Of a stretch of DNA of 64,000 bases, positions 1 to 64,000 are shown piece after piece. The notes below the pieces were generated by a model, which had not been told where the DNA came from, ran no database searches, and was given only the letters and a program-made list of their open reading frames with translations. Positions within the stretch are counted from its first letter, which is position 1. Every line of letters begins with the position of its first letter. A program made the translations under genes and the position numbers. The DNA is taken from contig NZ_JADOVI010000001.1 in NCBI RefSeq assembly GCF_015752155.1, positions 496,001 to 560,000 on the forward strand. Reading direction: 5' to 3'. The DNA is from Cryobacterium sp. MP_M3. Lineage in GTDB: Bacteria; Actinomycetota; Actinomycetes; Actinomycetales; Microbacteriaceae.

Positions 1-52
1 TGCGCCCCGCGCAGAGGCAGCGGCACCGGTTGCAGCAGGAGTTGAGGCATAA
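1..52 (+). CDS. rpsC: 30S ribosomal protein S3, C-terminal end only
   Basis: Only the last 16 codons are present, ending at a TAA at 50-52. The visible tail is alanine-rich ([16 protein letters not shown]). Identification rests on position: the gene immediately before rplP in the S10 operon is rpsC, and actinobacterial S3 proteins often end in an Ala/Pro/Glu-rich tail. The catalytic or RNA-binding KH domain lies outside the window. The following rplP begins two bases after this stop. Confidence 0.75.
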
Positions 53-54
53 CC

Positions 55-473
<419 letters not shown>

Positions 474-474
<1 letters not shown>

Positions 475-821
475 TGGCGATCGGATCCAAGGAGCTCGCC
501 TCGGTCGAGCTCGACACTTTTGAAAATGAGCGACTGTTCGACGAGCTGAAGAAGGCGAAGGAAGAACTGTTCAACCTTCGCTTCCAGTCGGCCACCGGCC
601 AGCTCGAAAGCCACGGCCGCCTCCGCGCGGTCAAGCGCGACATCGCTCGCATCTACACGGTTCTCCGTGAGCGCGAGTTGGGCATTCGCCCGACTCCCGT
701 GCCCGTCGAAGCCCCCGCCAAGGCGGAAAAGGCTGAGAAGAAGACAAAGAAGGCCAAGCCTGCAGCCTCGTCGGTTGACGACACCGCTGCGGACGACGCC
801 GTCGAGACGAAGGAGGCCTAG
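474..821 (+). CDS. rpmC: 50S ribosomal protein L29 with long C-terminal tail
   Basis: A 115-residue protein. Residues 1-80 are a normal L29 with the helical hairpin sequence [20 protein letters not shown], which sits near the polypeptide exit tunnel. The remaining ~35 residues are a Lys/Ala/Glu/Asp-rich low-complexity tail ending in DDAVETKEA, so the protein is nearly twice the usual 65-70 residues. The ATG overlaps the rplP stop by one base, which fixes the start; the same frame is open further upstream but only inside rplP. Such tails occur in several actinobacterial ribosomal proteins; their role here is unknown. Confidence 0.95.
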
Positions 822-823
822 TC

Positions 824-1123
824 ATGGCGAAGACTGACGAAAAGGTCGTCGCTGCCGAGGCTGAGGCTCTCGTTCGCGGCTACCGCAAGACGCTGCGTGG
901 TTACGTGACCAGCGACAAGATGGACAAGACCATCGTTGTCGAGGTCGAAGACCGCGTGAAGCACCCCCTGTACGGCAAGGTCATCCGCCGTACGTCCAAG
1001 CTGAAGGCTCACGACGAGGCGAACATCGCCGGCATCGGCGACCTGGTCCTGATCAGTGAGACCCGTCCGCTCAGCGCCTCCAAGCGCTGGCGCCTGGTCG
1101 AGATCCTCGAGAAGGCCAAGTAA
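824..1123 (+). CDS. rpsQ: 30S ribosomal protein S17
   Basis: A 99-residue OB-fold ribosomal protein with the conserved core [20 protein letters not shown] and [13 protein letters not shown] at the end. S17 binds 16S rRNA early in assembly of the small subunit. It has about 20 residues before the conserved core, slightly longer than in E. coli. It begins two bases after rpmC; GAAGGAGG within the end of rpmC acts as the ribosome binding site. It is the last gene of the canonical S10 operon order. Confidence 0.97.
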
Positions 1124-1156
1124 GCCTCGCGCTTGCTTGATAGAAGGAGTTAAAAA

Positions 1157-1525
1157 GTGCTTCAGCAAGAATCACGACTCAAGGTTGCCGACAACACGGG
1201 TGCCAAGGAACTGTTGACCATTCGCGTGCTCGGCGGCTCCGGCCGTCGCTACGCCGGACTGGGAGACACGATTGTCGCCACGGTCAAGGATGCGATCCCG
1301 GGCGGAAACGTCAAGAAGGGCGACGTCGTCAAGGCCGTTGTCGTTCGCGTCAAAAAGCAGACCCGTCGTTCAGACGGTTCGTACATCAAGTTCGATGAGA
1401 ACGCCGCAGTGATTTTGAAGAACGACGGTGACCCTCGCGGCACCCGAATCTTCGGACCGGTCGGTCGCGAACTTCGCGACAAGAAGTTCATGAAGATCAT
1501 CTCGCTGGCACCGGAGGTTATCTAA
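1157..1525 (+). CDS. rplN: 50S ribosomal protein L14
   Basis: A 122-residue protein of exact family length beginning [21 protein letters not shown]14 contacts 16S rRNA in an intersubunit bridge. The start is GTG at 1157, supported by a GAAGGAG ribosome binding site at 1143-1149 and by the conserved N-terminus. It opens the spc operon 33 bases after rpsQ; I see no strong terminator or promoter in that gap, so S10 and spc genes may be cotranscribed. Confidence 0.97.
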
Positions 1526-1528
1526 ATC

Positions 1529-1888
1529 ATGGCCAGACTCAAAAAGGGTGACCTCGTTCAGGTCATCACCGGCCGCACCCAGGCCCGCGGCGGCGACCGC
1601 GGCAAGCAGGGCAAGGTCATCGCCGTGTTCGTGGAGAAGAACCGTGTCCTCGTCGAGGGCATCAACTTCGTCACGAAGCACGTTCGCGTTGGCCAGACCC
1701 AGCGCGGCACCAAGACCGGCGGCATCGAGACCATGGAGGCGCCGATTCACGTGTCCAACGTGGCCATCGTCGACCCGGAGACCAAGAAGCCGACTCGCGT
1801 CGGCGTCCGCCTCGAAGACGTGACGAAGGACGGGGTCACCAAGACCGTCCGCATCCGTTACGCCAAGAATTCAGGGAAGGACCTCTGA
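1529..1888 (+). CDS. rplX: 50S ribosomal protein L24
   Basis: A 119-residue KOW-domain protein, with the KOW motif in the segment [21 protein letters not shown]24 is an assembly initiator for the large subunit. It begins three bases after rplN. Its TGA overlaps the ATG of rplE (ATGA arrangement at 1886-1890), indicating coupled translation. The length is typical for actinobacteria. Confidence 0.97.
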
Positions 1889-2487
1889 TGACCGACACTG
1901 CAGTAGCAGCGGCCGAAGCAACGCCGGCAGTCCTGCCGCGCCTGAAGCAGAAGTACCGCGATGAGATCACCGCCCAGCTCACCAAGGACCTCGGCTTCAC
2001 CAACGTCCACCAGGTTCCGAACCTGGTCAAGATCGTTGTGAACATGGGTGTCGGCGAGGCCGCCCGCGACGGCAAGATCATGGATGGCGCCGTCGCCGAC
2101 CTCACCAAGATCACCGGCCAGAAGCCGCAGGTCACCAAGGCACGCAAGTCGATCGCGCAGTTCAAACTGCGTGAAGGACAGCCCATCGGCACGCACGTCA
2201 CACTTCGTGGCGACCGCATGTGGGAGTTCCTCGACCGGCTGCTCAGCCTCGCCCTTCCCCGTATCCGTGACTTCCGCGGCCTGTCGGACAAGCAGTTCGA
2301 TGGCAGCGGCAACTACACCTTCGGTCTCACCGAGCAGGTCATGTTCCACGAGATCGACCAGGACCGGATCGACCGTATCCGCGGTATGGATATCACGGTT
2401 GTGACGACGGCCAAGAACAACGACGAAGGACGCGCGCTGCTCAAGGCGCTGGGCTTCCCGTTCAAGACGGCCGAAAACACCAAGTAA
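1888..2487 (+). CDS. rplE: 50S ribosomal protein L5
   Basis: A 199-residue protein with the L5 core ([19 protein letters not shown], then [20 protein letters not shown] and the conserved [20 protein letters not shown] near the C-terminus). It has an approximately 15-residue alanine-rich N-terminal extension. L5 binds 5S rRNA and contacts the P-site tRNA. Its ATG overlaps the rplX stop. In most relatives rpsN follows directly; here the 117 bases after rplE hold two hairpins and no gene. Confidence 0.97.
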
Positions 2488-2517
2488 AGTAGCTTCGGCT
2501 CCTTGTAGTACACCCCG

Positions 2518-2558
2518 GGGGCTGGACAACCGTCCAGCCCCACAACGACCAAGGTCGT
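2518..2558 (+). promoter_or_regulatory. Two tandem hairpins in the rplE-rpsH gap
   Basis: The first is a perfect 10-bp stem (GGGGCTGGAC at 2518-2527 with GTCCAGCCCC at 2532-2541, loop AACC). The second follows at once (ACGACC at 2545-2550, loop AA, GGTCGT at 2553-2558). No T-run follows, so a classic intrinsic terminator is unlikely. They lie where rpsN normally sits and 46 bases before rpsH. S8 is known in E. coli to repress its own operon by binding mRNA near rplE, so an attenuator or r-protein site is possible but unproven. Confidence 0.6.
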
Positions 2559-2604
2559 CACCCGTGTAACGGATGAACGAAACCAGGCGAGAAAGGCACC
2601 ACAA

Positions 2605-3003
2605 ATGACAATGACAGATCCGGTCGCAGACATGCTGACCAGACTGCGCAACGCTAACTCGGCGTTCCACGACACCGTGTCCATGCCGCACAGCAAGCTC
2701 AAGGCGAACATCGCAGACATCCTCAAGGCCCAGGGTTACATCTCGGCCTGGGATGTCAAGGATGCAGAGGTCGGCAAGACCCTCACGCTCAACCTCAAGT
2801 TCGGTCCGAACCGCGAGCGTTCCATCGTAGGCATCAAGCGGGTTTCCAAGCCCGGCCTGCGCGTGTACGCGAAGTCGACCGAAATCCCCACCGTTCTCGG
2901 TGGCCTCGGCGTTGCCATCCTGTCCACCTCCAGCGGTCTGCTCACCGACCGCCAGGCCGAGAAGAAGGGCGTAGGCGGAGAAGTTCTCGCCTACGTGTGG
3001 TAG
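2605..3003 (+). CDS. rpsH: 30S ribosomal protein S8
   Basis: A 132-residue protein of normal length, beginning [20 protein letters not shown] and ending with the conserved [21 protein letters not shown]8 binds the central domain of 16S rRNA and is a classic autoregulator of the spc operon. The ATG at 2605 is preceded by GAGAAAGGCA. Another ATG two codons later could be used, but the spacing favours 2605. Confidence 0.97.
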
Positions 3004-3009
3004 TCGACG

Positions 3010-3546
3010 ATGTCACGTATTGGAAGACTCCCCATCCCGATCCCCGCGGATGTCACTGTGGCCGCTGACGGCCAGCTCGTCAGCGTCAAGGGTCCGAAGG
3101 GCGAGCTCGCGCTCACCGTCGCGAACCCCATCGAGGTCAAGATCGAAGACGGCCACGTCGTCGTCACTCGCCCGAACGACGAGCGCAACTCGCGTTCGCT
3201 GCACGGCCTGACCCGCACGCTGATCGCCAACCAGATCATCGGAGTGACCACGGGTTACACCAAGTCGCTCGAGATCGTCGGTACCGGTTACCGCGTCGCC
3301 CAGAAGGGCACCTCGATCGAGTTCGCCCTCGGCTTCTCGCACCCGGTCCTCGTCGAGGCACCTGCCGGCATCACCCTCACCGTGGAGAGCGTCAACCGCC
3401 TCACGGTCGGTGGCATCGACAAGCAGGCTGTCGGCGAGGTCGCCGCCAACATCCGTAAGATTCGCAAGCCGGAGCCCTACAAGGGCAAGGGTGTGCGTTA
3501 CGCCGGCGAGATTGTTCGCCGCAAGGCCGGAAAGAGTGGTAAGTAA
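3010..3546 (+). CDS. rplF: 50S ribosomal protein L6
   Basis: A 178-residue protein beginning [20 protein letters not shown] and ending with the L6 signature [21 protein letters not shown]6 lies at the base of the L7/L12 stalk near the sarcin-ricin loop. Two L6 repeats of about 80 residues are visible. It begins six bases after the rpsH stop and is part of the spc operon. Confidence 0.97.
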
Positions 3547-3548
3547 CC

Positions 3549-3920
3549 ATGGGTCTCGGAACTAGAGGTAAGAGCAAGGCTGCTGCCCGCGGACGCAGGC
3601 ACACACGTCTTCGCAAGAAGATCGAGGGGACCGCGCTTCGGCCGCGTCTCGTCGTGACCCGTTCGGCTCGCCACGTGTTCGTGCAGGTCGTCGACGACAG
3701 CAAGGGTTTCACCCTTGCTTCGGCGTCCACGCTCGAAGACGGTCTGCGCACCTTCGATGGTGACAAGACCGCCAAGGCCCGCAAGGTCGGCGAACTCGTC
3801 GCCGAGCGCGCGAAGGCCGCCGGTATCGAAGCCGTCGTATTTGACCGTGGCGGCAGCAAGTACGCGGGACGCGTCGCTGCCATCGCCGAGGGAGCTCGAG
3901 AGGGTGGATTGAACCTGTGA
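3549..3920 (+). CDS. rplR: 50S ribosomal protein L18
   Basis: A 123-residue protein with [20 protein letters not shown] near the N-terminus and [20 protein letters not shown] near the C-terminus, both diagnostic of L18. It binds 5S rRNA with L5. It begins two bases after rplF, and its TGA overlaps the GTG start of rpsE (GTGA), implying coupled translation. Confidence 0.97.
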
Positions 3921-4627
3921 GCACTGAAACTGCAAGCACAGCAACTAAGGAGAACGTGGTGGCCGCTGAGGCACCCGTCGAAACTGCTGCGTCGACGACG
4001 CCCCCGCAGAACGAGCCTCGTGAGGCTCGTCGTGGTGGCCGTGAGCGCAACCCCAACAAGGACCGCGGTAGCCGCGATGCCGACAAGAGCCAGTTCCTGG
4101 AGCGCGTCGTCACCATCAACCGGGTGTCCAAGGTCGTCAAGGGTGGTCGTCGCTTCAGCTTCACCGCTCTCGTCGTCGTCGGAGACGGCAACGGACTGGT
4201 CGGAGTCGGCTACGGCAAGGCGCGTGAAGTGCCTACCGCGATCTCCAAGGGCGTCGAGGAAGCGAAGAAGAACTTCTTCCGCGTTCCCCGCGTCGGCCTG
4301 ACCATCCCGCACCCCGTCCAGGGTGAGGCCGCTGCAGGCGTCGTCCTGCTCCGTCCGGCCGCTGCAGGTACCGGCGTTATCGCCGGTGGCCCGGTGCGCG
4401 CCGTACTCGAGTGCGCCGGCATCCACGACGTGCTGAGCAAGTCGCTCGGCTCGTCGAACACCATCAACATCGTCCACGCCACTGTCGAGGCCCTGCACCA
4501 GCTCGAAGAGCCGCGTGCGGTTGCGGCTCGCCGTGGCCTCGCGTACGAAGACGTTGCCCCGGCACGTTTCCTGCGTGCCGACGCCGCAGCGGCAGCAGCC
4601 GCAGCAGCAGCAAAGGCAGGTGCCTGA
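3917..4627 (+). CDS. rpsE: 30S ribosomal protein S5 with extended termini
   Basis: A 236-residue S5, long compared with about 166 in E. coli. The first ~55 residues are a Thr/Ala/Glu then Arg/Asn-rich extension. The S5 double-stranded RNA-binding core follows ([20 protein letters not shown], then [20 protein letters not shown]). The end is a polyalanine run after [18 protein letters not shown]5 acts in decoding fidelity and mRNA unwinding. The GTG start overlaps the rplR stop; its TGA overlaps the rpmD ATG. Confidence 0.96.
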
Positions 4628-4809
4628 TGGCTCGCCTCAAAGTGACACAGATCAAGTCCAAAATTAGTGAGAAGCAGAACCAGCGCGACACTCTTCGCAG
4701 CCTGGGTCTCCGACGCATTGGCGCCGTGGTCATCCGCGAGGACAACTCGCAGAACCGCGGCTACGTCAACACCGTCGCTCACCTTGTCAAGGTTGAGGAG
4801 ATCGACTAA
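4627..4809 (+). CDS. rpmD: 50S ribosomal protein L30
   Basis: A 60-residue protein reading [20 protein letters not shown] and continuing with [18 protein letters not shown], the L30 signature. The length is that of the family. The ATG overlaps the rpsE stop and the TAA overlaps the rplO ATG, so the three genes are translationally linked. The long frame starting upstream at 4411 is a shadow inside rpsE, not an extension. Confidence 0.97.
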
Positions 4810-5372
4810 TGGCTGACGAGAAGGAAGCTGTCAAGAAGACGGCCGCCAAGCCCGCCACCGAGAAGAAGGCTGCAGCCCCCAAGAAGGCTGCAGCCGCCAA
4901 GGTTGCCGTCAAGGCCGCTCCTGCTGAGAAGCGCGAGCAGGTCCTGAAGGTTCACCACCTTCGTCCCGCCGCCGGCGCCAAGAAGTCGCGCCAGCGCGTC
5001 GGACGTGGTGAAGGATCCAAGGGTAAGACCGCGGGTCGTGGCACCAAGGGCACGAAGGCACGCTACAACGTGCGCGTCGGCTTCGAGGGTGGGCAGATGC
5101 CTCTGCACATGCGCACCCCGAAGCTGCGCGGGTTCAAGAACCCGTTCCGCGTCGAGTACCAGGTTGTCAACCTGGAGAAGCTGGCCGAGCTCTACCCGAA
5201 CGGCGGCGATGTAACCATCGCCGACCTGGTCGCCAAGGGCGCGGTTCGCGACAACGAGAAGGTCAAGGTTCTCGGCAACGGTGACATTGCCGTTAAGCTG
5301 AATATTGCGGTGGACAAGGTCTCCGGCTCAGCAGAGCAGAAGATCGTCGCTGCAGGTGGCTCAATCAAGTAA
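4809..5372 (+). CDS. rplO: 50S ribosomal protein L15 with Lys/Ala-rich N-terminal extension
   Basis: A 187-residue L15. The conserved protein begins near residue 46 ([20 protein letters not shown]) and contains [19 protein letters not shown]. The first ~45 residues are low-complexity Lys/Ala/Glu. L15 helps fold 23S rRNA late in assembly. The ATG overlaps the rpmD stop, supporting the extended start. It is followed by a long inverted repeat and then secY. Confidence 0.95.
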
Positions 5373-5386
5373 GTCCGTAGACGCTG

Positions 5387-5448
5387 AACGAGCTTGTCGA
5401 GGCCACCGATCGAAATCTTTCGATGCTGGTCTCGACAAGCTCGTTTTT
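5387..5448 (+). terminator. Rho-independent-like hairpin made of a dispersed repeat
   Basis: A perfect 15-bp inverted repeat (arms 5387-5401 and 5431-5445) contains the core GAGCTTGTCGAG/CTCGACAAGCTC and runs into TTTTT at 5444-5448. The loop is 29 bases. The shape is that of an intrinsic terminator, yet secY follows only 23 bases later with no clear promoter, so partial attenuation of secY-adk transcription is plausible. The same core recurs at 42924-42960. Confidence 0.6.
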
Positions 5449-5470
5449 CACGTTATCAACTGGAGGCATT

Positions 5471-6793
5471 GTGTTCAGCGCCATTGCGCGGATATTCCGC
5501 ACGCCCGACCTTCGCAAGAAGATCGGGTTCAGCCTGGGGATCGTTGCCCTGTTCCGCCTGGGCTCATTCATCCCGGCGCCGTTCGTCGACTTCGGAAACG
5601 TGCAGGCGTGTCTTGCCGCGAACCAGGGAACCAGCGGCCTCTACGAGCTCGTCAACCTGTTCAGCGGTGGCGCGCTGCTGCAGCTCTCAGTCTTCGCGCT
5701 GGGCATCATGCCGTACATCACGGCCTCGATCATCGTGCAGCTGCTGCGCGTGGTCATCCCACACTTTGAAACCCTCTACAAGGAGGGTGCGTCCGGTCAG
5801 AGCACCCTGACCCAGTACACGCGCTACCTCACCATCGCCCTCGGCATCCTCCAGTCGACGACGCTGATCACGGTGGCCCGCAGTGGAGCTCTCTTCGGCA
5901 CCTCGGCCAGCTCCGAGTGCTCGCAACTGATCACCAATGACGCCTGGTACGCCATCATGCTCATGGTCATCACCATGACCGCCGGAACCGGCGTCATCAT
6001 GTGGATGGGCGAGCTCATCACCGAGCGCGGCATCGGCAACGGCATGTCCCTGTTGATCTTCACCTCGATCGCGGCCCGCTTCCCGAACTCGCTCGGTGCG
6101 ATCGGCCAGCAGAAGGGCATCGACATCCTTCTGATCGTGATCGTGGTCGGCCTGCTCGTGGTTGCCGCCGTGGTCTTCGTCGAGCAGTCACAGCGGCGCA
6201 TCCCTGTGCAATACGCCAAACGGATGGTCGGCCGCCGCACCTACGGCGGGAACAACACGTACATCCCGATCAAGGTGAACATGGCCGGCGTCGTGCCCGT
6301 CATCTTCGCCTCATCGCTGCTGTACCTGCCCGCGCTGATCGCACAGTTCAACCAGCCCGCGGCCGGCCAGTCGCCCGCCGCCTGGGTGACCTGGATCACC
6401 AACAACCTGACCAAGGGCGATCACCCGCTCTACATGGCGATGTACTTCCTGCTCATCGTCGGCTTCACCTACTTCTACGTCGCGATCACCTTCAACCCCG
6501 AAGAGGTCGCCGACAACATGAAGAAGTACGGCGGCTTCATTCCCGGCATCCGCGCGGGGCGCCCCACGGCCGAGTACCTCGACTTCGTGCTCACCCGGGT
6601 GACCCTTCCCGGCGCACTGTACCTGGGGTTGATCGCGCTGCTGCCGCTGATCGCCTTCTCTGCGATCGGCGCCGACCAGAACTTCCCGTTCGGTGGAGCA
6701 AGCATCCTGATCATCGTCGGCGTCGGACTCGAGACGGTCAAGCAGATCGACTCACAACTCCAGCAGCGCCACTACGAAGGGCTTCTCCGATGA
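5471..6793 (+). CDS. secY: Protein translocase subunit SecY
   Basis: A 440-residue ten-helix membrane protein, the pore of the Sec translocon. The N-terminus [20 protein letters not shown] and the plug/TM2 region [15 protein letters not shown] are characteristic; the C-terminus [17 protein letters not shown] is the conserved cytosolic end. I chose GTG at 5471 because GGAGG lies at 5462-5466; the open frame further upstream runs through the hairpin. Its TGA overlaps the adk ATG, giving the usual secY-adk-map order. Confidence 0.97.
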
Positions 6794-7374
6794 CGCGTCT
6801 CCTCGTGATCGGCCCGCCCGGGGCCGGTAAGGGCACCCAGGCCGAGCGGATGGCCGCCGCCTTCGCGATCCCGGCCGTGTCGACCGGGGACATCTTCCGT
6901 TACAACGTGAAGAACAAGACCCCCCTCGGCGTCCAGGTGCAGGAGTTCATCGACGCCGGCAAGTACGTGCCCGACTCCCTGACCAACGCGATCGTCAGCG
7001 ACCGCCTGCACCAGGCCGATGCCGCCGCGGGGTTCCTGCTCGATGGGTACCCGCGCACGCTCGATCAGGTGCAGGAACTGGACCGGCTGCTCGAAGCCGA
7101 CGGAACGGCTCTCGACGTCGTCGTGCAGATCGTCGCCGACACCGACGAGGTCGTCGCCCGGTTGCTCAAGCGCGCAGCCGAACAGGGCCGGGCCGATGAC
7201 ACGGCCGAGGTCATCCGGCACCGCCTGGACGTGTATGCGGAGCAGACCGCCCCGCTGATCGACATCTACGGGTCCCGTGGCATCGTAGTCACCGTGGACG
7301 GCCTGGGCGCCGTCGACGAGGTCACCACCCGCATCCTCGACGCCCTGGCAGAGCGCGGCATCCACGCCGTTTGA
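6790..7374 (+). CDS. adk: Adenylate kinase (short-lid form)
   Basis: A 194-residue enzyme that interconverts AMP plus ATP with two ADP. The P-loop [10 protein letters not shown] lies at residues 8-17, the AMP-binding segment [10 protein letters not shown] near 31-40, and the DGYPRT motif near 87-92. The lid is the short type without the zinc-binding cysteines. The ATG overlaps the secY stop by four bases. Confidence 0.97.
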
Positions 7375-7455
7375 GCCGCGGGTCAGAGCGCACGCAGGCC
7401 GCACCCGGCCGGCGGCAATTCACGCACGACAATCAGCAATGCAGGGATCGACATC

Positions 7456-8286
7456 ATGAGCCTTCGACGTTCCATCTACAAGTCGCCGGCGCAGATGCGA
7501 CTCATGCTCGCCCCGGGCCTGGCAACGGCCGCGTCGCTTGACGCGGCCCGCGCCGCGATCCGGGTCGGGGCGACGACCCTGGAGATCGACGCCGCCGCGG
7601 AGGCCGCCATCGTGGCGCTGGGCGGACAGCCGAATTTCAAACTCGAGCAGGGCTACCACCACACGGTGTGCGCGTCGGTCAACGACGACGTCGTGCACGG
7701 CATCCCCGGCTCACGCGTGCTCGCGGCCGGTGACCTCGTTTCGATCGATAGCGGGGCCATCCTCGACGGCTGGAACGGCGACGCGGCTTTCAGCTTCGTC
7801 ATTCCCGACCCGAGCCGGCCCGAGCTCGTGGCGGAACGCCAGAAGCTCGCGGACGTGACCGAGCAGTCCCTGTGGCATGGCATCGCCAGGCTGGCCGTCG
7901 CACGGCACCTGAACGAGGTCGGCGAGGCCATCGAGGACTATGTCGAATCCCAAGGCCAGTACGGGATCCTGACCGACTACGTCGGCCACGGCATCGGCCG
8001 GTCCATGCACGAGGCCCCGCCGGTGTTCAACTACAGGGTGCGGCAGAAGGGCCCGGACGTCAAGCCCGGCCTGGTCGTCGCGATCGAGCCCATGGTCGTG
8101 CTCGGCGACATCGAGACGTACACCCGTGATGACGACTGGACCGTCGCGACCAGGGACGGTAAAGCCGCTGCGCACTGGGAACACAGCGTCGCCGTGCACA
8201 AGGACGGCATCTGGGTGTTGACCGCGGAAGACGGCGGCGCCGCCGGCCTGGCGCCCCTCGGCATCACCCCGGTGCCGATCCAGTAG
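7456..8286 (+). CDS. map: Methionine aminopeptidase, type I
   Basis: A 276-residue metalloprotease that removes the initiator methionine. Metal ligands are visible: Asp in LVSIDSGAILDGWNGDAAFS, His in DYVGHGIGRSMHEAPPVFNY, Glu in VAIEPMVV, and a further Glu in AAHWEHSVAV. No N-terminal zinc finger is present. It lies 81 bases after adk with GCAGGG upstream of the ATG. In relatives infA usually follows; here a 6 kb mannitol locus intervenes. Confidence 0.96.
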   Translation: MSLRRSIYKSPAQMRLMLAPGLATAASLDAARAAIRVGATTLEIDAAAEAAIVALGGQPNFKLEQGYHHTVCASVNDDVVHGIPGSRVLAAGDLVSIDSGAILDGWNGDAAFSFVIPDPSRPELVAERQKLADVTEQSLWHGIARLAVARHLNEVGEAIEDYVESQGQYGILTDYVGHGIGRSMHEAPPVFNYRVRQKGPDVKPGLVVAIEPMVVLGDIETYTRDDDWTVATRDGKAAAHWEHSVAVHKDGIWVLTAEDGGAAGLAPLGITPVPIQ

Positions 8287-8397
8287 GGCAGTCCTACGCG
8301 AAGCCGGGGTTGGGTGGCGCTCGATTGGTGGCAGGGCCGTGCCGGAAGCGAGAGAATTGAGGTGGGTCATCGCCCGCCAAGAGAAAAGAGCACGTCA

Positions 8398-8727
8398 ATG
8401 AAGATCCTCGTCGTCTGCGGTGCCGGAGCCTCCAGCGCATTCGTGGCACACCGCGTTCGCCACACGGCGGCGGAGCGAGGCCTCGACGTCTCGGTGCACG
8501 CCGGCAGCGAATCCGACCTGCCCGGCTCCCTCGGGCCGGTCGACGTGCTGCTCGTCGGGCCGCACCTGGCGCCGCGCTTCGACAAGATCCGGGCGCAGGC
8601 GATCAAGGCCGGCGTCGGCATCGCCCTCCTGCCGGACACCGTCTTCGCCTCCCAGAACGGCGACGAGGCCCTGGACGCGGCCATCTACGCCTTCAAGTCC
8701 CGCAGCTGGGTGGACGCGTCGGCCTGA
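8398..8727 (+). CDS. Stand-alone PTS EIIB protein (lactose/cellobiose type), copy 1
   Basis: A 109-residue soluble protein beginning MKILVVCGAGASSAFVAHRV. The Cys in VCGAGASS is the expected phosphorylation site, and DVLLVGPHLAPRFDKI matches the DVVLLGPQ segment of ChbB-type EIIB domains. A longer frame is open upstream, but the conserved N-terminus begins at ATG 8398. No EIIC or EIIA of the cellobiose family is nearby. It is closely similar to the protein at 10817-11122 and converges with the MtlR gene. It may relay phosphate to the regulator or to an EIIC coded elsewhere. Confidence 0.85.
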   Translation: MKILVVCGAGASSAFVAHRVRHTAAERGLDVSVHAGSESDLPGSLGPVDVLLVGPHLAPRFDKIRAQAIKAGVGIALLPDTVFASQNGDEALDAAIYAFKSRSWVDASA

Positions 8728-8750
8728 GCCGGTGCCGGAGTCCTAACCGG

Positions 8751-10664
8751 TCACTGGTCCATCAGGTGGACGAGTTCGTCGATGAACGAGGCGAAGTCCA
8801 CCGACCGCTTCACCAGCCGTTGAACGTCTGACCGGTCTGAGAAAACTTCGACGAATTGGTCGAAGACGGTCTGGAAACTGCGTCGCCCCTCCTTGCTGAA
8901 CGCGACCAGGGCCACCACGTTGACCCGGTTCTCACCCCAGTCCATCGGCGAGTCGTTGACGACGACCGCGATCGCGGTCCGGTTCGCCGTCATCGACATC
9001 GAGTGCGGCACCGCGAGATTGTCGGTGAATGCAGTCGACGACATCAGTTCGCGTTCGATGGCGCCGTCGATGTAGTCCTGGCCGATGGCGCCCTGGCTGA
9101 GCATCCGCTCGCCGAGGGCCGTGATCATGGCGCTCTCGTCGGCGACGTAGAAGTTGTGCGAGAACAGCGACTCGTCGAAGAACTGCAGCAGGTCGTCTTT
9201 GAGGTGTGCCCGGCGACGCATCCGGCGGATGCGGCTGGCGGCCTTCCTGACTCGATCGATGTCGCCCTCGGTGAGGAACGGCTGGATCACGATGACGCCC
9301 TCGGAGGGCACCAGCGGGTCGATGGTGGTGAGGACCAGGTCCGCCTCGATGTCTGCCCATTCGACGTCGCTGCGGGTGATCACCGAGACCACCTCGAGCT
9401 CATCGCCCAGCACCCGTTCGATGCGTTCCCGGAGCAACACGTGCATGTCGTAGTAGTTCGGGCAGACCAGGGCGCAGCTGACCAGGTCTTCCCGGCGGGA
9501 CTGTTGCTGCAGGTGCGCACCGACGTGCATGGCGATGTAGGCGATCTCATCGTCGTTGATGACGATGTTCTCCTGGCGTTGCAGCGCGCTGGCGATGTAC
9601 ACCGCCAGCTCGTAGATCATCGGGTAGCTCGTCTTGATCGACCGGGTGAGCGGATTGTGCGAATATGAACGGTCCTGCGCGCGGTTGATCAGGTTTCGAA
9701 CGTGCAGCGTCAGGCGAACGATGAAGTTCTCCTCGACCAGGTCGACCAGGAACTCCTCGCCGGCCTGGCCGACGATCCGGCGCACCGATTCGAGGTCTTC
9801 GGCGCGCACGAAGCTCTCGATCAGCACGGCGGCCGGCTTGTCGTGGCCGGGCGTGATCACCCTGGTCTTGAGGAGCAGAGCCAGGTAGTCGAGGTCCCCG
9901 CTGCCCAGTTCGACCTGGAAATGGCGCGTGACCAGTGTGGAGAGGGCCAGGGTCATGTCGTCGGGCTGGCCGGTGGGGGCGGCGGCGAACACGGGGGCGG
10001 TGCGCCTGGTCACCCGGTCGATCGCGATGGCCACATGCAGCAGCACGTCGTTGGTGCCGTACTCATTGACGAAGTAGCCCTGGGAGTCGAGCATCGCAAT
10101 CAGGTCGGTCTTGAACGCCCCCAGGCTCTCGGACGCGAACTCCTTCTGGATCGCCTCGAGCTCGAGCAGGCCGCGGGAACTCTCCTCGCGGAACATCCGG
10201 CTGAGCAGGCGGCGGCGATCCGTCTCGGAGCCCTTGAGGGTGACCACGCTGCCGTGGCGGCTGAGGGTGAGCCCGGTGTCGGGAAGAAGTTGCCTGACCT
10301 TCGCCAGGTCGGCGTCGACGGTGGAGTCGCTGACGAACAGCTCCTCGGACAGGTCGTAGACGTCGAGTCCTGCCTCCGCCTCGGTGAGCCGGCGCACCAG
10401 CGCGTAGAGCCGGTTCTGCGGGGTCTCCGGTTCGGTGCTCGACCGCCGCGCCGCCCGGTAGGCGGCGTAGGCGTCCAGGTCGAGCCGGTAGCCGGCGGCA
10501 CCCGATTCGACGACCTCGAGCGGATGCGCGGCCGCCTTCAGCGCCGTGATGTAGCTCCGCACGGTGCGAGGGGTGACGCCCAGGAGGTCGGCAAGCTCAC
10601 CGGCGGTGACCCAGGCCGGCGTCTGGGACAGGTAGTCCAGCATCCGTGTCTGTTTATCGCTCAT
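8751..10664 (-). CDS. mtlR: MtlR/BglG-family PTS-regulated transcriptional activator
   Basis: A 637-residue regulator. In order: N-terminal helix-turn-helix (AGELADLLGVTPRTVRSYIT), two PTS regulation domains (the second containing INDDEIAYIAMHVGAHLQQQ), a GatB-like EIIB domain with Cys in SCALVCPNYYD, and a C-terminal mannitol-type EIIA domain with the phosphorylatable His in NLAVPHSMSM. This is the architecture of MtlR/LicR activators, whose activity depends on phosphorylation by HPr and EII proteins. Start chosen at ATG 10664 with GGAG nine bases upstream; ATGs 15 and 33 bases further upstream are alternatives. It diverges from the second EIIB and the mtlAFD genes it probably controls. Confidence 0.88.
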   Translation of the reverse strand: MSDKQTRMLDYLSQTPAWVTAGELADLLGVTPRTVRSYITALKAAAHPLEVVESGAAGYRLDLDAYAAYRAARRSSTEPETPQNRLYALVRRLTEAEAGLDVYDLSEELFVSDSTVDADLAKVRQLLPDTGLTLSRHGSVVTLKGSETDRRRLLSRMFREESSRGLLELEAIQKEFASESLGAFKTDLIAMLDSQGYFVNEYGTNDVLLHVAIAIDRVTRRTAPVFAAAPTGQPDDMTLALSTLVTRHFQVELGSGDLDYLALLLKTRVITPGHDKPAAVLIESFVRAEDLESVRRIVGQAGEEFLVDLVEENFIVRLTLHVRNLINRAQDRSYSHNPLTRSIKTSYPMIYELAVYIASALQRQENIVINDDEIAYIAMHVGAHLQQQSRREDLVSCALVCPNYYDMHVLLRERIERVLGDELEVVSVITRSDVEWADIEADLVLTTIDPLVPSEGVIVIQPFLTEGDIDRVRKAASRIRRMRRRAHLKDDLLQFFDESLFSHNFYVADESAMITALGERMLSQGAIGQDYIDGAIERELMSSTAFTDNLAVPHSMSMTANRTAIAVVVNDSPMDWGENRVNVVALVAFSKEGRRSFQTVFDQFVEVFSDRSDVQRLVKRSVDFASFIDELVHLMDQ

Positions 10665-10816
10665 TGCACACAGCTCCATCAATCCGCTTGTAGTCAACCA
10701 TGCCTGGCGTGATCGTTCCGCCCAGAACGGCTTCCGGGGGTGCGGAAAAGGATGTGGTGGCCCGTTTCGGACGATCTGGCCAGACTGGGTTCAGCGCTAC
10801 AGCGAAAGGTGGATCG

Positions 10817-11122
10817 ATGAGGATTTTGGTTGTCTGCGGTGCCGGTGCGTCCAGCACCTTCGTGGCCCTGCGGATGCGCCGGACGGCCGAAGCCCGCGGC
10901 CTGGACCTGGAGGTGACGGCGGGCAGCGAGGCAGACCTGCCCGATGCCCTCGACGGGGTCGACGTTCTCCTGGTCGGACCGCACCTTGCTCCCCGCTTCG
11001 ACGAGTTCACCGCACAGGCCGAACGGGCGGGCGCCGGCTGCTCACTGCTGCCGAACACCATCTTCACCGCACGGGACGGAGCCGAGGCACTGGATGCGGC
11101 GCTCCACGCTCTGACCCGCTGA
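10817..11122 (+). CDS. Stand-alone PTS EIIB protein (lactose/cellobiose type), copy 2
   Basis: A 101-residue protein beginning MRILVVCGAGASSTFVALRM with the phosphorylatable Cys, and with the same DVLLVGPHLAPRFD segment as the copy at 8398-8727. I estimate roughly two thirds of residues are identical between them. It starts at ATG 10817 with AAAGGTGG upstream and lies divergent from mtlR and 93 bases before mtlA. The adjoining mannitol permease already has its own EIIB domain of a different family, so this protein is not needed for a complete mannitol EII. Confidence 0.85.
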   Translation: MRILVVCGAGASSTFVALRMRRTAEARGLDLEVTAGSEADLPDALDGVDVLLVGPHLAPRFDEFTAQAERAGAGCSLLPNTIFTARDGAEALDAALHALTR

Positions 11123-11215
11123 CCACCCCGACTCCACCGAGACCGCGGGAGAACGAATGCACGAGAACACAATCCACGCACCAGCCCAATCACAACCCAC
11201 ACGAAAGGCAGAAAA

Positions 11216-12697
11216 ATGACGACGACGTCAACCGGGACACAGAACAAGAGCGGGGGAGCCCGCGTGCACGTCCAGCGTTTCGGCACCTTCCTCAGCGGAA
11301 TGATCATGCCCAACATCGCGGCCTTCATCGCGTGGGGCCTCATCACCGCCTTCTTCATTCCCACCGGCTGGACCCCCAACGAGACGGTCGCCAAGATGGT
11401 CGGCCCGATGATCGTGTACCTGCTCCCACTGCTCATCGCCAACACCGGTGGCCGGATGGTCTACGGCATCCGCGGCGGCGTCATCGCCACGATCGCCACC
11501 ATGGGTGTCATCGTCGGCAGTGAGATCCCAATGTTCATCGGCGCCATGCTCGTCGGCCCGCTCTCGGCGTACCTGCTCAAGAAGCTCGACAGCCTGTGGG
11601 CCGGCAAGATCAAGCCCGGCTTCGAAATGCTCGTGGACAACTTCTCCGCCGGAATCCTCGGCGGCATCCTCGCCCTCGGGGCGTTCTTCGGAATCGCCCC
11701 CGTCGTGACCGGCTTCAGCTCCGTGCTGGAGAGCGGCGTGAACTGGCTCGTCGCCAACAACCTGCTGCCGCTCGCAAGCATCCTGGTGGAGCCCGGCAAG
11801 GTGCTCTTCCTCAACAACGCCATCAACCACGGCGTGTTCACACCGATCGGCGTTCAGCAGGTCTCGGAATCCGGCAAGTCGCTGCTCTTCCTGATCGAAG
11901 CGAACCCCGGCCCCGGCCTCGGCATCCTGCTCGCCTACTCGTTCTTCGGTCTCGGCCTCGCCCGGGCGAGCGCGCCCGGTGCGATCATCATCCACTTCCT
12001 CGGCGGCATCCACGAGATCTACTTCCCGTATGTGCTGATGAAGCCGATCCTCATCCTCGCGGCCATCGGCGGCGGCATGACCGGCGTGGCGACCAACGTG
12101 GCCTTCCAGACCGGCCTGCGCGCTCCCGCCTCACCGGGCAGCATCTTCGCGGTCCTCATCCAGACCGCGTCGGACAGCTACGTCGGCGTGATCCTCTCCG
12201 TGATCCTCTCCGCTACGGTGTCGTTCCTGATCGCCGCGGTCATCCTGCGGTCCAGCCGCAAGCGCGACATCGCCAACGGCCTCGACGGCGACCTCACCGG
12301 GGCCGTCGCGAAGACGGAGGCGATGAAGGGCAAGTCCAGCAGTGTCCTCGGCGGACTCGCCGGAGCGGGCACCACGGCGACCGGCACCAGCCGTCCCGTC
12401 AAGAACATCGTGTTCGCCTGCGACGCCGGCATGGGCTCGAGCGCCATGGGCGCATCGGTGCTCCGCAACAAGATCAAGAAGGCAGGGCTCGAAGGAATCA
12501 CGGTGGTCAACCAGGCCATTGCCAACCTCGACGGCACCGCCGACCTGGTCATCACCCACCAGGACCTGGCCGCCCGCGCGCAGGCCAAGTCGCCCGACTC
12601 GATCTTCGTCTCGGTGGACAACTTCATGAACAGCCCGAAATACGACGAGGTCGTCACCCTGCTGCAGAGCAGGGCGACCGAGGAAGCGACACGATGA
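11216..12697 (+). CDS. mtlA: PTS mannitol-specific EIICB component
   Basis: A 493-residue permease. Residues 20-345 form the membrane EIIC domain (FGTFLSGMIMPNIAAFIAWG, and the GGIHEIYFPYVLMKP motif typical of mannitol EIIC). Residues ~390-493 are the EIIB domain with Cys402 in ACDAGMGSSAMGA. It imports mannitol and phosphorylates it to mannitol 1-phosphate. EIIA is separate (mtlF), as in Gram-positive bacteria. GAAAGGCAG precedes the ATG. The stop overlaps the mtlF start. Confidence 0.94.
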   Translation: MTTTSTGTQNKSGGARVHVQRFGTFLSGMIMPNIAAFIAWGLITAFFIPTGWTPNETVAKMVGPMIVYLLPLLIANTGGRMVYGIRGGVIATIATMGVIVGSEIPMFIGAMLVGPLSAYLLKKLDSLWAGKIKPGFEMLVDNFSAGILGGILALGAFFGIAPVVTGFSSVLESGVNWLVANNLLPLASILVEPGKVLFLNNAINHGVFTPIGVQQVSESGKSLLFLIEANPGPGLGILLAYSFFGLGLARASAPGAIIIHFLGGIHEIYFPYVLMKPILILAAIGGGMTGVATNVAFQTGLRAPASPGSIFAVLIQTASDSYVGVILSVILSATVSFLIAAVILRSSRKRDIANGLDGDLTGAVAKTEAMKGKSSSVLGGLAGAGTTATGTSRPVKNIVFACDAGMGSSAMGASVLRNKIKKAGLEGITVVNQAIANLDGTADLVITHQDLAARAQAKSPDSIFVSVDNFMNSPKYDEVVTLLQSRATEEATR

Positions 12698-13134
12698 CCC
12701 AGCACATCCTGGAACCCGGAAATGTGGTGGCCGCCGGCACGGCCACCACGAAGCAGGACGCGATCCGCGAGGCCGGTGCCCTGCTCGTTGCAGCCGGCGC
12801 CGTGACGAGCGCCTATGTCGACTCGATGTTCGACAGGGAGGCGAGCGTGTCGACCTACATGGGCAACTTCCTCGCCATCCCGCACGGCACGAACGAGGCC
12901 AAGGAATCGATCATCCGGTCGTCCCTGTCGCTCGTGCGCTATCCCGACCCGATCGACTGGAACGGTCAGCCCGTGCGGTTCGCCGTCGGAATCGCCGGCC
13001 TCAACAATGAGCACCTGGAGATCCTCTCGAAAATCGCCGTCGTCTTCTCGGACGAGGACGAGGTGCAGAAACTGATCGATGCAGCAACGGCTGAGGACAT
13101 CTTCACGCTCCTCGAGGAGGTCAACGCAGAATGA
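12694..13134 (+). CDS. mtlF: PTS mannitol-specific EIIA component
   Basis: A 146-residue soluble domain with the EIIA(Mtl/Fru) signature [20 protein letters not shown]; His64 is the expected phosphorylation site. It accepts phosphate from HPr and passes it to Cys402 of MtlA. The ATG overlaps the mtlA TGA by four bases with GAGGAAG upstream, and its own TGA overlaps the mtlD ATG, so mtlA-mtlF-mtlD form one tightly coupled operon. Confidence 0.94.
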
Positions 13135-14282
13135 AAGCCATCCACTTCGGCGCCGGCAACATCGGCCGCGGATTCGTCGGCCTCCTGCTCCACGATGCCG
13201 GATACGAGGTTGTCTTCGCCGATGTGGATGCTTCCCTGATCGAGGCCCTGCAGGCCGCGACGAGCTACACCGTGCACGAGGCAGGGGAGACGTCGACCGA
13301 CCGCGTGGTCGACGACTTCCGTGCCATCAACAGCCGAACCGACGAAGAGAGGTTGATCGAGGAAATCGCGACGGCCGACATCGTCACCACGGCGGTCGGG
13401 CCGACAGTCCTCCCCTTCGTGGCGCCGGTGATCCTCGCCGGCCTGCGCCGAAGGGCGGCCGAGCTCGCGCCGCTCGCCGTGATGGCCTGCGAGAACGCGA
13501 TCAACGCCACCGACGTGCTCGCCGGGCACGTCTGGAAGGACGTGCCCGTCCAGGAACGGGAGAACCTCGCCCGGAGGGCCGCGTTCGCCAACACCGCGGT
13601 CGACCGGATCGTGCCCGGCCAGGCGGCAGGCTCCGGCATCGACGTCACCGTCGAGGCGTTCTACGAATGGGTGATCGAGCGCGGCGCCTTCGGCGGCTCC
13701 GCGCCGGTCATCCCCGGGGCGACCTTCGTCGACAACCTGGCCCCCTACATCGAACGCAAACTCTTCACCGTGAACACCGGCCATGCCACGGTGGCGTACC
13801 TCGGCTCGCTCGCCGGTGTCTCCCGGATCTCCGACGCCCTCGCGGAGCCGGCGGTCCTGGACGGGGCCCGTCGCGTTCTCGAGGAGACCTCCGCCCTGCT
13901 CGTGGCCAAGCACGGCCTCGACGAGACGGCGCAGCGCGCCTACCGGGAGAAGATCCTGGTGCGCTTTGCGAACCCCGCCCTCCCGGACACGGTCGAACGG
14001 GTGGGGCGCCAGCCGATGCGCAAGCTCAGCCGCCACGAACGGTTCATCGGGCCGGCGGCGGAGATCGCCGAGCGCGGCACACGCCCGACGGCGCTGCTCG
14101 CGGCGGTCGGAGCGGCCCTCCGGTTCGACGTGCCGGACGACGAGCAGAGCGTCGAACTGCAGCGGATGCTGCGCTCCGAGACCGCGGACGCCTTCACCGG
14201 CCAGGTCTGCGGCCTCGACCCCGCGCATCCGCTCTTCGCCGATGTGGTGCAGGTCGTCCGCGCGGCCCAGGACCGGCTGTAA
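13131..14282 (+). CDS. mtlD: Mannitol-1-phosphate 5-dehydrogenase
   Basis: A 383-residue polyol dehydrogenase converting mannitol 1-phosphate plus NAD to fructose 6-phosphate. The N-terminal dinucleotide-binding motif [14 protein letters not shown] lies at residues 6-19, and [18 protein letters not shown] contains the conserved NxGHA segment of MtlD. Family length is normal. It ends the mannitol operon; infA begins 186 bases later behind its own probable promoter. Confidence 0.95.
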
Positions 14283-14346
14283 GGGCCACGCTCGAGGACA
14301 CGAACCCGGCGACGGCGTCGGACACTCCGAGGATTATAGGCATGAA

Positions 14347-14376
14347 TTGGCAAATCGCAACTTCATACCATAGAGT
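14347..14376 (+). promoter_or_regulatory. Probable promoter of infA-rpmJ
   Basis: TTGGCA at 14347-14352 is followed after 18 bases by TAGAGT at 14371-14376, a TANNNT-type -10 box. The start site would be near 14383, giving a leader of about 86 bases. The surrounding segment is notably AT-richer than the neighbouring genes. Because the mannitol locus separates map from infA, a separate promoter for the alpha operon is expected. Confidence 0.45.
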
Positions 14377-14468
14377 AAATCCTTGGTGTCTGATGCCGTC
14401 GCTTTCGGCGTGTCAAGGCACCACAATCCACGCACGACCAGCAATCAATACCCTAGCGATAGTGAGTT

Positions 14469-14690
14469 ATGGCAAAAAAAGACGGTGTCATCGAAATCGA
14501 GGGCGCAGTAGTCGAAGCTCTTCCCAACGCGATGTTTCGTGTTGAGCTGACCAACGGCCACAAAGTTCTTGCCCACATTTCGGGCAAGATGCGTCAGCAC
14601 TACATCCGTATCCTCCCTGAGGACCGCGTGATCGTGGAGCTGAGCCCGTACGACCTGACTCGCGGCCGGATCGTCTACCGCTACAAGTAA
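14469..14690 (+). CDS. infA: Translation initiation factor IF-1
   Basis: A 73-residue OB-fold protein beginning [20 protein letters not shown] and ending [20 protein letters not shown], essentially the family consensus. IF-1 binds the A site of the 30S subunit during initiation. The ribosome binding site (AGTGAG) is weak. It is the first gene of the alpha-operon block here. Confidence 0.98.
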
Positions 14691-14756
14691 GCGTTGCTGT
14701 AAGTAACGGCCCGAGGCGTTCCTGGGGTACGAAGACAGCGAATACAAGGACACACA

Positions 14757-14870
14757 ATGAAGGTCAAGCCCAGCGTCAAGAAGATCTGCGACAAGTGCAA
14801 GGTCATCCGCCGTAACGGCAACGTGATGGTCATCTGCGAGAACCCGCGTCACAAGCAGCGTCAGGGCTGA
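14757..14870 (+). CDS. rpmJ: 50S ribosomal protein L36 (zinc-binding form)
   Basis: A 37-residue protein reading [20 protein letters not shown] and ending [11 protein letters not shown]. Cys11, Cys14, Cys27 and His32 form the zinc-ribbon ligands of the C+ type of L36. AAGGA lies seven bases before the ATG. It follows infA by 66 bases in the normal actinobacterial order. It is short enough to be missed by length-filtered gene finding. Confidence 0.96.
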
Positions 14871-14880
14871 TCTCGCCACG

Positions 14881-14904
14881 CTCGATCACCGCACTGGTGT
14901 CGAG
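14881..14904 (+). other. Hairpin after rpmJ
   Basis: CTCGA, a bulged T, then CACC (14881-14890) pair with GGTG and TCGAG (14896-14904) around a five-base loop. No T-run follows. It resembles the GATCGAG-type palindromes found elsewhere in the window and lies between rpmJ and the structured rpsM leader. It may be a processing site, a weak terminator or a repeat remnant. Confidence 0.4.
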
Positions 14905-14932
14905 CACGTCGAGACAAACTGAATACAGAAAA

Positions 14933-15022
14933 TAGCAATGCCGGGAACCCTTCGGGGCGACACCATCGGTTGGAGGCCGATGAACAGGCATTGCTACAGA
15001 CCTCCACTCATATACAGGAGAA
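14933..15022 (+). promoter_or_regulatory. Structured RNA leader of rpsM with possible pseudoknot
   Basis: A perfect 10-bp stem (TAGCAATGCC 14933-14942 with GGCATTGCTA 14987-14996) closes a junction holding two hairpins. One is CCC-TTCG-GGG at 14948-14957, with the very stable UUCG tetraloop. The other is CATCGG/CCGATG at 14964-14982 with loop TTGGAGG. The loop bases TGGAGG (14971-14976) are complementary to CCTCCA at 15001-15006, outside the junction. The same CCTCC could instead pair with GGAG of the ribosome binding site at 15017-15020. This offers two exclusive states, one hiding the rpsM ribosome binding site. In E. coli the equivalent position holds the S4-binding alpha-operon pseudoknot; this sequence does not visibly resemble it. 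Confidence 0.6.
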
Positions 15023-15028
15023 GCCACA

Positions 15029-15403
15029 ATGGCACGTCTAGCCGGCGTTGATATTCCTCGCGATAAGCGCGTGGAAGTTGCACTGACTTACATCTTTGGT
15101 GTTGGCCGTACGAGGGCACTCAAGACCCTCGCCGACACTGAAATCGATGGAAACATCCGAGTCAAGGATTTGAGTGACGACCAGCTCGTCGCCCTCCGTG
15201 ACTACATCGAAGGAACCTTCAAGGTTGAGGGTGACCTCCGCCGTGAGGTTGCCGCTGACATCCGCCGCAAGGTCGAGATCGGCAGCTACGAGGGCATCCG
15301 CCACCGCAAGGGCCTGCCCGTTCGCGGCCAGCGCACCAAGACCAACGCTCGCACCCGCAAGGGCCCGAAGCGCACCGTAGCCGGCAAGAAGAAGGCGCGC
15401 TAG
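15029..15403 (+). CDS. rpsM: 30S ribosomal protein S13
   Basis: A 124-residue protein beginning [20 protein letters not shown] and carrying the [20 protein letters not shown] tail typical of S13. S13 lies in the head of the 30S subunit and contacts tRNA and the 50S subunit. AGGAGAA at 15016-15022 is the ribosome binding site and is embedded next to the folded leader described at 14933-15022. Confidence 0.97.
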
Positions 15404-15447
15404 GCCTCGGCCCGGCCCGTCTCGCCCTCAGGATTCAGGAGAAATTC

Positions 15448-15846
15448 ATGGCAGCACCAAAGTCGGCCGTTCGGAAGCCGCGCAAGAAAGAAAAGAAGAA
15501 CATCGCTGTGGGCCAGGCCCACATCAAGAGCACGTTCAACAACACCATCGTCTCGATCACCGACACCACCGGTGCGGTCATCAGCTGGGCGTCCTCAGGT
15601 GGAGTCGGCTTCAAGGGTTCGCGCAAGTCGACCCCGTTCGCCGCACAGCTGGCAGCCGAGTCGGCCGCCCGCCAGGCGCAGGAGCACGGCATGAAGAAGG
15701 TAGACGTCTTCGTCAAGGGCCCCGGCTCCGGACGCGAGACGGCGATCCGTTCGCTTCAGGCCGCGGGCCTCGAGGTCGGTTCGATCAACGATGTGACGCC
15801 CCAGGCTCACAACGGATGCCGTCCGCCCAAGCGTCGCCGGGTCTAA
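15448..15846 (+). CDS. rpsK: 30S ribosomal protein S11
   Basis: A 132-residue protein with the S11 core [20 protein letters not shown] and the conserved end [18 protein letters not shown]. It lines the mRNA exit path on the platform of the 30S subunit. A CAGGAG ribosome binding site precedes the ATG. In many bacteria rpsD follows; here rpoA is next, separated by 173 bases containing two strong hairpins. Confidence 0.97.
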
Positions 15847-15853
15847 CTCCCTC

Positions 15854-15897
15854 GCGGTGATCGAGTTCGTCGAGCTCTCGACCGGCTCGATCACCGC
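15854..15897 (+). repeat. GATCGAG-type palindromic repeat after rpsK
   Basis: A perfect 12-bp inverted repeat (GCGGTGATCGAG 15854-15865, CTCGATCACCGC 15886-15897) encloses an inner CGTCGAG/CTCGAC pairing. The sequence GATCGAGTTCGTCGAG is close to GATCGAGCTTGTCGAG at 42922-42937, so it appears to be a member of the same dispersed family. It stands immediately before a second, longer palindrome. Confidence 0.6.
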
Positions 15898-15901
15898 CAC
15901 C

Positions 15902-15957
15902 CCCGGCAGCGACAGGCTCGAATTCGAGCCTGTCGCTGCCGGGTCACCGTTTTCTTT
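15902..15957 (+). terminator. 42-base perfect palindrome with T-rich tail between rpsK and rpoA
   Basis: Bases 15902-15943 are identical to their own reverse complement (CCCGGCAGCGACAGGCTCGA then its complement, centre AATT). As RNA this folds to a 19-bp stem with a four-base loop. TTTTCTTT follows at 15950-15957, so it has the shape of an intrinsic terminator. It would separate rpsM-rpsK from rpoA-rplQ, or act as an attenuator. Confidence 0.7.
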
Positions 15958-15979
15958 CACACTCATTACCTCGCCACGC

Positions 15980-16001
15980 AAGTGTCATATAGCGGACACT
16001 T
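15980..16001 (+). promoter_or_regulatory. Inverted repeat in the rpoA leader or promoter
   Basis: AAGTGTC (15980-15986) and GACACTT (15995-16001) flank ATATAGCG. The enclosed CATATAG could be a -10 region, though I find no convincing -35. It ends 18 bases before the rpoA start. It may be an operator or a small mRNA hairpin. A promoter here would explain expression of rpoA beyond the upstream palindrome. Confidence 0.35.
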
Positions 16002-16019
16002 AGCCGAAAGGAATCAATA

Positions 16020-17009
16020 GTGCTTATCGCACAGCGCCCCACGCTCACCGAAGAGAACATCTCGGAGTTCCGATCCAGGTTCGTCATCGAACCTCTCGAG
16101 CCTGGTTTCGGTTACACCCTCGGCAACTCGATGCGCCGCACCCTGCTGTCCTCGATCCCCGGAGCCGCTGTCACCAGCATCCGGATCGACGGTGTGCTGC
16201 ACGAGTTCAGCACCGTTCCCGGTGTCAAGGAAGATGTCACCGAGATCATCCTGAACATCAAGGGTCTCGTCATCTCCAGCGAGCACGACGAGCCGATCAC
16301 CGCGTACCTGCGCAAGCAGGGCTCCGGCCAGGTCACCGCCGCTGACATCTCGGCTCCGGCCGGGGTCGAGGTGCACAACCCCGAGCTGGTCATCGCCACG
16401 CTGAACGACAAGGCGAAGTTCGAACTCGAACTGACCATCGAGCGTGGCCGTGGCTACGTGTCGGCCACCCAGAACCGCAACGAGTACTCAGAGGCCGGCC
16501 AGATCCCGGTCGACTCGATCTACTCGCCCGTGCTCAAGGTGACCTACCGCGTCGAGGCAACTCGTGCCGGTGAGCGTACCGACTTCGACCGCCTCGTCGT
16601 CGACGTGGAGACCAAGTCGGCGATTTCGCCTCGTGACGCCATCGCATCCGCCGGTCGCACGCTGACCGAGCTGTTCGGTCTGGCCCGCGAGCTGAACACC
16701 GCCGCTGAGGGCATCGAAATCGGCCCCGCGCCGGTCGACGCCGTGCTGTCGACCGAGCTGTCGATTCCGATCGAAGACCTCGATCTGTCGGTTCGTTCGT
16801 ACAACTGCCTCAAGCGTGAAGGCATCAACAACGTCAGCGAACTGGTCGCCCTCTCGGAGACCCAGCTGATGAACATCCGCAACTTCGGTCAGAAGTCGGT
16901 GGATGAGGTCAAGGACAAGCTCGTAGAGCTGGGCCTGTCGCTCAAGGACTCGGTGCCCGGATTCGACGGCGCCCACTTCTACAGCGGCTACGACGAAGAA
17001 ACCATCTAA
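16020..17009 (+). CDS. rpoA: DNA-directed RNA polymerase subunit alpha
   Basis: A 329-residue protein. The N-terminal assembly domain includes [20 protein letters not shown] and [20 protein letters not shown]. The C-terminal domain that binds UP elements and activators includes [20 protein letters not shown]. The GTG start at 16020 follows AAAGGAA and gives the usual actinobacterial N-terminus [12 protein letters not shown]. The 47 bases before rplQ contain no obvious terminator, so the two are probably cotranscribed. Confidence 0.98.
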
Positions 17010-17056
17010 AGCAGTCGCTCAGACTGACTTTCGACTTTTGATACTGGAGATTACCA

Positions 17057-17587
17057 ATGCCTACGCCCACTAAGGGAGCCCGCCTCGGCGGCGGACCGGC
17101 CCACGAGCGCCTGATGCTCGCCAACCTGGCCGCGTCCCTGTTCACCCACAAGTCGATCAAGACGACCGAGACCCGTGCCAAGCGCCTGCGTCCGGTCGCC
17201 GAGCGACTGATCACGTTCGCGAAGAAGGGCGACCTGCACGCTCGTCGTCGCGTCCTCGCCACCATCGGCGACAAGACCGTCGTGCACGAGCTCTTCACCG
17301 AGATCGCGCCGCAGGTTGCACTTCGCGAGGGCGGCTACACCCGCATCACGAAGCTCGGCTTCCGCAAGGGCGACAACGCCTCGATGGTCCAGATGGAGCT
17401 CGTCCTCGAGCCGCTGACCCCGAAGGTCAAGAAGTCCTCCTCCGCCAAGGCCGCGAAGCCTGTCGCTGAAGAGGCTGCACCGGTTGAGGTCGTTGAAGCC
17501 GACGCCGCACCGGTCGAGGTCGTTGAGGCTGACGCCGCGGCAGAGGCCGACGTCGCTGCCCCGGCCGACGCTGAGGAAGCCAAGTAA
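17057..17587 (+). CDS. rplQ: 50S ribosomal protein L17 with acidic C-terminal tail
   Basis: A 176-residue L17. The conserved part spans residues 1-120 ([20 protein letters not shown] and [18 protein letters not shown]). The remaining ~55 residues are an Ala/Glu/Val/Asp tail with the near-repeat [10 protein letters not shown] occurring twice. L17 lies near the exit tunnel of the 50S subunit. It is the last gene of the alpha operon and is followed by a strong terminator. Confidence 0.96.
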
Positions 17588-17609
17588 GCACGAGTCCCAC
17601 GCTTGCCTG

Positions 17610-17641
17610 AAAGGGGTTCGACTTCGGTCGGGCCCCTTTTT
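17610..17641 (+). terminator. Intrinsic terminator after rplQ
   Basis: AAAGGGG (17610-17616) pairs with CCCCTTT (17633-17639), with an inner CGAC-TTCG-GTCG hairpin, and the stem runs into a T-tract. It ends the alpha operon. Being symmetrical (A-run on one side, T-run on the other) it can also stop the converging acyltransferase transcript. Confidence 0.85.
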
Positions 17642-17671
17642 CCATGCCCGGAGGCTCGTGCTCGAGGCCGG

Positions 17672-19579
17672 CTACTCGCCGAGGCGGTAGACGTCGAGGG
17701 GGCCGCGCGGCGGGTGCGTGGCGAGGAGCCGGATCGCCGTCGAGATCGTGTCGGCGTAGATCTGCCCGCCGGTCGGGCCCGGGTGGATGTTGTCTTCGGC
17801 GAGCACGTCGGAGTGCGCAGCGATCGCGTCGTGCCAGTCGGCCAGTTCCACGAGCGGATACTCGACGGAGAAATCGGCCAGGGCGGCGTTGACGCCGGCA
17901 GTCCAGTCACGCTCCGCGAAGGCGTTGACCATGATCAACTGTCGATTCGGTCCGGTCACGGCCTGGATAGCGGCAAGCTCGTCCTCGTCGATCGGCCCGT
18001 TCGTGCCGAGGCCGACGACGACGACCGAGCGTAGGGCGCCGGCCTGGTCGAGGGCGGCGAGGATGCCGGGGGCGGAGCGCATGCCCCGGTTCACCGCGGC
18101 ATCGATCGAGATCCCCGGGAAGCTGGTCTGGAGCTCGGGGGCGGATGCCAGCATCACCGAGTCGCCCACCGCGGTGATCATGCTGCCGCCGGGCAGTGGC
18201 CGGTGGCTGGAGTCTGCGGAGCGCCTGGCGGCGACCTTGGCGGCCGCGGCCGCGGCATCCATTGCCTTCTGCCCGCGGTCGATCTCCTGCTGCGCGCTGG
18301 TCTCGCGGGGCGCGGTGACCAGCGCCGACGCCGTGCCTCCCACGACGAGCAACACGGCGACCATGCCGACGGCGACGAGTGCGCGGCGCGGTACCGAGCC
18401 GGACGCCGCGGCGGACAGCCGACGGATGCCGGCCCGCACCCCCGAGGCCCGTACGGGTCGCTCGAGCCACCGGTACGACGTCGCCGCTGCCGAGAGGGTG
18501 AGCGCTCCGGCAACGATCCCCGCGGCGAGCCCGGCCGGCACCACCGCCAGCCCATCGGGCCCGGCGGCCGCGGGCCAGGCCACCTGCACGAGAACGAGCA
18601 CGGGCCAGTGCCAGAGGTAGATGCCGTACGACCGCTCGCCGAGGTAGCGCAGGGGAGCCACGTCGAGGGACCGTCCGAACCGGCGCCCGCGAACGGCAGC
18701 CCAGATGACGACCGCACTGAGCAGGCTGACCGCGACCAGTCCGCCGCGATAGGTCGCCGCGCCGGTCGCGGGCAGCGCCCAGGCCGCGGCGAGGAGCCCC
18801 GCGAAGGCGGCCAGTCCCAGCCAGGGCCGGGCCCGGCCGAGCACCGCCCGGAGCCGGGGGAGTGGCATCGCGCGTGCGCCGGGGGCGAGCAGGAGCGCGA
18901 GGGCTGCACCCGCGAAGAGACCGAAGCTGTGAGTGTCCGAGCCGTAGTACACCCGGGTCGGGTCGCTCCCCGGGTGGTAGAGCACCGCCATCCACAGCAT
19001 GGCGGCCACGGCGAGCCCGCCGACCAGGGCCACTCGGCGCCAGGGGCAGCGGATCAGCAGCACGGCGAAGAGCACGAACGGCCAGACCAGGTAGAACTGC
19101 TCCTCCACCGCGAGCGACCACAGGTTGCGGAACAGTTCGGGCTGGGCAGTGTCGAAGTAGCTCGTCGACCCGGCGATCGACACCCAGTTGTAGCCGAAGG
19201 TCAGCGCGCCGAGCACCTGCCAGCCGAGCCCGACCAGCACGTCCCCGCCGATGAGCCAGGCGGCGGTGCAGCCCACCAGGACCAGGGGGACCAACGGCGG
19301 CAGGAGGCGCAGGGCCCGCCGCTGCCAGAATCGGCCGAGGGCGAACCTGCCCGTGCGCCGGTGCTCGGCGATCAGGAGCCCGGTGATCAGGAAACCGCTG
19401 ATCACGAAGAAGACGTCGACGCCGACGAACCCGCCGGGCAATGCGGCCGGGAAGAAGTGATAGACCGCGACCAGGGTGACCGCTATCCCGCGCAGTCCGT
19501 CCAGCCCGGCGAGGCGCTTCGGCATGGTGCCCACGGAGTCCGGGCGGGTGACTGTGGGGTTGGGGCGACTGGGATTCAT
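17672..19579 (-). CDS. OafA/YrhL-type membrane acyltransferase with C-terminal SGNH domain
   Basis: About 635 residues. The N-terminal ~370 residues form an acyltransferase-3 domain with many membrane helices (GLDGLRGIAVTLVAVYHFFP, VDVFFVISGFLITGLLI, NLWSLAVEEQFYLVWPF). After a linker, an extracytoplasmic SGNH hydrolase-like domain is visible with GDSVMLASAPEL (block I Ser) and DNIHPGPTGG (block V Asp-x-x-His). Proteins of this design O-acetylate cell-surface polysaccharides or peptidoglycan. Two starts are possible: ATG 19579 (chosen) or ATG 19525, just before the conserved PKRLAGLDGLRG. It diverges from truA and converges with rplQ. Confidence 0.85.
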   Translation of the reverse strand: MNPSRPNPTVTRPDSVGTMPKRLAGLDGLRGIAVTLVAVYHFFPAALPGGFVGVDVFFVISGFLITGLLIAEHRRTGRFALGRFWQRRALRLLPPLVPLVLVGCTAAWLIGGDVLVGLGWQVLGALTFGYNWVSIAGSTSYFDTAQPELFRNLWSLAVEEQFYLVWPFVLFAVLLIRCPWRRVALVGGLAVAAMLWMAVLYHPGSDPTRVYYGSDTHSFGLFAGAALALLLAPGARAMPLPRLRAVLGRARPWLGLAAFAGLLAAAWALPATGAATYRGGLVAVSLLSAVVIWAAVRGRRFGRSLDVAPLRYLGERSYGIYLWHWPVLVLVQVAWPAAAGPDGLAVVPAGLAAGIVAGALTLSAAATSYRWLERPVRASGVRAGIRRLSAAASGSVPRRALVAVGMVAVLLVVGGTASALVTAPRETSAQQEIDRGQKAMDAAAAAAKVAARRSADSSHRPLPGGSMITAVGDSVMLASAPELQTSFPGISIDAAVNRGMRSAPGILAALDQAGALRSVVVVGLGTNGPIDEDELAAIQAVTGPNRQLIMVNAFAERDWTAGVNAALADFSVEYPLVELADWHDAIAAHSDVLAEDNIHPGPTGGQIYADTISTAIRLLATHPPRGPLDVYRLGE

Positions 19580-19600
19580 GGCGGGCGGACGCTGTCCGGG

Positions 19601-19631
19601 TTCAACGATAACCCGGCCCGGCCCATACACT
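19601..19631 (+). promoter_or_regulatory. Probable promoter of truA, leaderless
   Basis: TACACT at 19626-19631 places the expected transcription start at 19638, one base before the GTG start codon of truA. No Shine-Dalgarno sequence precedes the GTG. A weak TTCAAC at 19601-19606 could serve as -35 with a long 19-base spacer. Confidence 0.45.
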
Positions 19632-19638
19632 TACCTCC

Positions 19639-20556
19639 GTGATTCTTCCCCCGGTGTTCGACGAGACCCCTCCGCCGGAGACCACCCGGATCAGGCTCGA
19701 CATCGCCTACGACGGCACCGGCATGTCCGGGTGGGCCACCCAGCCGGGCCTGCGCACCGTGCAGGGCCAGATCGAGGCGGGGCTCGCCGGCATCCTGCAC
19801 AGCCACCCGCCGACCCCGGTCCTGACCGTCGCGGGAAGAACGGATGCCGGGGTGCACGCCGCCGGGCAGGTCGCGCACTTCGACCTGAACGCCGAGCAGG
19901 CGGACAGCCTCGTGCGCGTCAGCCGGGGCAAGGGGCGCCCGCCGACGCCGCTCGCGGTGATGGTGCAGCGGCGGCTGAGCGGCATCCTCGTCACCCAGCC
20001 CGAGATCGTGCTCAAGTCCTCGACCATCGCCCCGCCCGGCTTCGATGCGCGCTTCTCACCCCTGTGGCGGCGGTACGAGTATCGGATCGCGGATTCCGTG
20101 CTCGGCCACGACCCGCTGCAACGGTTCCGCACCACGTGGCACGGGTTCCGGCTCGATGTGGACAAGATGGCGGAAGCCGCGGCGACGCTGATCGGCCTGC
20201 ACGACTTCGCCACCTACTGCAAGCCGCGCCCAGGCGCGACGACCATCCGCACCCTGCAGGAGTTCCACTGGCGACGGGACCCGGACGGCGTGCTCGTCGC
20301 ATCCGTGCAGGCGGACGCCTTCTGCCACAGCATGGTGCGGGCCCTGGTCGGAGCCTGCGTCGCCGTCGGCGAGGGCCGGCTGGCCGGGGACCGGCTGGTC
20401 GACCTGCGGATCGAGCGGGCCAGGACCAGCGAATTCAAGGTGATGCCGCCCCAGGGGCTGACCCTGATGGAGGTCGCCTACCCTGCCGACGAGCAGCTGG
20501 CGGCCCGGGCCCGGGAGACCAGGGCGCGCCGCGAACTCATCGACGACACGGAATAA
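19639..20556 (+). CDS. truA: tRNA pseudouridine(38-40) synthase
   Basis: A 305-residue enzyme that isomerises uridines 38-40 of the tRNA anticodon arm. IRLDIAYDGTGMSGWATQPG begins the fold, and the catalytic Asp lies in VAGRTDAGVHAAGQVAHF. FCHSMVRALVGACVAVGEG is the conserved C-terminal motif. The start is GTG at 19639. In many bacteria truA follows rplQ directly; here an acyltransferase on the opposite strand separates them. Confidence 0.95.
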   Translation: MILPPVFDETPPPETTRIRLDIAYDGTGMSGWATQPGLRTVQGQIEAGLAGILHSHPPTPVLTVAGRTDAGVHAAGQVAHFDLNAEQADSLVRVSRGKGRPPTPLAVMVQRRLSGILVTQPEIVLKSSTIAPPGFDARFSPLWRRYEYRIADSVLGHDPLQRFRTTWHGFRLDVDKMAEAAATLIGLHDFATYCKPRPGATTIRTLQEFHWRRDPDGVLVASVQADAFCHSMVRALVGACVAVGEGRLAGDRLVDLRIERARTSEFKVMPPQGLTLMEVAYPADEQLAARARETRARRELIDDTE

Positions 20557-20585
20557 CGGAATAGGCCCTGTCCGACGACGGGGAA

Positions 20586-20615
20586 TTGCGCTCCGGTGTT
20601 CGGGGACACTACTAT
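20586..20615 (+). promoter_or_regulatory. Probable promoter of rplM-rpsI
   Basis: TTGCGC at 20586-20591 and TACTAT at 20610-20615 are 18 bases apart. The start site would be near 20622, leaving a leader of about 125 bases before rplM. The 191-base gap after truA has no other gene. Confidence 0.45.
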
Positions 20616-20629
20616 TGACCTTTGGTGTC

Positions 20630-20727
20630 TGTGCGTTGCAGCCAGGCACACGAACGTGAGCCCTCCATCGATCGTGTTCCCAGATTTGGAACACACCCGG
20701 AGCGGGATTCACGAACACCTCCGTTCG
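20630..20727 (+). promoter_or_regulatory. rplM leader with three successive hairpins
   Basis: Three stems are visible: TGTGC/GCACA at 20630-20650; GTGTTCC-CAGATTT-GGAACAC at 20674-20694; and CGAAC-ACCTCC-GTTCG at 20712-20727. The loop of the last, ACCTCC, is an anti-Shine-Dalgarno type sequence. L13 leaders that control rplM are known in Firmicutes; whether this belongs to a comparable regulatory RNA is inference. Confidence 0.4.
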
Positions 20728-20747
20728 AACAAGAAAGCAGCTCAATA

Positions 20748-21194
20748 GTGACGCGCACTTACACTCCCAAGGCAAGCGAAGTCCAGCACGACTGGGTCGT
20801 CATCGACGCCACAGACATCGTTCTCGGTCGTCTTGCCAGCCACGCCGCCGTTCTCCTTCGTGGAAAGCACAAGGCAACGTTCTCTCCCCACATGGACATG
20901 GGCGATTTCGTCATCATCATCAACGCCGAGAAGATCGCCCTCACCGGCAAGAAGCTCGACCTGAAGATGGCGTACCGCCACTCCGGTTACCCGGGCGGCC
21001 TCACGGCCACCAACTACTCGGAGATGCTCGAGAAGCACCCGACCCGTGCAGTGGAAAAGGCCATCCGTGGCATGCTGCCGAAGAACACGCTCGGCCGCGC
21101 CCAGCTGGCCAAGCTGAAGGTCTACGCCGGTCCGAAGCACCCGCACGCTGCCCAGCAGCCGAAGCCGTACACCCTCTCCCAGGTCGCTCAGTAG
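20748..21194 (+). CDS. rplM: 50S ribosomal protein L13
   Basis: A 148-residue protein with the L13 signature [20 protein letters not shown] and [20 protein letters not shown]. It is an early-assembling 23S rRNA-binding protein. I chose GTG at 20748 because the conserved protein begins with [12 protein letters not shown]; earlier in-frame starts lie inside the leader hairpins. Cotranscribed with rpsI, 48 bases downstream. Confidence 0.96.
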
Positions 21195-21242
21195 CGCCGG
21201 CCACCAGACTTCTCGACTCTAAGAAAAAGGATTCACTACATC

Positions 21243-21728
21243 GTGGCGAAGATCGCAGACCAGATTGACCAGGCTCCGGAGAGCTACTCGACCGAGACTC
21301 CCGCCGAAACCGTAACCAAGGCGCCCCGCGCCATCCTCAACGTTCCCGGCGCAGCCGTGGGACGTCGCAAGCAGGCCATCGCCCGCGTGCGCATCGTTCC
21401 CGGCTCGGGCACCATCACGGTGAACGGCCGCGAATTCGGGGACTACTTCCCGAACAAGCTGCACCAGCAGCTGATCAACGACCCGTTCAAGGTGCTCGAC
21501 CTTCTCGGCAGCTACGACGTCATCGCCCGCATCACCGGTGGTGGCCCGTCCGGCCAGGCCGGCGCCCTGCGTCTCGGCATCGCGCGTTCGCTCAACCAGA
21601 TCGACGAAGAGAACAACCGCGCCATCCTCAAGAAGGCCGGATTCCTCAACCGTGACGCTCGCGTCAAGGAGCGCAAGAAGGCCGGACTCAAGAAGGCCCG
21701 TAAGGCGCCTCAGTTCTCCAAGCGCTAA
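21243..21728 (+). CDS. rpsI: 30S ribosomal protein S9
   Basis: A 161-residue protein. The first ~35 residues are a non-conserved extension; the S9 core follows ([40 protein letters not shown]) and the end KAPQFSKR places the conserved Lys-Arg tail at the P-site tRNA. The GTG start is 12 bases after AAAAAGGA, a long spacing. glmM begins 20 bases later. Confidence 0.96.
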
Positions 21729-21735
21729 GTCGATA

Positions 21736-21772
21736 GTCGGTACCGTAGATGCCTCGACTATTCGGTACCGAC
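21736..21772 (+). promoter_or_regulatory. Hairpin enclosing the glmM start codon
   Basis: GTCGGTACCG (21736-21745) is an exact reverse complement of CGGTACCGAC (21763-21772). The ATG of glmM at 21749 lies in the 17-base loop. The right arm encodes the conserved GTD residues of GlmM, while the left arm is in the noncoding gap. No Shine-Dalgarno sequence is visible. The pairing could limit initiation. Confidence 0.55.
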
Positions 21773-23110
21773 GGTGTTCGGGGCCTGGCCAACCGTGATC
21801 TCACGGCCGGCCTGGCCCTGTCACTCGCTCAGGCCAGTGCGGCGGTCCTCACGCAGGGCCGTCGCGCTGGACTGCGCCTCGCGGAAGGCCGCCGCCCCGT
21901 AGCGGTCTTGGCCCGAGACCCCCGCATTTCCGGCGAGTTCATTTCCGCCGCCGTCGCCGCCGGTCTGGCCAGCTCCGGCGTGGATGTCCTCGACGCCGGT
22001 GTCATCCCGACGCCCGCTGCCGCGTTCCTGATCGCCGACATCGGCGCTGACTTCGGCGTGATGATCTCCGCCTCGCACAACCCTGCCCCCGACAACGGCA
22101 TCAAGATCTTCGCCTTCGGCGGAACCAAGCTTCCCGACGACGTCGAGGACCGCATCGAGGAACACCTCGAGGGACCCAACCTCACGCCCATCGGCGGCGA
22201 CGTCGGTCGCATCCGCCGGTTCGCCGACGCCGAAGACCGCTACGTCGTGCACCTGCTCAGCACGCTGCCGAACCGCCTCGACGGCCTCCACGTCGTTCTG
22301 GACTGCGCCCACGGCGCCGCGGCCGGCGTCTCGCCGCAGGTCTTCACGGATGCCGGCGCGCGTCTGACCGTGATCGGCGCGGACCCCGACGGCCTCAACA
22401 TCAACGATGGCGTCGGCTCGACCCACCTCGACAACCTCGCCGCCGCCGTGCTCGCCAACGGAGCAGACATCGGCATCGCCCATGACGGCGACGCCGACCG
22501 ATGCCTCGCGGTGGACCGCGACGGCAACATCGTCGACGGCGACCAGATCATGGCGATCCTCGCGGTCTCCATGGCCGAACGCGGCGTGCTCAAGGACCGC
22601 ACCCTCGTCGCCACGGTGATGAGCAACCTCGGACTGCGCAAGGCCATGGCCGCCAACGACATCCGCATGATCGAGACCAAGGTCGGCGACCGGTACGTAC
22701 TCGAAGCGCTCAATGAACACGGTCTCTCCCTCGGTGGCGAACAGTCCGGCCACGTGATCATGACCGAATTCGCCACGACCGGTGACGGAATCCTCACCGG
22801 ACTACACCTCGTGGCCGAGATGGCCCGCACCGGCAAGACACTCGCCGAACTGGCATCCGTGATGACGGTCTACCCGCAGATCCTGGTGAACGTGCGCGGC
22901 GTCAACCACCACGCGCTCGGGCACGACGACACCATCGCCTCCGCGGTGCTCGCGGCCGAGTCCGAACTCGGTGAGACCGGGCGGGTTCTGCTGCGCCCGT
23001 CGGGCACCGAACCGATGGTGCGCGTCATGGTCGAGGCCGCCGACCAGGCAACCGCCGACCGGCTGGCCCACGCCCTGGCCGGCGTCGTGCGGGAGTGCCT
23101 CGCCCTCTAG
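21749..23110 (+). CDS. glmM: Phosphoglucosamine mutase
   Basis: A 453-residue enzyme converting glucosamine 6-phosphate to glucosamine 1-phosphate for UDP-GlcNAc and peptidoglycan. [20 protein letters not shown] is the N-terminal signature; the catalytic phosphoserine lies in [14 protein letters not shown]; the metal-binding loop is [12 protein letters not shown]; the phosphate-binding loop near the end is [14 protein letters not shown]. It follows rpsI closely. The preceding pathway enzyme, glmS, is 1.1 kb downstream. Confidence 0.97.
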
Positions 23111-23149
23111 CCGCAGAGTCCAGGCCCGGACGCGCGTCGAGATCAACCC

Positions 23150-23193
23150 TTTCGGTCGAGACCGACCGGCGTGCGAGTCGGTCTCGACCGAAA
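23150..23193. terminator. Palindromic terminator between glmM and coaA
   Basis: TTTCGGTCGAGACCGAC (23150-23166) and its exact complement (23177-23193) form a 17-bp stem with a 10-base loop. T-rich and A-rich flanks lie on the two sides, so it can serve both converging transcripts. The GTCGAGAC core resembles the palindromic repeats elsewhere in the window. Confidence 0.75.
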
Positions 23194-23228
23194 AGGTCGA
23201 ACTCGGCGGGAAGCGCGAGGGCGCCTGG

Positions 23229-24185
23229 TCACACCTTGCGCAGGAGCACCTTCGAGACGGCGTGGTTGGGATCCTTGCGCAGCACGAGAGTCGCCCGTGA
23301 CCTGGTCGGGCGGATGTTCTGCACGAGGTTGGGCTCGTTGATCTCGGTCCAGATCGACCGGGCCCGACTGCGCGCCTCCGCCTCGGTCAGGGTGGAGAAA
23401 CGGTGGAAGTACGACTTCGGGTTCGTGAACGCTCCCCGCTGGAGCTTGAGGAAGCGTTCCTCGTACCAGCGGGCGATGTCCTGGGTGCGGGCGTCGACGA
23501 ACACGGTGAAGTCGAACAGGTCGCTGACCGACAGCCCGTGGCCCGGCCCGGGAGGCTGGAGCACATTGAGTCCCTCGACGATCAGGATGTCGGGCTGGCG
23601 GACCACGATCTGGGCGTCAGGGACGATGTCATAGCTCAGGTGCGAGTAGAAGGGCGCCCGCACCTCGGCCGCGCCGCTCTTGATCGCGGACACGAAGCGG
23701 AGCAGAGCGCGCCGGTCGTACGATTCAGGGAATCCCTTGCGGTCCATCAGGCCGCGCCGGCCCAGTTCGGCGTTGGGGAAGAGAAAACCGTCGGTGGTCA
23801 CGAGTTCCACCCGGGGGGTGTCCTCCCAACGGGCGAGGAGCTCCCGCAGCAGGCGGGCGATGGTGGACTTGCCGACCGCGACGGATCCGGCCACACCGAT
23901 CACGAACGGCGTGCGCTGCGCCCGCTCGCCGAGGAAGTCGCTGGTGGCCCGGTGCAGTTGCCTGGCCCCCGCGGCGTAGAGGTTGAGCAGCCGGCTCAGG
24001 GGGAGGTAGACATCCGTCACCTCACTGAGGTCGAGCGGTTCGCCGAGGCCCCGCAACTGCACGATCTCGGTCTCCCGCAGCGGCAGCATCGTCGTGGGAG
24101 CGAGAGCGGCCCAGTCGGCCCGGTCCAGCTCGACGAACGGGGTACCGTGGCCGTTCTTCCAGGGGCTCGCAACCGGATCGGACAT
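23229..24185 (-). CDS. coaA: Pantothenate kinase, type I
   Basis: A 318-residue kinase that starts coenzyme A synthesis by phosphorylating pantothenate. The P-loop [17 protein letters not shown] lies near residue 95, followed by [13 protein letters not shown] and the conserved ending [12 protein letters not shown]. Start ATG at 24185; the open frame continues far upstream antisense to glmS but only this part is conserved. Its start is 33 bases from the divergent glmS start. TAAGCT seven bases upstream suggests a leaderless mRNA, although GGGGAA could act as a weak ribosome binding site. Confidence 0.96.
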
Positions 24186-24192
24186 TTCCCCA

Positions 24193-24211
24193 AGCTTAGT
24201 CCGACTAAAAT
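24193..24211. promoter_or_regulatory. Overlapping divergent -10 boxes for coaA and glmS
   Basis: On the plus strand TAAAAT (24206-24211) ends seven bases before the glmS ATG. On the minus strand TAAGCT (24198 down to 24193) ends seven bases before the coaA ATG. Each predicted start site falls within one base of its start codon. The whole intergenic gap is 33 bases, so each polymerase footprint would cover the other promoter. Confidence 0.5.
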
Positions 24212-24218
24212 CGGGTCC

Positions 24219-26069
24219 ATGTGCGGAATCGTGGGATACGTCGGAGAAGATAAAAGCGTCGAGGTTCTGATGGGAGGGCTGCGCCGGCTGGAGTACCGAG
24301 GGTACGACTCGGCGGGCATCGCCGTCATCGACGCCGACGGCGTGCTCAACACCGCCAAGCGCGCCGGCAAGCTGGCTGTCCTGGCGGCCGCGCTCGATGC
24401 AAGCCCGATCAACAACGGTCGCACCGGCATCGGTCACACCCGCTGGGCCACCCACGGCGCCCCGACCGACGCCAACGCGCACCCTCACCTGGGCGACAAC
24501 GGTAAGCTCGCCCTGATCCACAACGGCATCATCGAGAACTTCGCCGTCCTCAAGGACGAGCTCGTGGCCGAAGGCTTCGACTTCGAGAGCGAGACCGACA
24601 CCGAGGTCGCCGCCGTGCTGCTCGGCCGCGAATACCAGCGCATCGGCGACCTCAGCGAGGCCTTCCGATCGGTCGTCTCCCGCCTCGACGGGGCCTTCAC
24701 CCTCCTCGCCGTGCACCAGGACCAGCCCGGAGTGGTCGTGGGCGCCCGCCGCAACTCCCCGCTCGTGATCGGGCTCGGCGACGGGGAGAACTTCCTCGGC
24801 TCCGACGTCGCCGCCTTCGTCGAGTACACCCGCCGGGCCGTGGCCGTCGGCCAGGACCAGATCGTCACGATCACCCCCGACCTGGTCACCATCACCGACT
24901 TCGACGGCACCCCGGTCGAGATCGAGGAGTTCGACATCGCCTGGGACGCGTCGGCGGCCGAAAAGGGCGGCTGGTCCAGCTTCATGGCCAAGGAGGTCTC
25001 CGAGCAGCCGGATGCCGTGGCCAACACCCTCCGCGGGCGCATCCACGAAGGCCAGGCCGTCGTGCCCGAGCTGACCGGTTTCGGCGATGACGTGCTCGCC
25101 GGCATCCGCCGGATCATCATTGTCGCCTGCGGCACCGCGGCCAACGCCGGCTACGTCGCCAAGTATGCGATCGAGAAGTGGACCAGGGTTCCGGTCGATG
25201 TGGAACTCAGCCACGAGTTCCGCTACCGCGACCCGGTGCTCAGCCCGGAGACCCTGGTCATTTCGATCAGCCAGTCCGGCGAGACCATGGACACGCTGAT
25301 GGCGGTCAAGTACGCCCGCGAGGGCGGCGCGAGGGCCATCTCCATCTGCAACACCCAGGGTGCGACCATCCCGCGCGAATCCGACGCCGTGATCTACACG
25401 CACGCCGGCCCTGAGGTTGCCGTCGCGTCGACGAAGGGCTTCACCGCCCAGATCGCGGCCCTCTACCTCTTCGGACTGCACCTGGCCCGCGTGCGCGGCA
25501 GCCTCAGCGCCGCCGAGTCGGCCGAACAGGTCCTCGAGCTGCAGGCCATCCCCGAGAAGATCGCCACCACCCTGCTCCAGGAATCCACCGTGCACGAGCT
25601 GGCCGGCTGGATGGCGGACACCCGCGCGGTGCTGTTCCTCGGCCGCCACGTGGGCTTCCCGATCGCGTTGGAAGGCGCGCTCAAGCTCAAGGAGCTGGCC
25701 TACATCCACGCGGAGGGTTTCGCCGCCGGAGAGCTCAAGCACGGCCCGATCGCCCTGATCGAACCCGGCCAGCCGGTGTTCGTGATCGTGCCGAGCCCCC
25801 GCGGGTCGGCGCACCTGCACCCGAAGGTCGTCTCCAACATCCAGGAGATCCGCGCCCGCGGTGCCCGGATCATCGCCATCGCCGAAGAGGGCGACGTGGC
25901 GGTGCTTCCCTATGCGGACACCGTCATTCGGATCCCGCTCGCCGCGCCGCTGTTCGAGCCGCTCCTGGCCGTGGTGCCGTTGCAGATCTTCGCGATGGAG
26001 CTGGCCACCGTCAAGGGCCTCGACGTCGACCAGCCGCGCAACCTGGCGAAGTCCGTCACGGTCGAGTAG
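24219..26069 (+). CDS. glmS: Glutamine-fructose-6-phosphate aminotransferase
   Basis: A 616-residue enzyme making glucosamine 6-phosphate from fructose 6-phosphate and glutamine. The N-terminal glutaminase starts [20 protein letters not shown] with nucleophile Cys2; two SIS domains follow ([20 protein letters not shown]), and the end is [11 protein letters not shown]. There is no glmS ribozyme leader because the transcript appears leaderless. It heads the series glmS-acpS-alr-tsaE-tsaB-rimI-tsaD. Confidence 0.97.
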
Positions 26070-26103
26070 CGGTCGTCGGGAACGGAATGGGCGAGGTCGC
26101 CGC

Positions 26104-26460
26104 ATGATTCGAGGCATCGGGGTCGACATCGTCGACCTCGCACGCTTCGAACGCCAGGTTCTGCGCACCCCCGGGCTCGTGCCGCGGCTGTTCACGCCCG
26201 CCGAACGAGAACTGCCGGTGCATTCGCTGGCCGCCCGGTTCGCCGCCAAGGAGGCCCTGATCAAGGCGCTCGGGGACAGCGCGGGGGCAACCTGGCAGGA
26301 GATGGAAGTCATCGCCGACGAACACGGCAACCCCGGCTTCCAGCTCTCCGGCGGAGTGGCCGAGGCGTTGCGGGCGAGGAAGATCGACACCGTGCACCTG
26401 ACGTTGACGCACGATGCCGGCGTGGCTTGCGCCTTCGTGGTCGCCGAGAGCACCTCATGA
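26104..26460 (+). CDS. acpS: Holo-[acyl-carrier-protein] synthase
   Basis: A 118-residue phosphopantetheinyl transferase that activates acyl carrier protein using coenzyme A. Motifs are [12 protein letters not shown] with the magnesium-binding Asp at residue 8 and [13 protein letters not shown] with the catalytic Glu/Lys. [17 protein letters not shown] closes the fold. The placement near coaA (its cofactor pathway) and after glmS, 34 bases upstream, fits an operon. Confidence 0.95.
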
Positions 26461-26473
26461 CGGGCGTCCGCTC

Positions 26474-27619
26474 GTGACGGGTTTCAGGGAGGCGGTCGTC
26501 GATCTCGGCGCCATCGCGGCGAACGTCGCCCACCTGCGCACAGTGATCGGCACTCCGCACCTGATGGCGGTGGTGAAGGCGAACGCCTATGGCCATGGCG
26601 CGTTGCCGGTGGCCCGCACGGCGCTCGCCGCCGGCGCGGACTGGCTCGGGGTCGCCGACGTCGAGGAGGCGCTCCAGTTGCGCGCCGGCGGGATCGACGC
26701 GCCCATCCTGGCCTGGCTGCACGACCCTGACGTCGACTTCGGGGCGGCGATCAGCCAGGACATCGACCTCGGCCTGTCGTCGGCACGCCAACTGCGGCAG
26801 GCGGCGGATGCCGCGGCAACCCTCGGCCGCACTGCCTCGGTGCAGTTCAAACTCGAGACCGGGCTCAACCGCAACGGCGTGCACGAACCGGACTGGGCCG
26901 ACGTGTTCGCGCTGGCCGCCGGGTTCGAGCGGGCCGGACTGCTCCGCGTGCGGGGGCTCTTCAGCCATCTCTCGAACGCGTCCCCCGCCGACGACACGGA
27001 TGCGGTCGGCCGGTTCGAGCGCGGCGTTCGGCTGGCCGCCGACGCCGGACTGACCCCGAACCTGATCCACCTGGCTTCGACGGCCGCCGCGCTCCGGCTG
27101 CCGGCAGCGCGGTTCTCGATGGTGCGGATCGGAATCGGCCTGTACGGGTTGTCGCCGTTCGACGACCAGGACTCGCACGACCTCGGCCTCGTCCCCGCGA
27201 TGACCTTGCGCGGGCGGGTCGCCGCCGTGCGCCGGGTCGCCGCCGGCGCCGGGGTGTCCTACGACTACCTCTGGCGGGCGCCCGAAGACGGCAACCTCGC
27301 CCTCGTCCCTCTCGGCTATGCCGACGGGGTGCCCCGGCAGGCGTCCGGGGCCGCGGCCGTGCGGATCGGCGGCCGCACGCATCCGATCGTCGGCCGGATC
27401 GCGATGGACCAGTTCGTGGTGAGCGTCGGCCAGGTCGACGTCGCCGTCGGCGACGAGGTGGTGCTGTTCGGCGATCCCGCGACCGGCGCGCCGAGCGCCA
27501 CCGACTGGGCGGACGCCGCCGGCACCATCAACTATGAGATCGTGACCCGGATCGGGCACCGCGTTCCGCGCAGCTACCGGCAGCCGGGAGAGGCTGCTCA
27601 GTCCGGCACGGAGGGTTGA
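26474..27619 (+). CDS. alr: Alanine racemase
   Basis: A 381-residue PLP enzyme producing D-alanine for peptidoglycan. The PLP lysine is Lys35 in [17 protein letters not shown]; the second catalytic residue Tyr is in [31 protein letters not shown] is conserved. I set the start at GTG 26474, right before the conserved [18 protein letters not shown]; earlier in-frame starts lie inside acpS. It is 13 bases after acpS. Confidence 0.94.
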
Positions 27620-27627
27620 TCGGTCTC

Positions 27628-28179
27628 ATGCGCACCGTGATCCCCGACGCCGACGCCATGCACGATTTCGGCGCCGCCCTCGCCGGCCGGCTGCGGGCCG
27701 GCGACCTGGTCGTGCTCACCGGGCCGCTCGGCGCCGGGAAGACCACGTTCACACGCGGCCTGGGCGTCGGCCTGCGGGTTCGCGGCTCCGTCACCAGCCC
27801 CACCTTCGTGCTCGCCCGCACGCATCCCAGCACGATCGGCGGTCCGCCCCTCGTGCACGTCGACGCCTATCGCCTGGCCAGCGCCGTCGAACTCGACGAC
27901 CTCGACATTGATTTCCCGAACTCGGTCGTCGTCGTCGAATGGGGCCGCGGCATGCTCGACGGCATCACCGAATCGTGGCTGGACATCGAGATCGAGCGCC
28001 CGCTCGGGGCGTCGCAGGCCGCGCCGGCCGGCCCCGACGACGACGGGCTCGACGACGACGGCCTCGACCTCGACGAGCCCCGCACGGTAACGATCACGGC
28101 CCACGGTCCGCGCTGGGCGGGCGTCGCCGGCTTCGACCCCGCCGCCGACGAGGCCGGGCACGCGCGGCTCAGCGAATAG
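27628..28179 (+). CDS. tsaE: tRNA t6A biosynthesis ATPase TsaE
   Basis: A 183-residue protein with Walker A GPLGAGKTTFTRGL near residue 34 and the TsaE segments SVTSPTFVLAR and VHVDAYRL. It works with TsaB and TsaD to make N6-threonylcarbamoyladenosine at position 37 of ANN-decoding tRNAs. An Asp-rich stretch (PDDDGLDDDGLDLDE) interrupts the C-terminal part. Start chosen at ATG 27628 with GGAGGG twelve bases upstream; a TTG at 27616 is in frame. Confidence 0.93.
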   Translation: MRTVIPDADAMHDFGAALAGRLRAGDLVVLTGPLGAGKTTFTRGLGVGLRVRGSVTSPTFVLARTHPSTIGGPPLVHVDAYRLASAVELDDLDIDFPNSVVVVEWGRGMLDGITESWLDIEIERPLGASQAAPAGPDDDGLDDDGLDLDEPRTVTITAHGPRWAGVAGFDPAADEAGHARLSE

Positions 28180-28188
28180 GCTGGTGAG

Positions 28189-28821
28189 GTGCTTCTCGCC
28201 ATCGATACCTCCGCCGGCACGAGTGTCGCCGTCGTCGACCTCGAGCGCGGCATCCTCGCCGAACTCGGCACCGACGACACCATGCGCCACGCCGAGGTGG
28301 TCGGCCGGCTGATCAGAGACTGCCTCGCCGCCGCCGGCGTCACCGTCGGCGACCTCTCCGCGGTCGTCGGGGGAATGGGCCCCGGCCCGTTCACCGGGCT
28401 GCGGGTCGGAATCGCCGCCGCACGTGTCTTCGCTCTCGGCGCCGGCAAACCGTTCGTGCCGATCGTCAGCCACGACGCCATCGCCTTCGGCCGGTACCGG
28501 GCCGGCCACGCCGGCGGCCTCGTCGTGGTCACCGACGCGCGACGCCGGGAGGTGAACTGGTCCGCCTACAGCGGGGCGGATGCCGTCGGCCTGCCGGTCC
28601 GCATCGACCCGCCCGGGGTGGCGAAGCCGGCCGTGCTGCAGGAGCCCGACTGGGCCCACGCGGGGTTGCCCCGTTTCGACGCGGCGACGGTGTCCGCCGG
28701 CGAGCTGGGGCTGGTCGCCGAGCTCAGCTGGGCCCACCAGCGCGCCTTCGCCGCCGACGAAGCGCTCTACCTGCGGTCGCCGGACGTCACCATGTCCAAC
28801 GGCCCCAAACGGGTGAGCTGA
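28189..28821 (+). CDS. tsaB: tRNA t6A biosynthesis protein TsaB
   Basis: A 210-residue ASKHA-fold protein beginning LLAIDTSAGTSVAVVDLERG and carrying VVGGMGPGPFTGLRVGIAAA, the TsaB signature. It is the non-catalytic partner and scaffold for TsaD. The GTG start at 28189 is nine bases after tsaE, with GAGG just upstream. rimI starts one base after its stop. Confidence 0.94.
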   Translation: MLLAIDTSAGTSVAVVDLERGILAELGTDDTMRHAEVVGRLIRDCLAAAGVTVGDLSAVVGGMGPGPFTGLRVGIAAARVFALGAGKPFVPIVSHDAIAFGRYRAGHAGGLVVVTDARRREVNWSAYSGADAVGLPVRIDPPGVAKPAVLQEPDWAHAGLPRFDAATVSAGELGLVAELSWAHQRAFAADEALYLRSPDVTMSNGPKRVS

Positions 28822-28822
28822 C

Positions 28823-29338
28823 GTGACCTGGCAACTGCGGCGCGCCACCCGCGACGACGTCGACGCCATCATGGCGCTCGAAACCCGCATCTTCGAGAAT
28901 GACGCCTGGTCGAGAGAAGCGATGGCCAGGGACGTCACCGACCCGGACTGCTACTACCTCGTCGCCTTCCCGCCCGACGCTCCCACCCAGATCGACGCCT
29001 ACGCCGGCCTGCGGGCACCCCGCGGGGCGACCGAGGGCGACATCCAGACGATTGCGGTCACCGAGGAAGCCAGGGGGCACGGCCTCGGGCGCACGCTCGT
29101 CCAGTCCCTGCTCGTCGAGGCCCGCAAGCGCGGCGCCCGCGAGGTCTTCCTCGAGGTGCGCGCCGACAACCCGGGGGCCCAGCGGGTCTACCGGCGGCTC
29201 GGCTTCGAAGAGCTCGGCGTGCGCCGCGGCTACTACCAGCCCGACAATGTCGACGCCCTGGTGATGCGGGTGCGGTTGACGGACCCGGAGATGGCCCCGA
29301 CCGCGTCGGAACCCGAACGCCCGGAGGCGACCGAATGA
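28823..29338 (+). CDS. rimI: Ribosomal protein S18 alanine N-acetyltransferase
   Basis: A 171-residue GNAT acetyltransferase. The acetyl-CoA loop is [20 protein letters not shown] and the RimI segment [20 protein letters not shown] follows. It is placed between tsaB and tsaD as in many actinobacteria. The last ~20 residues ([16 protein letters not shown]) are a variable acidic tail. Its TGA overlaps the tsaD ATG. Substrate assignment is by family; other N-terminal proteins could be acetylated. Confidence 0.9.
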
Positions 29339-30402
29339 ACCGCACGAACCCGCTGGTGCTCGGGATCGAGACCTCCTGCGACGAGACCGGGATCGGAATC
29401 GTGCGCGGTACCAGCCTGCTCTCCAACACGATCGCGTCGTCGATGGACGAACACGCCCGCTACGGGGGCGTCGTGCCGGAGGTCGCCGCCCGAGCCCACC
29501 TCGAGGAGCTCGTGCCGGCGATCCGCGCAGCAACCGCCGAGGCAGGCATCAGCCTCTCCGAGATCGACGCTGTCGCCGTCACCTGCGGCCCCGGGCTTTC
29601 CGGAGCGCTCATGGTCGGAGTCGGGGCGGCGAAGGCCCTGGCGATTTCGCTCGGCAAACCGATCTACGCGGTCAACCATCTGGTCGGTCACGTCGGGGCC
29701 GACCTGCTGCGCATCGACGACGACCGGACCGATGCGCCGCTCGAGTACCCGACAATCGCGCTCCTCGTCTCTGGCGGACATACGTCCCTGCTGCTCGTGC
29801 GCGACCTCGTCTCCGATGTCGAACTCCTCGGTGAGACCATCGACGACGCGGCAGGGGAGGCGTTCGACAAGGTCGCCCGCATCCTGGGCCTGCCCTACCC
29901 CGGCGGTCCGCAGATCGACCGGGCCGCGCTGGAAGGAAACCCCGCGGCCATCCGGTTCCCACGCGGCCTCAGCCGGACCAAGGACATGGCCAGGCACCGC
30001 TACGACTTCTCCTTCTCCGGGCTGAAGACCTCGGTGGCCCGGTGGGTCGAGCAGCGGCAGGATGCGGGCGAACCCGTGCCGATCGCCGATGTGGCGGCCA
30101 GCTTCCGCGAGTCCGTCGTCGACATCCTGCTGACCAAGGCCGTGGCCGCCTGTGTCGACTTCGAGGTTCCGCGGTTGCTGCTCGGCGGCGGCGTGATCGC
30201 CAACGCCCGGTTGCGCCAGGTGGCCGTGGAGCGCACGGATGCCGCCGGCATCGCCCTCCGCATCCCGCCCCTGTCGCTGTGCACCGACAACGGCGCCATG
30301 ATCGCCGCCCTCGGCGCTCAGCTGATCATGGCCGGACACGAGCCCTCGTCGCTCGAGTTCGGGGCGGACTCGACGCTGCCGGTCTCGGAGATTCAGGTCT
30401 GA
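29335..30402 (+). CDS. tsaD: tRNA t6A threonylcarbamoyltransferase TsaD
   Basis: A 355-residue ASKHA protein transferring the threonylcarbamoyl group to A37 of t[20 protein letters not shown] opens the fold; the metal-binding His-x3-His lies in [28 protein letters not shown] binds nucleotide; [19 protein letters not shown] follows. It completes the tsaE-tsaB-tsaD set. It overlaps rimI by four bases and ends the operon begun by glmS. Confidence 0.96.
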
Positions 30403-30474
30403 AACCCCGTCTCATCCGAGGTTCCTTGCCGGAAGGGATATTCTGTGCAAGTGGGACCCTGTTCGTCACACACG

Positions 30475-30504
30475 TTGACACCTCGCGGCCCGCGCTGCCA
30501 CTAT
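30475..30504 (+). promoter_or_regulatory. Probable promoter of the small membrane-protein group
   Basis: A consensus -35 TTGACA (30475-30480) is followed after 18 bases by CACTAT (30499-30504). The start site would be near 30511, with GAAGGAG at 30530-30536 serving the ATG at 30545. The -35 is perfect, the -10 is weak. Confidence 0.45.
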
Positions 30505-30544
30505 GGCACCGCCACACGACCCACTTCCTGAAGGAGCGCATGAC

Positions 30545-30940
30545 ATGACCGACCCGAACCTGCCGCCGGTGACCCCGCCCCCGACCAGCCAGCCGCCGAT
30601 CTTCCAGCCGCCCGCAGCCCCGGCCTACGGAGCCCCGTCCGCGCCGGCCTACGGTCAGGGCGGCGCCTACGCGCAGCCTTACGCCCAGGCGCCCTCGGAC
30701 AAGTACAACGTGCTGGCTATCGTCTCGCTCGTGTCGGCGTTCTTCATCTCCCTCGTCGCGATCATCACCGGGCACATCGCCCTGAGCCAGATCAAGAAGA
30801 CCGGCGAAAAGGGCCGCGGCCTGGCCATCGGAGGCCTCGTGCTCGGCTATCTCGGCGTGCTGGCGACCATCATCGTCATCATCGTCTGGTTCGTTGTCAT
30901 CGCCGCCGCGGTCAACGACGGCTCCATTTCCGGCTACTGA
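30545..30940 (+). CDS. Proline-rich two-helix membrane protein (DUF4190 type)
   Basis: A 131-residue protein. Residues 1-55 are Pro/Ala/Gln/Tyr-rich with repeated PAYG/YAQ units and are probably cytoplasmic or disordered. Two membrane helices follow (VLAIVSLVSAFFISLVAIIT, and GLVLGYLGVLATIIVIIVWF) separated by the short motif GHIALSQIKKTGEKGRGLAI, which is typical of DUF4190 proteins. Function is not known. It is first of three similar consecutive proteins. Confidence 0.8.
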   Translation: MTDPNLPPVTPPPTSQPPIFQPPAAPAYGAPSAPAYGQGGAYAQPYAQAPSDKYNVLAIVSLVSAFFISLVAIITGHIALSQIKKTGEKGRGLAIGGLVLGYLGVLATIIVIIVWFVVIAAAVNDGSISGY

Positions 30941-30995
30941 TCCTCCCGCGGCGAGGCCGCGGTTCGGAATGAATGAAGTGGAAAGGAAACTGCTC

Positions 30996-31580
30996 ATGAG
31001 CGACTCGAACACACCAGACCTCTCGGGGGTGCCGCACGTGCCGGATGTCCCGCAGGTGCCGGATGTGCCGCAGGTGCCGGATGTGCCGCAGGTGCCCGAT
31101 TTTCCGAACACGTCAACCGCGCCCCCGGTCGCGCCCGCCTATGCCGCAGCCACACCCCCGCCGGGCTACGGTGCCGGCTCTGCCGCGACGCCGCCGCCCG
31201 GCTACGGTTCCGGTCCTTCCGCCCCGCCGCCCTACGGCAGCCCGCCGCCCCCGGCCTCTGGTGCGCCGTATGCTCCCTATCCGGGGCGGCCTGCCACTAA
31301 GCAGCCGATTCTCAGCATCCTGGCGCTCGTCGCCGGAATCATCGGAATCCTCGGCTCCCCGGTGGTGTTCATCCCGATCGCCGGCGGTATCTTCGGCCTG
31401 TTCATTCCCGCGGCGGCCGTCGTTCTCGGGTTCCTCGGGCGCACCAAGGAACCGAGTGCGAAGGGTTTCTGGCTGACCGGGATCATCAGCGGGGCGATCG
31501 GCGTTGCCCTGGCTCTGTTGAGCATCGTCATCTGGGCCGTCGTCTTCGCCAACATCCCGAACACCGGATACAGCTACTGA
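30996..31580 (+). CDS. Proline-rich membrane protein with VPDVPQ repeats (DUF4190-like)
   Basis: A 194-residue protein. Residues 8-35 are VPDVPQ repeats, residues 40-95 a Pro/Gly/Tyr/Ala-rich stretch (GYGAGSAATPPPGYGSG), and residues ~104-194 hold three hydrophobic segments ending GYSY. Start ATG at 30996 follows GAAAGGAAAC. It resembles its neighbours in layout: disordered proline-rich N-terminus and a small membrane domain. No function is recognised. Confidence 0.75.
   Translation: MSDSNTPDLSGVPHVPDVPQVPDVPQVPDVPQVPDFPNTSTAPPVAPAYAAATPPPGYGAGSAATPPPGYGSGPSAPPPYGSPPPPASGAPYAPYPGRPATKQPILSILALVAGIIGILGSPVVFIPIAGGIFGLFIPAAAVVLGFLGRTKEPSAKGFWLTGIISGAIGVALALLSIVIWAVVFANIPNTGYSY
31038..31100 (+). 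repeat. 18-base tandem repeat coding for VPDVPQ
   Basis: Units at 31038-31055, 31056-31073 and 31074-31091 differ by one base (GTGCCGGATGTNCCGCAG), followed by a partial unit to 31100. Since 18 is a multiple of three, copy number change keeps the reading frame, so length variation among strains is likely. Confidence 0.85.
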
Positions 31581-31588
31581 ACCGCTCC

Positions 31589-32017
31589 ATGGAGGCCGAA
31601 CGCCCGGACGGGGACCAGCCCGCCCCGCCCGCCGGACGCGGTGACTTCCGGCTGGACCTCACGCGACCGCGCGGAACCGTCGACGGCGAACTGGATTACG
31701 AGTCGACCGTCACGGCCCCCACCGAGTGGGTCCCGTACGTCTACACCGACACCGAGCTGCAATCGCGCGAGGGTGGGCGCGGGCTCTCGGTCGCAGCGCT
31801 CACATTCGGACTGGCCGGACTGCTCGTCGCCCTGTTCGGCGTCTGGGGCGCGCCGCTCTCGCTGGCGGCCGTCGTGCTGGCGATCATGGCGCGCCGGTCC
31901 GAACGCCTCGGCGGCGCACTGTGGGCCTGGGGGCTGGTCTCCGGTCTCGCCGGCCTGGCCATCGTGATGGGCTGGTGCGTGATCATCAGCCAGGCTCTGG
32001 GCCGGATCGCGTACTGA
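31589..32017 (+). CDS. Small membrane protein (DUF4190-like)
   Basis: A 142-residue protein with a charged, proline-rich N-terminal 60 residues and two to three hydrophobic helices (LSVAALTFGLAGLLVALFGV, AAVVLAIMARRSERLGGALW, GLAGLAIVMGWCVIIS). The AIMARRSERLGGALW linker parallels the GHIAL...KGRGLAI linker of the protein at 30545. It starts eight bases after the preceding gene, so the three form a unit. Function unknown. Confidence 0.75.
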   Translation: MEAERPDGDQPAPPAGRGDFRLDLTRPRGTVDGELDYESTVTAPTEWVPYVYTDTELQSREGGRGLSVAALTFGLAGLLVALFGVWGAPLSLAAVVLAIMARRSERLGGALWAWGLVSGLAGLAIVMGWCVIISQALGRIAY

Positions 32018-32060
32018 CGATCGCCTACCGGCTCCGGGCCGCCGAACAGCCTCGGCCGGC

Positions 32061-33260
32061 TCAGGCCAGTGTGCGCACACGCTCCACGAGCAGTGCAACG
32101 CGCTGGCCGGCGGCCCGGGTGAGCACGAGCGTGCCGGACTCGGACCCCTTCAGCCGCAGGCGGATGCGCAGCGTGGCCGGGTCGACGTCCACGCCGCGTT
32201 TCTTGATCTCCAGTGTGCCGATCCGGCGATCCTGCAGGGCCACGCGGAGCTTCTTCTCGTCGAACGGAAGAACCTCGAGCACCCGGAAGGCCGTGGCGAA
32301 CGGGGTCGGGCGCAGGGCTGCGGAGGTGAGGTAGGCGATTCCCTCGCTCAACATGAGGGCATCCTGCGAGCGGGCGAGATCGCCGATCAGCCGGGCACGG
32401 ATGACCGCACCGTCGGGCTCGTAGAGATAGTCGCCGAGCACCCCCACCTCCACGTCCTCGCTGTCGGAGGGCGCGTTCAGCTCGTGGGTTCCGTCCCGGT
32501 CCAGGAGCAGGGCCGACCGGCGGATGCCCTCGCGGGCCAGGGCGCCGAACCACAGTCCCATCTCGACCAGCTTTCCGTCGACGGACACCCACTGCGCCTC
32601 CGCACCGGCCGGGATGAGGTCACGGTCGTGCCCCGGGCCGAGCTTGACGCCGATCGGCATCCGCTCGCTCAGGCCGAACACGAAATCGAGGTTGGGGGAG
32701 TAGTCCTCCGGACGGGTCAGCCGGGACGTGTTGTTGTGGCCCGCGGTGCGCCGGGCCGGGTCGAGCCAGGCCGCGTCGAAGACGGAGAGGTCGAACGTCT
32801 CGGCGTCACCGTGCGCCACCGCGGCGTTCGGGAACGGGGCAAGGTTGAAGCTGGCGACCGTCGCGGTCACCTCGTCGGTGTCCACCGCCGTCACGGCGAG
32901 GTCCATCGCCGCCATGGCCATCGCGTCGCCGCCGATCCCGCACCCGAGGTCGACGACCCGGCCCAGGGAGGCACCCACGAATCGGCCGGCGTGCAGTGCG
33001 GCCACCCGCAACCGGGTGGCCTGCTCCAGGCCTGCCTCGGTGAACAGCATCCGCCCGGCGAACTCGCCGAACTTGGGCACGGCGCGTGCGCGCAGCCGGG
33101 ACTGGTTCAGCACGGCGGTGACCAGGCCGGGGGCGTGGCCGGCCTTGCGGAGGTCGCTCACCATCCGCACGACGTCGCCCGTCGGGTCATAGGGCGGCAG
33201 GGAGTCCAGCAGGCGCAAGCCGTCCGGCGATAACAGCTCGACGAGCTCTGAGCGATCCAT
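32061..33260 (-). CDS. Class I SAM-dependent methyltransferase with THUMP-like domain
   Basis: A 399-residue protein. The SAM-binding motif VVDLGCGIGGDAMAMAAMDL lies near residues 102-121, VTAVDTDE is motif II, and AAWLDPARRT (DPAR) is the motif IV position. The C-terminal ~80 residues (LEIKKRGVDVDPATLRIRLR) correspond to the THUMP-like domain seen in actinobacterial proteins of this family. The substrate is probably RNA but is not established. TAAGTT lies six bases before the ATG without a ribosome binding site, suggesting a leaderless mRNA. It diverges from groES. Confidence 0.8.
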   Translation of the reverse strand: MDRSELVELLSPDGLRLLDSLPPYDPTGDVVRMVSDLRKAGHAPGLVTAVLNQSRLRARAVPKFGEFAGRMLFTEAGLEQATRLRVAALHAGRFVGASLGRVVDLGCGIGGDAMAMAAMDLAVTAVDTDEVTATVASFNLAPFPNAAVAHGDAETFDLSVFDAAWLDPARRTAGHNNTSRLTRPEDYSPNLDFVFGLSERMPIGVKLGPGHDRDLIPAGAEAQWVSVDGKLVEMGLWFGALAREGIRRSALLLDRDGTHELNAPSDSEDVEVGVLGDYLYEPDGAVIRARLIGDLARSQDALMLSEGIAYLTSAALRPTPFATAFRVLEVLPFDEKKLRVALQDRRIGTLEIKKRGVDVDPATLRIRLRLKGSESGTLVLTRAAGQRVALLVERVRTLA

Positions 33261-33282
33261 CCCGCAAACTTACCAACCATGC

Positions 33283-33353
33283 GCGCATCTGGCACTCACG
33301 TTGCGTGAGTGCCAGATGCGCCCTAAACTCGAGCTAGCACTCTCGCTGTGAGT
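33283..33353 (+). promoter_or_regulatory. CIRCE (HrcA) operator and promoter of groES
   Basis: CTGGCACTC (33289-33297), nine bases, then GAGTGCCAG (33307-33315) fits the CIRCE pattern TTAGCACTC-N9-GAGTGCTAA, with the symmetry continuing to 18-bp arms (33283-33300 and 33304-33321). A -35 TTGCGT (33301-33306) lies in its centre and TAAACT (33324-33329) 17 bases later is a good -10. A second, degenerate element TAGCACTC (33335-33342) with GAGT (33350-33353) overlaps the predicted start site near 33336. HrcA binding here would block transcription until heat stress. Confidence 0.75.
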
Positions 33354-33389
33354 CTGCCAACCAAGTCTTAGCTAAGAAAGAGGTCAACC

Positions 33390-33686
33390 GTGTCGGTCTC
33401 CATCAAGCCGCTCGAGGATCGCATCGTCATCAAGCAGGTCGACGCAGAGCAGACCACCGCATCAGGTCTGGTCATTCCTGACACCGCCAAGGAAAAGCCC
33501 CAGGAGGGCGAAGTCGTCGCCGTCGGCCCCGGCCGCATCGACGACAACGGCAACCGCATCCCGCTCGACGTCGCCGTCGGCGACAAGGTGATCTACTCCA
33601 AGTACGGCGGAACCGAGGTCAAGTTCGGTGGCGAGGATCTCCTCGTGCTGTCGGCCCGCGACGTACTCGCGGTCGTCGTCCGCTAG
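33390..33686 (+). CDS. groES: Co-chaperonin GroES
   Basis: A 98-residue protein, the lid of the GroEL folding chamber. [20 protein letters not shown], the mobile loop around [20 protein letters not shown], and [20 protein letters not shown] are family hallmarks. GTG start at 33390 with GAAAGAGGT upstream. A terminator follows, so groEL is not cotranscribed and must be elsewhere. Confidence 0.97.
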
Positions 33687-33707
33687 TCAGACGCACCACG
33701 CAGCAAG

Positions 33708-33742
33708 TCCCGGACGGCCATGGCCGTCCGGGATTTGTCGTT
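33708..33742 (+). terminator. Terminator after groES
   Basis: A 26-base perfect palindrome (TCCCGGACGGCCA and its complement, 33708-33733) is followed by TTTGTCGTTT. It ends the groES transcript 22 bases after the stop codon. Confidence 0.8.
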
Positions 33743-33772
33743 TCCGGGGCCGTCCCGGAGGATGGGCAGACC

Positions 33773-34714
33773 ATGGACACCCACATCGCAGCAGGACGCC
33801 CGCAGCGGAGCGCGCACAGCACCGGGCTGATCTACGCGGTCCTCGCCTACGGACTCTGGGGGATGCTGCCGCTGTACTTCCTCCTGCTCGCCCCCACCGG
33901 AGCATTCGAGGTCGTCGCGTGGCGGGTGCTGTTCTCCCTCGTGTTCTGCGTTTTGCTGATCACGGTCACGAAGAAGTGGGGTCAGTTCCTTGCGGTCCTG
34001 CGCCGCCCGCGGATCGTCTGGACGATGGGCCTGGCCGGCATCCTGATCTTCGTCAACTGGCAGACCTACGTCTTCGGAACCCTGTCCGGCCATGTGGTCG
34101 AGGCCGCGCTCGGCTATTTCATCAACCCGATCGTGACCGTGCTGCTCGGCGTCGTGGTGCTGCACGAGAGGCTCCGGGCGCTGCAATGGATGGCCATGGG
34201 CATCAGCCTCGCCGCCGTGGTCGTGCTCACCGTCGGCTACGGCTCACTGCCCTGGATCTCCCTTGTGCTCGCGTTCTCATTCGGCTTCTACGGGCTGATC
34301 AAGAAACGCGTCGGCCACAGCGTCGACGCCCTGGCCGGGCTCACCCTGGAAACCATCTGGCTCGCCCCGATCGCGATCGTGCAATTGATCGTCGTCGGTG
34401 CCGTCTCCGGACTCACCTTCGGCGCCATCTCGCCGTGGCACACGGTCGGTCTCCTCACCACCGGCGTCGTCACGGCCGTGCCGCTGCTCTTCTTCGCCGC
34501 CGCGGCCCGGCGTCTCCCGCTCACCTACCTGGGGCTGATCCAGTTCATCGCGCCCATCCTGCAATTCCTGGTCGGGGTGTTCATCCTGCACGAACCGATG
34601 CCGCCGGAACGCTGGGTCGGTTTCGGCCTGGTCTGGGTGGCGCTGGTCATCCTGACCACGGACATGGTCGTCAGCGGGCGCGCACCGCGGCGAGCGTCCC
34701 TCGAGCCGGCCTGA
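33773..34714 (+). CDS. rarD: EamA-family transporter, RarD type
   Basis: A 313-residue membrane protein with ten predicted helices in two EamA halves. LIYAVLAYGLWGMLPLYFLL and VVAWRVLFSLVFCVLLITVT at the start, and YLGLIQFIAPILQFLVGVFI near the end, match the RarD subgroup (chloramphenicol-sensitive protein family). The transported substrate is unknown. GGAGGATGG precedes the ATG. Confidence 0.88.
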   Translation: MDTHIAAGRPQRSAHSTGLIYAVLAYGLWGMLPLYFLLLAPTGAFEVVAWRVLFSLVFCVLLITVTKKWGQFLAVLRRPRIVWTMGLAGILIFVNWQTYVFGTLSGHVVEAALGYFINPIVTVLLGVVVLHERLRALQWMAMGISLAAVVVLTVGYGSLPWISLVLAFSFGFYGLIKKRVGHSVDALAGLTLETIWLAPIAIVQLIVVGAVSGLTFGAISPWHTVGLLTTGVVTAVPLLFFAAAARRLPLTYLGLIQFIAPILQFLVGVFILHEPMPPERWVGFGLVWVALVILTTDMVVSGRAPRRASLEPA

Positions 34715-34752
34715 CCCGCGTTACGCTCGGGGCATTCGTGAAAGGAATCCGG

Positions 34753-35478
34753 ATGCCCCGCCGCTGCATTGCCGCATCGCTCATGTTCGCCGGGCTGCTC
34801 CTGGTCGCCGTCACGGGCTGCGCGCCGACGACCGTGGCCGCCCCGGCCACGGCGCCGCCCGGCGTCGCGCCGCGGGTGGCGGCATCCGGTGACGGGACGC
34901 TGCTGCTGGGCTCACTCTTCCCGATGACGGGGTATGCCGCCGCCTCCGGGGCAGCCCAGGTCGCCGGCGCCGAGCTGGCTGCCCGGGAGATCTCCGAACA
35001 GGGCCTCGTGCTCGGCCACCCCGTCGTGATCGTGCACCGGGACTCCGTCCGCGACGCGCCGGGAGCGGTGGCCGATCTTCTGGCCCGCGGCGTCGACGCC
35101 GTGCTCTGGGACGCGACCAGCCCGGTGCCGCCGGAGGTCGCATCCGCCCTTGCCGCCGTCCGGGTCGCGCTGGTCCCCCTCGCCGAATTCGCGAACGGGG
35201 GCACCCCGCTCGCCGCCGGCGATGAGTTCGCGGCGCGCCTGGGCACCATGGACCCCGGGATGGAGGAAACGGCCGGCGGAGGCGAGGCCTACGACGGCGT
35301 GATCCTCACGGCGCTGGCAGCGGTGCAGGCCGGCGACGACGGCGGGCCGTCGATCGCAGCGGCCCTCGACCGGGTGAGTTCGGGCCCTACGGTCTGCGGC
35401 TCCTGGGGAGAATGTGCGGCTGCGCTGGCCGAGACGCAACAGATCGCCTATGAGGGTGTCACCGGCCGCCGATCGTAA
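34753..35478 (+). CDS. Shortened LivK-type lipoprotein lacking its middle
   Basis: A 241-residue protein with a lipoprotein signal (CIAASLMFAGLLLVAVTGCAP, Cys as lipid site). Residues ~45-145 match the first part of a branched-chain amino-acid binding protein (LLLGSLFPMTGYAAASGAAQ, VIVHRDSVRDAPG). The chain then jumps to DEFAARLGTMDPGMEETAGG and EAYDGVILTALAAVQA, which match the C-terminal part of the intact LivK encoded next (FTTRLKEIDPTL, ESYDAVVLIALAAYAA). Roughly 150-180 central residues and the extreme C-terminus are missing. The frame is open. It may be a decaying duplicate or a small lipoprotein with a new role. Confidence 0.6.
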   Translation: MPRRCIAASLMFAGLLLVAVTGCAPTTVAAPATAPPGVAPRVAASGDGTLLLGSLFPMTGYAAASGAAQVAGAELAAREISEQGLVLGHPVVIVHRDSVRDAPGAVADLLARGVDAVLWDATSPVPPEVASALAAVRVALVPLAEFANGGTPLAAGDEFAARLGTMDPGMEETAGGGEAYDGVILTALAAVQAGDDGGPSIAAALDRVSSGPTVCGSWGECAAALAETQQIAYEGVTGRRS

Positions 35479-35491
35479 CGATTTGGGTCGC

Positions 35492-35550
35492 GTTACACGG
35501 ATGTAACCCGGTTGTCTTGTTTCGCGCGATTCCTGTCAATAATGTGACAG
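35492..35550 (+). promoter_or_regulatory. livK promoter region with two inverted repeats
   Basis: GTTACA-CGGA-TGTAAC (35492-35507) can also be read as GTTAC-N6-GTAAC, close to the GTNAC-N6-GAAAC pattern of the nitrogen regulator GlnR. CTGTCA-ATAATG-TGACAG (35533-35550) is a second repeat. A possible promoter, TTGTTT (35517-35522) with TAATGT (35540-35545), has its -10 inside the second repeat. Confidence 0.4.
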
Positions 35551-35604
35551 CACGGCGGTCAATCGATCGCCGTGACCTTTCACTTCCTATTCCCAAGGAG
35601 CAAC

Positions 35605-36900
35605 ATGAGCGTATTCGCGAAGGCCTCGGCCTCCCGCTCAGTCCGGGCAGTCATCACCGGCGTCGCCATGGTCGGCGTCAGCGCACTTCTGCTCACCGGA
35701 TGCAGCAGCAATTCCGCTGCCCCGACTGCATCGGAGACGCCCGCTGCGAGTGGAGACGCGAAGGCCATCAAGGCCGGCGACCGCAACCTCACCCTCAAGA
35801 TCGGCACGATCCTTCCCCAGAGTGGCGCTCTCGCCTTCCTCGGCCCGCCCGAAGAAGCCGGTGTCGCACTCGCCGTCAAGGACATCAACGACGCGAAGCT
35901 CGGGCTCACCATCGATCCCGTCTACCGCGACTCGGGTGACACCACGACCGACACCGCCACCGTGTCGGTGACCGACCTCCTGTCCCAGGACGTCTCGGCC
36001 ATCATTGGCGCCGCCTCGTCGGGCGTCTCCAAGACCGTGATCGACCAGATCACCGGCGCCGGCGTCGTGCAGTTCTCCCCGGCCAACACCTCGGCGGACT
36101 TCACGAAGTACGACGACAAGGGCCTGTACTGGCGCACCGCGCCGTCCGACCTGCTCCAGGGCGAGGTGCTCGGCAACCAGATCGCCGAGGACGGGAACAG
36201 CACCCTTGGGCTGATCGTGCTCAACGACTCCTACGGCACCGGCCTGGCCGACTCCACGACGAAGGCGTTCGAAGCCGCCGGTGGCAAGGTCGTCGCCAAG
36301 TCGCTGTTCAACGAGGGCGACTCCAACTTCGCCGCCCAGATCTCCGAGGTGACCGCCGCCAAGCCGGATGCGATCGCCCTGATCACGTTCGACCAGGCCA
36401 AGGTCATCACGCCCGCGCTCGTCGGCTCCGGTTACCCGGGCGGCAAGCTCTACTTCGTCGACGGCAACCTGTCCGACTACAGCAAGGACTTCGCGCCCGG
36501 TCTCATCACCGGCGCGAAGGGCACGCTGCCCGGACTCGACGTCGGAACGCTGGGTGACTTCACCACGCGCCTGAAGGAGATCGACCCGACCCTGACCGAC
36601 TTCAGCTACGCGGCCGAGTCCTACGACGCCGTCGTGCTGATCGCGCTCGCCGCCTACGCTGCGAACGACGTCAAGGGCACGTCCATCGCCGACTACCTCC
36701 GCCAGGTCTCGGGCGGCACGGGCGACGGCACCAAGGTCACCGACTTCAAGACGGCCGCCAAGGCCCTCGCGAAGGGTGAGCAGGTCAACTACGACGGCTT
36801 CTCCGGCCCGGTCACGTTCGATGAGAACGGCGACCCGACCGAGGCGACCATCGGCGTCTACGAGTACAAGGCTGACAACACGTACAAGCGCATCAACTAG
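35605..36900 (+). CDS. livK: Branched-chain amino-acid type ABC transporter, substrate-binding lipoprotein
   Basis: A 431-residue periplasmic-binding fold protein, type I. The signal ends in the lipobox LLLTGC and is followed by a Ser/Ala/Thr linker. TLKIGTILPQSGALAFLGPP opens the binding domain. The start ATG 35605 follows AAGGAG. It captures the ligand for the permease encoded on the opposite strand downstream. The ligand (leucine-type amino acids, amides or related compounds) cannot be told from sequence. A 20-bp stem terminator follows. Confidence 0.9.
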   Translation: MSVFAKASASRSVRAVITGVAMVGVSALLLTGCSSNSAAPTASETPAASGDAKAIKAGDRNLTLKIGTILPQSGALAFLGPPEEAGVALAVKDINDAKLGLTIDPVYRDSGDTTTDTATVSVTDLLSQDVSAIIGAASSGVSKTVIDQITGAGVVQFSPANTSADFTKYDDKGLYWRTAPSDLLQGEVLGNQIAEDGNSTLGLIVLNDSYGTGLADSTTKAFEAAGGKVVAKSLFNEGDSNFAAQISEVTAAKPDAIALITFDQAKVITPALVGSGYPGGKLYFVDGNLSDYSKDFAPGLITGAKGTLPGLDVGTLGDFTTRLKEIDPTLTDFSYAAESYDAVVLIALAAYAANDVKGTSIADYLRQVSGGTGDGTKVTDFKTAAKALAKGEQVNYDGFSGPVTFDENGDPTEATIGVYEYKADNTYKRIN

Positions 36901-36911
36901 TCACTGAAGCG

Positions 36912-36955
36912 AACGACAGTGGGGCCCCGACTTCGGTCGGGGCCCCACTGTCGTT
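36912..36955 (+). terminator. Terminator after livK
   Basis: A perfect 20-bp stem (36912-36931 with 36936-36955) capped by TTCG. It starts 12 bases after the livK stop. The stem is strong, the following bases are not T-rich. Confidence 0.8.
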
Positions 36956-37036
36956 CCGCATCCGTTCCTCTCGTTGCCGGTCGTCCACGACCATCCGTCC
37001 GTTCGCCGATCCGCCATCACGCTCGCGAGTGGGGGC

Positions 37037-37096
37037 GCCGGGCACACAGAGAAGCGGCGCCCGAGGATGTCCTCCGGCGCCGCTTCTGTGCCCGGC
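37037..37096 (-). terminator. Terminator after livF
   Basis: GCCGGGCAC...AGAAGCGGCGCC and its near-complement GGCGCCGCTTCTGTGCCCGGC form a long stem with small internal mismatches. It lies 18 bases beyond the livF stop on the minus strand and so ends the livHMGF transcript. Confidence 0.65.
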
Positions 37097-37113
37097 TGAC
37101 GGGCTCTGAGAGG

Positions 37114-37890
37114 CTAGTCGTCCTGGCCGAGGGTGCCCAGGTACAGGCCGATCACCTTGGGGTCGTTCAGCAGCTCACGGCCGGTTCCCGTGTACGCGTC
37201 CCGGCCCTGGTCCAGCACGTAGCCGCGGTCGCAGATCTGCAGGCAGCGGCGCGCATTCTGTTCGACCATGATGGTGGTCACGCCGGCCTTGTTGATCTCC
37301 TTGACCCGCAGGAACGCCTCGTCCTGGCGCACCGGGGACAGCCCGGCGCTCGGCTCGTCGAGCAGCAGCACGTGCGGGCCCATCATCAGCGCCCGCGACA
37401 TGGCGACCATCTGCCGTTCACCGCCCGACAGTGATCCGGCCCGCTGCTGCAGGCGCTTCTTCAGCTCGGGGAAGATCTCGGTGACGAACTCGAGGCGCTC
37501 AGCGAGGCCCTTCGGCTTCTGGAACATGCCCATCTCCAGGTTCTCCTGGATGGTGAGCGTGGGGAAGACGTTGTTCGTCTGCGGGACGAAGCCGACCCCC
37601 TTGGAGACCAGCTTGTTCGCCTTGAGGTTGGTGATGTTCTCCCCGCGGAGCAGGATCTCGCCCTCGCGCACCTTCACCTGGCCGAAGATCGACTTGAGCA
37701 GCGTCGACTTGCCGGCGCCGTTCGGGCCGATGATGCCGATCAGCTCGCCGTCGTAGGCGGTCAGCGAGCAGGCGTTGAGGATGTTCACCCCGGGCAGGTA
37801 GCCGGCGGTGACCGTCTTCACGTCGACGACGGGCACGCCCGTCTGCGCGGGTGAGGGCGCCGGGACTGTGGTCGGGCTAGAGTTCGTCAT
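37114..37890 (-). CDS. livF: Branched-chain amino-acid ABC transporter ATPase LivF
   Basis: A 258-residue ABC ATPase: Walker A GPNGAGKSTLLK, signature LSGGERQMVAMSRAL, Walker B VLLLDEPSAGLSP, and switch His replaced region IMVEQNARRCL typical of LivF. It starts 14 bases inside the end of livG (ATG 37890). With LivG it forms the heterodimeric motor. Confidence 0.92.
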   Translation of the reverse strand: MTNSSPTTVPAPSPAQTGVPVVDVKTVTAGYLPGVNILNACSLTAYDGELIGIIGPNGAGKSTLLKSIFGQVKVREGEILLRGENITNLKANKLVSKGVGFVPQTNNVFPTLTIQENLEMGMFQKPKGLAERLEFVTEIFPELKKRLQQRAGSLSGGERQMVAMSRALMMGPHVLLLDEPSAGLSPVRQDEAFLRVKEINKAGVTTIMVEQNARRCLQICDRGYVLDQGRDAYTGTGRELLNDPKVIGLYLGTLGQDD

Positions 37891-38800
37891 CGAGCAGCTC
37901 CTTGATCGCTACGACGTGTTCCTTCTCGGCGGAGGGATCCGCGCCGAGGTCTTCATCGTGGTGCTGGCCCAGGTAGGCGTCGATCACAGCGGGGTTGCGC
38001 ATGACCTCGTGCGGGTCGCCTTCGGCGACCACCTTGCCCTCGGCCATCACGATGACCCAGTCGGCGATGTGGCGCACCATGTGCATATCGTGTTCGACGA
38101 AGAGCACGCTCATGCCCTGGGTCTTCAGGTTGAGGATGTGGTCGAGCAGCGACTGGGTCAGCGCCGGGTTCACCCCGGCCATCGGTTCGTCGAGCATGAC
38201 CAGGGTCGGCTCGCTCATCAGGGCGCGGGCCATTTCGAGGAGCTTGCGCTGCCCGCCGGACAGGCTGGCGGCGTAGTCGTCCTTCTTGGTGTCCAGCTTG
38301 AACCGGGTGAGGATGTCGATGGCCCTGGCCTTGTTGTCCTCCTCCTGTTTGCGCCAGAAGAACGGGAGCATCGCCCGGAACAGGTTCTCGCCGGACTGGC
38401 CCTTCGCGCCGAGGAGCATGTTGTCCATCACGGTGAGCAGGCCGAGCGCCTTGGTGAGCTGGAACGTGCGCACCTGGCCCATCCGGGCCACCTTGAACGC
38501 CGGCATCCCGGACAGGGACCGGCCCTCGAAGGTCCACGACCCGGTGTCGGGCTTGTCGAAGCCGGTCAACAGGTTGAACAGCGTGGTCTTGCCGGCGCCG
38601 TTCGGCCCGATCAGGGCGGTGATGGCGCCGCGGGGGATCTCCACGTGGTCGACGTCGACGGCCTTGAGTCCGCCGAAGGTGCGGCTCACGCCGTCCGCGA
38701 CCAGGATCGGGTCGCGCTTCTTGCACCCGGGTGCGGCCTCGCCGATGTGCAGGTCGATCGACTTGACCGGCTTGCTGCTGGGAACTGGGTTACTTGACAA
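37877..38800 (-). CDS. livG: Branched-chain amino-acid ABC transporter ATPase LivG
   Basis: A 307-residue ABC ATPase: Walker A GPNGAGKTTLFNLLTGFDKP, signature LSGGQRKLLEMARAL, Walker B LVMLDEPMAGVNP, switch FVEHDMHMVRHIAD. It is about 50 residues longer than E. coli LivG because of extensions at both ends (the C-terminal part DLGADPSAEKEHVVAIKELL is acidic). The start is TTG at 38800, overlapping the livM stop by 11 bases. Confidence 0.92.
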   Translation of the reverse strand: MSSNPVPSSKPVKSIDLHIGEAAPGCKKRDPILVADGVSRTFGGLKAVDVDHVEIPRGAITALIGPNGAGKTTLFNLLTGFDKPDTGSWTFEGRSLSGMPAFKVARMGQVRTFQLTKALGLLTVMDNMLLGAKGQSGENLFRAMLPFFWRKQEEDNKARAIDILTRFKLDTKKDDYAASLSGGQRKLLEMARALMSEPTLVMLDEPMAGVNPALTQSLLDHILNLKTQGMSVLFVEHDMHMVRHIADWVIVMAEGKVVAEGDPHEVMRNPAVIDAYLGQHHDEDLGADPSAEKEHVVAIKELLDDEL

Positions 38801-39773
38801 AGGCCAACTCCTTCTTGTTTCCGAAGATGCCCTGCGGTCTGAAGATGACTATGAGCATGATCGCGACACCCACGAGGATGAAGCGCAACTGTCCGGCCTG
38901 GATGCTGGTCATGAACGGCAGCCAGCCTGCCTCGACGGCACGGGCGATGAAACCCGAGAAGAACGAGAGCAGCACCCAGAAGATCATCGAGCCGATCACC
39001 GGGCCGAGGATCGTGGCCGCGCCTCCGAGCAGGAGGATCGCGTAGATGAAGAACGTGAGCGACGTCTGGTAGTTCGACGGCACCACCGCGCGGGGGAGTA
39101 CGAAGATCATCCCGGCGATCGTGCCGAACACTCCACCGAGCACGAGGGACTGCATCTTGTAGGAGTAGACGTTCTTGCCCAGGGCGCGCACGGCATCCTC
39201 GTCTTCACGGATGCCCTTGATCACCCGGCCCCACGGGCTGCGCATGATCTGCCAGGTGAACAGGCAGGCCAGCACCACGATCGTCCAGGCCACGATGCGC
39301 AGCCACCAGTCGTAGGCGTTGTACTCGAACGGGCCGAAGCCGTAGCTGCCCTCGGGGATCGGGTTCAGCGCCGCGAAGCCGCCCTTGTACCCGCTCAGGC
39401 CGTTCGCCGAACCGGTCAGCGGCTCGAACGTGTTGGTCGTGAACAGCAGCCGCACGATCTCGGCGGCGGCGATCGTGACGATCGCGAGATAGTCCGCGCG
39501 CAGGCGCAGGGTCGGGATGCCCAGGACCAGGGCGAAGACCACGGATGCCCCGATCCCCACCAGCACGGCGCCCCAGACGGGGAAGCCGAAGCTGAGGATG
39601 GAGATGGCGTACCCGTAGGCGCCGAGGGCCATGAAGCCGGCCTGGCCGAAATTGAGCAGGCCGGTGTAGCCGAAGTGGACCGCCAGCCCCAGCGCCGCAA
39701 GGGCGTAGGCGGCGGTGGTCGGGCTGATCAGCTCGACGGCCGCGTTGCTAAAGATTGCTCCCCAGTCGATCAT
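38790..39773 (-). CDS. livM: Branched-chain amino-acid ABC transporter permease LivM
   Basis: A 327-residue membrane protein with the LivM signature LNFGQAGFMALGAYGYAISI and ATP-binding partner loop KGIREDEDAVRALGKNVY. About eight to nine helices are visible. Start set at ATG 39773 with AAGGG upstream; the longer open frame runs into livH. It pairs with LivH, 11 bases upstream on the same strand. Confidence 0.92.
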   Translation of the reverse strand: MIDWGAIFSNAAVELISPTTAAYALAALGLAVHFGYTGLLNFGQAGFMALGAYGYAISILSFGFPVWGAVLVGIGASVVFALVLGIPTLRLRADYLAIVTIAAAEIVRLLFTTNTFEPLTGSANGLSGYKGGFAALNPIPEGSYGFGPFEYNAYDWWLRIVAWTIVVLACLFTWQIMRSPWGRVIKGIREDEDAVRALGKNVYSYKMQSLVLGGVFGTIAGMIFVLPRAVVPSNYQTSLTFFIYAILLLGGAATILGPVIGSMIFWVLLSFFSGFIARAVEAGWLPFMTSIQAGQLRFILVGVAIMLIVIFRPQGIFGNKKELAFVK

Positions 39774-39784
39774 CGGATGCCCTT

Positions 39785-41101
39785 CTAGCCAATTCTTTCT
39801 TTGCGACCCAGGATGCCTTGCGGCCGAAGCAGCAGCACCAGGATCAGCACAACGAGTGCACCGACGTATTTGAGGTCGGAGGGAAGCCACAGCGTCGACA
39901 GTTCGACGAAGAGGCCGACGATCATCGAGCCGACCAGGGCGCCGAAGGCCGTGCCCAGGCCGCCGAGGGTGGTGGCGGCGAAGACGAGCAGCAGGATCTG
40001 GAAGCCCATGTCCCAGCTGACGCCGGGGCGGAAGTAGGCCCAGAGGATGCCGCTGAGGCCGGCCAGCGCGCCGCCGACGACCCAGACGATGCGGATGACG
40101 CCGTCCACGTCGATCCCGCTCGCGGAGGCGAGGCTGGGGTTGTCCGACACGGCCCGGGTGGCCTTGCCGATGCGGGTGCGCAACAGGAAGTAGGACACTG
40201 CCAGCAGCACCACGATGCTGATGCCCATGCTGCCCAGGTCGATCAGGGACAGCCGGACCGGGCCGAACTGAAGGTCGGCCAGGCCGGAACCGGGCAGCTG
40301 GCTGGTGCCGCCACCGACGAAGAACTGGAAGACGTAGCGCAGCGCGAGCGACAGGCCGATGCTGACGATCATCAGCGGGATCAGGCCCACTCCCTTGCGG
40401 CGCAGCGGCTTCCAGATCACTGCGTCGAGAGTCCAGCCGAGGCCGGCGCTGAGCACGAGCGCGATGATGATGGCGAGCCAGACCGGCAGGCCCAGCGTGA
40501 CCGAGAAGGCCAGGGTCATCAGGGCACCGAAGGTGATCATCTCGGCGTGGGCGAAGTTGCTCAGCCCGGTGGTGCCGAAGATCAGGGACAGGCCGATGGC
40601 CGCCAGGGCGAGCAGGAGCCCGAAGTTGAGGCCGTTCACGAACCGGTTGAGGAACTGGTCGAAGAAGCTGACCGTGACCCGGGTGCCTTCGCCGAGGAAG
40701 AAGTTCACCGACTTCACCTTGGTGAGCCCGAACTCGGCCTTGATGACGCTCCCGCCCTTGGCGACGATGACGCCCTTGGGCAGGGTCTTCTCGTCGAGGC
40801 TGACCGTGTAGGTGGCCTTCTCAGGGACGCCGACCTTCCACTTGCCGTCGACGCCGGTCTTGACCTCGGCCTCGTAGCCGGAGCCCTTGACCGTGATCAG
40901 CACGCCGTCGAGCGGCTTCTGATTGAACTGGACGTTCCCGGCCAGCACGTAGTCGTACTGGTCGGTGCCGACCTCGTCCGCGTGCGCCGGGCTTGCCGAC
41001 AGTGTGGAGAATGTGGACATCGTCAGGGCTGCGAAGAGCAGGCCGAGGAAGATCACCAGCATCCTGGGTGAGTATCTGCGAACAGCTTCAGTGGAATTCA
41101 C
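39785..41101 (-). CDS. livH: LivH permease fused to a secreted carboxypeptidase-regulatory-like domain
   Basis: A 438-residue protein. Residues 1-42 are a signal peptide with helix MLVIFLGLLFAALTMSTFST and an AHA cleavage site. Residues ~47-125 form a beta-rich domain (VLAGNVQFNQKPLDGVLITV, TGVDGKWKVGVPEKATYTVS) like carboxypeptidase-regulatory or prealbumin-type modules. The LivH permease follows (GLNFGLLLALAAIGLSLIFG, LSNFAHAEMITFGALMTLAF). Ordinary LivH is ~290-310 residues and starts at the first permease helix. Start GTG 41101 with GGAGGT upstream. The extra domain would face outside, near the LivK docking side. Confidence 0.88.
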   Translation of the reverse strand: MNSTEAVRRYSPRMLVIFLGLLFAALTMSTFSTLSASPAHADEVGTDQYDYVLAGNVQFNQKPLDGVLITVKGSGYEAEVKTGVDGKWKVGVPEKATYTVSLDEKTLPKGVIVAKGGSVIKAEFGLTKVKSVNFFLGEGTRVTVSFFDQFLNRFVNGLNFGLLLALAAIGLSLIFGTTGLSNFAHAEMITFGALMTLAFSVTLGLPVWLAIIIALVLSAGLGWTLDAVIWKPLRRKGVGLIPLMIVSIGLSLALRYVFQFFVGGGTSQLPGSGLADLQFGPVRLSLIDLGSMGISIVVLLAVSYFLLRTRIGKATRAVSDNPSLASASGIDVDGVIRIVWVVGGALAGLSGILWAYFRPGVSWDMGFQILLLVFAATTLGGLGTAFGALVGSMIVGLFVELSTLWLPSDLKYVGALVVLILVLLLRPQGILGRKERIG

Positions 41102-42874
<1,773 letters not shown>

Positions 42875-42885
42875 TCGACCGGCGA

Positions 42886-42983
42886 CGGTGATCGGGCCGT
42901 CCGGTGATCGGGCCGTCCGTTGATCGAGCTTGTCGAGATCCCCGGTCTCGACAGGCTCGACCACCGCGGCTCGACCACCGCGG
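42886..42983 (+). repeat. Cluster of short tandem and palindromic repeats after guaB
   Basis: CGGTGATCGGGCCGTC occurs twice in tandem (42886-42901, 42902-42917), followed by a degenerate third unit. A 15-bp palindrome follows (TCGAGCTTGTCGAGA 42924-42938 with TCTCGACAGGCTCGA 42946-42960, one G-T wobble). Then CTCGACCACCGCGG is duplicated (42956-42969, 42970-42983). The palindrome shares its core with the repeat at 5387-5445. It lies between converging genes and may terminate both. Confidence 0.75.
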
Positions 42984-42987
42984 CGGG

Positions 42988-44130
42988 TCAGATCGCGGCG
43001 GCGAGGCGCGAGATCGCCTCGGAGAGCACCTCCGGCGAGCAGGCGAAGTTGAGGCGGGCGAAGCCCTGGCCGGGAGTCCCGAACATCGGGCCGGGGCTGA
43101 GCGCCACCTTCGCCCGCTCCAGGGCTGCGGCCGACGGGTCGTCGCCCCAGCCGAGGCTGCGAAGGTCGAGCCAGGCCAGGAAGCCCGCGTCGGGCGGCGA
43201 GTAGGGCACGCCGGGAAGCTGTGCGTCGAGCAGGTCGCCGAGCAGGCCGCGATTGGCGTCCAGCGCGGCGAGCACCCCGTCGAGCCAGGGCTGCCCGTGC
43301 CGGTATGCCGCGACCCCGGCGATCAGGCCGAACTGGCTCGTGCGCCACGACACCTCCTGCGGCAGGGCGGTGACGACCCGGCGCATCCGCTCTGACGCGG
43401 TGACGATGAGAGCGCATTTGAGCCCGGCGAGGTTCCAGGCCTTGCTCGCGGAGGTGAGGCACACGCCGTGCTCCGCCGCCTCCGGCGACACCGTCAGGTA
43501 GGGCGTGAACACGGCGCCGGCCCGCGTGAGCGGCGCGTGCACCTCGTCGCTGACCACGGTCACGCCGTGGCGGGCGGCCAGTTCGGCCAGGGCGATGAGG
43601 TCCTCGATCCCGTGCGGATGCCCGATCGGGTTGTGCGGGTTGCAGAGCAGGATGAAGCGGGTGCCGCCCAGGAAGACCCGCTCGAGCGCGTCGAGGTCGA
43701 GCGTCCAGCCGGTCTGACCGTGCAGGAGCGGCACCGGCTCCACCCGCCCGCCCGCCTCGGCGACCAGGTCGAAGAACGGCGGGTAGACCGGGGGAGTGAT
43801 CACGACCCGGTCGCCCGGGAGGATCAGTCCGCGGAGGGTCTCGACGATGGCGACACTGACATCCGTGGTGCTGGCCACCTGGTCAGGGTCGACCCGCCAG
43901 CCCCACCGGTTTCCCGCGAATCCGGCGAACGCCTCGCCGAGATCGTTGGCCGGGGCGGCGTAGCCGGTGTCGCTGCGGCGCACGGCGTCGTGCAGGGCCT
44001 CCGCGATCGGCTCGGCGAGCGGGTAGTCCATCTCGGCGATGAACAGCGGCAGGACGTCGCCCGGGTAGTTGCGCCATTTCATGCTCGTGCGTTCGCGCAA
44101 CAGGGTCAGTGGTTCGGCGGTCACGTCCAT
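42988..44130 (-). CDS. PLP-dependent aminotransferase, PatB/MalY type
   Basis: A 380-residue fold-type I PLP enzyme. MKWRNYPGDVLPLFIAEMDY is the N-terminal signature of the PatB/MalY group; LCNPHNPIGHPH binds cofactor; the PLP lysine is in SASKAWNLAGLKCALIV; the Arg carboxylate-binding segment is ARLNFACS. Members are usually cystathionine beta-lyases (C-S lyases) and some are regulators. Start set at ATG 44130, the last ATG before the conserved region; upstream in-frame sequence is not conserved-looking. It diverges from guaB3. Confidence 0.85.
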   Translation of the reverse strand: MDVTAEPLTLLRERTSMKWRNYPGDVLPLFIAEMDYPLAEPIAEALHDAVRRSDTGYAAPANDLGEAFAGFAGNRWGWRVDPDQVASTTDVSVAIVETLRGLILPGDRVVITPPVYPPFFDLVAEAGGRVEPVPLLHGQTGWTLDLDALERVFLGGTRFILLCNPHNPIGHPHGIEDLIALAELAARHGVTVVSDEVHAPLTRAGAVFTPYLTVSPEAAEHGVCLTSASKAWNLAGLKCALIVTASERMRRVVTALPQEVSWRTSQFGLIAGVAAYRHGQPWLDGVLAALDANRGLLGDLLDAQLPGVPYSPPDAGFLAWLDLRSLGWGDDPSAAALERAKVALSPGPMFGTPGQGFARLNFACSPEVLSEAISRLAAAI

Positions 44131-44230
44131 TCCCTCAGGATGCACCTTCCGACCGGCGCCGTCGAGGGTGCCCGCCGCCCTGCCATCCGTCCCTCCCGGT
44201 GCCAGGTGGGCGGTGTCGGCGGGCGGCACC

Positions 44231-44236
44231 TAAACT
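44231..44236 (+). promoter_or_regulatory. -10 box placing the guaB3 transcript start at its ATG
   Basis: TAAACT ends seven bases before the A of the guaB3 start codon, so the +1 base would be 44243 itself. No ribosome binding site is present in the twelve bases before the ATG. I find no convincing -35. Confidence 0.4.
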
Positions 44237-44242
44237 GGGACC

Positions 44243-45361
44243 ATGGAAATCGAGATCGGCCGCTCCAAGCGCGCTCGCCGCGTATATGCCTTCGACGACA
44301 TCGCGATTGTGCCCAGCCGGCGCACTCGCGACCCGGAGGATGTCTCGATCAACTGGACGATCGACGCGTACCAGTTCTCCATCCCGTTCCTCGCTGCGCC
44401 GATGGACTCCGTGGTGTCGCCGACGACGGCCATCATGATGGGCCAGCTCGGCGGAGTCGGCGTGCTCGACCTCGAGGGTCTGTGGACCCGCTACGACGAC
44501 CCCGAACCGCTTCTCGCGGAGATCCGCGACCTGCCTGCCGACCGGGCGACCGCACGGATGCAGGAGATGTACGCCGAGCCGATCAAGCCCGCCCTCGTCA
44601 CCGAGCGCCTCGCCCAGATCCGCGCGGCCGGCGTCACCGTGGCCGGTGCCCTGTCTCCGCAGCGCACCCAGGAGCTCTATGAAACCGTCGTCGCCGCCGG
44701 CGTCGACCTGTTCGTCATTCGCGGCACCACGGTGTCCGCCGAGCACGTCTCCCAGAACCAGGAGCCGCTCAACCTCAAGAAGTTCATCTACGAGCTCGAC
44801 GTGCCCGTCATCGTCGGCGGCGCGGCCACGTACACCGCGGCCCTCCACCTGATGCGCACCGGCGCGGCAGGCGTGCTCGTCGGCTTCGGCGGCGGCGCCG
44901 CCTCCACGACCCGGGCCTCGCTCGGAATCCACGCGCCCATGGCCACCGCCGTGGCCGACGTCGCCGGCGCCCGCCGCGACTACATGGACGAGTCCGGCGG
45001 CCGCTACGTGCACGTCATCGCCGACGGCGGCCTGAACACCTCCGGCGACATCGTCAAGGCCATCGCCTGCGGCGCCGACGCGGTCATGCTCGGCACAGCG
45101 CTGGCCCGGGCGACGGATGCCCCCGGCGGCGGCTTCCACTGGGGCCCCGAGGTTCACCACTCGAAGCTGCCCCGCGGCAAGCGGGTCGAGGTGGGTGCCC
45201 TGGCCCCGCTGGAGACCATCCTCTACGGTCCGACCCCGATCGCCGACGGCACGGCCAACCTCGTCGGAGCCCTGCGCCGTTCGATGGCGACCACCGGGTA
45301 TTCGGACCTCAAGGAATTCCAGCGCGTCGAAGTGGTTGTCGCGCCGTACCGAACGAACTAG
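44243..45361 (+). CDS. guaB3: GuaB3 family IMP dehydrogenase-related protein
   Basis: A 372-residue barrel protein related to IMP dehydrogenase, without CBS domains. RVYAFDDIAIVPSRRTRDPE and PFLAAPMDSVVSPTTAIMMG match IMPDH. At the catalytic loop the sequence is GFGGGAASTTRASLGIHAPM, so the position of the catalytic Cys of GuaB is Ser221. HVIADGGLNTSGDIVKAIAC binds phosphate. In mycobacteria the GuaB3 paralogue is conserved but was not shown to be an IMPDH; cyanobacterial GuaB3 has been reported as a GMP reductase. The activity here is open. Confidence 0.85.
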   Translation: MEIEIGRSKRARRVYAFDDIAIVPSRRTRDPEDVSINWTIDAYQFSIPFLAAPMDSVVSPTTAIMMGQLGGVGVLDLEGLWTRYDDPEPLLAEIRDLPADRATARMQEMYAEPIKPALVTERLAQIRAAGVTVAGALSPQRTQELYETVVAAGVDLFVIRGTTVSAEHVSQNQEPLNLKKFIYELDVPVIVGGAATYTAALHLMRTGAAGVLVGFGGGAASTTRASLGIHAPMATAVADVAGARRDYMDESGGRYVHVIADGGLNTSGDIVKAIACGADAVMLGTALARATDAPGGGFHWGPEVHHSKLPRGKRVEVGALAPLETILYGPTPIADGTANLVGALRRSMATTGYSDLKEFQRVEVVVAPYRTN

Positions 45362-45402
45362 CGTCAAGGTAAGCACCACACCATCAGGATGGGAGTGAGC
45401 AC

Positions 45403-47133
45403 ATGGCCACAGGTAACTCGGTGTCACGGTCCACGAAACTGGGTCCTGACGAACGCGCGGCCGCGCTCGCGCGGCTGAAGGGCAAGGAGCTCGACATCCT
45501 GGTGGTCGGCGGGGGAATCGTCGGCGCGGGCTGCGCCCTGGACGCGGTCACTCGCGGGCTGAGCGTCGGCATCCTCGAGGCGCGGGACTGGGCCTCCGGA
45601 ACCTCGAGCCGGTCGTCCAAACTCGTGCATGGCGGCATCCGTTACCTGGAACAGCTCGACTTCCGGCTGGTGCGCGAGGCCCTCACCGAGCGAGGGCTCC
45701 TGCTGCAGCGCATCGCGCCGCACCTGGTGAAGCCGGTGCGGTTCCTCTACCCGCTCAAGAAGCGCATCACCGAGCGATTCTACGTGGGCGCCGGCATGCT
45801 GCTCTACGACATTTTCTCCTACACCGGCGGGCGCCCGCCCGGCGTGCCGCACCACCGTCACCTGTCGAAGCGCCAGGTCAAGGGGCTGCTGCCCAGCCTC
45901 AACACCGATGCCATCGTGGGTGGCATCACCTACTACGACGCCCAGGTCGACGACGCCCTCTACGTGGCGTCGCTCGTGCGCACTGCCTCGTTCTACGGCG
46001 CCCACGCGGCCAGCCGGGTGCGGGTCGAAGGCTTCATCAAGGTCGGCGAACGGGTGGTCGGAGTGCACGCGCACGACCTGCAGACCGGCGAACGCTTCGA
46101 GGTGCGCGCCAAGCAGGTCGTCAACGCGACCGGGGTGTGGACGGACGACACCCAGCGCATGGTCGGCGAACGCGGCACGTTCAAGGTGCGCGCGTCGAAG
46201 GGGATCCACCTCGTCGTGCCGCGGGACCGGTTCCAGTCGGCGATGGGGCTGCTGCTGCGCACCGAGAAGAGCGTGCTCTTCGTCATCCCGTGGGGCCGGC
46301 ACTGGCTGATCGGCACCACCGACACCGACTGGCACCTGGACAAGGCGCACCCGGCGGCCACGGCCGCCGACATCGACTACCTGCTCGAACACGTCAACGC
46401 CGTCGTGCGGGTGCCGCTCACCCGGGAAGACGTCGAGGGCGTCTACGCCGGCCTCCGCCCTCTCCTGGCCGGGGAATCCGAGAGTACCTCGAAGCTCTCG
46501 CGAGAGCACCTCGTCGGCCACTCCGTGCCCGGCCTGGTCGTGATCGCGGGCGGCAAGTGGACCACCTACCGCGTGATGGCGAAGGATGCGATCGATGCGG
46601 CCGTCGATGCCCTCGACGGCCGGATCCCGGCTTCGACCACCGACGAGATCCCGCTGCTCGGCGCGGAAGGGTACCGGGCCGCGTGGAACAAGCGCGGCCG
46701 GATCGCCAAGGCGTTCGGGCTGCACACGGTGCGGATCGAGCACCTGCTCAACCGGTACGGCACCCTCACCGACGAACTGCTCGACCTGATCAAGGCGACA
46801 CCGGAACTCGCCGATCCGCTGCCCGGGGCCGACGACTACATCAAGGCCGAGGTCGTCTATGCCGCCAGCCACATGGGCGCGCTGCACCTCGAGGATGTGC
46901 TCGCCCGGCGCACCCGGATCTCGATCGAGGCCTGGGACCGCGGCGTCTCGGCGGCGCCGGTCGCAGCCCGGCTGATGGCCGAGGTGCTCGGCTGGGACAC
47001 CGACCGGGAGGAACGCGAGGTGGCGTACTACCTCAAGCGGGTCGCCGCCGAGCGTGCGTCGCAGCTCGAGCCCGACGACGAGTCCGCCGACCGCGCCCGG
47101 CTCGAGGCGCCGGACATCGTCGCGACCAAGTAG
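45403..47133 (+). CDS. glpD: FAD-dependent glycerol-3-phosphate dehydrogenase
   Basis: A 576-residue membrane-associated flavoprotein oxidising glycerol 3-phosphate to dihydroxyacetone phosphate and passing electrons to quinone. The FAD-binding motif VVGGGIVGAGCALDAVTRGL lies near residue 31, then GTSSRSSKLVHGGIRYLEQL, the GlpD signature. The C-terminal DAO_C domain is present. GGGAG precedes the ATG. No glpK or glpF is nearby. The GDPD enzyme at 57633 could supply its substrate. Confidence 0.93.
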   Translation: MATGNSVSRSTKLGPDERAAALARLKGKELDILVVGGGIVGAGCALDAVTRGLSVGILEARDWASGTSSRSSKLVHGGIRYLEQLDFRLVREALTERGLLLQRIAPHLVKPVRFLYPLKKRITERFYVGAGMLLYDIFSYTGGRPPGVPHHRHLSKRQVKGLLPSLNTDAIVGGITYYDAQVDDALYVASLVRTASFYGAHAASRVRVEGFIKVGERVVGVHAHDLQTGERFEVRAKQVVNATGVWTDDTQRMVGERGTFKVRASKGIHLVVPRDRFQSAMGLLLRTEKSVLFVIPWGRHWLIGTTDTDWHLDKAHPAATAADIDYLLEHVNAVVRVPLTREDVEGVYAGLRPLLAGESESTSKLSREHLVGHSVPGLVVIAGGKWTTYRVMAKDAIDAAVDALDGRIPASTTDEIPLLGAEGYRAAWNKRGRIAKAFGLHTVRIEHLLNRYGTLTDELLDLIKATPELADPLPGADDYIKAEVVYAASHMGALHLEDVLARRTRISIEAWDRGVSAAPVAARLMAEVLGWDTDREEREVAYYLKRVAAERASQLEPDDESADRARLEAPDIVATK

Positions 47134-47174
47134 CGGGAGGCGGCCGGCCGGCAGAGAAGTGATGCCGGAGCGGA

Positions 47175-47223
47175 CAACTGTCGCCGGTGTGCGGGCAACA
47201 CTCGTCCGCCCCGGCAACAGTTG
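47175..47223 (+). other. Inverted repeat between glpD and the antiporter operon
   Basis: CAACTGTCGCCGG (47175-47187) and CCGGCAACAGTTG (47211-47223) match in 12 of 13 positions around a 23-base spacer. It lies after glpD and before a likely -10 (TACACT 47287-47292) for the next operon. It may be a terminator or an operator. Confidence 0.45.
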
Positions 47224-47327
47224 CCGGGCGGGGGCGCGAGCCGGGCGCGGAGGGCGGCATCCGGTGGGCGCACAATTCGGCTCCGGTACACTGGGCGGAC
47301 AGCCCACAAGCCTCAGGAGTCCTCACC

Positions 47328-47855
47328 ATGGTTGACGTTCGTCGGGTCAAGCTCCCAGGAGTCGGTGTGCTGCACACCTTCATCACGGATGACGGTGGCA
47401 AGGTCGGCGTCATCGCCCACCGTTCAGGCCACAGCGACCTGATCACCTTCGCCGACGACGAGGGCGGGCCCGACGCGGCCAAGGTGTCCCTGCGGCTCAA
47501 CGAGGACGAGGCGCACACCCTCGCCGAACTCCTCGGCGGCACCCAGATCACCGAGTCGCTCACCGCACTCGACCAGATCCCCGGCCTCAGCATCGACTGG
47601 TTCACGGTCGACTACGAGGACCACATCGCCGGCCAGACCCTCGGCAACCCGGCCGATCGCGGCATCGCCGGCCTCACGGTCGTCGCCGTCGTGCGCGGGG
47701 AGTCCGCCAACCCGGCGCCCGCCCACGACTTCCGGGTCTTCCCAGGGGACACGCTCGTCGTCGCCGGCTCTCCCGAGAAGGTCGCGAAGGCATTCGCGTT
47801 CTTCCGCACCGGCGAAGTGAAGGCCAAGACCGTCGACGCACCGCCCGGGGGCTAG
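47328..47855 (+). CDS. Cation/proton antiporter regulatory subunit, KhtT-like (RCK_C domain)
   Basis: A 175-residue cytosolic protein. The N-terminal ~75 residues (VRRVKLPGVGVLHTFITDDG) match the KhtT-type regulatory domain; residues ~105-165 form a TrkA-C/RCK_C ligand domain (RGIAGLTVVAVVRGESANPA, FPGDTLVVAGSPEKV). In Bacillus, KhtT controls the K+/H+ antiporter KhtU in response to cyclic di-AMP. AGGAG precedes the ATG, which lies 36 bases after a TACACT -10 box. It is four bases before the antiporter gene. Confidence 0.85.
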   Translation: MVDVRRVKLPGVGVLHTFITDDGGKVGVIAHRSGHSDLITFADDEGGPDAAKVSLRLNEDEAHTLAELLGGTQITESLTALDQIPGLSIDWFTVDYEDHIAGQTLGNPADRGIAGLTVVAVVRGESANPAPAHDFRVFPGDTLVVAGSPEKVAKAFAFFRTGEVKAKTVDAPPGG

Positions 47856-47858
47856 CCG

Positions 47859-49289
47859 ATGAACCTCGGCGAAGACCTCATCACTCTTGGCATCCTGCTC
47901 GTCGTCGCCTACATCCTGGGGCGCGCCGGAAAGCTGATCGGGCTCCCGTCGATCCCGATCTACATGATCGTCGGCCTGCTCGCCAGCCCGAACAGCGGCT
48001 GGTTCCCGCTGAACTTCCACTCAGCGGACATCGAGCTGATCGCCATCTTCGGGCTGATCCTGCTCCTGTTCAGCCTCGGCCTCGAATTCGACCAGGAGGC
48101 GTTCTTCGGCGACGCCGGGAAACTGCTCATCTCCGGCGGTTCCTACGTGCTGATCAACATGGGTCTCGGCTTCGCGTTCGGCCTGATGGTCGGCTGGGGA
48201 ACCAGGGAGGCCCTCGTGATCGCCGGGATGACCGGCACCTCCTCGAGCGCGATCATCACCAAACTCCTGATCGAACTGCGCCGCCTGGCCAACAAGGAAA
48301 CCCCGATGATCCTCGGCGTGACCGTCGTCGGCGACATCTTCATCGCGGTTTACCTCGCGATCGTCTCCGTCGTGCTCAGCGGCAAGACCGAGATCTGGCC
48401 GATCGTGCTGCAGCTGAGCATCGCGTTCCTATTCCTCGTGGTCATGTTCTCCGTCGCCCGCTGGGGTGGCCGGGTCGTCTCCCGCCTGATGCGCACCAAG
48501 GACGACGAACTCTTCACCATCCTCTTCTTCGGCCTGGCCGTGCTGTTCGCCGGGGTGGGCGAGATCATCGGGGTGACGGATGCGATCGGCGCGTTCCTGA
48601 TCGGGGTCGTGCTCGGCGCCAGCACCTACCGCGGCCGGATCGAGCGCGTCGCCGTGCCCCTCCGCGACGTCTTCGGCGCCTTCTTCTTCCTCAACTTCGG
48701 CCTCGCACTCAACGTCGCCGAGTTCGGCTCGGTCATCACGATCGTGCTGCTGGCCGTGGCGATGACATTCGTGCTCAGCGTGGTCTCCGGCATGTTGATG
48801 GCCAGGCTGCATGGGATGGGCCCCAGGGAAGGCCTGAACACCGCCGCGATCTTCGTCAACCGCGGCGAGTTCACCCTGATCCTGGCGACGCTGTCGGTGA
48901 GCGCGGGCCTCGACCAGCGGCTGCAGCCGTTCGCCGGTCTCTACGTGCTCACCATGGCGATCCTCGGCCCGCTGTTCACCGCGAACTCGGAGAAGATCGG
49001 CGCGGCCGTCGGCCGTCGCCTGCGCCGGGCCAAGCCGGCCGCCCGGCCCCCGCGCAACCCGATGCTCGACGAGGAGATCGCCCTGGTCGAGGCGGTCACG
49101 CGAGACAGTGGCAAGCCCACCGACGCGGACACCGAGCACGCCGTGAAACGGATGACCGAACGCGCCGGCGCGGAGAAGGCATCCGGCGGCGGCGACTCGA
49201 TGGCCGACTTCGTGGCCGAGCGCTTCACCACCGAGGCCGGCCCCGCAGCGAAACCGCCCAGGGACACCGGCACAGGAGACTACTCGTGA
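47859..49289 (+). CDS. CPA2-family potassium/proton antiporter, KhtU-like
   Basis: A 476-residue membrane protein with about 12 helices. GILLVVAYILGRAGKLIGLP, LIAIFGLILLLFSLGLEFD, and GVTDAIGAFLIGVVLGASTY are typical of CPA2 (KefB-like) exchangers. A hydrophilic ~85-residue C-terminal tail follows (RRLRRAKPAARPPRNPMLDE). Paired with the RCK_C subunit just upstream, it probably exports K+ or other cations in exchange for protons. Its stop overlaps the GTG of the next gene. Confidence 0.87.
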   Translation: MNLGEDLITLGILLVVAYILGRAGKLIGLPSIPIYMIVGLLASPNSGWFPLNFHSADIELIAIFGLILLLFSLGLEFDQEAFFGDAGKLLISGGSYVLINMGLGFAFGLMVGWGTREALVIAGMTGTSSSAIITKLLIELRRLANKETPMILGVTVVGDIFIAVYLAIVSVVLSGKTEIWPIVLQLSIAFLFLVVMFSVARWGGRVVSRLMRTKDDELFTILFFGLAVLFAGVGEIIGVTDAIGAFLIGVVLGASTYRGRIERVAVPLRDVFGAFFFLNFGLALNVAEFGSVITIVLLAVAMTFVLSVVSGMLMARLHGMGPREGLNTAAIFVNRGEFTLILATLSVSAGLDQRLQPFAGLYVLTMAILGPLFTANSEKIGAAVGRRLRRAKPAARPPRNPMLDEEIALVEAVTRDSGKPTDADTEHAVKRMTERAGAEKASGGGDSMADFVAERFTTEAGPAAKPPRDTGTGDYS

Positions 49290-50056
49290 TCAGAATGATG
49301 CTCCGGCCGCGCTGGATCCTCGCCCTGCTGCTCGCCCTCGCGGTGGCGGCGGCCTTCGCCCTCCTCGGCCGGTGGCAGCTGGAACGCGCCGTCGCCTCCG
49401 GCCAGGTCGTCGAGCGCAGCACGGAGACCGTGCGCCCGCTCGACCAGACCGTGGATGCTGACGGGCCGCCCCGCGAGGCGGCGACCGGGCAGATGGTGAC
49501 GGTGGACGGTTCCTTCGTGCCGGGTGACGAACAGCTGATCAGCGACCGGCTCAACGCGGGCGCCAGCGGGTTCTGGGTGGTCAGCCGGTTCGTCACGACG
49601 GATGCCGCGAACATCCCGGTCGCCCGCGGCTGGACCGCGGACCGGGCCGCGGCCGACAAGGTGATCGAGTCGCTGGCCGGCCTTCCCGCCGGGCAGTCGC
49701 TCACCCTCACCGGCCGTTTCGTCCCCTCCGAGGCCCCGGCCGTCCCGGCCGACGGGCGGGACCCGCACACCCAGACGACGGTGTCGACCGCTGCGCTGAT
49801 CAACCTGTGGACCGGCTTCACCGACCAGTCCGTCTACGCGGGCTACATCGTGGACTCCACCAGCCCGACCGGCCTGCTCGTGATCGACTCGCCTGAGCCG
49901 GGATCCGACGCATCGCTGAACTGGCTCAACATCTTCTACGCCCTCGAATGGGCGGTCTTCGCCGGCTTCGCCGTGTTCCTCTGGTACCGCCTCGTGCGAG
50001 ACGCCTGGGAGCGTGAGGAGGAGCAGGCCGCCATCGACGCCGCGGAGGCCCGATAG
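49286..50056 (+). CDS. SURF1 family protein (cytochrome oxidase assembly)
   Basis: A 256-residue protein with the two-helix SURF1 layout: an N-terminal membrane helix (WILALLLALAVAAAFALLGR followed by WQLERA), an extracytoplasmic domain with FWVVSRFVTTDAANIPVARG (the VxRGW motif), and a second helix near the end (NWLNIFYALEWAVFAGFAVF). It assists haem insertion into cytochrome c oxidase. GTG start overlaps the antiporter TGA with AGGAG upstream. Confidence 0.88.
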   Translation: MIRMMLRPRWILALLLALAVAAAFALLGRWQLERAVASGQVVERSTETVRPLDQTVDADGPPREAATGQMVTVDGSFVPGDEQLISDRLNAGASGFWVVSRFVTTDAANIPVARGWTADRAAADKVIESLAGLPAGQSLTLTGRFVPSEAPAVPADGRDPHTQTTVSTAALINLWTGFTDQSVYAGYIVDSTSPTGLLVIDSPEPGSDASLNWLNIFYALEWAVFAGFAVFLWYRLVRDAWEREEEQAAIDAAEAR

Positions 50057-50065
50057 AATTGGCGC

Positions 50066-50509
50066 ATGCCACTTGAACCCAAGCCCGCCGACATCCCCAG
50101 CATCCCCGGTGCGCTCCGGCTCTACCAGGTCTCGTCGATCATCACCGGTGTCTTCCTCCTGCTGCTCTGTGTCGAAGTCATCCTGAAATTCGTCTTCCAG
50201 TACGAGCTCGAACTAGGCGGACCGAACGGGCTCCTCGCCCTGGTGCCGCGGGAGACGGTGACCGCGTTCAACCTGAGCACCGCGATCCTGATCGTGCACG
50301 GCTGGTTCTACGTGCTGTACCTGTTCGCCGACTTCCGGCTGTGGAGCCTGATGCGCTGGTCGTTCCCGCGCTTCCTGCTGATCGCGCTCGGTGGCATCAT
50401 CCCCACCCTGTCGTTCTTCCTCGAGGTGCGCATCGCGCGCGAGGTGAAGGCGTTCCTGGCCGCCCGTGGCGCCGACCTGTCGGCCGCGACCGCGGAGGCT
50501 CGTTCATGA
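50066..50509 (+). CDS. DUF3817 membrane protein
   Basis: A 147-residue protein with four hydrophobic segments ([60 protein letters not shown]). The pattern and the HGWFYVLYL segment match the DUF3817 family, common beside guaA or surf1 in actinobacteria. Function unknown. It overlaps the guaA start by four bases. Confidence 0.8.
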
Positions 50510-52095
50510 GCGCCGTCGCCGCCCAGACCGGCGCCCGCCCTGTGCTCGTGGTCGACTTCGGCGCGCAGTACGCGCAGCTGATCGCCCGGCGCGTGCGCGA
50601 GGCATCCGTCTACTCCGAGATCGTCGCGCACACGATCACCGCGGCCGAGGTCCGGGCGAAGAACCCGCTCGGCATCGTGCTCAGCGGCGGACCGTCCAGC
50701 GTCTACGCCGACGGTGCCCCCAGCTTCGACCCCGCCATCTTCGACCTCGGTATCCCCGTGCTGGGCATCTGCTACGGCTTCCAGGTGATGGCAACCGCCC
50801 TCGGCGGCACCGTCGCCCACACCGGCGCCCGCGAATACGGCTCCACCCCGGTCGCCGTCTCAGACGGCGCCAACGTGCTCCTTGCCGGCCAGCCGGCTGC
50901 GCAGACCGTGTGGATGAGCCACGGCGACTCGGTGGCCGAGGCCCCCGCGGGGTTCAGCGTGCTCGCCTCCACCGTGTCGACCCCGGTTGCCGCGTTCGCG
51001 AACGACGAACGCCGGCTGTACGGAGTGCAGTGGCACCCCGAGGTCAAGCACTCCGAGTTCGGCCAGAACGTGCTCGAGAACTTCCTGCACCGCGCCGCCG
51101 GAATCCCCGCCGACTGGAACAGCGGCAACGTCATCGCCGAGCAGGTGGCCCGCATCCGCGCCCAGGTCGGCACTGGCAAGGTCATCTGCGGGCTCTCCGG
51201 CGGAGTGGACTCGGCCGTGGCCGCGGCCCTCGTGCACAAGGCCATCGGCGACCAGCTCGTCTGCGTGTTCGTCGACCACGGCCTGCTCCGCCAGGACGAG
51301 CGCCGCCAGGTCGAAGAAGACTATGTGAAAGCCACCGGCGTGCGCCTGGTGACCGTGGACGTGCGAGAGCAGTTCCTCACCGCCCTCGAGGGCGTGAGCG
51401 ACCCGGAGACCAAGCGCAAGATCATCGGCCGCGAGTTCATCCGCACCTTCGAGCAGGCCCAGGCCGAGCTGATCAAGGAGGCCGCCGCAATCGACGGCGA
51501 CCCCATCCGCTTCCTCGTGCAGGGAACCCTCTACCCCGACGTCGTCGAGTCTGGCGGCGGCAGCGGCACCGCCAACATCAAGAGCCACCACAACGTGGGC
51601 GGCCTGCCCGACGACCTCCAGTTCGAACTGATCGAACCGCTCCGCACCCTGTTCAAGGACGAGGTGCGCGCGATCGGCGCCGAGCTGGGGCTGCCGGCCG
51701 AGATCGTGCAACGCCAGCCGTTCCCCGGACCCGGCCTCGGCATCCGCATCGTCGGCTCGATCACCCAGGACCGGCTCGACCTGCTCCGCCACGCGGACGC
51801 GATCGTGCGCGCCGAACTGACGGCCGCCGGCCTCGACCGCGAGATCTGGCAGTGCCCGGTCGTGCTGCTCGCCGACGTGCGCTCGGTGGGCGTGCAGGGC
51901 GACGGCCGCACCTACGGCCACCCGATCGTGCTGCGCCCGGTGTCGTCCGAGGATGCGATGACCGCCGACTGGACCCGCCTGCCCTACGACCTGCTCGCGA
52001 AGATCTCCAACCGGATCACCAACGAGGTCGACGGTGTCAACCGGGTCGTGCTCGACGTCACGTCGAAGCCGCCGGGGACCATCGAGTGGGAGTAG
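50506..52095 (+). CDS. guaA: GMP synthase (glutamine-hydrolysing)
   Basis: A 529-residue enzyme converting XMP to GMP. The class I glutaminase contains Cys89 in [11 protein letters not shown] and His/Glu in [15 protein letters not shown]. The ATP pyrophosphatase P-loop SGGVDS lies at 231-236. The dimerisation domain ends [12 protein letters not shown] 50506 overlaps the previous stop; a longer frame upstream lies within the DUF3817 gene. It is the third guanine-nucleotide gene of the region. Confidence 0.97.
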
Positions 52096-52101
52096 GGCCC
52101 T

Positions 52102-52119
52102 CCGCTCGGGAACGAGCGG
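52102..52119. terminator. Short hairpin between guaA and the oxidoreductase gene
   Basis: CCGCTCG-GGAA-CGAGCGG, a perfect 7-bp stem with a GNRA tetraloop, lies between converging genes six bases after the guaA stop. There is no T-run. CTAGACG is duplicated just beyond it (52127-52140), spanning the stop of the minus-strand gene. Confidence 0.5.
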
Positions 52120-52133
52120 GCCGGGGCTAGACG

Positions 52134-53363
52134 CTAGACGGCCTCGAGGGGAACCGATCCGTCGGCCAGGCGGCTCGGTTCGACCGGGGCGCCGCGGCGG
52201 ATGAGGGCCTGCACGGCCTCATTCACGTCCCACACGTTCACGTTCATCCCGGCGACCACCGTGCCTCCGGCCAGCCAGAACGCGATGAACTCGCGGCTGC
52301 CGCGGTCGCCGCGGAAGACCAGGTCCGCCCCGCGGGTCAGCGGCCCGAATCCCGAGTACTCCATCCCAAGGTCGAACTGGTCGGTGTAGAAGTACGGGAT
52401 CGCGTCGAACGACACGGACTGCCCGAGCATGGCGCGCGCCGCCGCCGGCCCGCCGTGCAGGGCGTTCGCCCAGTGTTCGCTGCGCAGCCGCATCCTTGCG
52501 ATCGGGTGGTAGGCGTTGGCGACGTCACCGGCCGCGTAGATGTCAGGGTGGCTCGTCTGCAGGCTCTCGTTCACCACGATCCCGTTGTCGACCTGCAGCC
52601 CGGCGTCCTCGGCAAGGCCCACGTTCGGGACGGCGCCGACGCCGACCAGGACCAGGTCCGCCGGCACCACCTCGCCACCCTGCAGGACCACGCCGGTCAG
52701 CCGGCCGTCGGCACCGGCGATGCTGTCGACGACGACGGAGGTGCGCAGGGTGACGCCGTGCTCGCGGTGAAGGTCGGCGAACATCTGCCCGAGCTCGTCG
52801 CCGAGCGCGTTCGCGAGCGGGATCGGGTCGCGCTCGAGGATGACGACGTCGTTGCCGAGCGTGCGCGCGGTCGCGGCGACCTCCATGCCGATCCAGCCTG
52901 AGCCGATCAGGACGAGCCGCTTGCCTCCGCCGGCCAGCAGCCCGCGGAGGGTCTCCGAGTCGTCGAGGGTGCGGAGGTAATGCACCCCGGCGAGGTCGGC
53001 ACCGGCAATCGAGAGCCGGCGCGGGGACGAGCCGGTGGCCAGCAGCAGCCGGTCCCAGGGGAGCGTCTGGCCGCCGTCGAGGGTGAGGCTGTGCTCCCTG
53101 GGGTCGAACCCGACCACTCGGGTGGACGGCCGGAATTCGACCTGGTTGGCGGCGTACCAGTCGTCCGCTTCGACGAAGACCGTGCCGCGCTCGGCCTTGC
53201 CGGCGAGGAACTCCTTGGACAACGGGGGACGGATGTACGGATGGTGGGCTTCGGCCCCGAGCAGCCGGATGCTGCCGGTGAAGCCCTCTTCGCGGAGCGC
53301 CCTGGCGGCCGATGCCCCGGCCAGCGATGCGCCGACGATGACGAAATCCTGTTCCTTCGACAC
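52134..53363 (-). CDS. FAD/NAD(P)-dependent ferredoxin reductase-like protein
   Basis: A 409-residue flavoprotein. The FAD-binding VIVGASLAGASAARALREEG lies at residues 8-27, PPLSKEFL is the reductase signature, the NAD-binding GSGWIGMEVA near 155, and the second FAD motif IYAAGDVANAYHP near 275. The C-terminal domain matches BphA4/rubredoxin-type reductases. No ferredoxin gene is adjacent. Start GTG 53363 with GGAGG seven bases upstream; this GGAGG can pair with the CCTCC next to the start codon. Confidence 0.87.
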   Translation of the reverse strand: MSKEQDFVIVGASLAGASAARALREEGFTGSIRLLGAEAHHPYIRPPLSKEFLAGKAERGTVFVEADDWYAANQVEFRPSTRVVGFDPREHSLTLDGGQTLPWDRLLLATGSSPRRLSIAGADLAGVHYLRTLDDSETLRGLLAGGGKRLVLIGSGWIGMEVAATARTLGNDVVILERDPIPLANALGDELGQMFADLHREHGVTLRTSVVVDSIAGADGRLTGVVLQGGEVVPADLVLVGVGAVPNVGLAEDAGLQVDNGIVVNESLQTSHPDIYAAGDVANAYHPIARMRLRSEHWANALHGGPAAARAMLGQSVSFDAIPYFYTDQFDLGMEYSGFGPLTRGADLVFRGDRGSREFIAFWLAGGTVVAGMNVNVWDVNEAVQALIRRGAPVEPSRLADGSVPLEAV

Positions 53364-53548
53364 GGAGGTGCCTCCTCGTTCGCTGCTGTCCTGGTGCTCT
53401 CATGGTGGAGTCTGCCCCCGATGCCCGGGCTGGTCGACCCCGGCGGGCACGGAGGGCGGCATCCGCCCCGCCGGAGATCTCGCGACTCCCGGCGCCGGCC
53501 GCCGCGAGTCGAAAGGTAAGTCCGCGGGAATGGCTCTGTGTTCGCGTC

Positions 53549-53578
53549 TTGACAGGGGGCGCTACCGAGGTGGTTAAT
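53549..53578 (+). promoter_or_regulatory. Probable promoter of the deacetylase gene
   Basis: TTGACA (53549-53554) with GTTAAT (53573-53578) after 18 bases; start site near 53585, leader about 77 bases. The rest of the 298-base gap (53364-53661) shows only GC-rich imperfect repeats and no convincing gene. Confidence 0.45.
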
Positions 53579-53661
53579 GATTTCTTGAGTTCCTGTCGGT
53601 TCTCTGCGGAACGCGACCCGAAGCGTCCCGCAGACGGCAGCCCAGAACGGGGTCATTTGTG

Positions 53662-55554
53662 ATGGAAACCCAGCTGAATTCCGGCCGCGTTGCCCCGCAG
53701 CCGGCATCGTCCCGCCGGTCGAACTCCGGGAGGTGGCTGGCGTGGATCACCACGATGGCCGTTGTGGTGGCCCTCGCCGGCGTCGCCGACGGCATTGCCG
53801 CGGCCCCGGCGCGGGCGGCCGTTCCCGCCGTGGTGACGCTGACCTTCGACGACGCCAACGCCGACCAGCTGACCGCCGCCGCGACCATGAAGGCCAACGG
53901 CCTGCACGGCACGTTCTACACTCCCTCCGGCTACGTCAACCAGCCCGGCTACCTGACCGTCGCGAACCTGCAGGGGCTGGTCGCCGACGGCAACGAGATC
54001 GCCGGGCACACGGTCACCCACCCCGACCTCGCGACGCTGCCGACCGACGAGGCCACCCGGCAGATCTGCAACGACAGGGTCAACCTGACCAACTGGGGAT
54101 TCCGAGTCACGAACTTCGCCTACCCGTTCGCCTCGTTGCTCCCGGCGACCAAGACCATCGTCAGCAACTGCGGCTACAACAGCGCCAGGGGGCTCGGCGA
54201 CATCCAGACCCGCTTCGGCTGCGCCGGCTGCGCCCTGAGTGAGGCGATTCCGCCCGCAGACCCGTTCGAGCTCAAGGCGCCGGACGAGGTCGACAACACC
54301 TGGACCCTTGCCGACCTGCAGAAGACCGTGACCCAGGCCGAAACAGCCGGCGGCTGGATCGTCCTCACTTTCCACCACATCGGGCCTGCCGGCGCGGACC
54401 CGCTCACCGTCTCGCCGACGCTGTTCAGCCAATTCGCCGCCTGGCTCAAGGCGCGCCCGGCCACGACGACGGTCAAGACCGTCGACCAGGTCATCGGCGG
54501 CACGGTCAAGCCGGCCGTCTCGGGACCGGTCGTCGCGCCCAAGCCCGCCGGCAGCAACCTGATCACCAACCCGAGCGTGGAAACGCTGACCGCCGGGGTG
54601 CCCCAGTGCTGGCAGAAGGGATCGTACGGCACCAACACGCCGACCTTCAGCACCGTGACGCCCGGCCACACCGGCACCCGGGCGACTCAGCTGCGGGTGA
54701 CCGGCTACGTCAACGGCGACGCCAAATGGTTGCCGGCGCTCGACCTGGGCGGATGCTCACCGCCCGCCACGCCCGGCCACGCTTACGCGCTCGGCGCCTG
54801 GTACAAGTCCACCGTCCCGACCCAGATCGAGGTCTACTACCGCACCGGACTGGGCTCGTGGACCTACTGGACCGCCAGCCCGTTCTTCGCCGGCTCCACG
54901 ACCTACCAGAAGGCATCCTGGACCACCCCGGCGTTGCCCGACGGAGCCAGCGCGATCAGCTTCGGACTGAACCTGGTCAGCAACGGCACCCTCACCGCTG
55001 ACGATTATGAGATGTTCGACGCGGCCACAGTGACGCCGCCGCCGCCCCCGGCCGCCGGAACCAACCTCGTGCAGAACGCCGGCCTCGAGACCGCCGGCAC
55101 CGGCACGGCACCGCAGTGCTGGCAGCCGGCGGGCTACGGCACGAACACCGCCGCCTTCAGCACGGTAGCCACCGCGCACACCGGGACGAAGGCCGAGAGG
55201 CTGGTCGTCTCGGCCTACGCGAGCGGCGATGCGAAGCTGCTGCAGACCCTGGACAGCGGCGGGTGCGCGCCGCCCGCAATCGCCGGCCACACCTACTCGA
55301 TGCGGGCCTGGTACACCTCGACGGCCGTGACCCAGTTCACGGCGTACTACCGCAACGCCGCGGGCACCTGGGTCTACTGGACCTCCGGCCCCTGGCTGGC
55401 CGCGGCCGCCGCGTACACCCAGGCCAGTCTCACGACCCCGGTGCTGCCGGCGGGCGCCACGGCGATCAGCTTCGGGCTCAACCTGTTCAGCAACGGAACG
55501 CTCGTCACCGACGACTACGCCCTGTACGACACGGTCGGGGCGCCGGCGCTCTGA
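53662..55554 (+). CDS. Secreted polysaccharide deacetylase with two tandem C-terminal modules
   Basis: A 630-residue secreted protein. A signal helix (WLAWITTMAVVVALAGVADG) ends near ARA. Residues ~55-285 are a NodB-type deacetylase with TFDDANADQL (catalytic and metal Asp), GHTVTHPDL (metal His residues) and NFAYPF. Two ~155-residue modules follow (from ~300 and ~470), each starting NL-x-N and holding PQCWQ, GTNT, AWY-S, and AISFGLNL-SNGTL. They resemble beta-sandwich carbohydrate-binding domains. The substrate may be the cell's own wall polymer or an outside polysaccharide. ATG 53662 chosen; a GTG one codon earlier is possible. Confidence 0.85.
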   Translation: METQLNSGRVAPQPASSRRSNSGRWLAWITTMAVVVALAGVADGIAAAPARAAVPAVVTLTFDDANADQLTAAATMKANGLHGTFYTPSGYVNQPGYLTVANLQGLVADGNEIAGHTVTHPDLATLPTDEATRQICNDRVNLTNWGFRVTNFAYPFASLLPATKTIVSNCGYNSARGLGDIQTRFGCAGCALSEAIPPADPFELKAPDEVDNTWTLADLQKTVTQAETAGGWIVLTFHHIGPAGADPLTVSPTLFSQFAAWLKARPATTTVKTVDQVIGGTVKPAVSGPVVAPKPAGSNLITNPSVETLTAGVPQCWQKGSYGTNTPTFSTVTPGHTGTRATQLRVTGYVNGDAKWLPALDLGGCSPPATPGHAYALGAWYKSTVPTQIEVYYRTGLGSWTYWTASPFFAGSTTYQKASWTTPALPDGASAISFGLNLVSNGTLTADDYEMFDAATVTPPPPPAAGTNLVQNAGLETAGTGTAPQCWQPAGYGTNTAAFSTVATAHTGTKAERLVVSAYASGDAKLLQTLDSGGCAPPAIAGHTYSMRAWYTSTAVTQFTAYYRNAAGTWVYWTSGPWLAAAAAYTQASLTTPVLPAGATAISFGLNLFSNGTLVTDDYALYDTVGAPAL

Positions 55555-55604
55555 CGGGGTGAGCGCGCCCGGCCTTCCCGCCCCAACCAAGGAGATAATC
55601 TGGG

Positions 55605-55685
55605 ATGAGGCTGGGCGGCCGTGACCGCGCTCGACACGGGCGCCCAGGACCGATTTCCACGACCGAAGGCAGGGTGCATTGGTGA
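55605..55685 (+). CDS. Possible 26-residue leader peptide
   Basis: ATG at 55605 is preceded by AAGGAG (55589-55594, ten-base spacing) and reads MRLGGRDRARHGRPGPISTT then EGRVHW. Its TGA (55683-55685) overlaps the GTG start of the next gene as GTGA. The peptide is basic and has no known relative that I recognise. The ribosome binding site is better than that of the following gene, so translational coupling is likely if it is real. Confidence 0.3.
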   Translation: MRLGGRDRARHGRPGPISTTEGRVHW

Positions 55686-56119
55686 CGACCGAAATGCCGG
55701 AATCGACCGGCGCACGACGGATGTCCGCGACCTGGGGACCGCGAATCGGCGAAGGGTTCTGCCGGCTGTACTACCCGGTCTGGCTCTTCCTTGTGCGATC
55801 CGCGATCGCCCTACCCGTGGCGCTGTTGCTGATGGCGATCGCCATTCCCGCGCTGGCCGGGTCGAGCGTCAACTCGCTCCTGATCGTCGCCCTGGTGGTG
55901 GTGGCCCCCGCGTTGATCGCCCTGGTCGTGGCCGTTCACCGGGTCAATATTCTCGGGCGTCGCGTCGCCGCCGATCTGAATCAGGCCGGGTATCCCAGCG
56001 ACGGCCTCGCTCCGCTCCGGACCACGAACCAATTCGACAAATGGCGGGTCACGCACAATATCCCCACCGAGGCGATCATCGGCGTCGGGAACCGGCGGTA
56101 CGGCCAGGGTGGGAACTGA
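55682..56119 (+). CDS. Two-helix membrane protein of unknown function
   Basis: A 145-residue protein with an N-terminal ~35-residue soluble part (IGEGFCRLYYPVWLFLVRSA), two membrane helices (AIALPVALLLMAIAIPALAG, LLIVALVVVAPALIALVVAV) and a ~55-residue soluble C-terminus containing NQFDKWRVTHNIPTEAIIGV. I do not recognise the family. GTG 55682 or TTG 55679 may start it. A terminator follows 17 bases after the stop. Confidence 0.6.
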   Translation: MTTEMPESTGARRMSATWGPRIGEGFCRLYYPVWLFLVRSAIALPVALLLMAIAIPALAGSSVNSLLIVALVVVAPALIALVVAVHRVNILGRRVAADLNQAGYPSDGLAPLRTTNQFDKWRVTHNIPTEAIIGVGNRRYGQGGN

Positions 56120-56135
56120 CAGGACCTGACCCGGG

Positions 56136-56177
56136 AATGCGGAAAGGGCCGCCCCTGAGGGGCGGCCCTTCCGCATT
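56136..56177. terminator. Bidirectional terminator
   Basis: AATGCGGAAAGGGCCGCCCC (56136-56155) pairs with GGGGCGGCCCTTCCGCATT (56159-56177) with one unpaired A and a three-base loop. It lies between converging genes. Confidence 0.8.
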
Positions 56178-56185
56178 CGTGTCCG

Positions 56186-56995
56186 CTAGTTGCGGGCGAT
56201 GGCGAACAGGCGCAGCAGCTCGACGTAGAGCCAGACGACGGTGACCATGATGCCGAAGGCACCCGACCAGCCGAACTTGCGGGGCGCCCGGTTGTTGACG
56301 CCGCGCTGGATGAAGTCGAAGTCGAGCACCAGCGAGTACGCGGCCATCAGCACGGCGAGGACGCCGATGACGAGGCCGAGCTTGATGCCGAAGATCTCGA
56401 CGCTGCCGCTGAGGCCGAAAGGGCTGTCGATCGCGCCGAACGCGACCAGGCCGAAGTTGACCAGGGAGAACACCATGTAGCCGACCATCGCGACCAGGAA
56501 GACCTTGGTGGCCTTCTTCGAGGCGCGCACCTTGCCGTTGGCGAACAGCGCGAGCGTCACGCCGACGACGACGAGCGTGGCAAGCACGGCCTGCACGACG
56601 ACGCCGGGATAGATCAGCTCGAAGATCTGCGAGATCCCGCCGACGAAGAGCCCCTCGGCTGCCGCGTAGGTGAGGATCAGGGCCGGTGACGGCTGCTTCC
56701 TGAAGGTGTTCACCAGGCCGAGCACGAGGCCGACGATCATGCCGAGGAACGGCAGGAACGGCATCGTCGGCGTCAACAGCCAGGAGGCGGCGGCCGCAGT
56801 GAGCAGCAGCGCGAAGCTGAGGACCGTCTTGGCGATGGTGTCTTCGTAGCTCATCCGGTCGGTGTCCTGCGACCCGGCGGATGGGGCGTTGAACATGCCC
56901 TGGAGGTCACTGTCGGAGAGCACCTTGCCCGCTGCAACGGCGCCAGGAGCGCCGAAGGCGGCGTTTCGGGAGAATGCGGGGTTGGAGGATGCCAT
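56186..56995 (-). CDS. Bax inhibitor-1/YccA family membrane protein
   Basis: A 269-residue protein with seven membrane helices after a ~50-residue soluble N-terminus (SSNPAFSRNAAFGAPGAVAA). The segment ILTYAAAEGLFVGGISQIFE and the C-terminal IMVTVVWLYVELLRLFAIAR match the actinobacterial YccA/BI-1 group (DUF4870/YbhL-like). Family members act as pH-sensitive calcium leak channels or protease partners; the role here is unknown. Confidence 0.85.
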   Translation of the reverse strand: MASSNPAFSRNAAFGAPGAVAAGKVLSDSDLQGMFNAPSAGSQDTDRMSYEDTIAKTVLSFALLLTAAAASWLLTPTMPFLPFLGMIVGLVLGLVNTFRKQPSPALILTYAAAEGLFVGGISQIFELIYPGVVVQAVLATLVVVGVTLALFANGKVRASKKATKVFLVAMVGYMVFSLVNFGLVAFGAIDSPFGLSGSVEIFGIKLGLVIGVLAVLMAAYSLVLDFDFIQRGVNNRAPRKFGWSGAFGIMVTVVWLYVELLRLFAIARN

Positions 56996-57063
56996 GGTTT
57001 TCGTAACTCACAATCGACTGAGGTTGCGGCCAGCGCCGAACGGCGCTGGTGACTGGGGAAAGT

Positions 57064-57594
57064 CTATTCAGATCTGCTGGGTATCCGCCGAGTTGTTTCT
57101 GCGACCTGACCGGCCTCGACGTCCAGCCGGTCGGCGATCCACCAGGCCAGCCACGCCGATGCGATCACGGTGGCCGTGCCGAACAGGTCGCCGACCCAGT
57201 TCTGCGCGTAACCGTGCAGGAACGCCTTGATGAGGAAGCTCACGCCGATCGGCAACAGCAGCACCAGGTAGCTCGGCAGCGGCCGGTGTCGCACGAGCAG
57301 CCAGCCTGCCAGGAGCACGGCGAAGGCGCCGGCGAAATCGGGCCCGCCGAGCAGGGTGAGGCCGGCCAGAAGGCACGGCAGCACCACGACCAGGCGGCGC
57401 CAGAGCGCCCCCGGCATCACCAGCCAGCCGAGCAGGTGAAGCGAAGGCCCGATCAGGAGGAAGAACATGCTGTAGGTGCTGGTGAAAACCGTCGCGGCGA
57501 CGCCGAGCATGATCAGGCCCAGGCCCGTGAGGGAGCGGGCGCGCGCGTTTCCCCACGCGGTCGGCCGCGTGACAGGGGTGATCCAGGGTGTCAT
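57064..57594 (-). CDS. Membrane protein of unknown function
   Basis: A 176-residue protein with five hydrophobic helices (LTGLGLIMLGVAATVFTSTY, SMFFLLIGPSLHLLGWLVMP, PSYLVLLLPIGVSFLIKAFL). The last ~20 residues are charged. I do not recognise the family. GAGGCG precedes the ATG. It is divergent from the phosphodiesterase gene, 38 bases away. Confidence 0.7.
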   Translation of the reverse strand: MTPWITPVTRPTAWGNARARSLTGLGLIMLGVAATVFTSTYSMFFLLIGPSLHLLGWLVMPGALWRRLVVVLPCLLAGLTLLGGPDFAGAFAVLLAGWLLVRHRPLPSYLVLLLPIGVSFLIKAFLHGYAQNWVGDLFGTATVIASAWLAWWIADRLDVEAGQVAETTRRIPSRSE

Positions 57595-57620
57595 CGCCTC
57601 GAGTCTGGCAGTTGCGCGCG

Positions 57621-57626
57621 TACTCT
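57621..57626 (+). promoter_or_regulatory. -10 box placing the GDPD transcript start at its ATG
   Basis: TACTCT ends six bases before the A of ATG 57633, so the expected +1 base is the start codon itself. No ribosome binding site is visible. The gap to the divergent gene is only 38 bases. Confidence 0.4.
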
Positions 57627-57632
57627 GGGCAC

Positions 57633-58649
57633 ATGCACCCCATTGTGATCGGCCACCGCGGGGCGAGCGGGTACCGGCCGGAACACACCCGTGCCGCCTA
57701 TGAGCTGGCGGTCGCCCTCGGGGCGGATGCCGTCGAACCCGACATCGTGGCCACCCGCGACGGCGTGCTGATCGTGCGCCACGAGAACGAGATCTCCGGC
57801 ACCACCGACGTCGTCGACCATCCGGAGTTCGCGGGACGCCGCACGACCAAGGTGATCGACGGCATCCGTCTCGCCGGCTGGTTCACCGAGGACTTCACCT
57901 GGGCGGAACTGCGCACCCTCCGCGCCAGGGAGCGACTGCCCGAGCTGCGCAAGTCCAGTGCCACCTTCGACGACCGGTTCCCCCTGCTGCGGCTGCGGGA
58001 CGTCTTCAAACTCATCGATCGCGTCGCCGGCCGGGCCAGGCGCCCGATCGGCGTCGTCGCCGAGATCAAGCACGCCTCGTATTTCGAGTCGATCGGCCTG
58101 CCCCTCGACGAACTGTTCGCGGCCGAGGTCAACACGGCGGGCTGGAACGCCGGGGACGGCCGGCTCACCCTTGAAAGCTTCGAACAGAGCCTGCTCGACA
58201 AGGTGTACGCCCGCGGCATCTACGGCAAGCGGATCTTCCTCCTCGAGGCGCGTGGCAAACCGTTCGACGAGGTCGCACTCCACGGGCCGAAGGCGCCGCA
58301 CTACGCCGATTTCCTGTCCGAGCAGGGACTCTATGCGCTGAGCGGTAAGGTCGACGGCATCAGCGTGCCCAAATCGCTCATCCTCGAGACGGATGCCGAC
58401 GGCCACGTCTCCGGGGCATCCGACCTGGTCGACGCCGCCCACGCCGCCGGCCTGGAGATCTACTGCTGGACCCTCCGCCCCGAGAACCGGTTCCTCGCCA
58501 AAACCTTCCGGCGCGGGCGGTTCAGGGCCGACTTCGGCGACTGGCGGAGTGAGTTCCGCACCATCATGGGAACCGGAATCGACGGGGTCTTCGCCGACCA
58601 CCCCGACCTCGCGGTCACCGTGCGGGACGAGCTCGCCGCCGAGGAGTGA
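57633..58649 (+). CDS. Glycerophosphodiester phosphodiesterase
   Basis: A 338-residue TIM-barrel enzyme hydrolysing deacylated phospholipids to glycerol 3-phosphate and an alcohol. The signature PIVIGHRGASGYRPEHTRAA holds the catalytic His and Arg; ADAVEPDIVATRDGVLIVRH carries the Glu/Asp metal ligands; a GDPD-specific insertion follows. No signal peptide, so it acts in the cytosol. The conserved start fixes ATG 57633. Confidence 0.92.
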   Translation: MHPIVIGHRGASGYRPEHTRAAYELAVALGADAVEPDIVATRDGVLIVRHENEISGTTDVVDHPEFAGRRTTKVIDGIRLAGWFTEDFTWAELRTLRARERLPELRKSSATFDDRFPLLRLRDVFKLIDRVAGRARRPIGVVAEIKHASYFESIGLPLDELFAAEVNTAGWNAGDGRLTLESFEQSLLDKVYARGIYGKRIFLLEARGKPFDEVALHGPKAPHYADFLSEQGLYALSGKVDGISVPKSLILETDADGHVSGASDLVDAAHAAGLEIYCWTLRPENRFLAKTFRRGRFRADFGDWRSEFRTIMGTGIDGVFADHPDLAVTVRDELAAEE

Positions 58650-58706
58650 CCGCCCCGCACCCGGCCCGGCCGGGTGTCAGACGCAGCGCCTAGGATTGTC
58701 AGCGAG

Positions 58707-61160
58707 ATGATGACGCTTTTCGACCCGGACAACACGCCCGCCCACCAGGCCCCGCCCGGGGGGCCGATCATCATGGACGGCGAACGGCCCGGCGGTTACG
58801 AGAGCCCGCTGCTGGAGGGGCTCAACCCCCAGCAGCGCGAGGCGGTCGAGTACCGCGGCCCCGCCTTGCTGATCATCGCCGGGGCAGGCTCCGGCAAGAC
58901 GAGCGTTCTCACCCGGCGCATCGCCAGCCTGCTCGAGACCCGCGAGGCCTGGCCCAGCCAGATCCTCGCGATCACGTTCACCAACAAGGCCGCCGCCGAG
59001 ATGCGCGACCGGGTCAAGGCCATCCTCGGCCAGGGCGCCGACGGAATGTGGATCTCCACCTTCCACTCCTCCTGCGTGCGGATCCTGCGCCGCGAGGCGG
59101 AGAACGCCGGCCTCTCCGCCAGCTTCAGCATCTACGACTCGGCCGACACCAAGGTCACCCTCAAACGAATCATCAAGTCGCTCGACGCCGACACCCTCGG
59201 CTTCACCCCCGGCAACGCGTCCGCGAAGATCTCCAAGCTCAAGAACGAGCTCGCCGACGTGGACTCCTACTCCCGCAACGCGAACATGAGCGACCCGCAG
59301 GAGGTCATGTTCGTCGAGATCTTCCGGCAGTACACCCAGCGCCTCCGCGCCGCCAACGCCCTCGACTTCGACGACCTGATCGGGGAGACGGTCTACCTGT
59401 TCCGGGCCTTCCCCAAGGTCGCCGCCCTCTACCGGCGCCGGTTCCGGCACATCCTGGTCGACGAATACCAGGACACGAACCACGCCCAGTACTCGCTCGT
59501 GCGGGAGCTGACCCGTCCGGTCGAACCCGCACTCGCCGACGAGATGGAAGACACCGGTGTGCATGTGCGCAACCTGCGCGACGCCACCGGCGGCATCCCC
59601 GGTGCGTCGCTCACCGTGGTGGGCGACTCTGACCAGTCGATCTACGCCTTCCGCGGCGCCGACACCCGCAACATCACCGAGTTCGAACGGGACTTCCCCG
59701 GCACCAAGGTGATCCTGCTCGAGCAGAACTACCGGTCCACCCAGAACATCCTCTCCGCCGCCAACGCGGTGATCGGCCACAACTTCGACCGCAAGGACAA
59801 GAAACTGTGGAGCGCGGGCGGCGACGGCGAGAAGATCGTCGGCTTCACCGCCTACTCCGGCCATGACGAGGCCCAGTTCGTGGCCGACGAGATCGAGGTG
59901 CTGCACTCCGCGGGCATGGCCTACCGCGACATGGCCGTGTTCTACCGCACCAACGCGCAGACCCGTGCGCTGGAAGAAATCCTCGTGCGCTCCGCCGTGC
60001 CCTACCGGGTGGTCGGCGGCACGAAGTTCTACGAGCGGGCCGAGATCAAGGATGCGCTCGCCTACCTCATCTCCGTCGCCAACCCCAACGACGAGCTGGC
60101 TCTCCGCCGCATCCTGAACACCCCGAAACGCGGGATCGGGCCGGCCACCGAGACCGGGCTCGCCAGCTTCGCCGAAGCCAACCAGATCAGCTTCCGGCAG
60201 GCCATGCGCGACTGCGCATCTCTCGGCCTCGGGCCGAAGGTGACCGGGGCCATCCTCAAGCTGGCCGCCCTGCTCGACGAGGCGGCGCTGAAGATCGACC
60301 CGGCAAACCCGGCCGGGCAGGCGAACGTCTCCGAACTGCTCACCTTCCTGCTCGACGGCAGCGGCCTGCTCACCCTGCTCCGCAACAGCCGGGACCCGCA
60401 GGATGAGGCCCGCGCCGAGAACATCGAGGAACTCGTCGCCCAAACGAAGGACTTCAACAAGGAGAACCCCGACTCGGGGCTCGTCGACTTCCTCACCCAG
60501 GTGTCGCTCGTCGCCGCGGCCGACGACCTCGACGACGCGTCCGGCACGGTCTCGCTGATGACCCTGCACACCGCCAAGGGGCTCGAATACGAGGCGGTGT
60601 TCCTCACCGGCGTCGAGGAGGGGCTGCTGCCGCACCAGATGTCGGCCAACGAGCCGGGCGGCCCGGCCGAGGAGCGCAGGCTGTTCTACGTGGGGATCAC
60701 CCGGGCGAGGCAGCGGCTGTACCTGTCGCTGGCGATGACCCGCGCGCAGTTCGGCGACATCAACGTGGCGATGCCCAGCCGCTACCTGCAGGAGATCCCG
60801 GTCGACCTGATCGACTGGAAGCAGTCGCCCGGCATGGCGAACTCCCGCGGCGGCACCCAGCCGCGCGCGCTCAACGCCCGCCGGGACGGTTTCGGCGGCG
60901 GGTTCGCCAAACGCGGCGAACCGCAGGCCCTGCCACCCGCGCCCAAGCCGAAGACGGAGTGGACGAACCGGGTGTCGCAGGTGCGGGACAACGGCGACCT
61001 GACCCTGGCGGCGGGGGACCGCATCCGCCACGTGGACTTCGGCGACGGCCGGGTCAACCAGGTCACCGGCGACGGCACCAAACGGATCGCGCACGTGCAG
61101 TTCGACACCGCGGGCGCGAAGAAGCTCCTGATCAAGATCGCGCCGATCGAGAAGATCTAG
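58707..61160 (+). CDS. pcrA: ATP-dependent DNA helicase PcrA/UvrD
   Basis: An 817-residue superfamily 1A helicase. Walker A GAGSGKT at 59-65, motif Ia AITFTNKAAAEMRDRV, motif II VDEYQDTNHAQY, motif III GDSDQSIYAFRGAD, motif V VSLMTLHTAKGLEYEAVFLT, motif VI YVGITRARQRLYL. The C-terminal ~50 residues (RHVDFGDGRVNQVTGDGTKR) are the Tudor-like domain that binds RNA polymerase in PcrA. Two ATGs at 58707 and 58710 follow TAGGAT by ten bases, so the mRNA leader may be only a few bases. Confidence 0.95.
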   Translation: MMTLFDPDNTPAHQAPPGGPIIMDGERPGGYESPLLEGLNPQQREAVEYRGPALLIIAGAGSGKTSVLTRRIASLLETREAWPSQILAITFTNKAAAEMRDRVKAILGQGADGMWISTFHSSCVRILRREAENAGLSASFSIYDSADTKVTLKRIIKSLDADTLGFTPGNASAKISKLKNELADVDSYSRNANMSDPQEVMFVEIFRQYTQRLRAANALDFDDLIGETVYLFRAFPKVAALYRRRFRHILVDEYQDTNHAQYSLVRELTRPVEPALADEMEDTGVHVRNLRDATGGIPGASLTVVGDSDQSIYAFRGADTRNITEFERDFPGTKVILLEQNYRSTQNILSAANAVIGHNFDRKDKKLWSAGGDGEKIVGFTAYSGHDEAQFVADEIEVLHSAGMAYRDMAVFYRTNAQTRALEEILVRSAVPYRVVGGTKFYERAEIKDALAYLISVANPNDELALRRILNTPKRGIGPATETGLASFAEANQISFRQAMRDCASLGLGPKVTGAILKLAALLDEAALKIDPANPAGQANVSELLTFLLDGSGLLTLLRNSRDPQDEARAENIEELVAQTKDFNKENPDSGLVDFLTQVSLVAAADDLDDASGTVSLMTLHTAKGLEYEAVFLTGVEEGLLPHQMSANEPGGPAEERRLFYVGITRARQRLYLSLAMTRAQFGDINVAMPSRYLQEIPVDLIDWKQSPGMANSRGGTQPRALNARRDGFGGGFAKRGEPQALPPAPKPKTEWTNRVSQVRDNGDLTLAAGDRIRHVDFGDGRVNQVTGDGTKRIAHVQFDTAGAKKLLIKIAPIEKI

Positions 61161-61161
61161 A

Positions 61162-62211
61162 GTGCCCGGGGCCGGGAAACCGGAGACCCTGCTCGAACGG
61201 TTGCGCTCACTTCGCGCCCTCGACGTCGAAGTGGCGTCCCGGGCCAGCGCGGCAGTCGTGATCCCGCTGGTGCTGCTCGTCGCGGCCGGGCACGTCGACT
61301 GGGCGGCATACGCGTCGTTCGGCGCGATGACCTCCCTCTACGGCCGCGGCGAACGCTACCGGCTGCGGGCCCGCACGGTCAGCGTCGCGGCGGCCTGCAT
61401 GCTCGGCAGCATCGCCCTGGGCGTGCTGATGGCCGTCACGGGGGCGGCCCTGCCCCTGCTCGTGCTCGGATTGCTCGGCGTGATCGTGGCCGGGATCCTG
61501 GTCGCGTCCACCTGGGGACTGTTCCCCGGCACCCCCATCTTCTTCGTGTTCGCCTACGCGGTCTGCGCCCAGGTGCCCACCCCGCCCGGTGAGGTCTGGG
61601 TCCGGCTGCTCGTCGCCGGCGGGGCGGCGGCGTTCGCCTGGCTGCTCACCATGTCGGGCTGGGCGCTCCGCCGGCTGGCCGGCGACCGGTCCCCCGACCT
61701 GTTCAAGCCGCTCCCGCGCCGGCCGCGCCTGCACGCCGCCGCGTACCGGGACCGGCAGGTCTGGTTCACCATCGCCCAGAACGTGGCCGGCGTGCTGGCC
61801 GCCGGCGGTCTGGCGGTCGCAGCCGGGATCGGGCATCCGTACTGGGCCGTGGTCAGCGTGGTCGCCGTGCTGCCCCCGCCGCGGGCCGCGCACTCGATCT
61901 CCCGCGCCGTGCACCGCATCCTCGGCACCGCGCTCGGTGTCGTCGTCACCGGACTCGTGCTGTGGCCGGGGCCCGGCGTGTTCGTGCTGATCCTGGTCAT
62001 CGCGATCGGCCAGTTCGGCGCCGAAATCCTGATCGGGAAGCACTACGGTGCCGCCCTGCTCTTCATCACTCCGCTCGCGCTGGCCGTCGTGCACCTGACC
62101 AGCCCGGTGCCGGTGCCCGAGCTGCTGGTCGACCGGGTCGTCGAGACGGCGCTCGGCGGGGGGATCGCCATCCTGATCGTGCTCCTCGCGCGAACCCGGC
62201 AGCCTTCCTGA
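61162..62211 (+). CDS. FUSC-family membrane protein
   Basis: A 349-residue protein with two blocks of hydrophobic helices separated by a ~45-residue cytoplasmic segment (RRLAGDRSPDLFKPLPRRPR). HVDWAAYASFGAMTSLYGRG and HPYWAVVSVVAVLPPPRAAH are the paired motifs of FUSC (fusaric acid resistance type) proteins. This half-size form lacks the large soluble domain of AaeB. The exported compound is unknown. GTG start one base after pcrA, without its own ribosome binding site. Confidence 0.8.
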   Translation: MPGAGKPETLLERLRSLRALDVEVASRASAAVVIPLVLLVAAGHVDWAAYASFGAMTSLYGRGERYRLRARTVSVAAACMLGSIALGVLMAVTGAALPLLVLGLLGVIVAGILVASTWGLFPGTPIFFVFAYAVCAQVPTPPGEVWVRLLVAGGAAAFAWLLTMSGWALRRLAGDRSPDLFKPLPRRPRLHAAAYRDRQVWFTIAQNVAGVLAAGGLAVAAGIGHPYWAVVSVVAVLPPPRAAHSISRAVHRILGTALGVVVTGLVLWPGPGVFVLILVIAIGQFGAEILIGKHYGAALLFITPLALAVVHLTSPVPVPELLVDRVVETALGGGIAILIVLLARTRQPS

Positions 62212-62266
62212 GAGCTCGTGCAGGACGCATTGGAGGCGCACAGGTTGTTCTCAGCTTCTCGATAGG

Positions 62267-62280
62267 GATTCAACTGAATC
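62267..62280 (+). promoter_or_regulatory. Small inverted repeat before the ferric reductase-like gene
   Basis: GATTCA-AC-TGAATC lies 18 bases before the ATG at 62299, within an AT-richer part of the 87-base gap. TTGTTC at 62245-62250 upstream could be a -35. It may be an operator; no specific regulator is implied. Confidence 0.3.
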
Positions 62281-62298
62281 GGCCGGAAAGCTCCAAGT

Positions 62299-63714
62299 AT
62301 GAGCCTCGACACCCGTCCCACCCAGCGCGTCCAGCGCCACACCTCGGTGCCGCGCATCCACCCGAACTACCACCGGCGGATGCGCCTGGCCGACGGACTT
62401 CAGATCATCGCGGTGGTCTCGGTCGCCCTGGTGATCGCGATCTTCCTCGCCGACGGAGGGGCATCCCGCTTCGGCACCCCGGCCGACGCGATCACCTCAC
62501 TCGGCGTGGTGACCGGCCTCGTCGGCACCGATCTCCTGCTCCTGATGATGCTGCTGGCCGCGCGGCTCCCCTCGATCGACCGCGCCTTCGGGCACGACAG
62601 CGCGATGGAGCTGCACCAGTCGCTGGGAAAGCCTGCCCTCTACCTGATCCTCGGCCACGGCGTCCTGCTCACCATCGGCTACGCGATGGTGCAGCCGGCC
62701 ACGGTGTTCGCCGAGGTGTGGATCATGCTCACGACCCTCCCTGACATGCCGCTCGCGTTCGTGGGCCTCGGGCTGCTCGTGACCGTCGTGGTCACCTCCC
62801 TCGTCGTGGTGCGGCACCGCTTCCGGTACGAGGCGTGGCACCTGGTGCACCTGCTCTCCTACGTGGCCGTGCTCGTGTCCATCCCGCATCAGCTGAGCGT
62901 GGGCACCCTGTTCCGCGAAGGCTCCGTGCAGCGCTACTACTGGCTCGCCCTCTACATCGGGGTGGCCGGCTCGATCCTGCTGTTCCGGTTCATCGTGCCG
63001 ATCGTGCGCTCGCTCCGGTCCCGGCTCGTGGTCGAAGGGGTCGACCCCGTCGCCCGCGGCGTCGTCTCGATCCGGTTGTCCGGGCGTCAGCTGCGCCGGC
63101 TCAAGGCCCGCTCAGGCCAGTTCTTCATCTGGAGGTTCTGGACGCCGAAGCTCTGGTGGCAGGCGCATCCGTTCTCGCTGTCGGCCGCACCGACCGGCAA
63201 CGCGCTGCGGATCACCGTGCGCGGCCTCGGCGACGCCTCCTCGGCCCTGTCGGCGCTGCCCAAGGGCACCAGGGTCAGCTTCGAAGGCCCCTACGGCCTC
63301 TTCACCGACTTCGCCCGCACCTCTCCCCGGATCGTGCTGATCGCCGCCGGCATCGGGGTGGCCCCGATCAGGTCGCTGCTCGAAACGGCGACCTTCGCCC
63401 CGGGCCAGGCCACCGTGATCCTCCGGTCGAGCACCGCCGACGACACCTACCTCGTCGACGAACTGGCCGACCTCTGCCGCGCCAGGGGCGCCGAACTGCG
63501 CATCGTCGCCGGCAAGCGCTCACCCGGCGTGAGCAGCTGGCTCCCGGCGGACGCCGTGCGGGCCAGGGTCTCCCTCGCCACGCTCGTGCCCCAGGTTCGG
63601 GAGGCGGATGTCTACATCTGCGGTCCCCGGCGCTGGACCGACGAGGTCGTGCGCGACGCCCGGGCGGCCGGCCTGCCGACACGGCAAATCCACTTCGAAA
63701 GGTTCGACTGGTGA
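62299..63714 (+). CDS. Ferric reductase-like flavocytochrome
   Basis: A 471-residue membrane oxidoreductase. Six helices carry the haem-ligand histidines (HQSLGKPALYLILGHGVLL and WHLVHLLSYVAVLVSIPHQL). The cytosolic part has the FAD-binding HPFSLSAAPTG and NAD(P)-binding AAGIGVAPIRSLLE motifs, and ends HFERFDW. It should pass electrons from NAD(P)H across the membrane. The following FMN-binding protein starts within its stop codon and is a likely electron partner. Not a nitric oxide or NADPH oxidase by length, but that family relationship is general. Confidence 0.88.
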   Translation: MSLDTRPTQRVQRHTSVPRIHPNYHRRMRLADGLQIIAVVSVALVIAIFLADGGASRFGTPADAITSLGVVTGLVGTDLLLLMMLLAARLPSIDRAFGHDSAMELHQSLGKPALYLILGHGVLLTIGYAMVQPATVFAEVWIMLTTLPDMPLAFVGLGLLVTVVVTSLVVVRHRFRYEAWHLVHLLSYVAVLVSIPHQLSVGTLFREGSVQRYYWLALYIGVAGSILLFRFIVPIVRSLRSRLVVEGVDPVARGVVSIRLSGRQLRRLKARSGQFFIWRFWTPKLWWQAHPFSLSAAPTGNALRITVRGLGDASSALSALPKGTRVSFEGPYGLFTDFARTSPRIVLIAAGIGVAPIRSLLETATFAPGQATVILRSSTADDTYLVDELADLCRARGAELRIVAGKRSPGVSSWLPADAVRARVSLATLVPQVREADVYICGPRRWTDEVVRDARAAGLPTRQIHFERFDW

Positions 63715-64000
63715 GATTCCGCGCGATAACCCTGGCCACGCTGGCCTCCGTCTCCGTGGTCGGCATCGGCTGGCAGCTCGGCGCCCAGCTCACGGCATCC
63801 CAGCAGACCCTGGCCTCGTCGGTGCCGGCTGCGGCGACGAGCACCGCCGCCGCGACGGGCTCGGCGGCGGCCCCGTCTGCCACGCAGCCGGCCGCCCCGG
63901 CGGCGGCCACCGCCGCCGCTCCGGCGCCCGCCCCGGCCACGCCGAGCGGCACCTTCGACGGCTCGGTGGTGCAAACCCGGTTCGGACCCGTGCAGGTGTC
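63711..64000 (+). CDS. FMN-binding domain protein, N-terminal part
   Basis: GTG at 63711 overlaps the previous TGA. The 96 visible codons read: a signal anchor (AITLATLASVSVVGIGWQLG), a ~55-residue Ala/Pro/Thr-rich linker, then GTFDGSVVQTRFGPVQV, which matches the start of the FMN-binding domain found in RnfG/NosR-type and secreted flavoproteins. The window ends before the threonine that would carry covalent FMN. Cut by the window edge. Confidence 0.8.
   Translation, partial: MRFRAITLATLASVSVVGIGWQLGAQLTASQQTLASSVPAAATSTAAATGSAAAPSATQPAAPAAATAAAPAPAPATPSGTFDGSVVQTRFGPVQV

Follow-up and report, generated by a model that had tools for sequence, protein, structure and literature searches.

A putative ribosomal-protein leader with a conserved pseudoknot in front of the rpsM operon of Actinomycetes

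Introduction

In Escherichia coli, the pseudoknot of the alpha-operon mRNA takes in the initiation region itself. 'Entrapment' of the ribosome has been described for this mRNA (PMC10931766). In the sections consulted, the survey by Eckert and Weinberg (2020; PMC7247131) gives rpsM leaders only for Clostridia and Fusobacteriales, and its Table 1 holds no actinobacterial one. The 5'UTR pseudoknot of the rpsO mRNA of Mycobacterium smegmatis is strictly required for regulation by S15, and the same 2021 paper states that there is almost no information on ribosomal-protein-mediated regulation in Actinobacteria (PMC8470358). A Streptomyces ambofaciens paper names rpsM, in the part consulted, only as the target of an antisense RNA. 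No motif of the kind reported here is present in the examined parts of the 2010 set of 104 motifs and of the 2019 genome-wide set. A leader before rpsM in Actinobacteria is likewise not described in literature titles and abstracts among the matches listed, a scope that excludes subscription papers and supplements.

The window analysed here is a stretch of 64,000 nucleotides from Cryobacterium sp. MP_M3 (Microbacteriaceae) in which the rpsM operon is preceded by a folded RNA leader. This element appears to be undescribed so far, with a structure of its own within the known kind of ribosomal-protein leaders (r-leaders).

Materials and Methods

The family sample was drawn from the rpsM loci of 199 Microbacteriaceae genomes (194 with a match) and consisted of 30 loci and 40 fetched stretches, while the named rpsM loci are the 80 top-ranking ones among at least 588 relatives. 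The phylum sample, from 296 genomes (293 with a match), comprised 29 new loci and 40 fetched stretches. Class-wide counts refer to 185 loci, a number that leaves out two MAG records lacking the leader (L084, L107) as well as every locus with no label beyond 'same phylum'. Of the 185, four repeat another upstream region, which leaves 181 distinct regions, and loci L280-L290 were counted separately. For the layout around rpsD, 46 of the 185 loci were too short and one was not readable. The rpsD sample held 30 loci, four of them also containing rpsM. The 55 rpsD loci searched with the family model R1 were made up of 25 without rpsM nearby (18 of the window's genus) and 30 not sorted by nearby rpsM.

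A geometric detector scored the P2 hairpin and the pseudoknot. It seeks pairing, with the strand confined to a range of 18-42 nt upstream of the start codon, and its matches and spacing are biased accordingly. Its null was formed by 573 dinucleotide shuffles (median 24, 99% at 33, maximum 35). Shuffles, swapped loops and the alignment A1 served as controls. A1 was made with MAFFT blind to base pairs, yet built from detector-cut stretches; its 62 rows were chosen by hand from 97 loci surviving filters for length, score and redundancy, 30 other-lineage rows and five rows with a misplaced P1 being excluded before counting, and they include row L051, named only Actinomycetota. A2, also made with MAFFT, holds 15 family rows and 27 other rows. 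In an R-scape-like test, substitutions were moved randomly along a tree of the rpsM coding DNA, with 200 nulls and 2775 column pairs.

Results

Genomic context and predicted fold

The gene order in the window is infA, rpmJ, rpsM, rpsK, rpoA, rplQ (NCBIfam names), with the leader in the 158-nt gap between rpmJ and rpsM. On the + strand, open reading frames supported by NCBIfam models were assigned to rpmJ (L36; 14757..14870), the upstream neighbour, and to rpsM (S13; 15029..15403, TIGR03631), rpsK (S11; 15448..15846), rpoA (16020..17009) and rplQ (L17; 17057..17587). The rpsD gene of the same genome lies on a different contig (G000:C19), in agreement with an earlier reading of the sequence by itself (hereafter the sequence-only reading), which had noted that rpsD is missing from the operon, here ordered rpsM-rpsK-rpoA-rplQ. 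Simple scans of 14600-15100 revealed neither a terminator-like nor a sigma-70-like site. The lack of a terminator-like site in this region favours control at the level of translation, and transcription attenuation was therefore rejected.

In the predicted fold, a closing stem (P1) encloses a variable hairpin (P1a) and a second hairpin (P2), the loop of which pairs with a strand just 3' of P1; all elements lie on the + strand. P1 is formed by TAGCAATGCC (14933-14942) and GGCATTGCTA (14987-14996), which pair perfectly in the window. Both strands were assigned from sequence inspection and covariation, the 3' strand also from RNAalifold run on A1 without guidance. P1a (CCC-TTCG-GGG, 14948..14957; sequence and single-sequence fold) is a UUCG-capped hairpin inside P1, and its length and sequence vary among relatives. 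P2 (14964..14982; sequence, fold and covariation) consists of the arms CATCGG (14964-14969) and CCGATG (14977-14982) and the loop TTGGAGG (14970-14976), that is, a T followed by TGGAGG. This TGGAGG (14971..14976) is the first strand of the pseudoknot. The second, CCTCCA (15001..15006), begins 28 nt before the start codon and ends 22 nt upstream of the rpsM ATG at 15029; both strands are supported by sequence and covariation. The Shine-Dalgarno (SD) sequence of rpsM, AGGAG, was located by sequence at 15016..15020, with the GGAG of the ribosome binding site at 15017-15020. A check of the sequence confirmed each of these positions for the stems, the UUCG hairpin, the P2 loop, CCTCCA and the ribosome binding site, as the sequence-only reading had given them.

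The minimum-energy fold of the window leader contains the same stems (-45.5 kcal/mol, z -2.71). Since 2 of 200 dinucleotide shuffles are equally stable, the leader of the window is only moderately unusual when taken alone. The reality of the predicted fold is settled by comparative evidence and not by the energy of a single sequence.

Covariation within the family and across the class

Standard pairs make up 92.0% of 1281 cells in A1 (62 sequences), compared with 76.3% in column shuffles, and shifting the partner by 1-3 columns lowers pairing to 35-45%. Both sides have changed in 16 of the 21 pairs; the 193 double-change cells compare with 57.6 in shuffles, and 0 of 500 shuffles reach the observed number. 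Among the 62 relatives, all nine counted pairs of P1 show double changes. The outermost P1 pair and the sixth pseudoknot pair are poorly kept (unpaired in 32 of 50 and 26 of 61 cells, respectively). From A1 alone, RNAalifold recovers P1, P2 and two P1a pairs with double changes, which occur in 14 of the 16 pairs it predicts. Under the tree-based null, five of the 21 structure pairs in the family have E<0.05 and two more lie at 0.07-0.08, with zero significant pairs among the other column pairs of the 2775 tested. The single pairs of the knot are all above 0.05 in this test (best E 0.36), and the knot columns hardly vary within the family.

The class-wide alignments were cut by the pairing-seeking detector and thus lean towards pairing, which applies to the following counts from the 181 distinct upstream regions. 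Three of the six P2 pairs reach E<0.05 in the tree test, no single knot pair is significant (best E 0.10 and 0.14), and neither is any column pair outside the structure. Taken as a whole helix, the knot scores 334.6 against a null maximum of 146.5 (300 nulls). By parsimony, 37 events (8+12+10+6+1+0) changed both sides of a knot pair and kept the pairing, against a null mean of 4.2 and a maximum of 12. In A2, where MAFFT shifted one P2 arm, paired cells amount to 71.8% in P2 and 98.8% in the pseudoknot.

Loops differing from NGGAGG, found in 30 of the 181 regions, were matched to the stretch from 38 to 17 nt before the start codon of their own locus. The best Watson-Crick match was six of six in 20 of them, five in seven and four in three. 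When loops were swapped among the same 30 loci, six matches were obtained in 1.3% and five in 20.4% of cases, and the common loop CGGAGG placed on these loci gave six matches in none and five in 17. The 185 loci contain 31 loop/strand combinations, for example CGCAGG/CCTGCG and CGTAGG/CCTACG. The pseudoknot is clearly what selection keeps. By shuffles, tree-based null and helix test alike, compensatory changes in the stems are plentiful across relatives, bearing out a fold that had been drawn from one sequence.

Distribution among Actinomycetes

The detector score for P2 and pseudoknot is at least 34 at 173 of the 185 Actinomycetes-type loci; the other 12 score 28-33, which is inside the shuffle range and not individually significant. 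None of 36 loci from elsewhere in the phylum exceeds 30, and the gap between rpmJ and rpsM is shorter than 50 nt in 28 of these. The same operon is preceded by the leader in named loci of Mycobacterium, Nocardia, Micromonospora, Glycomyces, Bifidobacterium, Cellulomonas, Arthrobacter, Microbacterium and Curtobacterium, and by a divergent form of it in Nocardioides. The parts that recur in the named loci are an AC before P2, a P2 of 6 bp, a loop ending in a mostly G-rich hexamer, and a complementary hexamer after P1. With P2 and the knot recurring across the class, the element is not limited to Microbacteriaceae.

Model R1 has one match per genome in 55 of 60 whole family genomes and two matches in one (second contig). 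The four genomes without a match are G010 and G013, where the leader is nonetheless present with AGAAGG/CCTTCT knots, G015 (0.9 Mb), where it is absent, and G038, which is without any rpsM match. The R1 match ends 19-25 nt before rpsM in 50 of the 50 family genomes that could be checked by eye (six others were not checkable), a consistent position before one ribosomal-protein operon. Outside the family R1 is weak. Searched in 74 sources, it gives 34 matches with E no higher than 1, of which 17 are in other lineages and only two of those (L104, L059) have E<0.01. As R1 hardly recognises other lineages, the unity of the element across the class rests on the geometric detector.

Among the separately counted loci L280-L290, 10 of 11 score 34-39. 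The remaining one, L290 from G015, the smallest family genome examined (0.9 Mb), lacks the leader, its rpmJ-rpsM gap being 37 nt, and other small family genomes (1.3-1.7 Mb; L281, L282, L284, L287-L289) have kept the leader with changed knots. L084, a MAG named Geodermatophilaceae that has an rpmJ-rpsM gap of only 56 nt and lacks the leader, is a possible exception in the class, and the MAG record L107 has a 3-nt gap and no leader. In Nocardioides (L098, L100, L105, L108, L110), an additional stretch, CAACGTGATCGCT or near it, lies upstream of P2 and the knot is changed; in several of these leaders a clear P1 was not seen.

The motif CAACT[GC][AC]A was also observed upstream of P2, in 59 of the 173 leader loci as opposed to 1.4% of shuffles. 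It ends 40-110 nt (median 49) before P2, for instance in L010, L045 and L060, and the window contains a near match, CAAACTGAATAC (14915-14926). It is possibly part of a promoter, a processing site or an RNA contact.

Comparison with RNA families

In Rfam 15, which may lag behind print, the only match of the window leader was Alpha_RBS (RF00140) with 21.3 bits against a threshold of 38. Of these, 16.9 bits stem from the SD and coding sequence alone (15007-15061), and 14881-15028 by itself matched neither Alpha_RBS nor any other Rfam family. Membership in Alpha_RBS was rejected on both grounds, the score below threshold and its origin mostly in the SD and coding part. When leaders from 12 loci of other lineages were compared with Rfam at E up to 0.5, two matches to miRNA models appeared, both in L052 and far below threshold. 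No family thus reaches its threshold, and the leader is unlike any Rfam 15 family.

The upstream region of rpsD

A search for the same motif before rpsD was negative: R1 finds nothing at E<1 in 55 rpsD loci, the one match having an E of 8.7. Detector scores before rpsD are 20-33 at 26 loci without rpsM nearby and 24-30 at four in-operon loci, all within the shuffle range, from windows that are rough in that some starts were misplaced (an upstream TTG was taken). Instead, a different conserved element was observed in Microbacteriaceae, inside the roughly 190-230 nt that precede rpsD (L250-L279; in the window's own genome L173:1307-1491, before rpsD at G000:C19:31467). It consists of GUGCGGCUGCG, a hairpin around CUGUAGCCG, and then CCGUGGC and CCCUCU. 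TAGCC[AG] is found upstream of rpsD in 24 of 30 family loci, a raw count with no shuffle baseline. None of six rpsD loci tested has an Rfam match. The element is possibly a separate S4 leader.

Discussion

The leader combines a conserved structure and compensatory changes with a position upstream of ribosomal-protein genes, the hallmarks of the r-leader class. According to our analysis, it very probably acts in cis as a ribosomal-protein leader of the rpsM operon that is conserved across Actinomycetes, has no Rfam 15 family and represses when bound by its protein. The sequence-only reading had proposed an actinobacterial autoregulatory RNA for S13, S11 or S4; the part that stands plainly is a structured rpsM leader with a real pseudoknot, unlike the families of Rfam. 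As an r-leader it is a probable means by which a ribosomal protein represses its own genes.

The 3' knot strand begins at a median of 28 nt from the start codon (5-95% 25-32, range 21-35; 173 loci, searched within 18-42), and the distance from P2 to this strand varies from 16 to 110 nt in the same loci. The fixed spacing on one side and the free distance on the other suggest that the knot acts on translation initiation of rpsM. We posit that S4, S13 or S11, each encoded by or tied to the operon, would bind the leader when in excess over rRNA and steady its pseudoknotted form. The steadied knot might then keep the 30S subunit off the ribosome binding site of rpsM or trap it there, and the downstream genes would follow via translational coupling or message decay. 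Once rRNA has taken up all of the protein, the knot would open easily and rpsM could be translated. We infer the steadying of the knot by a protein from where the element lies and from two precedents, the E. coli alpha mRNA with S4 and the mycobacterial rpsO mRNA with S15.

Most of the known r-leader ligands bind rRNA early, unlike S13 and S11, which counts against the products of the two genes after the leader as its ligand; we know of no proven S13 or S11 leader. Nonetheless, rpsM and rpsK follow the leader in 139 of 139 class loci long enough to reach rpsK, and Microbacteriaceae have a separate element at rpsD. Regulation by S13, S11 or both is in our view a serious possibility that falls somewhat short of being probable. 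The other candidate is S4, which would parallel the E. coli alpha operon; on this view the leader would have arisen with rpsD in the operon and been kept after rpsD moved. In E. coli, S4 has been proven to regulate the rpsM operon (PMC10931766), it is also predicted to bind the rpsM leaders of Clostridia and Fusobacteriales (Table 1 of PMC7247131), and rpsD follows rpsK in 44 of 138 loci with a readable layout. Scores of at least 34 are reached at 41 of these 44 and, against S4, also at 92 of the 94 loci without rpsD after rpsK. This retention, the lack of R1 matches at E<1 in 55 rpsD loci and the separate rpsD element weaken S4 as the ligand, and we regard it as possible but less likely than not. 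Overall, the choice between S4 and S13 or S11 is about even. It is tempting to combine these points into a class-wide regulator of the alpha operon with S13 or S11 as its ligand, which would be the first r-leader known for either protein, beside a separate and undescribed S4 leader at solo rpsD, and we put this forward tentatively. If true, the alpha operon would have been rewired in the class, with rpoA downstream of an S13/S11 sensor.

The sequence-only reading had also described two mutually exclusive folds; in such a switch, CCTCC would pair with the P2 loop in one state and with the SD sequence in the other. Both pairings can form in the window (CTCC 15002-15005 with GGAG 15017-15020 on the SD side), and runs of at least four pairs with the SD side, G-U included, occur at 135 of 173 loci compared with 24% in shuffles of the same loci. 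The two states are not equally well kept. At the 27 loci with a changed 3' strand, SD-side runs of at least four persist in 15 and have disappeared in 12; loop pairing of at least five persists in 26 and has disappeared in one. Both CCTCC and AGGAG may be conserved for other reasons. Sequestration of the SD sequence was therefore rejected as the main conserved fold, and a two-state switch seems unlikely; SD pairing might exist as a secondary state beside the better-kept knot.

A folded standby or stability element without a protein ligand, serving for example ribosome loading or protection from RNase, would also suit the narrow distance to the start codon. Yet a pseudoknot of varying sequence with kept pairing, present once per genome and before the rpsM operon wherever this could be checked, is typical of an r-leader, and we consider such an element quite improbable. 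A leader peptide or a chance fold is hardly credible: an ORF (14938-15051) does overlap the leader, but its ATG, which falls within P1, is not conserved among relatives (L004, for example, has GCAGTTCC there), the length changes of P1a are not always multiples of three, and the covariation counts against both, that in A1 and under the tree-based null rejecting a chance fold.

The element is a strongly supported RNA preceding an operon with rpoA among its genes, in a class to which mycobacteria and bifidobacteria belong. Should it bind S13 or S11, r-leaders would gain a new ligand; should it bind S4, a single protein would have yet another, unrelated RNA at this same operon.

Among described systems, the leader resembles the S4-binding Alpha_RBS (RF00140) of E. 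coli in the same operon start, a pseudoknot and probable translational control. In contrast to Alpha_RBS, the definition of which has a knot taking in the initiation region, the actinomycete knot stops about 22 nt short of the start codon and comes with a closing stem of its own, P1; the Alpha_RBS threshold is also missed, and the sequence-only reading, too, had noted that the fold looks different from that of the E. coli alpha leader. The predicted r-leaders for S4 in Clostridia and Fusobacteriales likewise precede an rpsM-rpsK-rpsD-rpoA-rplQ operon (Eckert and Weinberg, 2020, in the sections consulted), but they belong to other lineages, and their motifs were compared as far as Rfam 15 holds them. 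With the mycobacterial rpsO leader for S15 the element shares a pseudoknot upstream of the start codon of an actinobacterial ribosomal-protein mRNA and, as described for rpsO, repression of translation (PMC8470358, PMC10931766); gene and protein are different, and the likeness is one of description.
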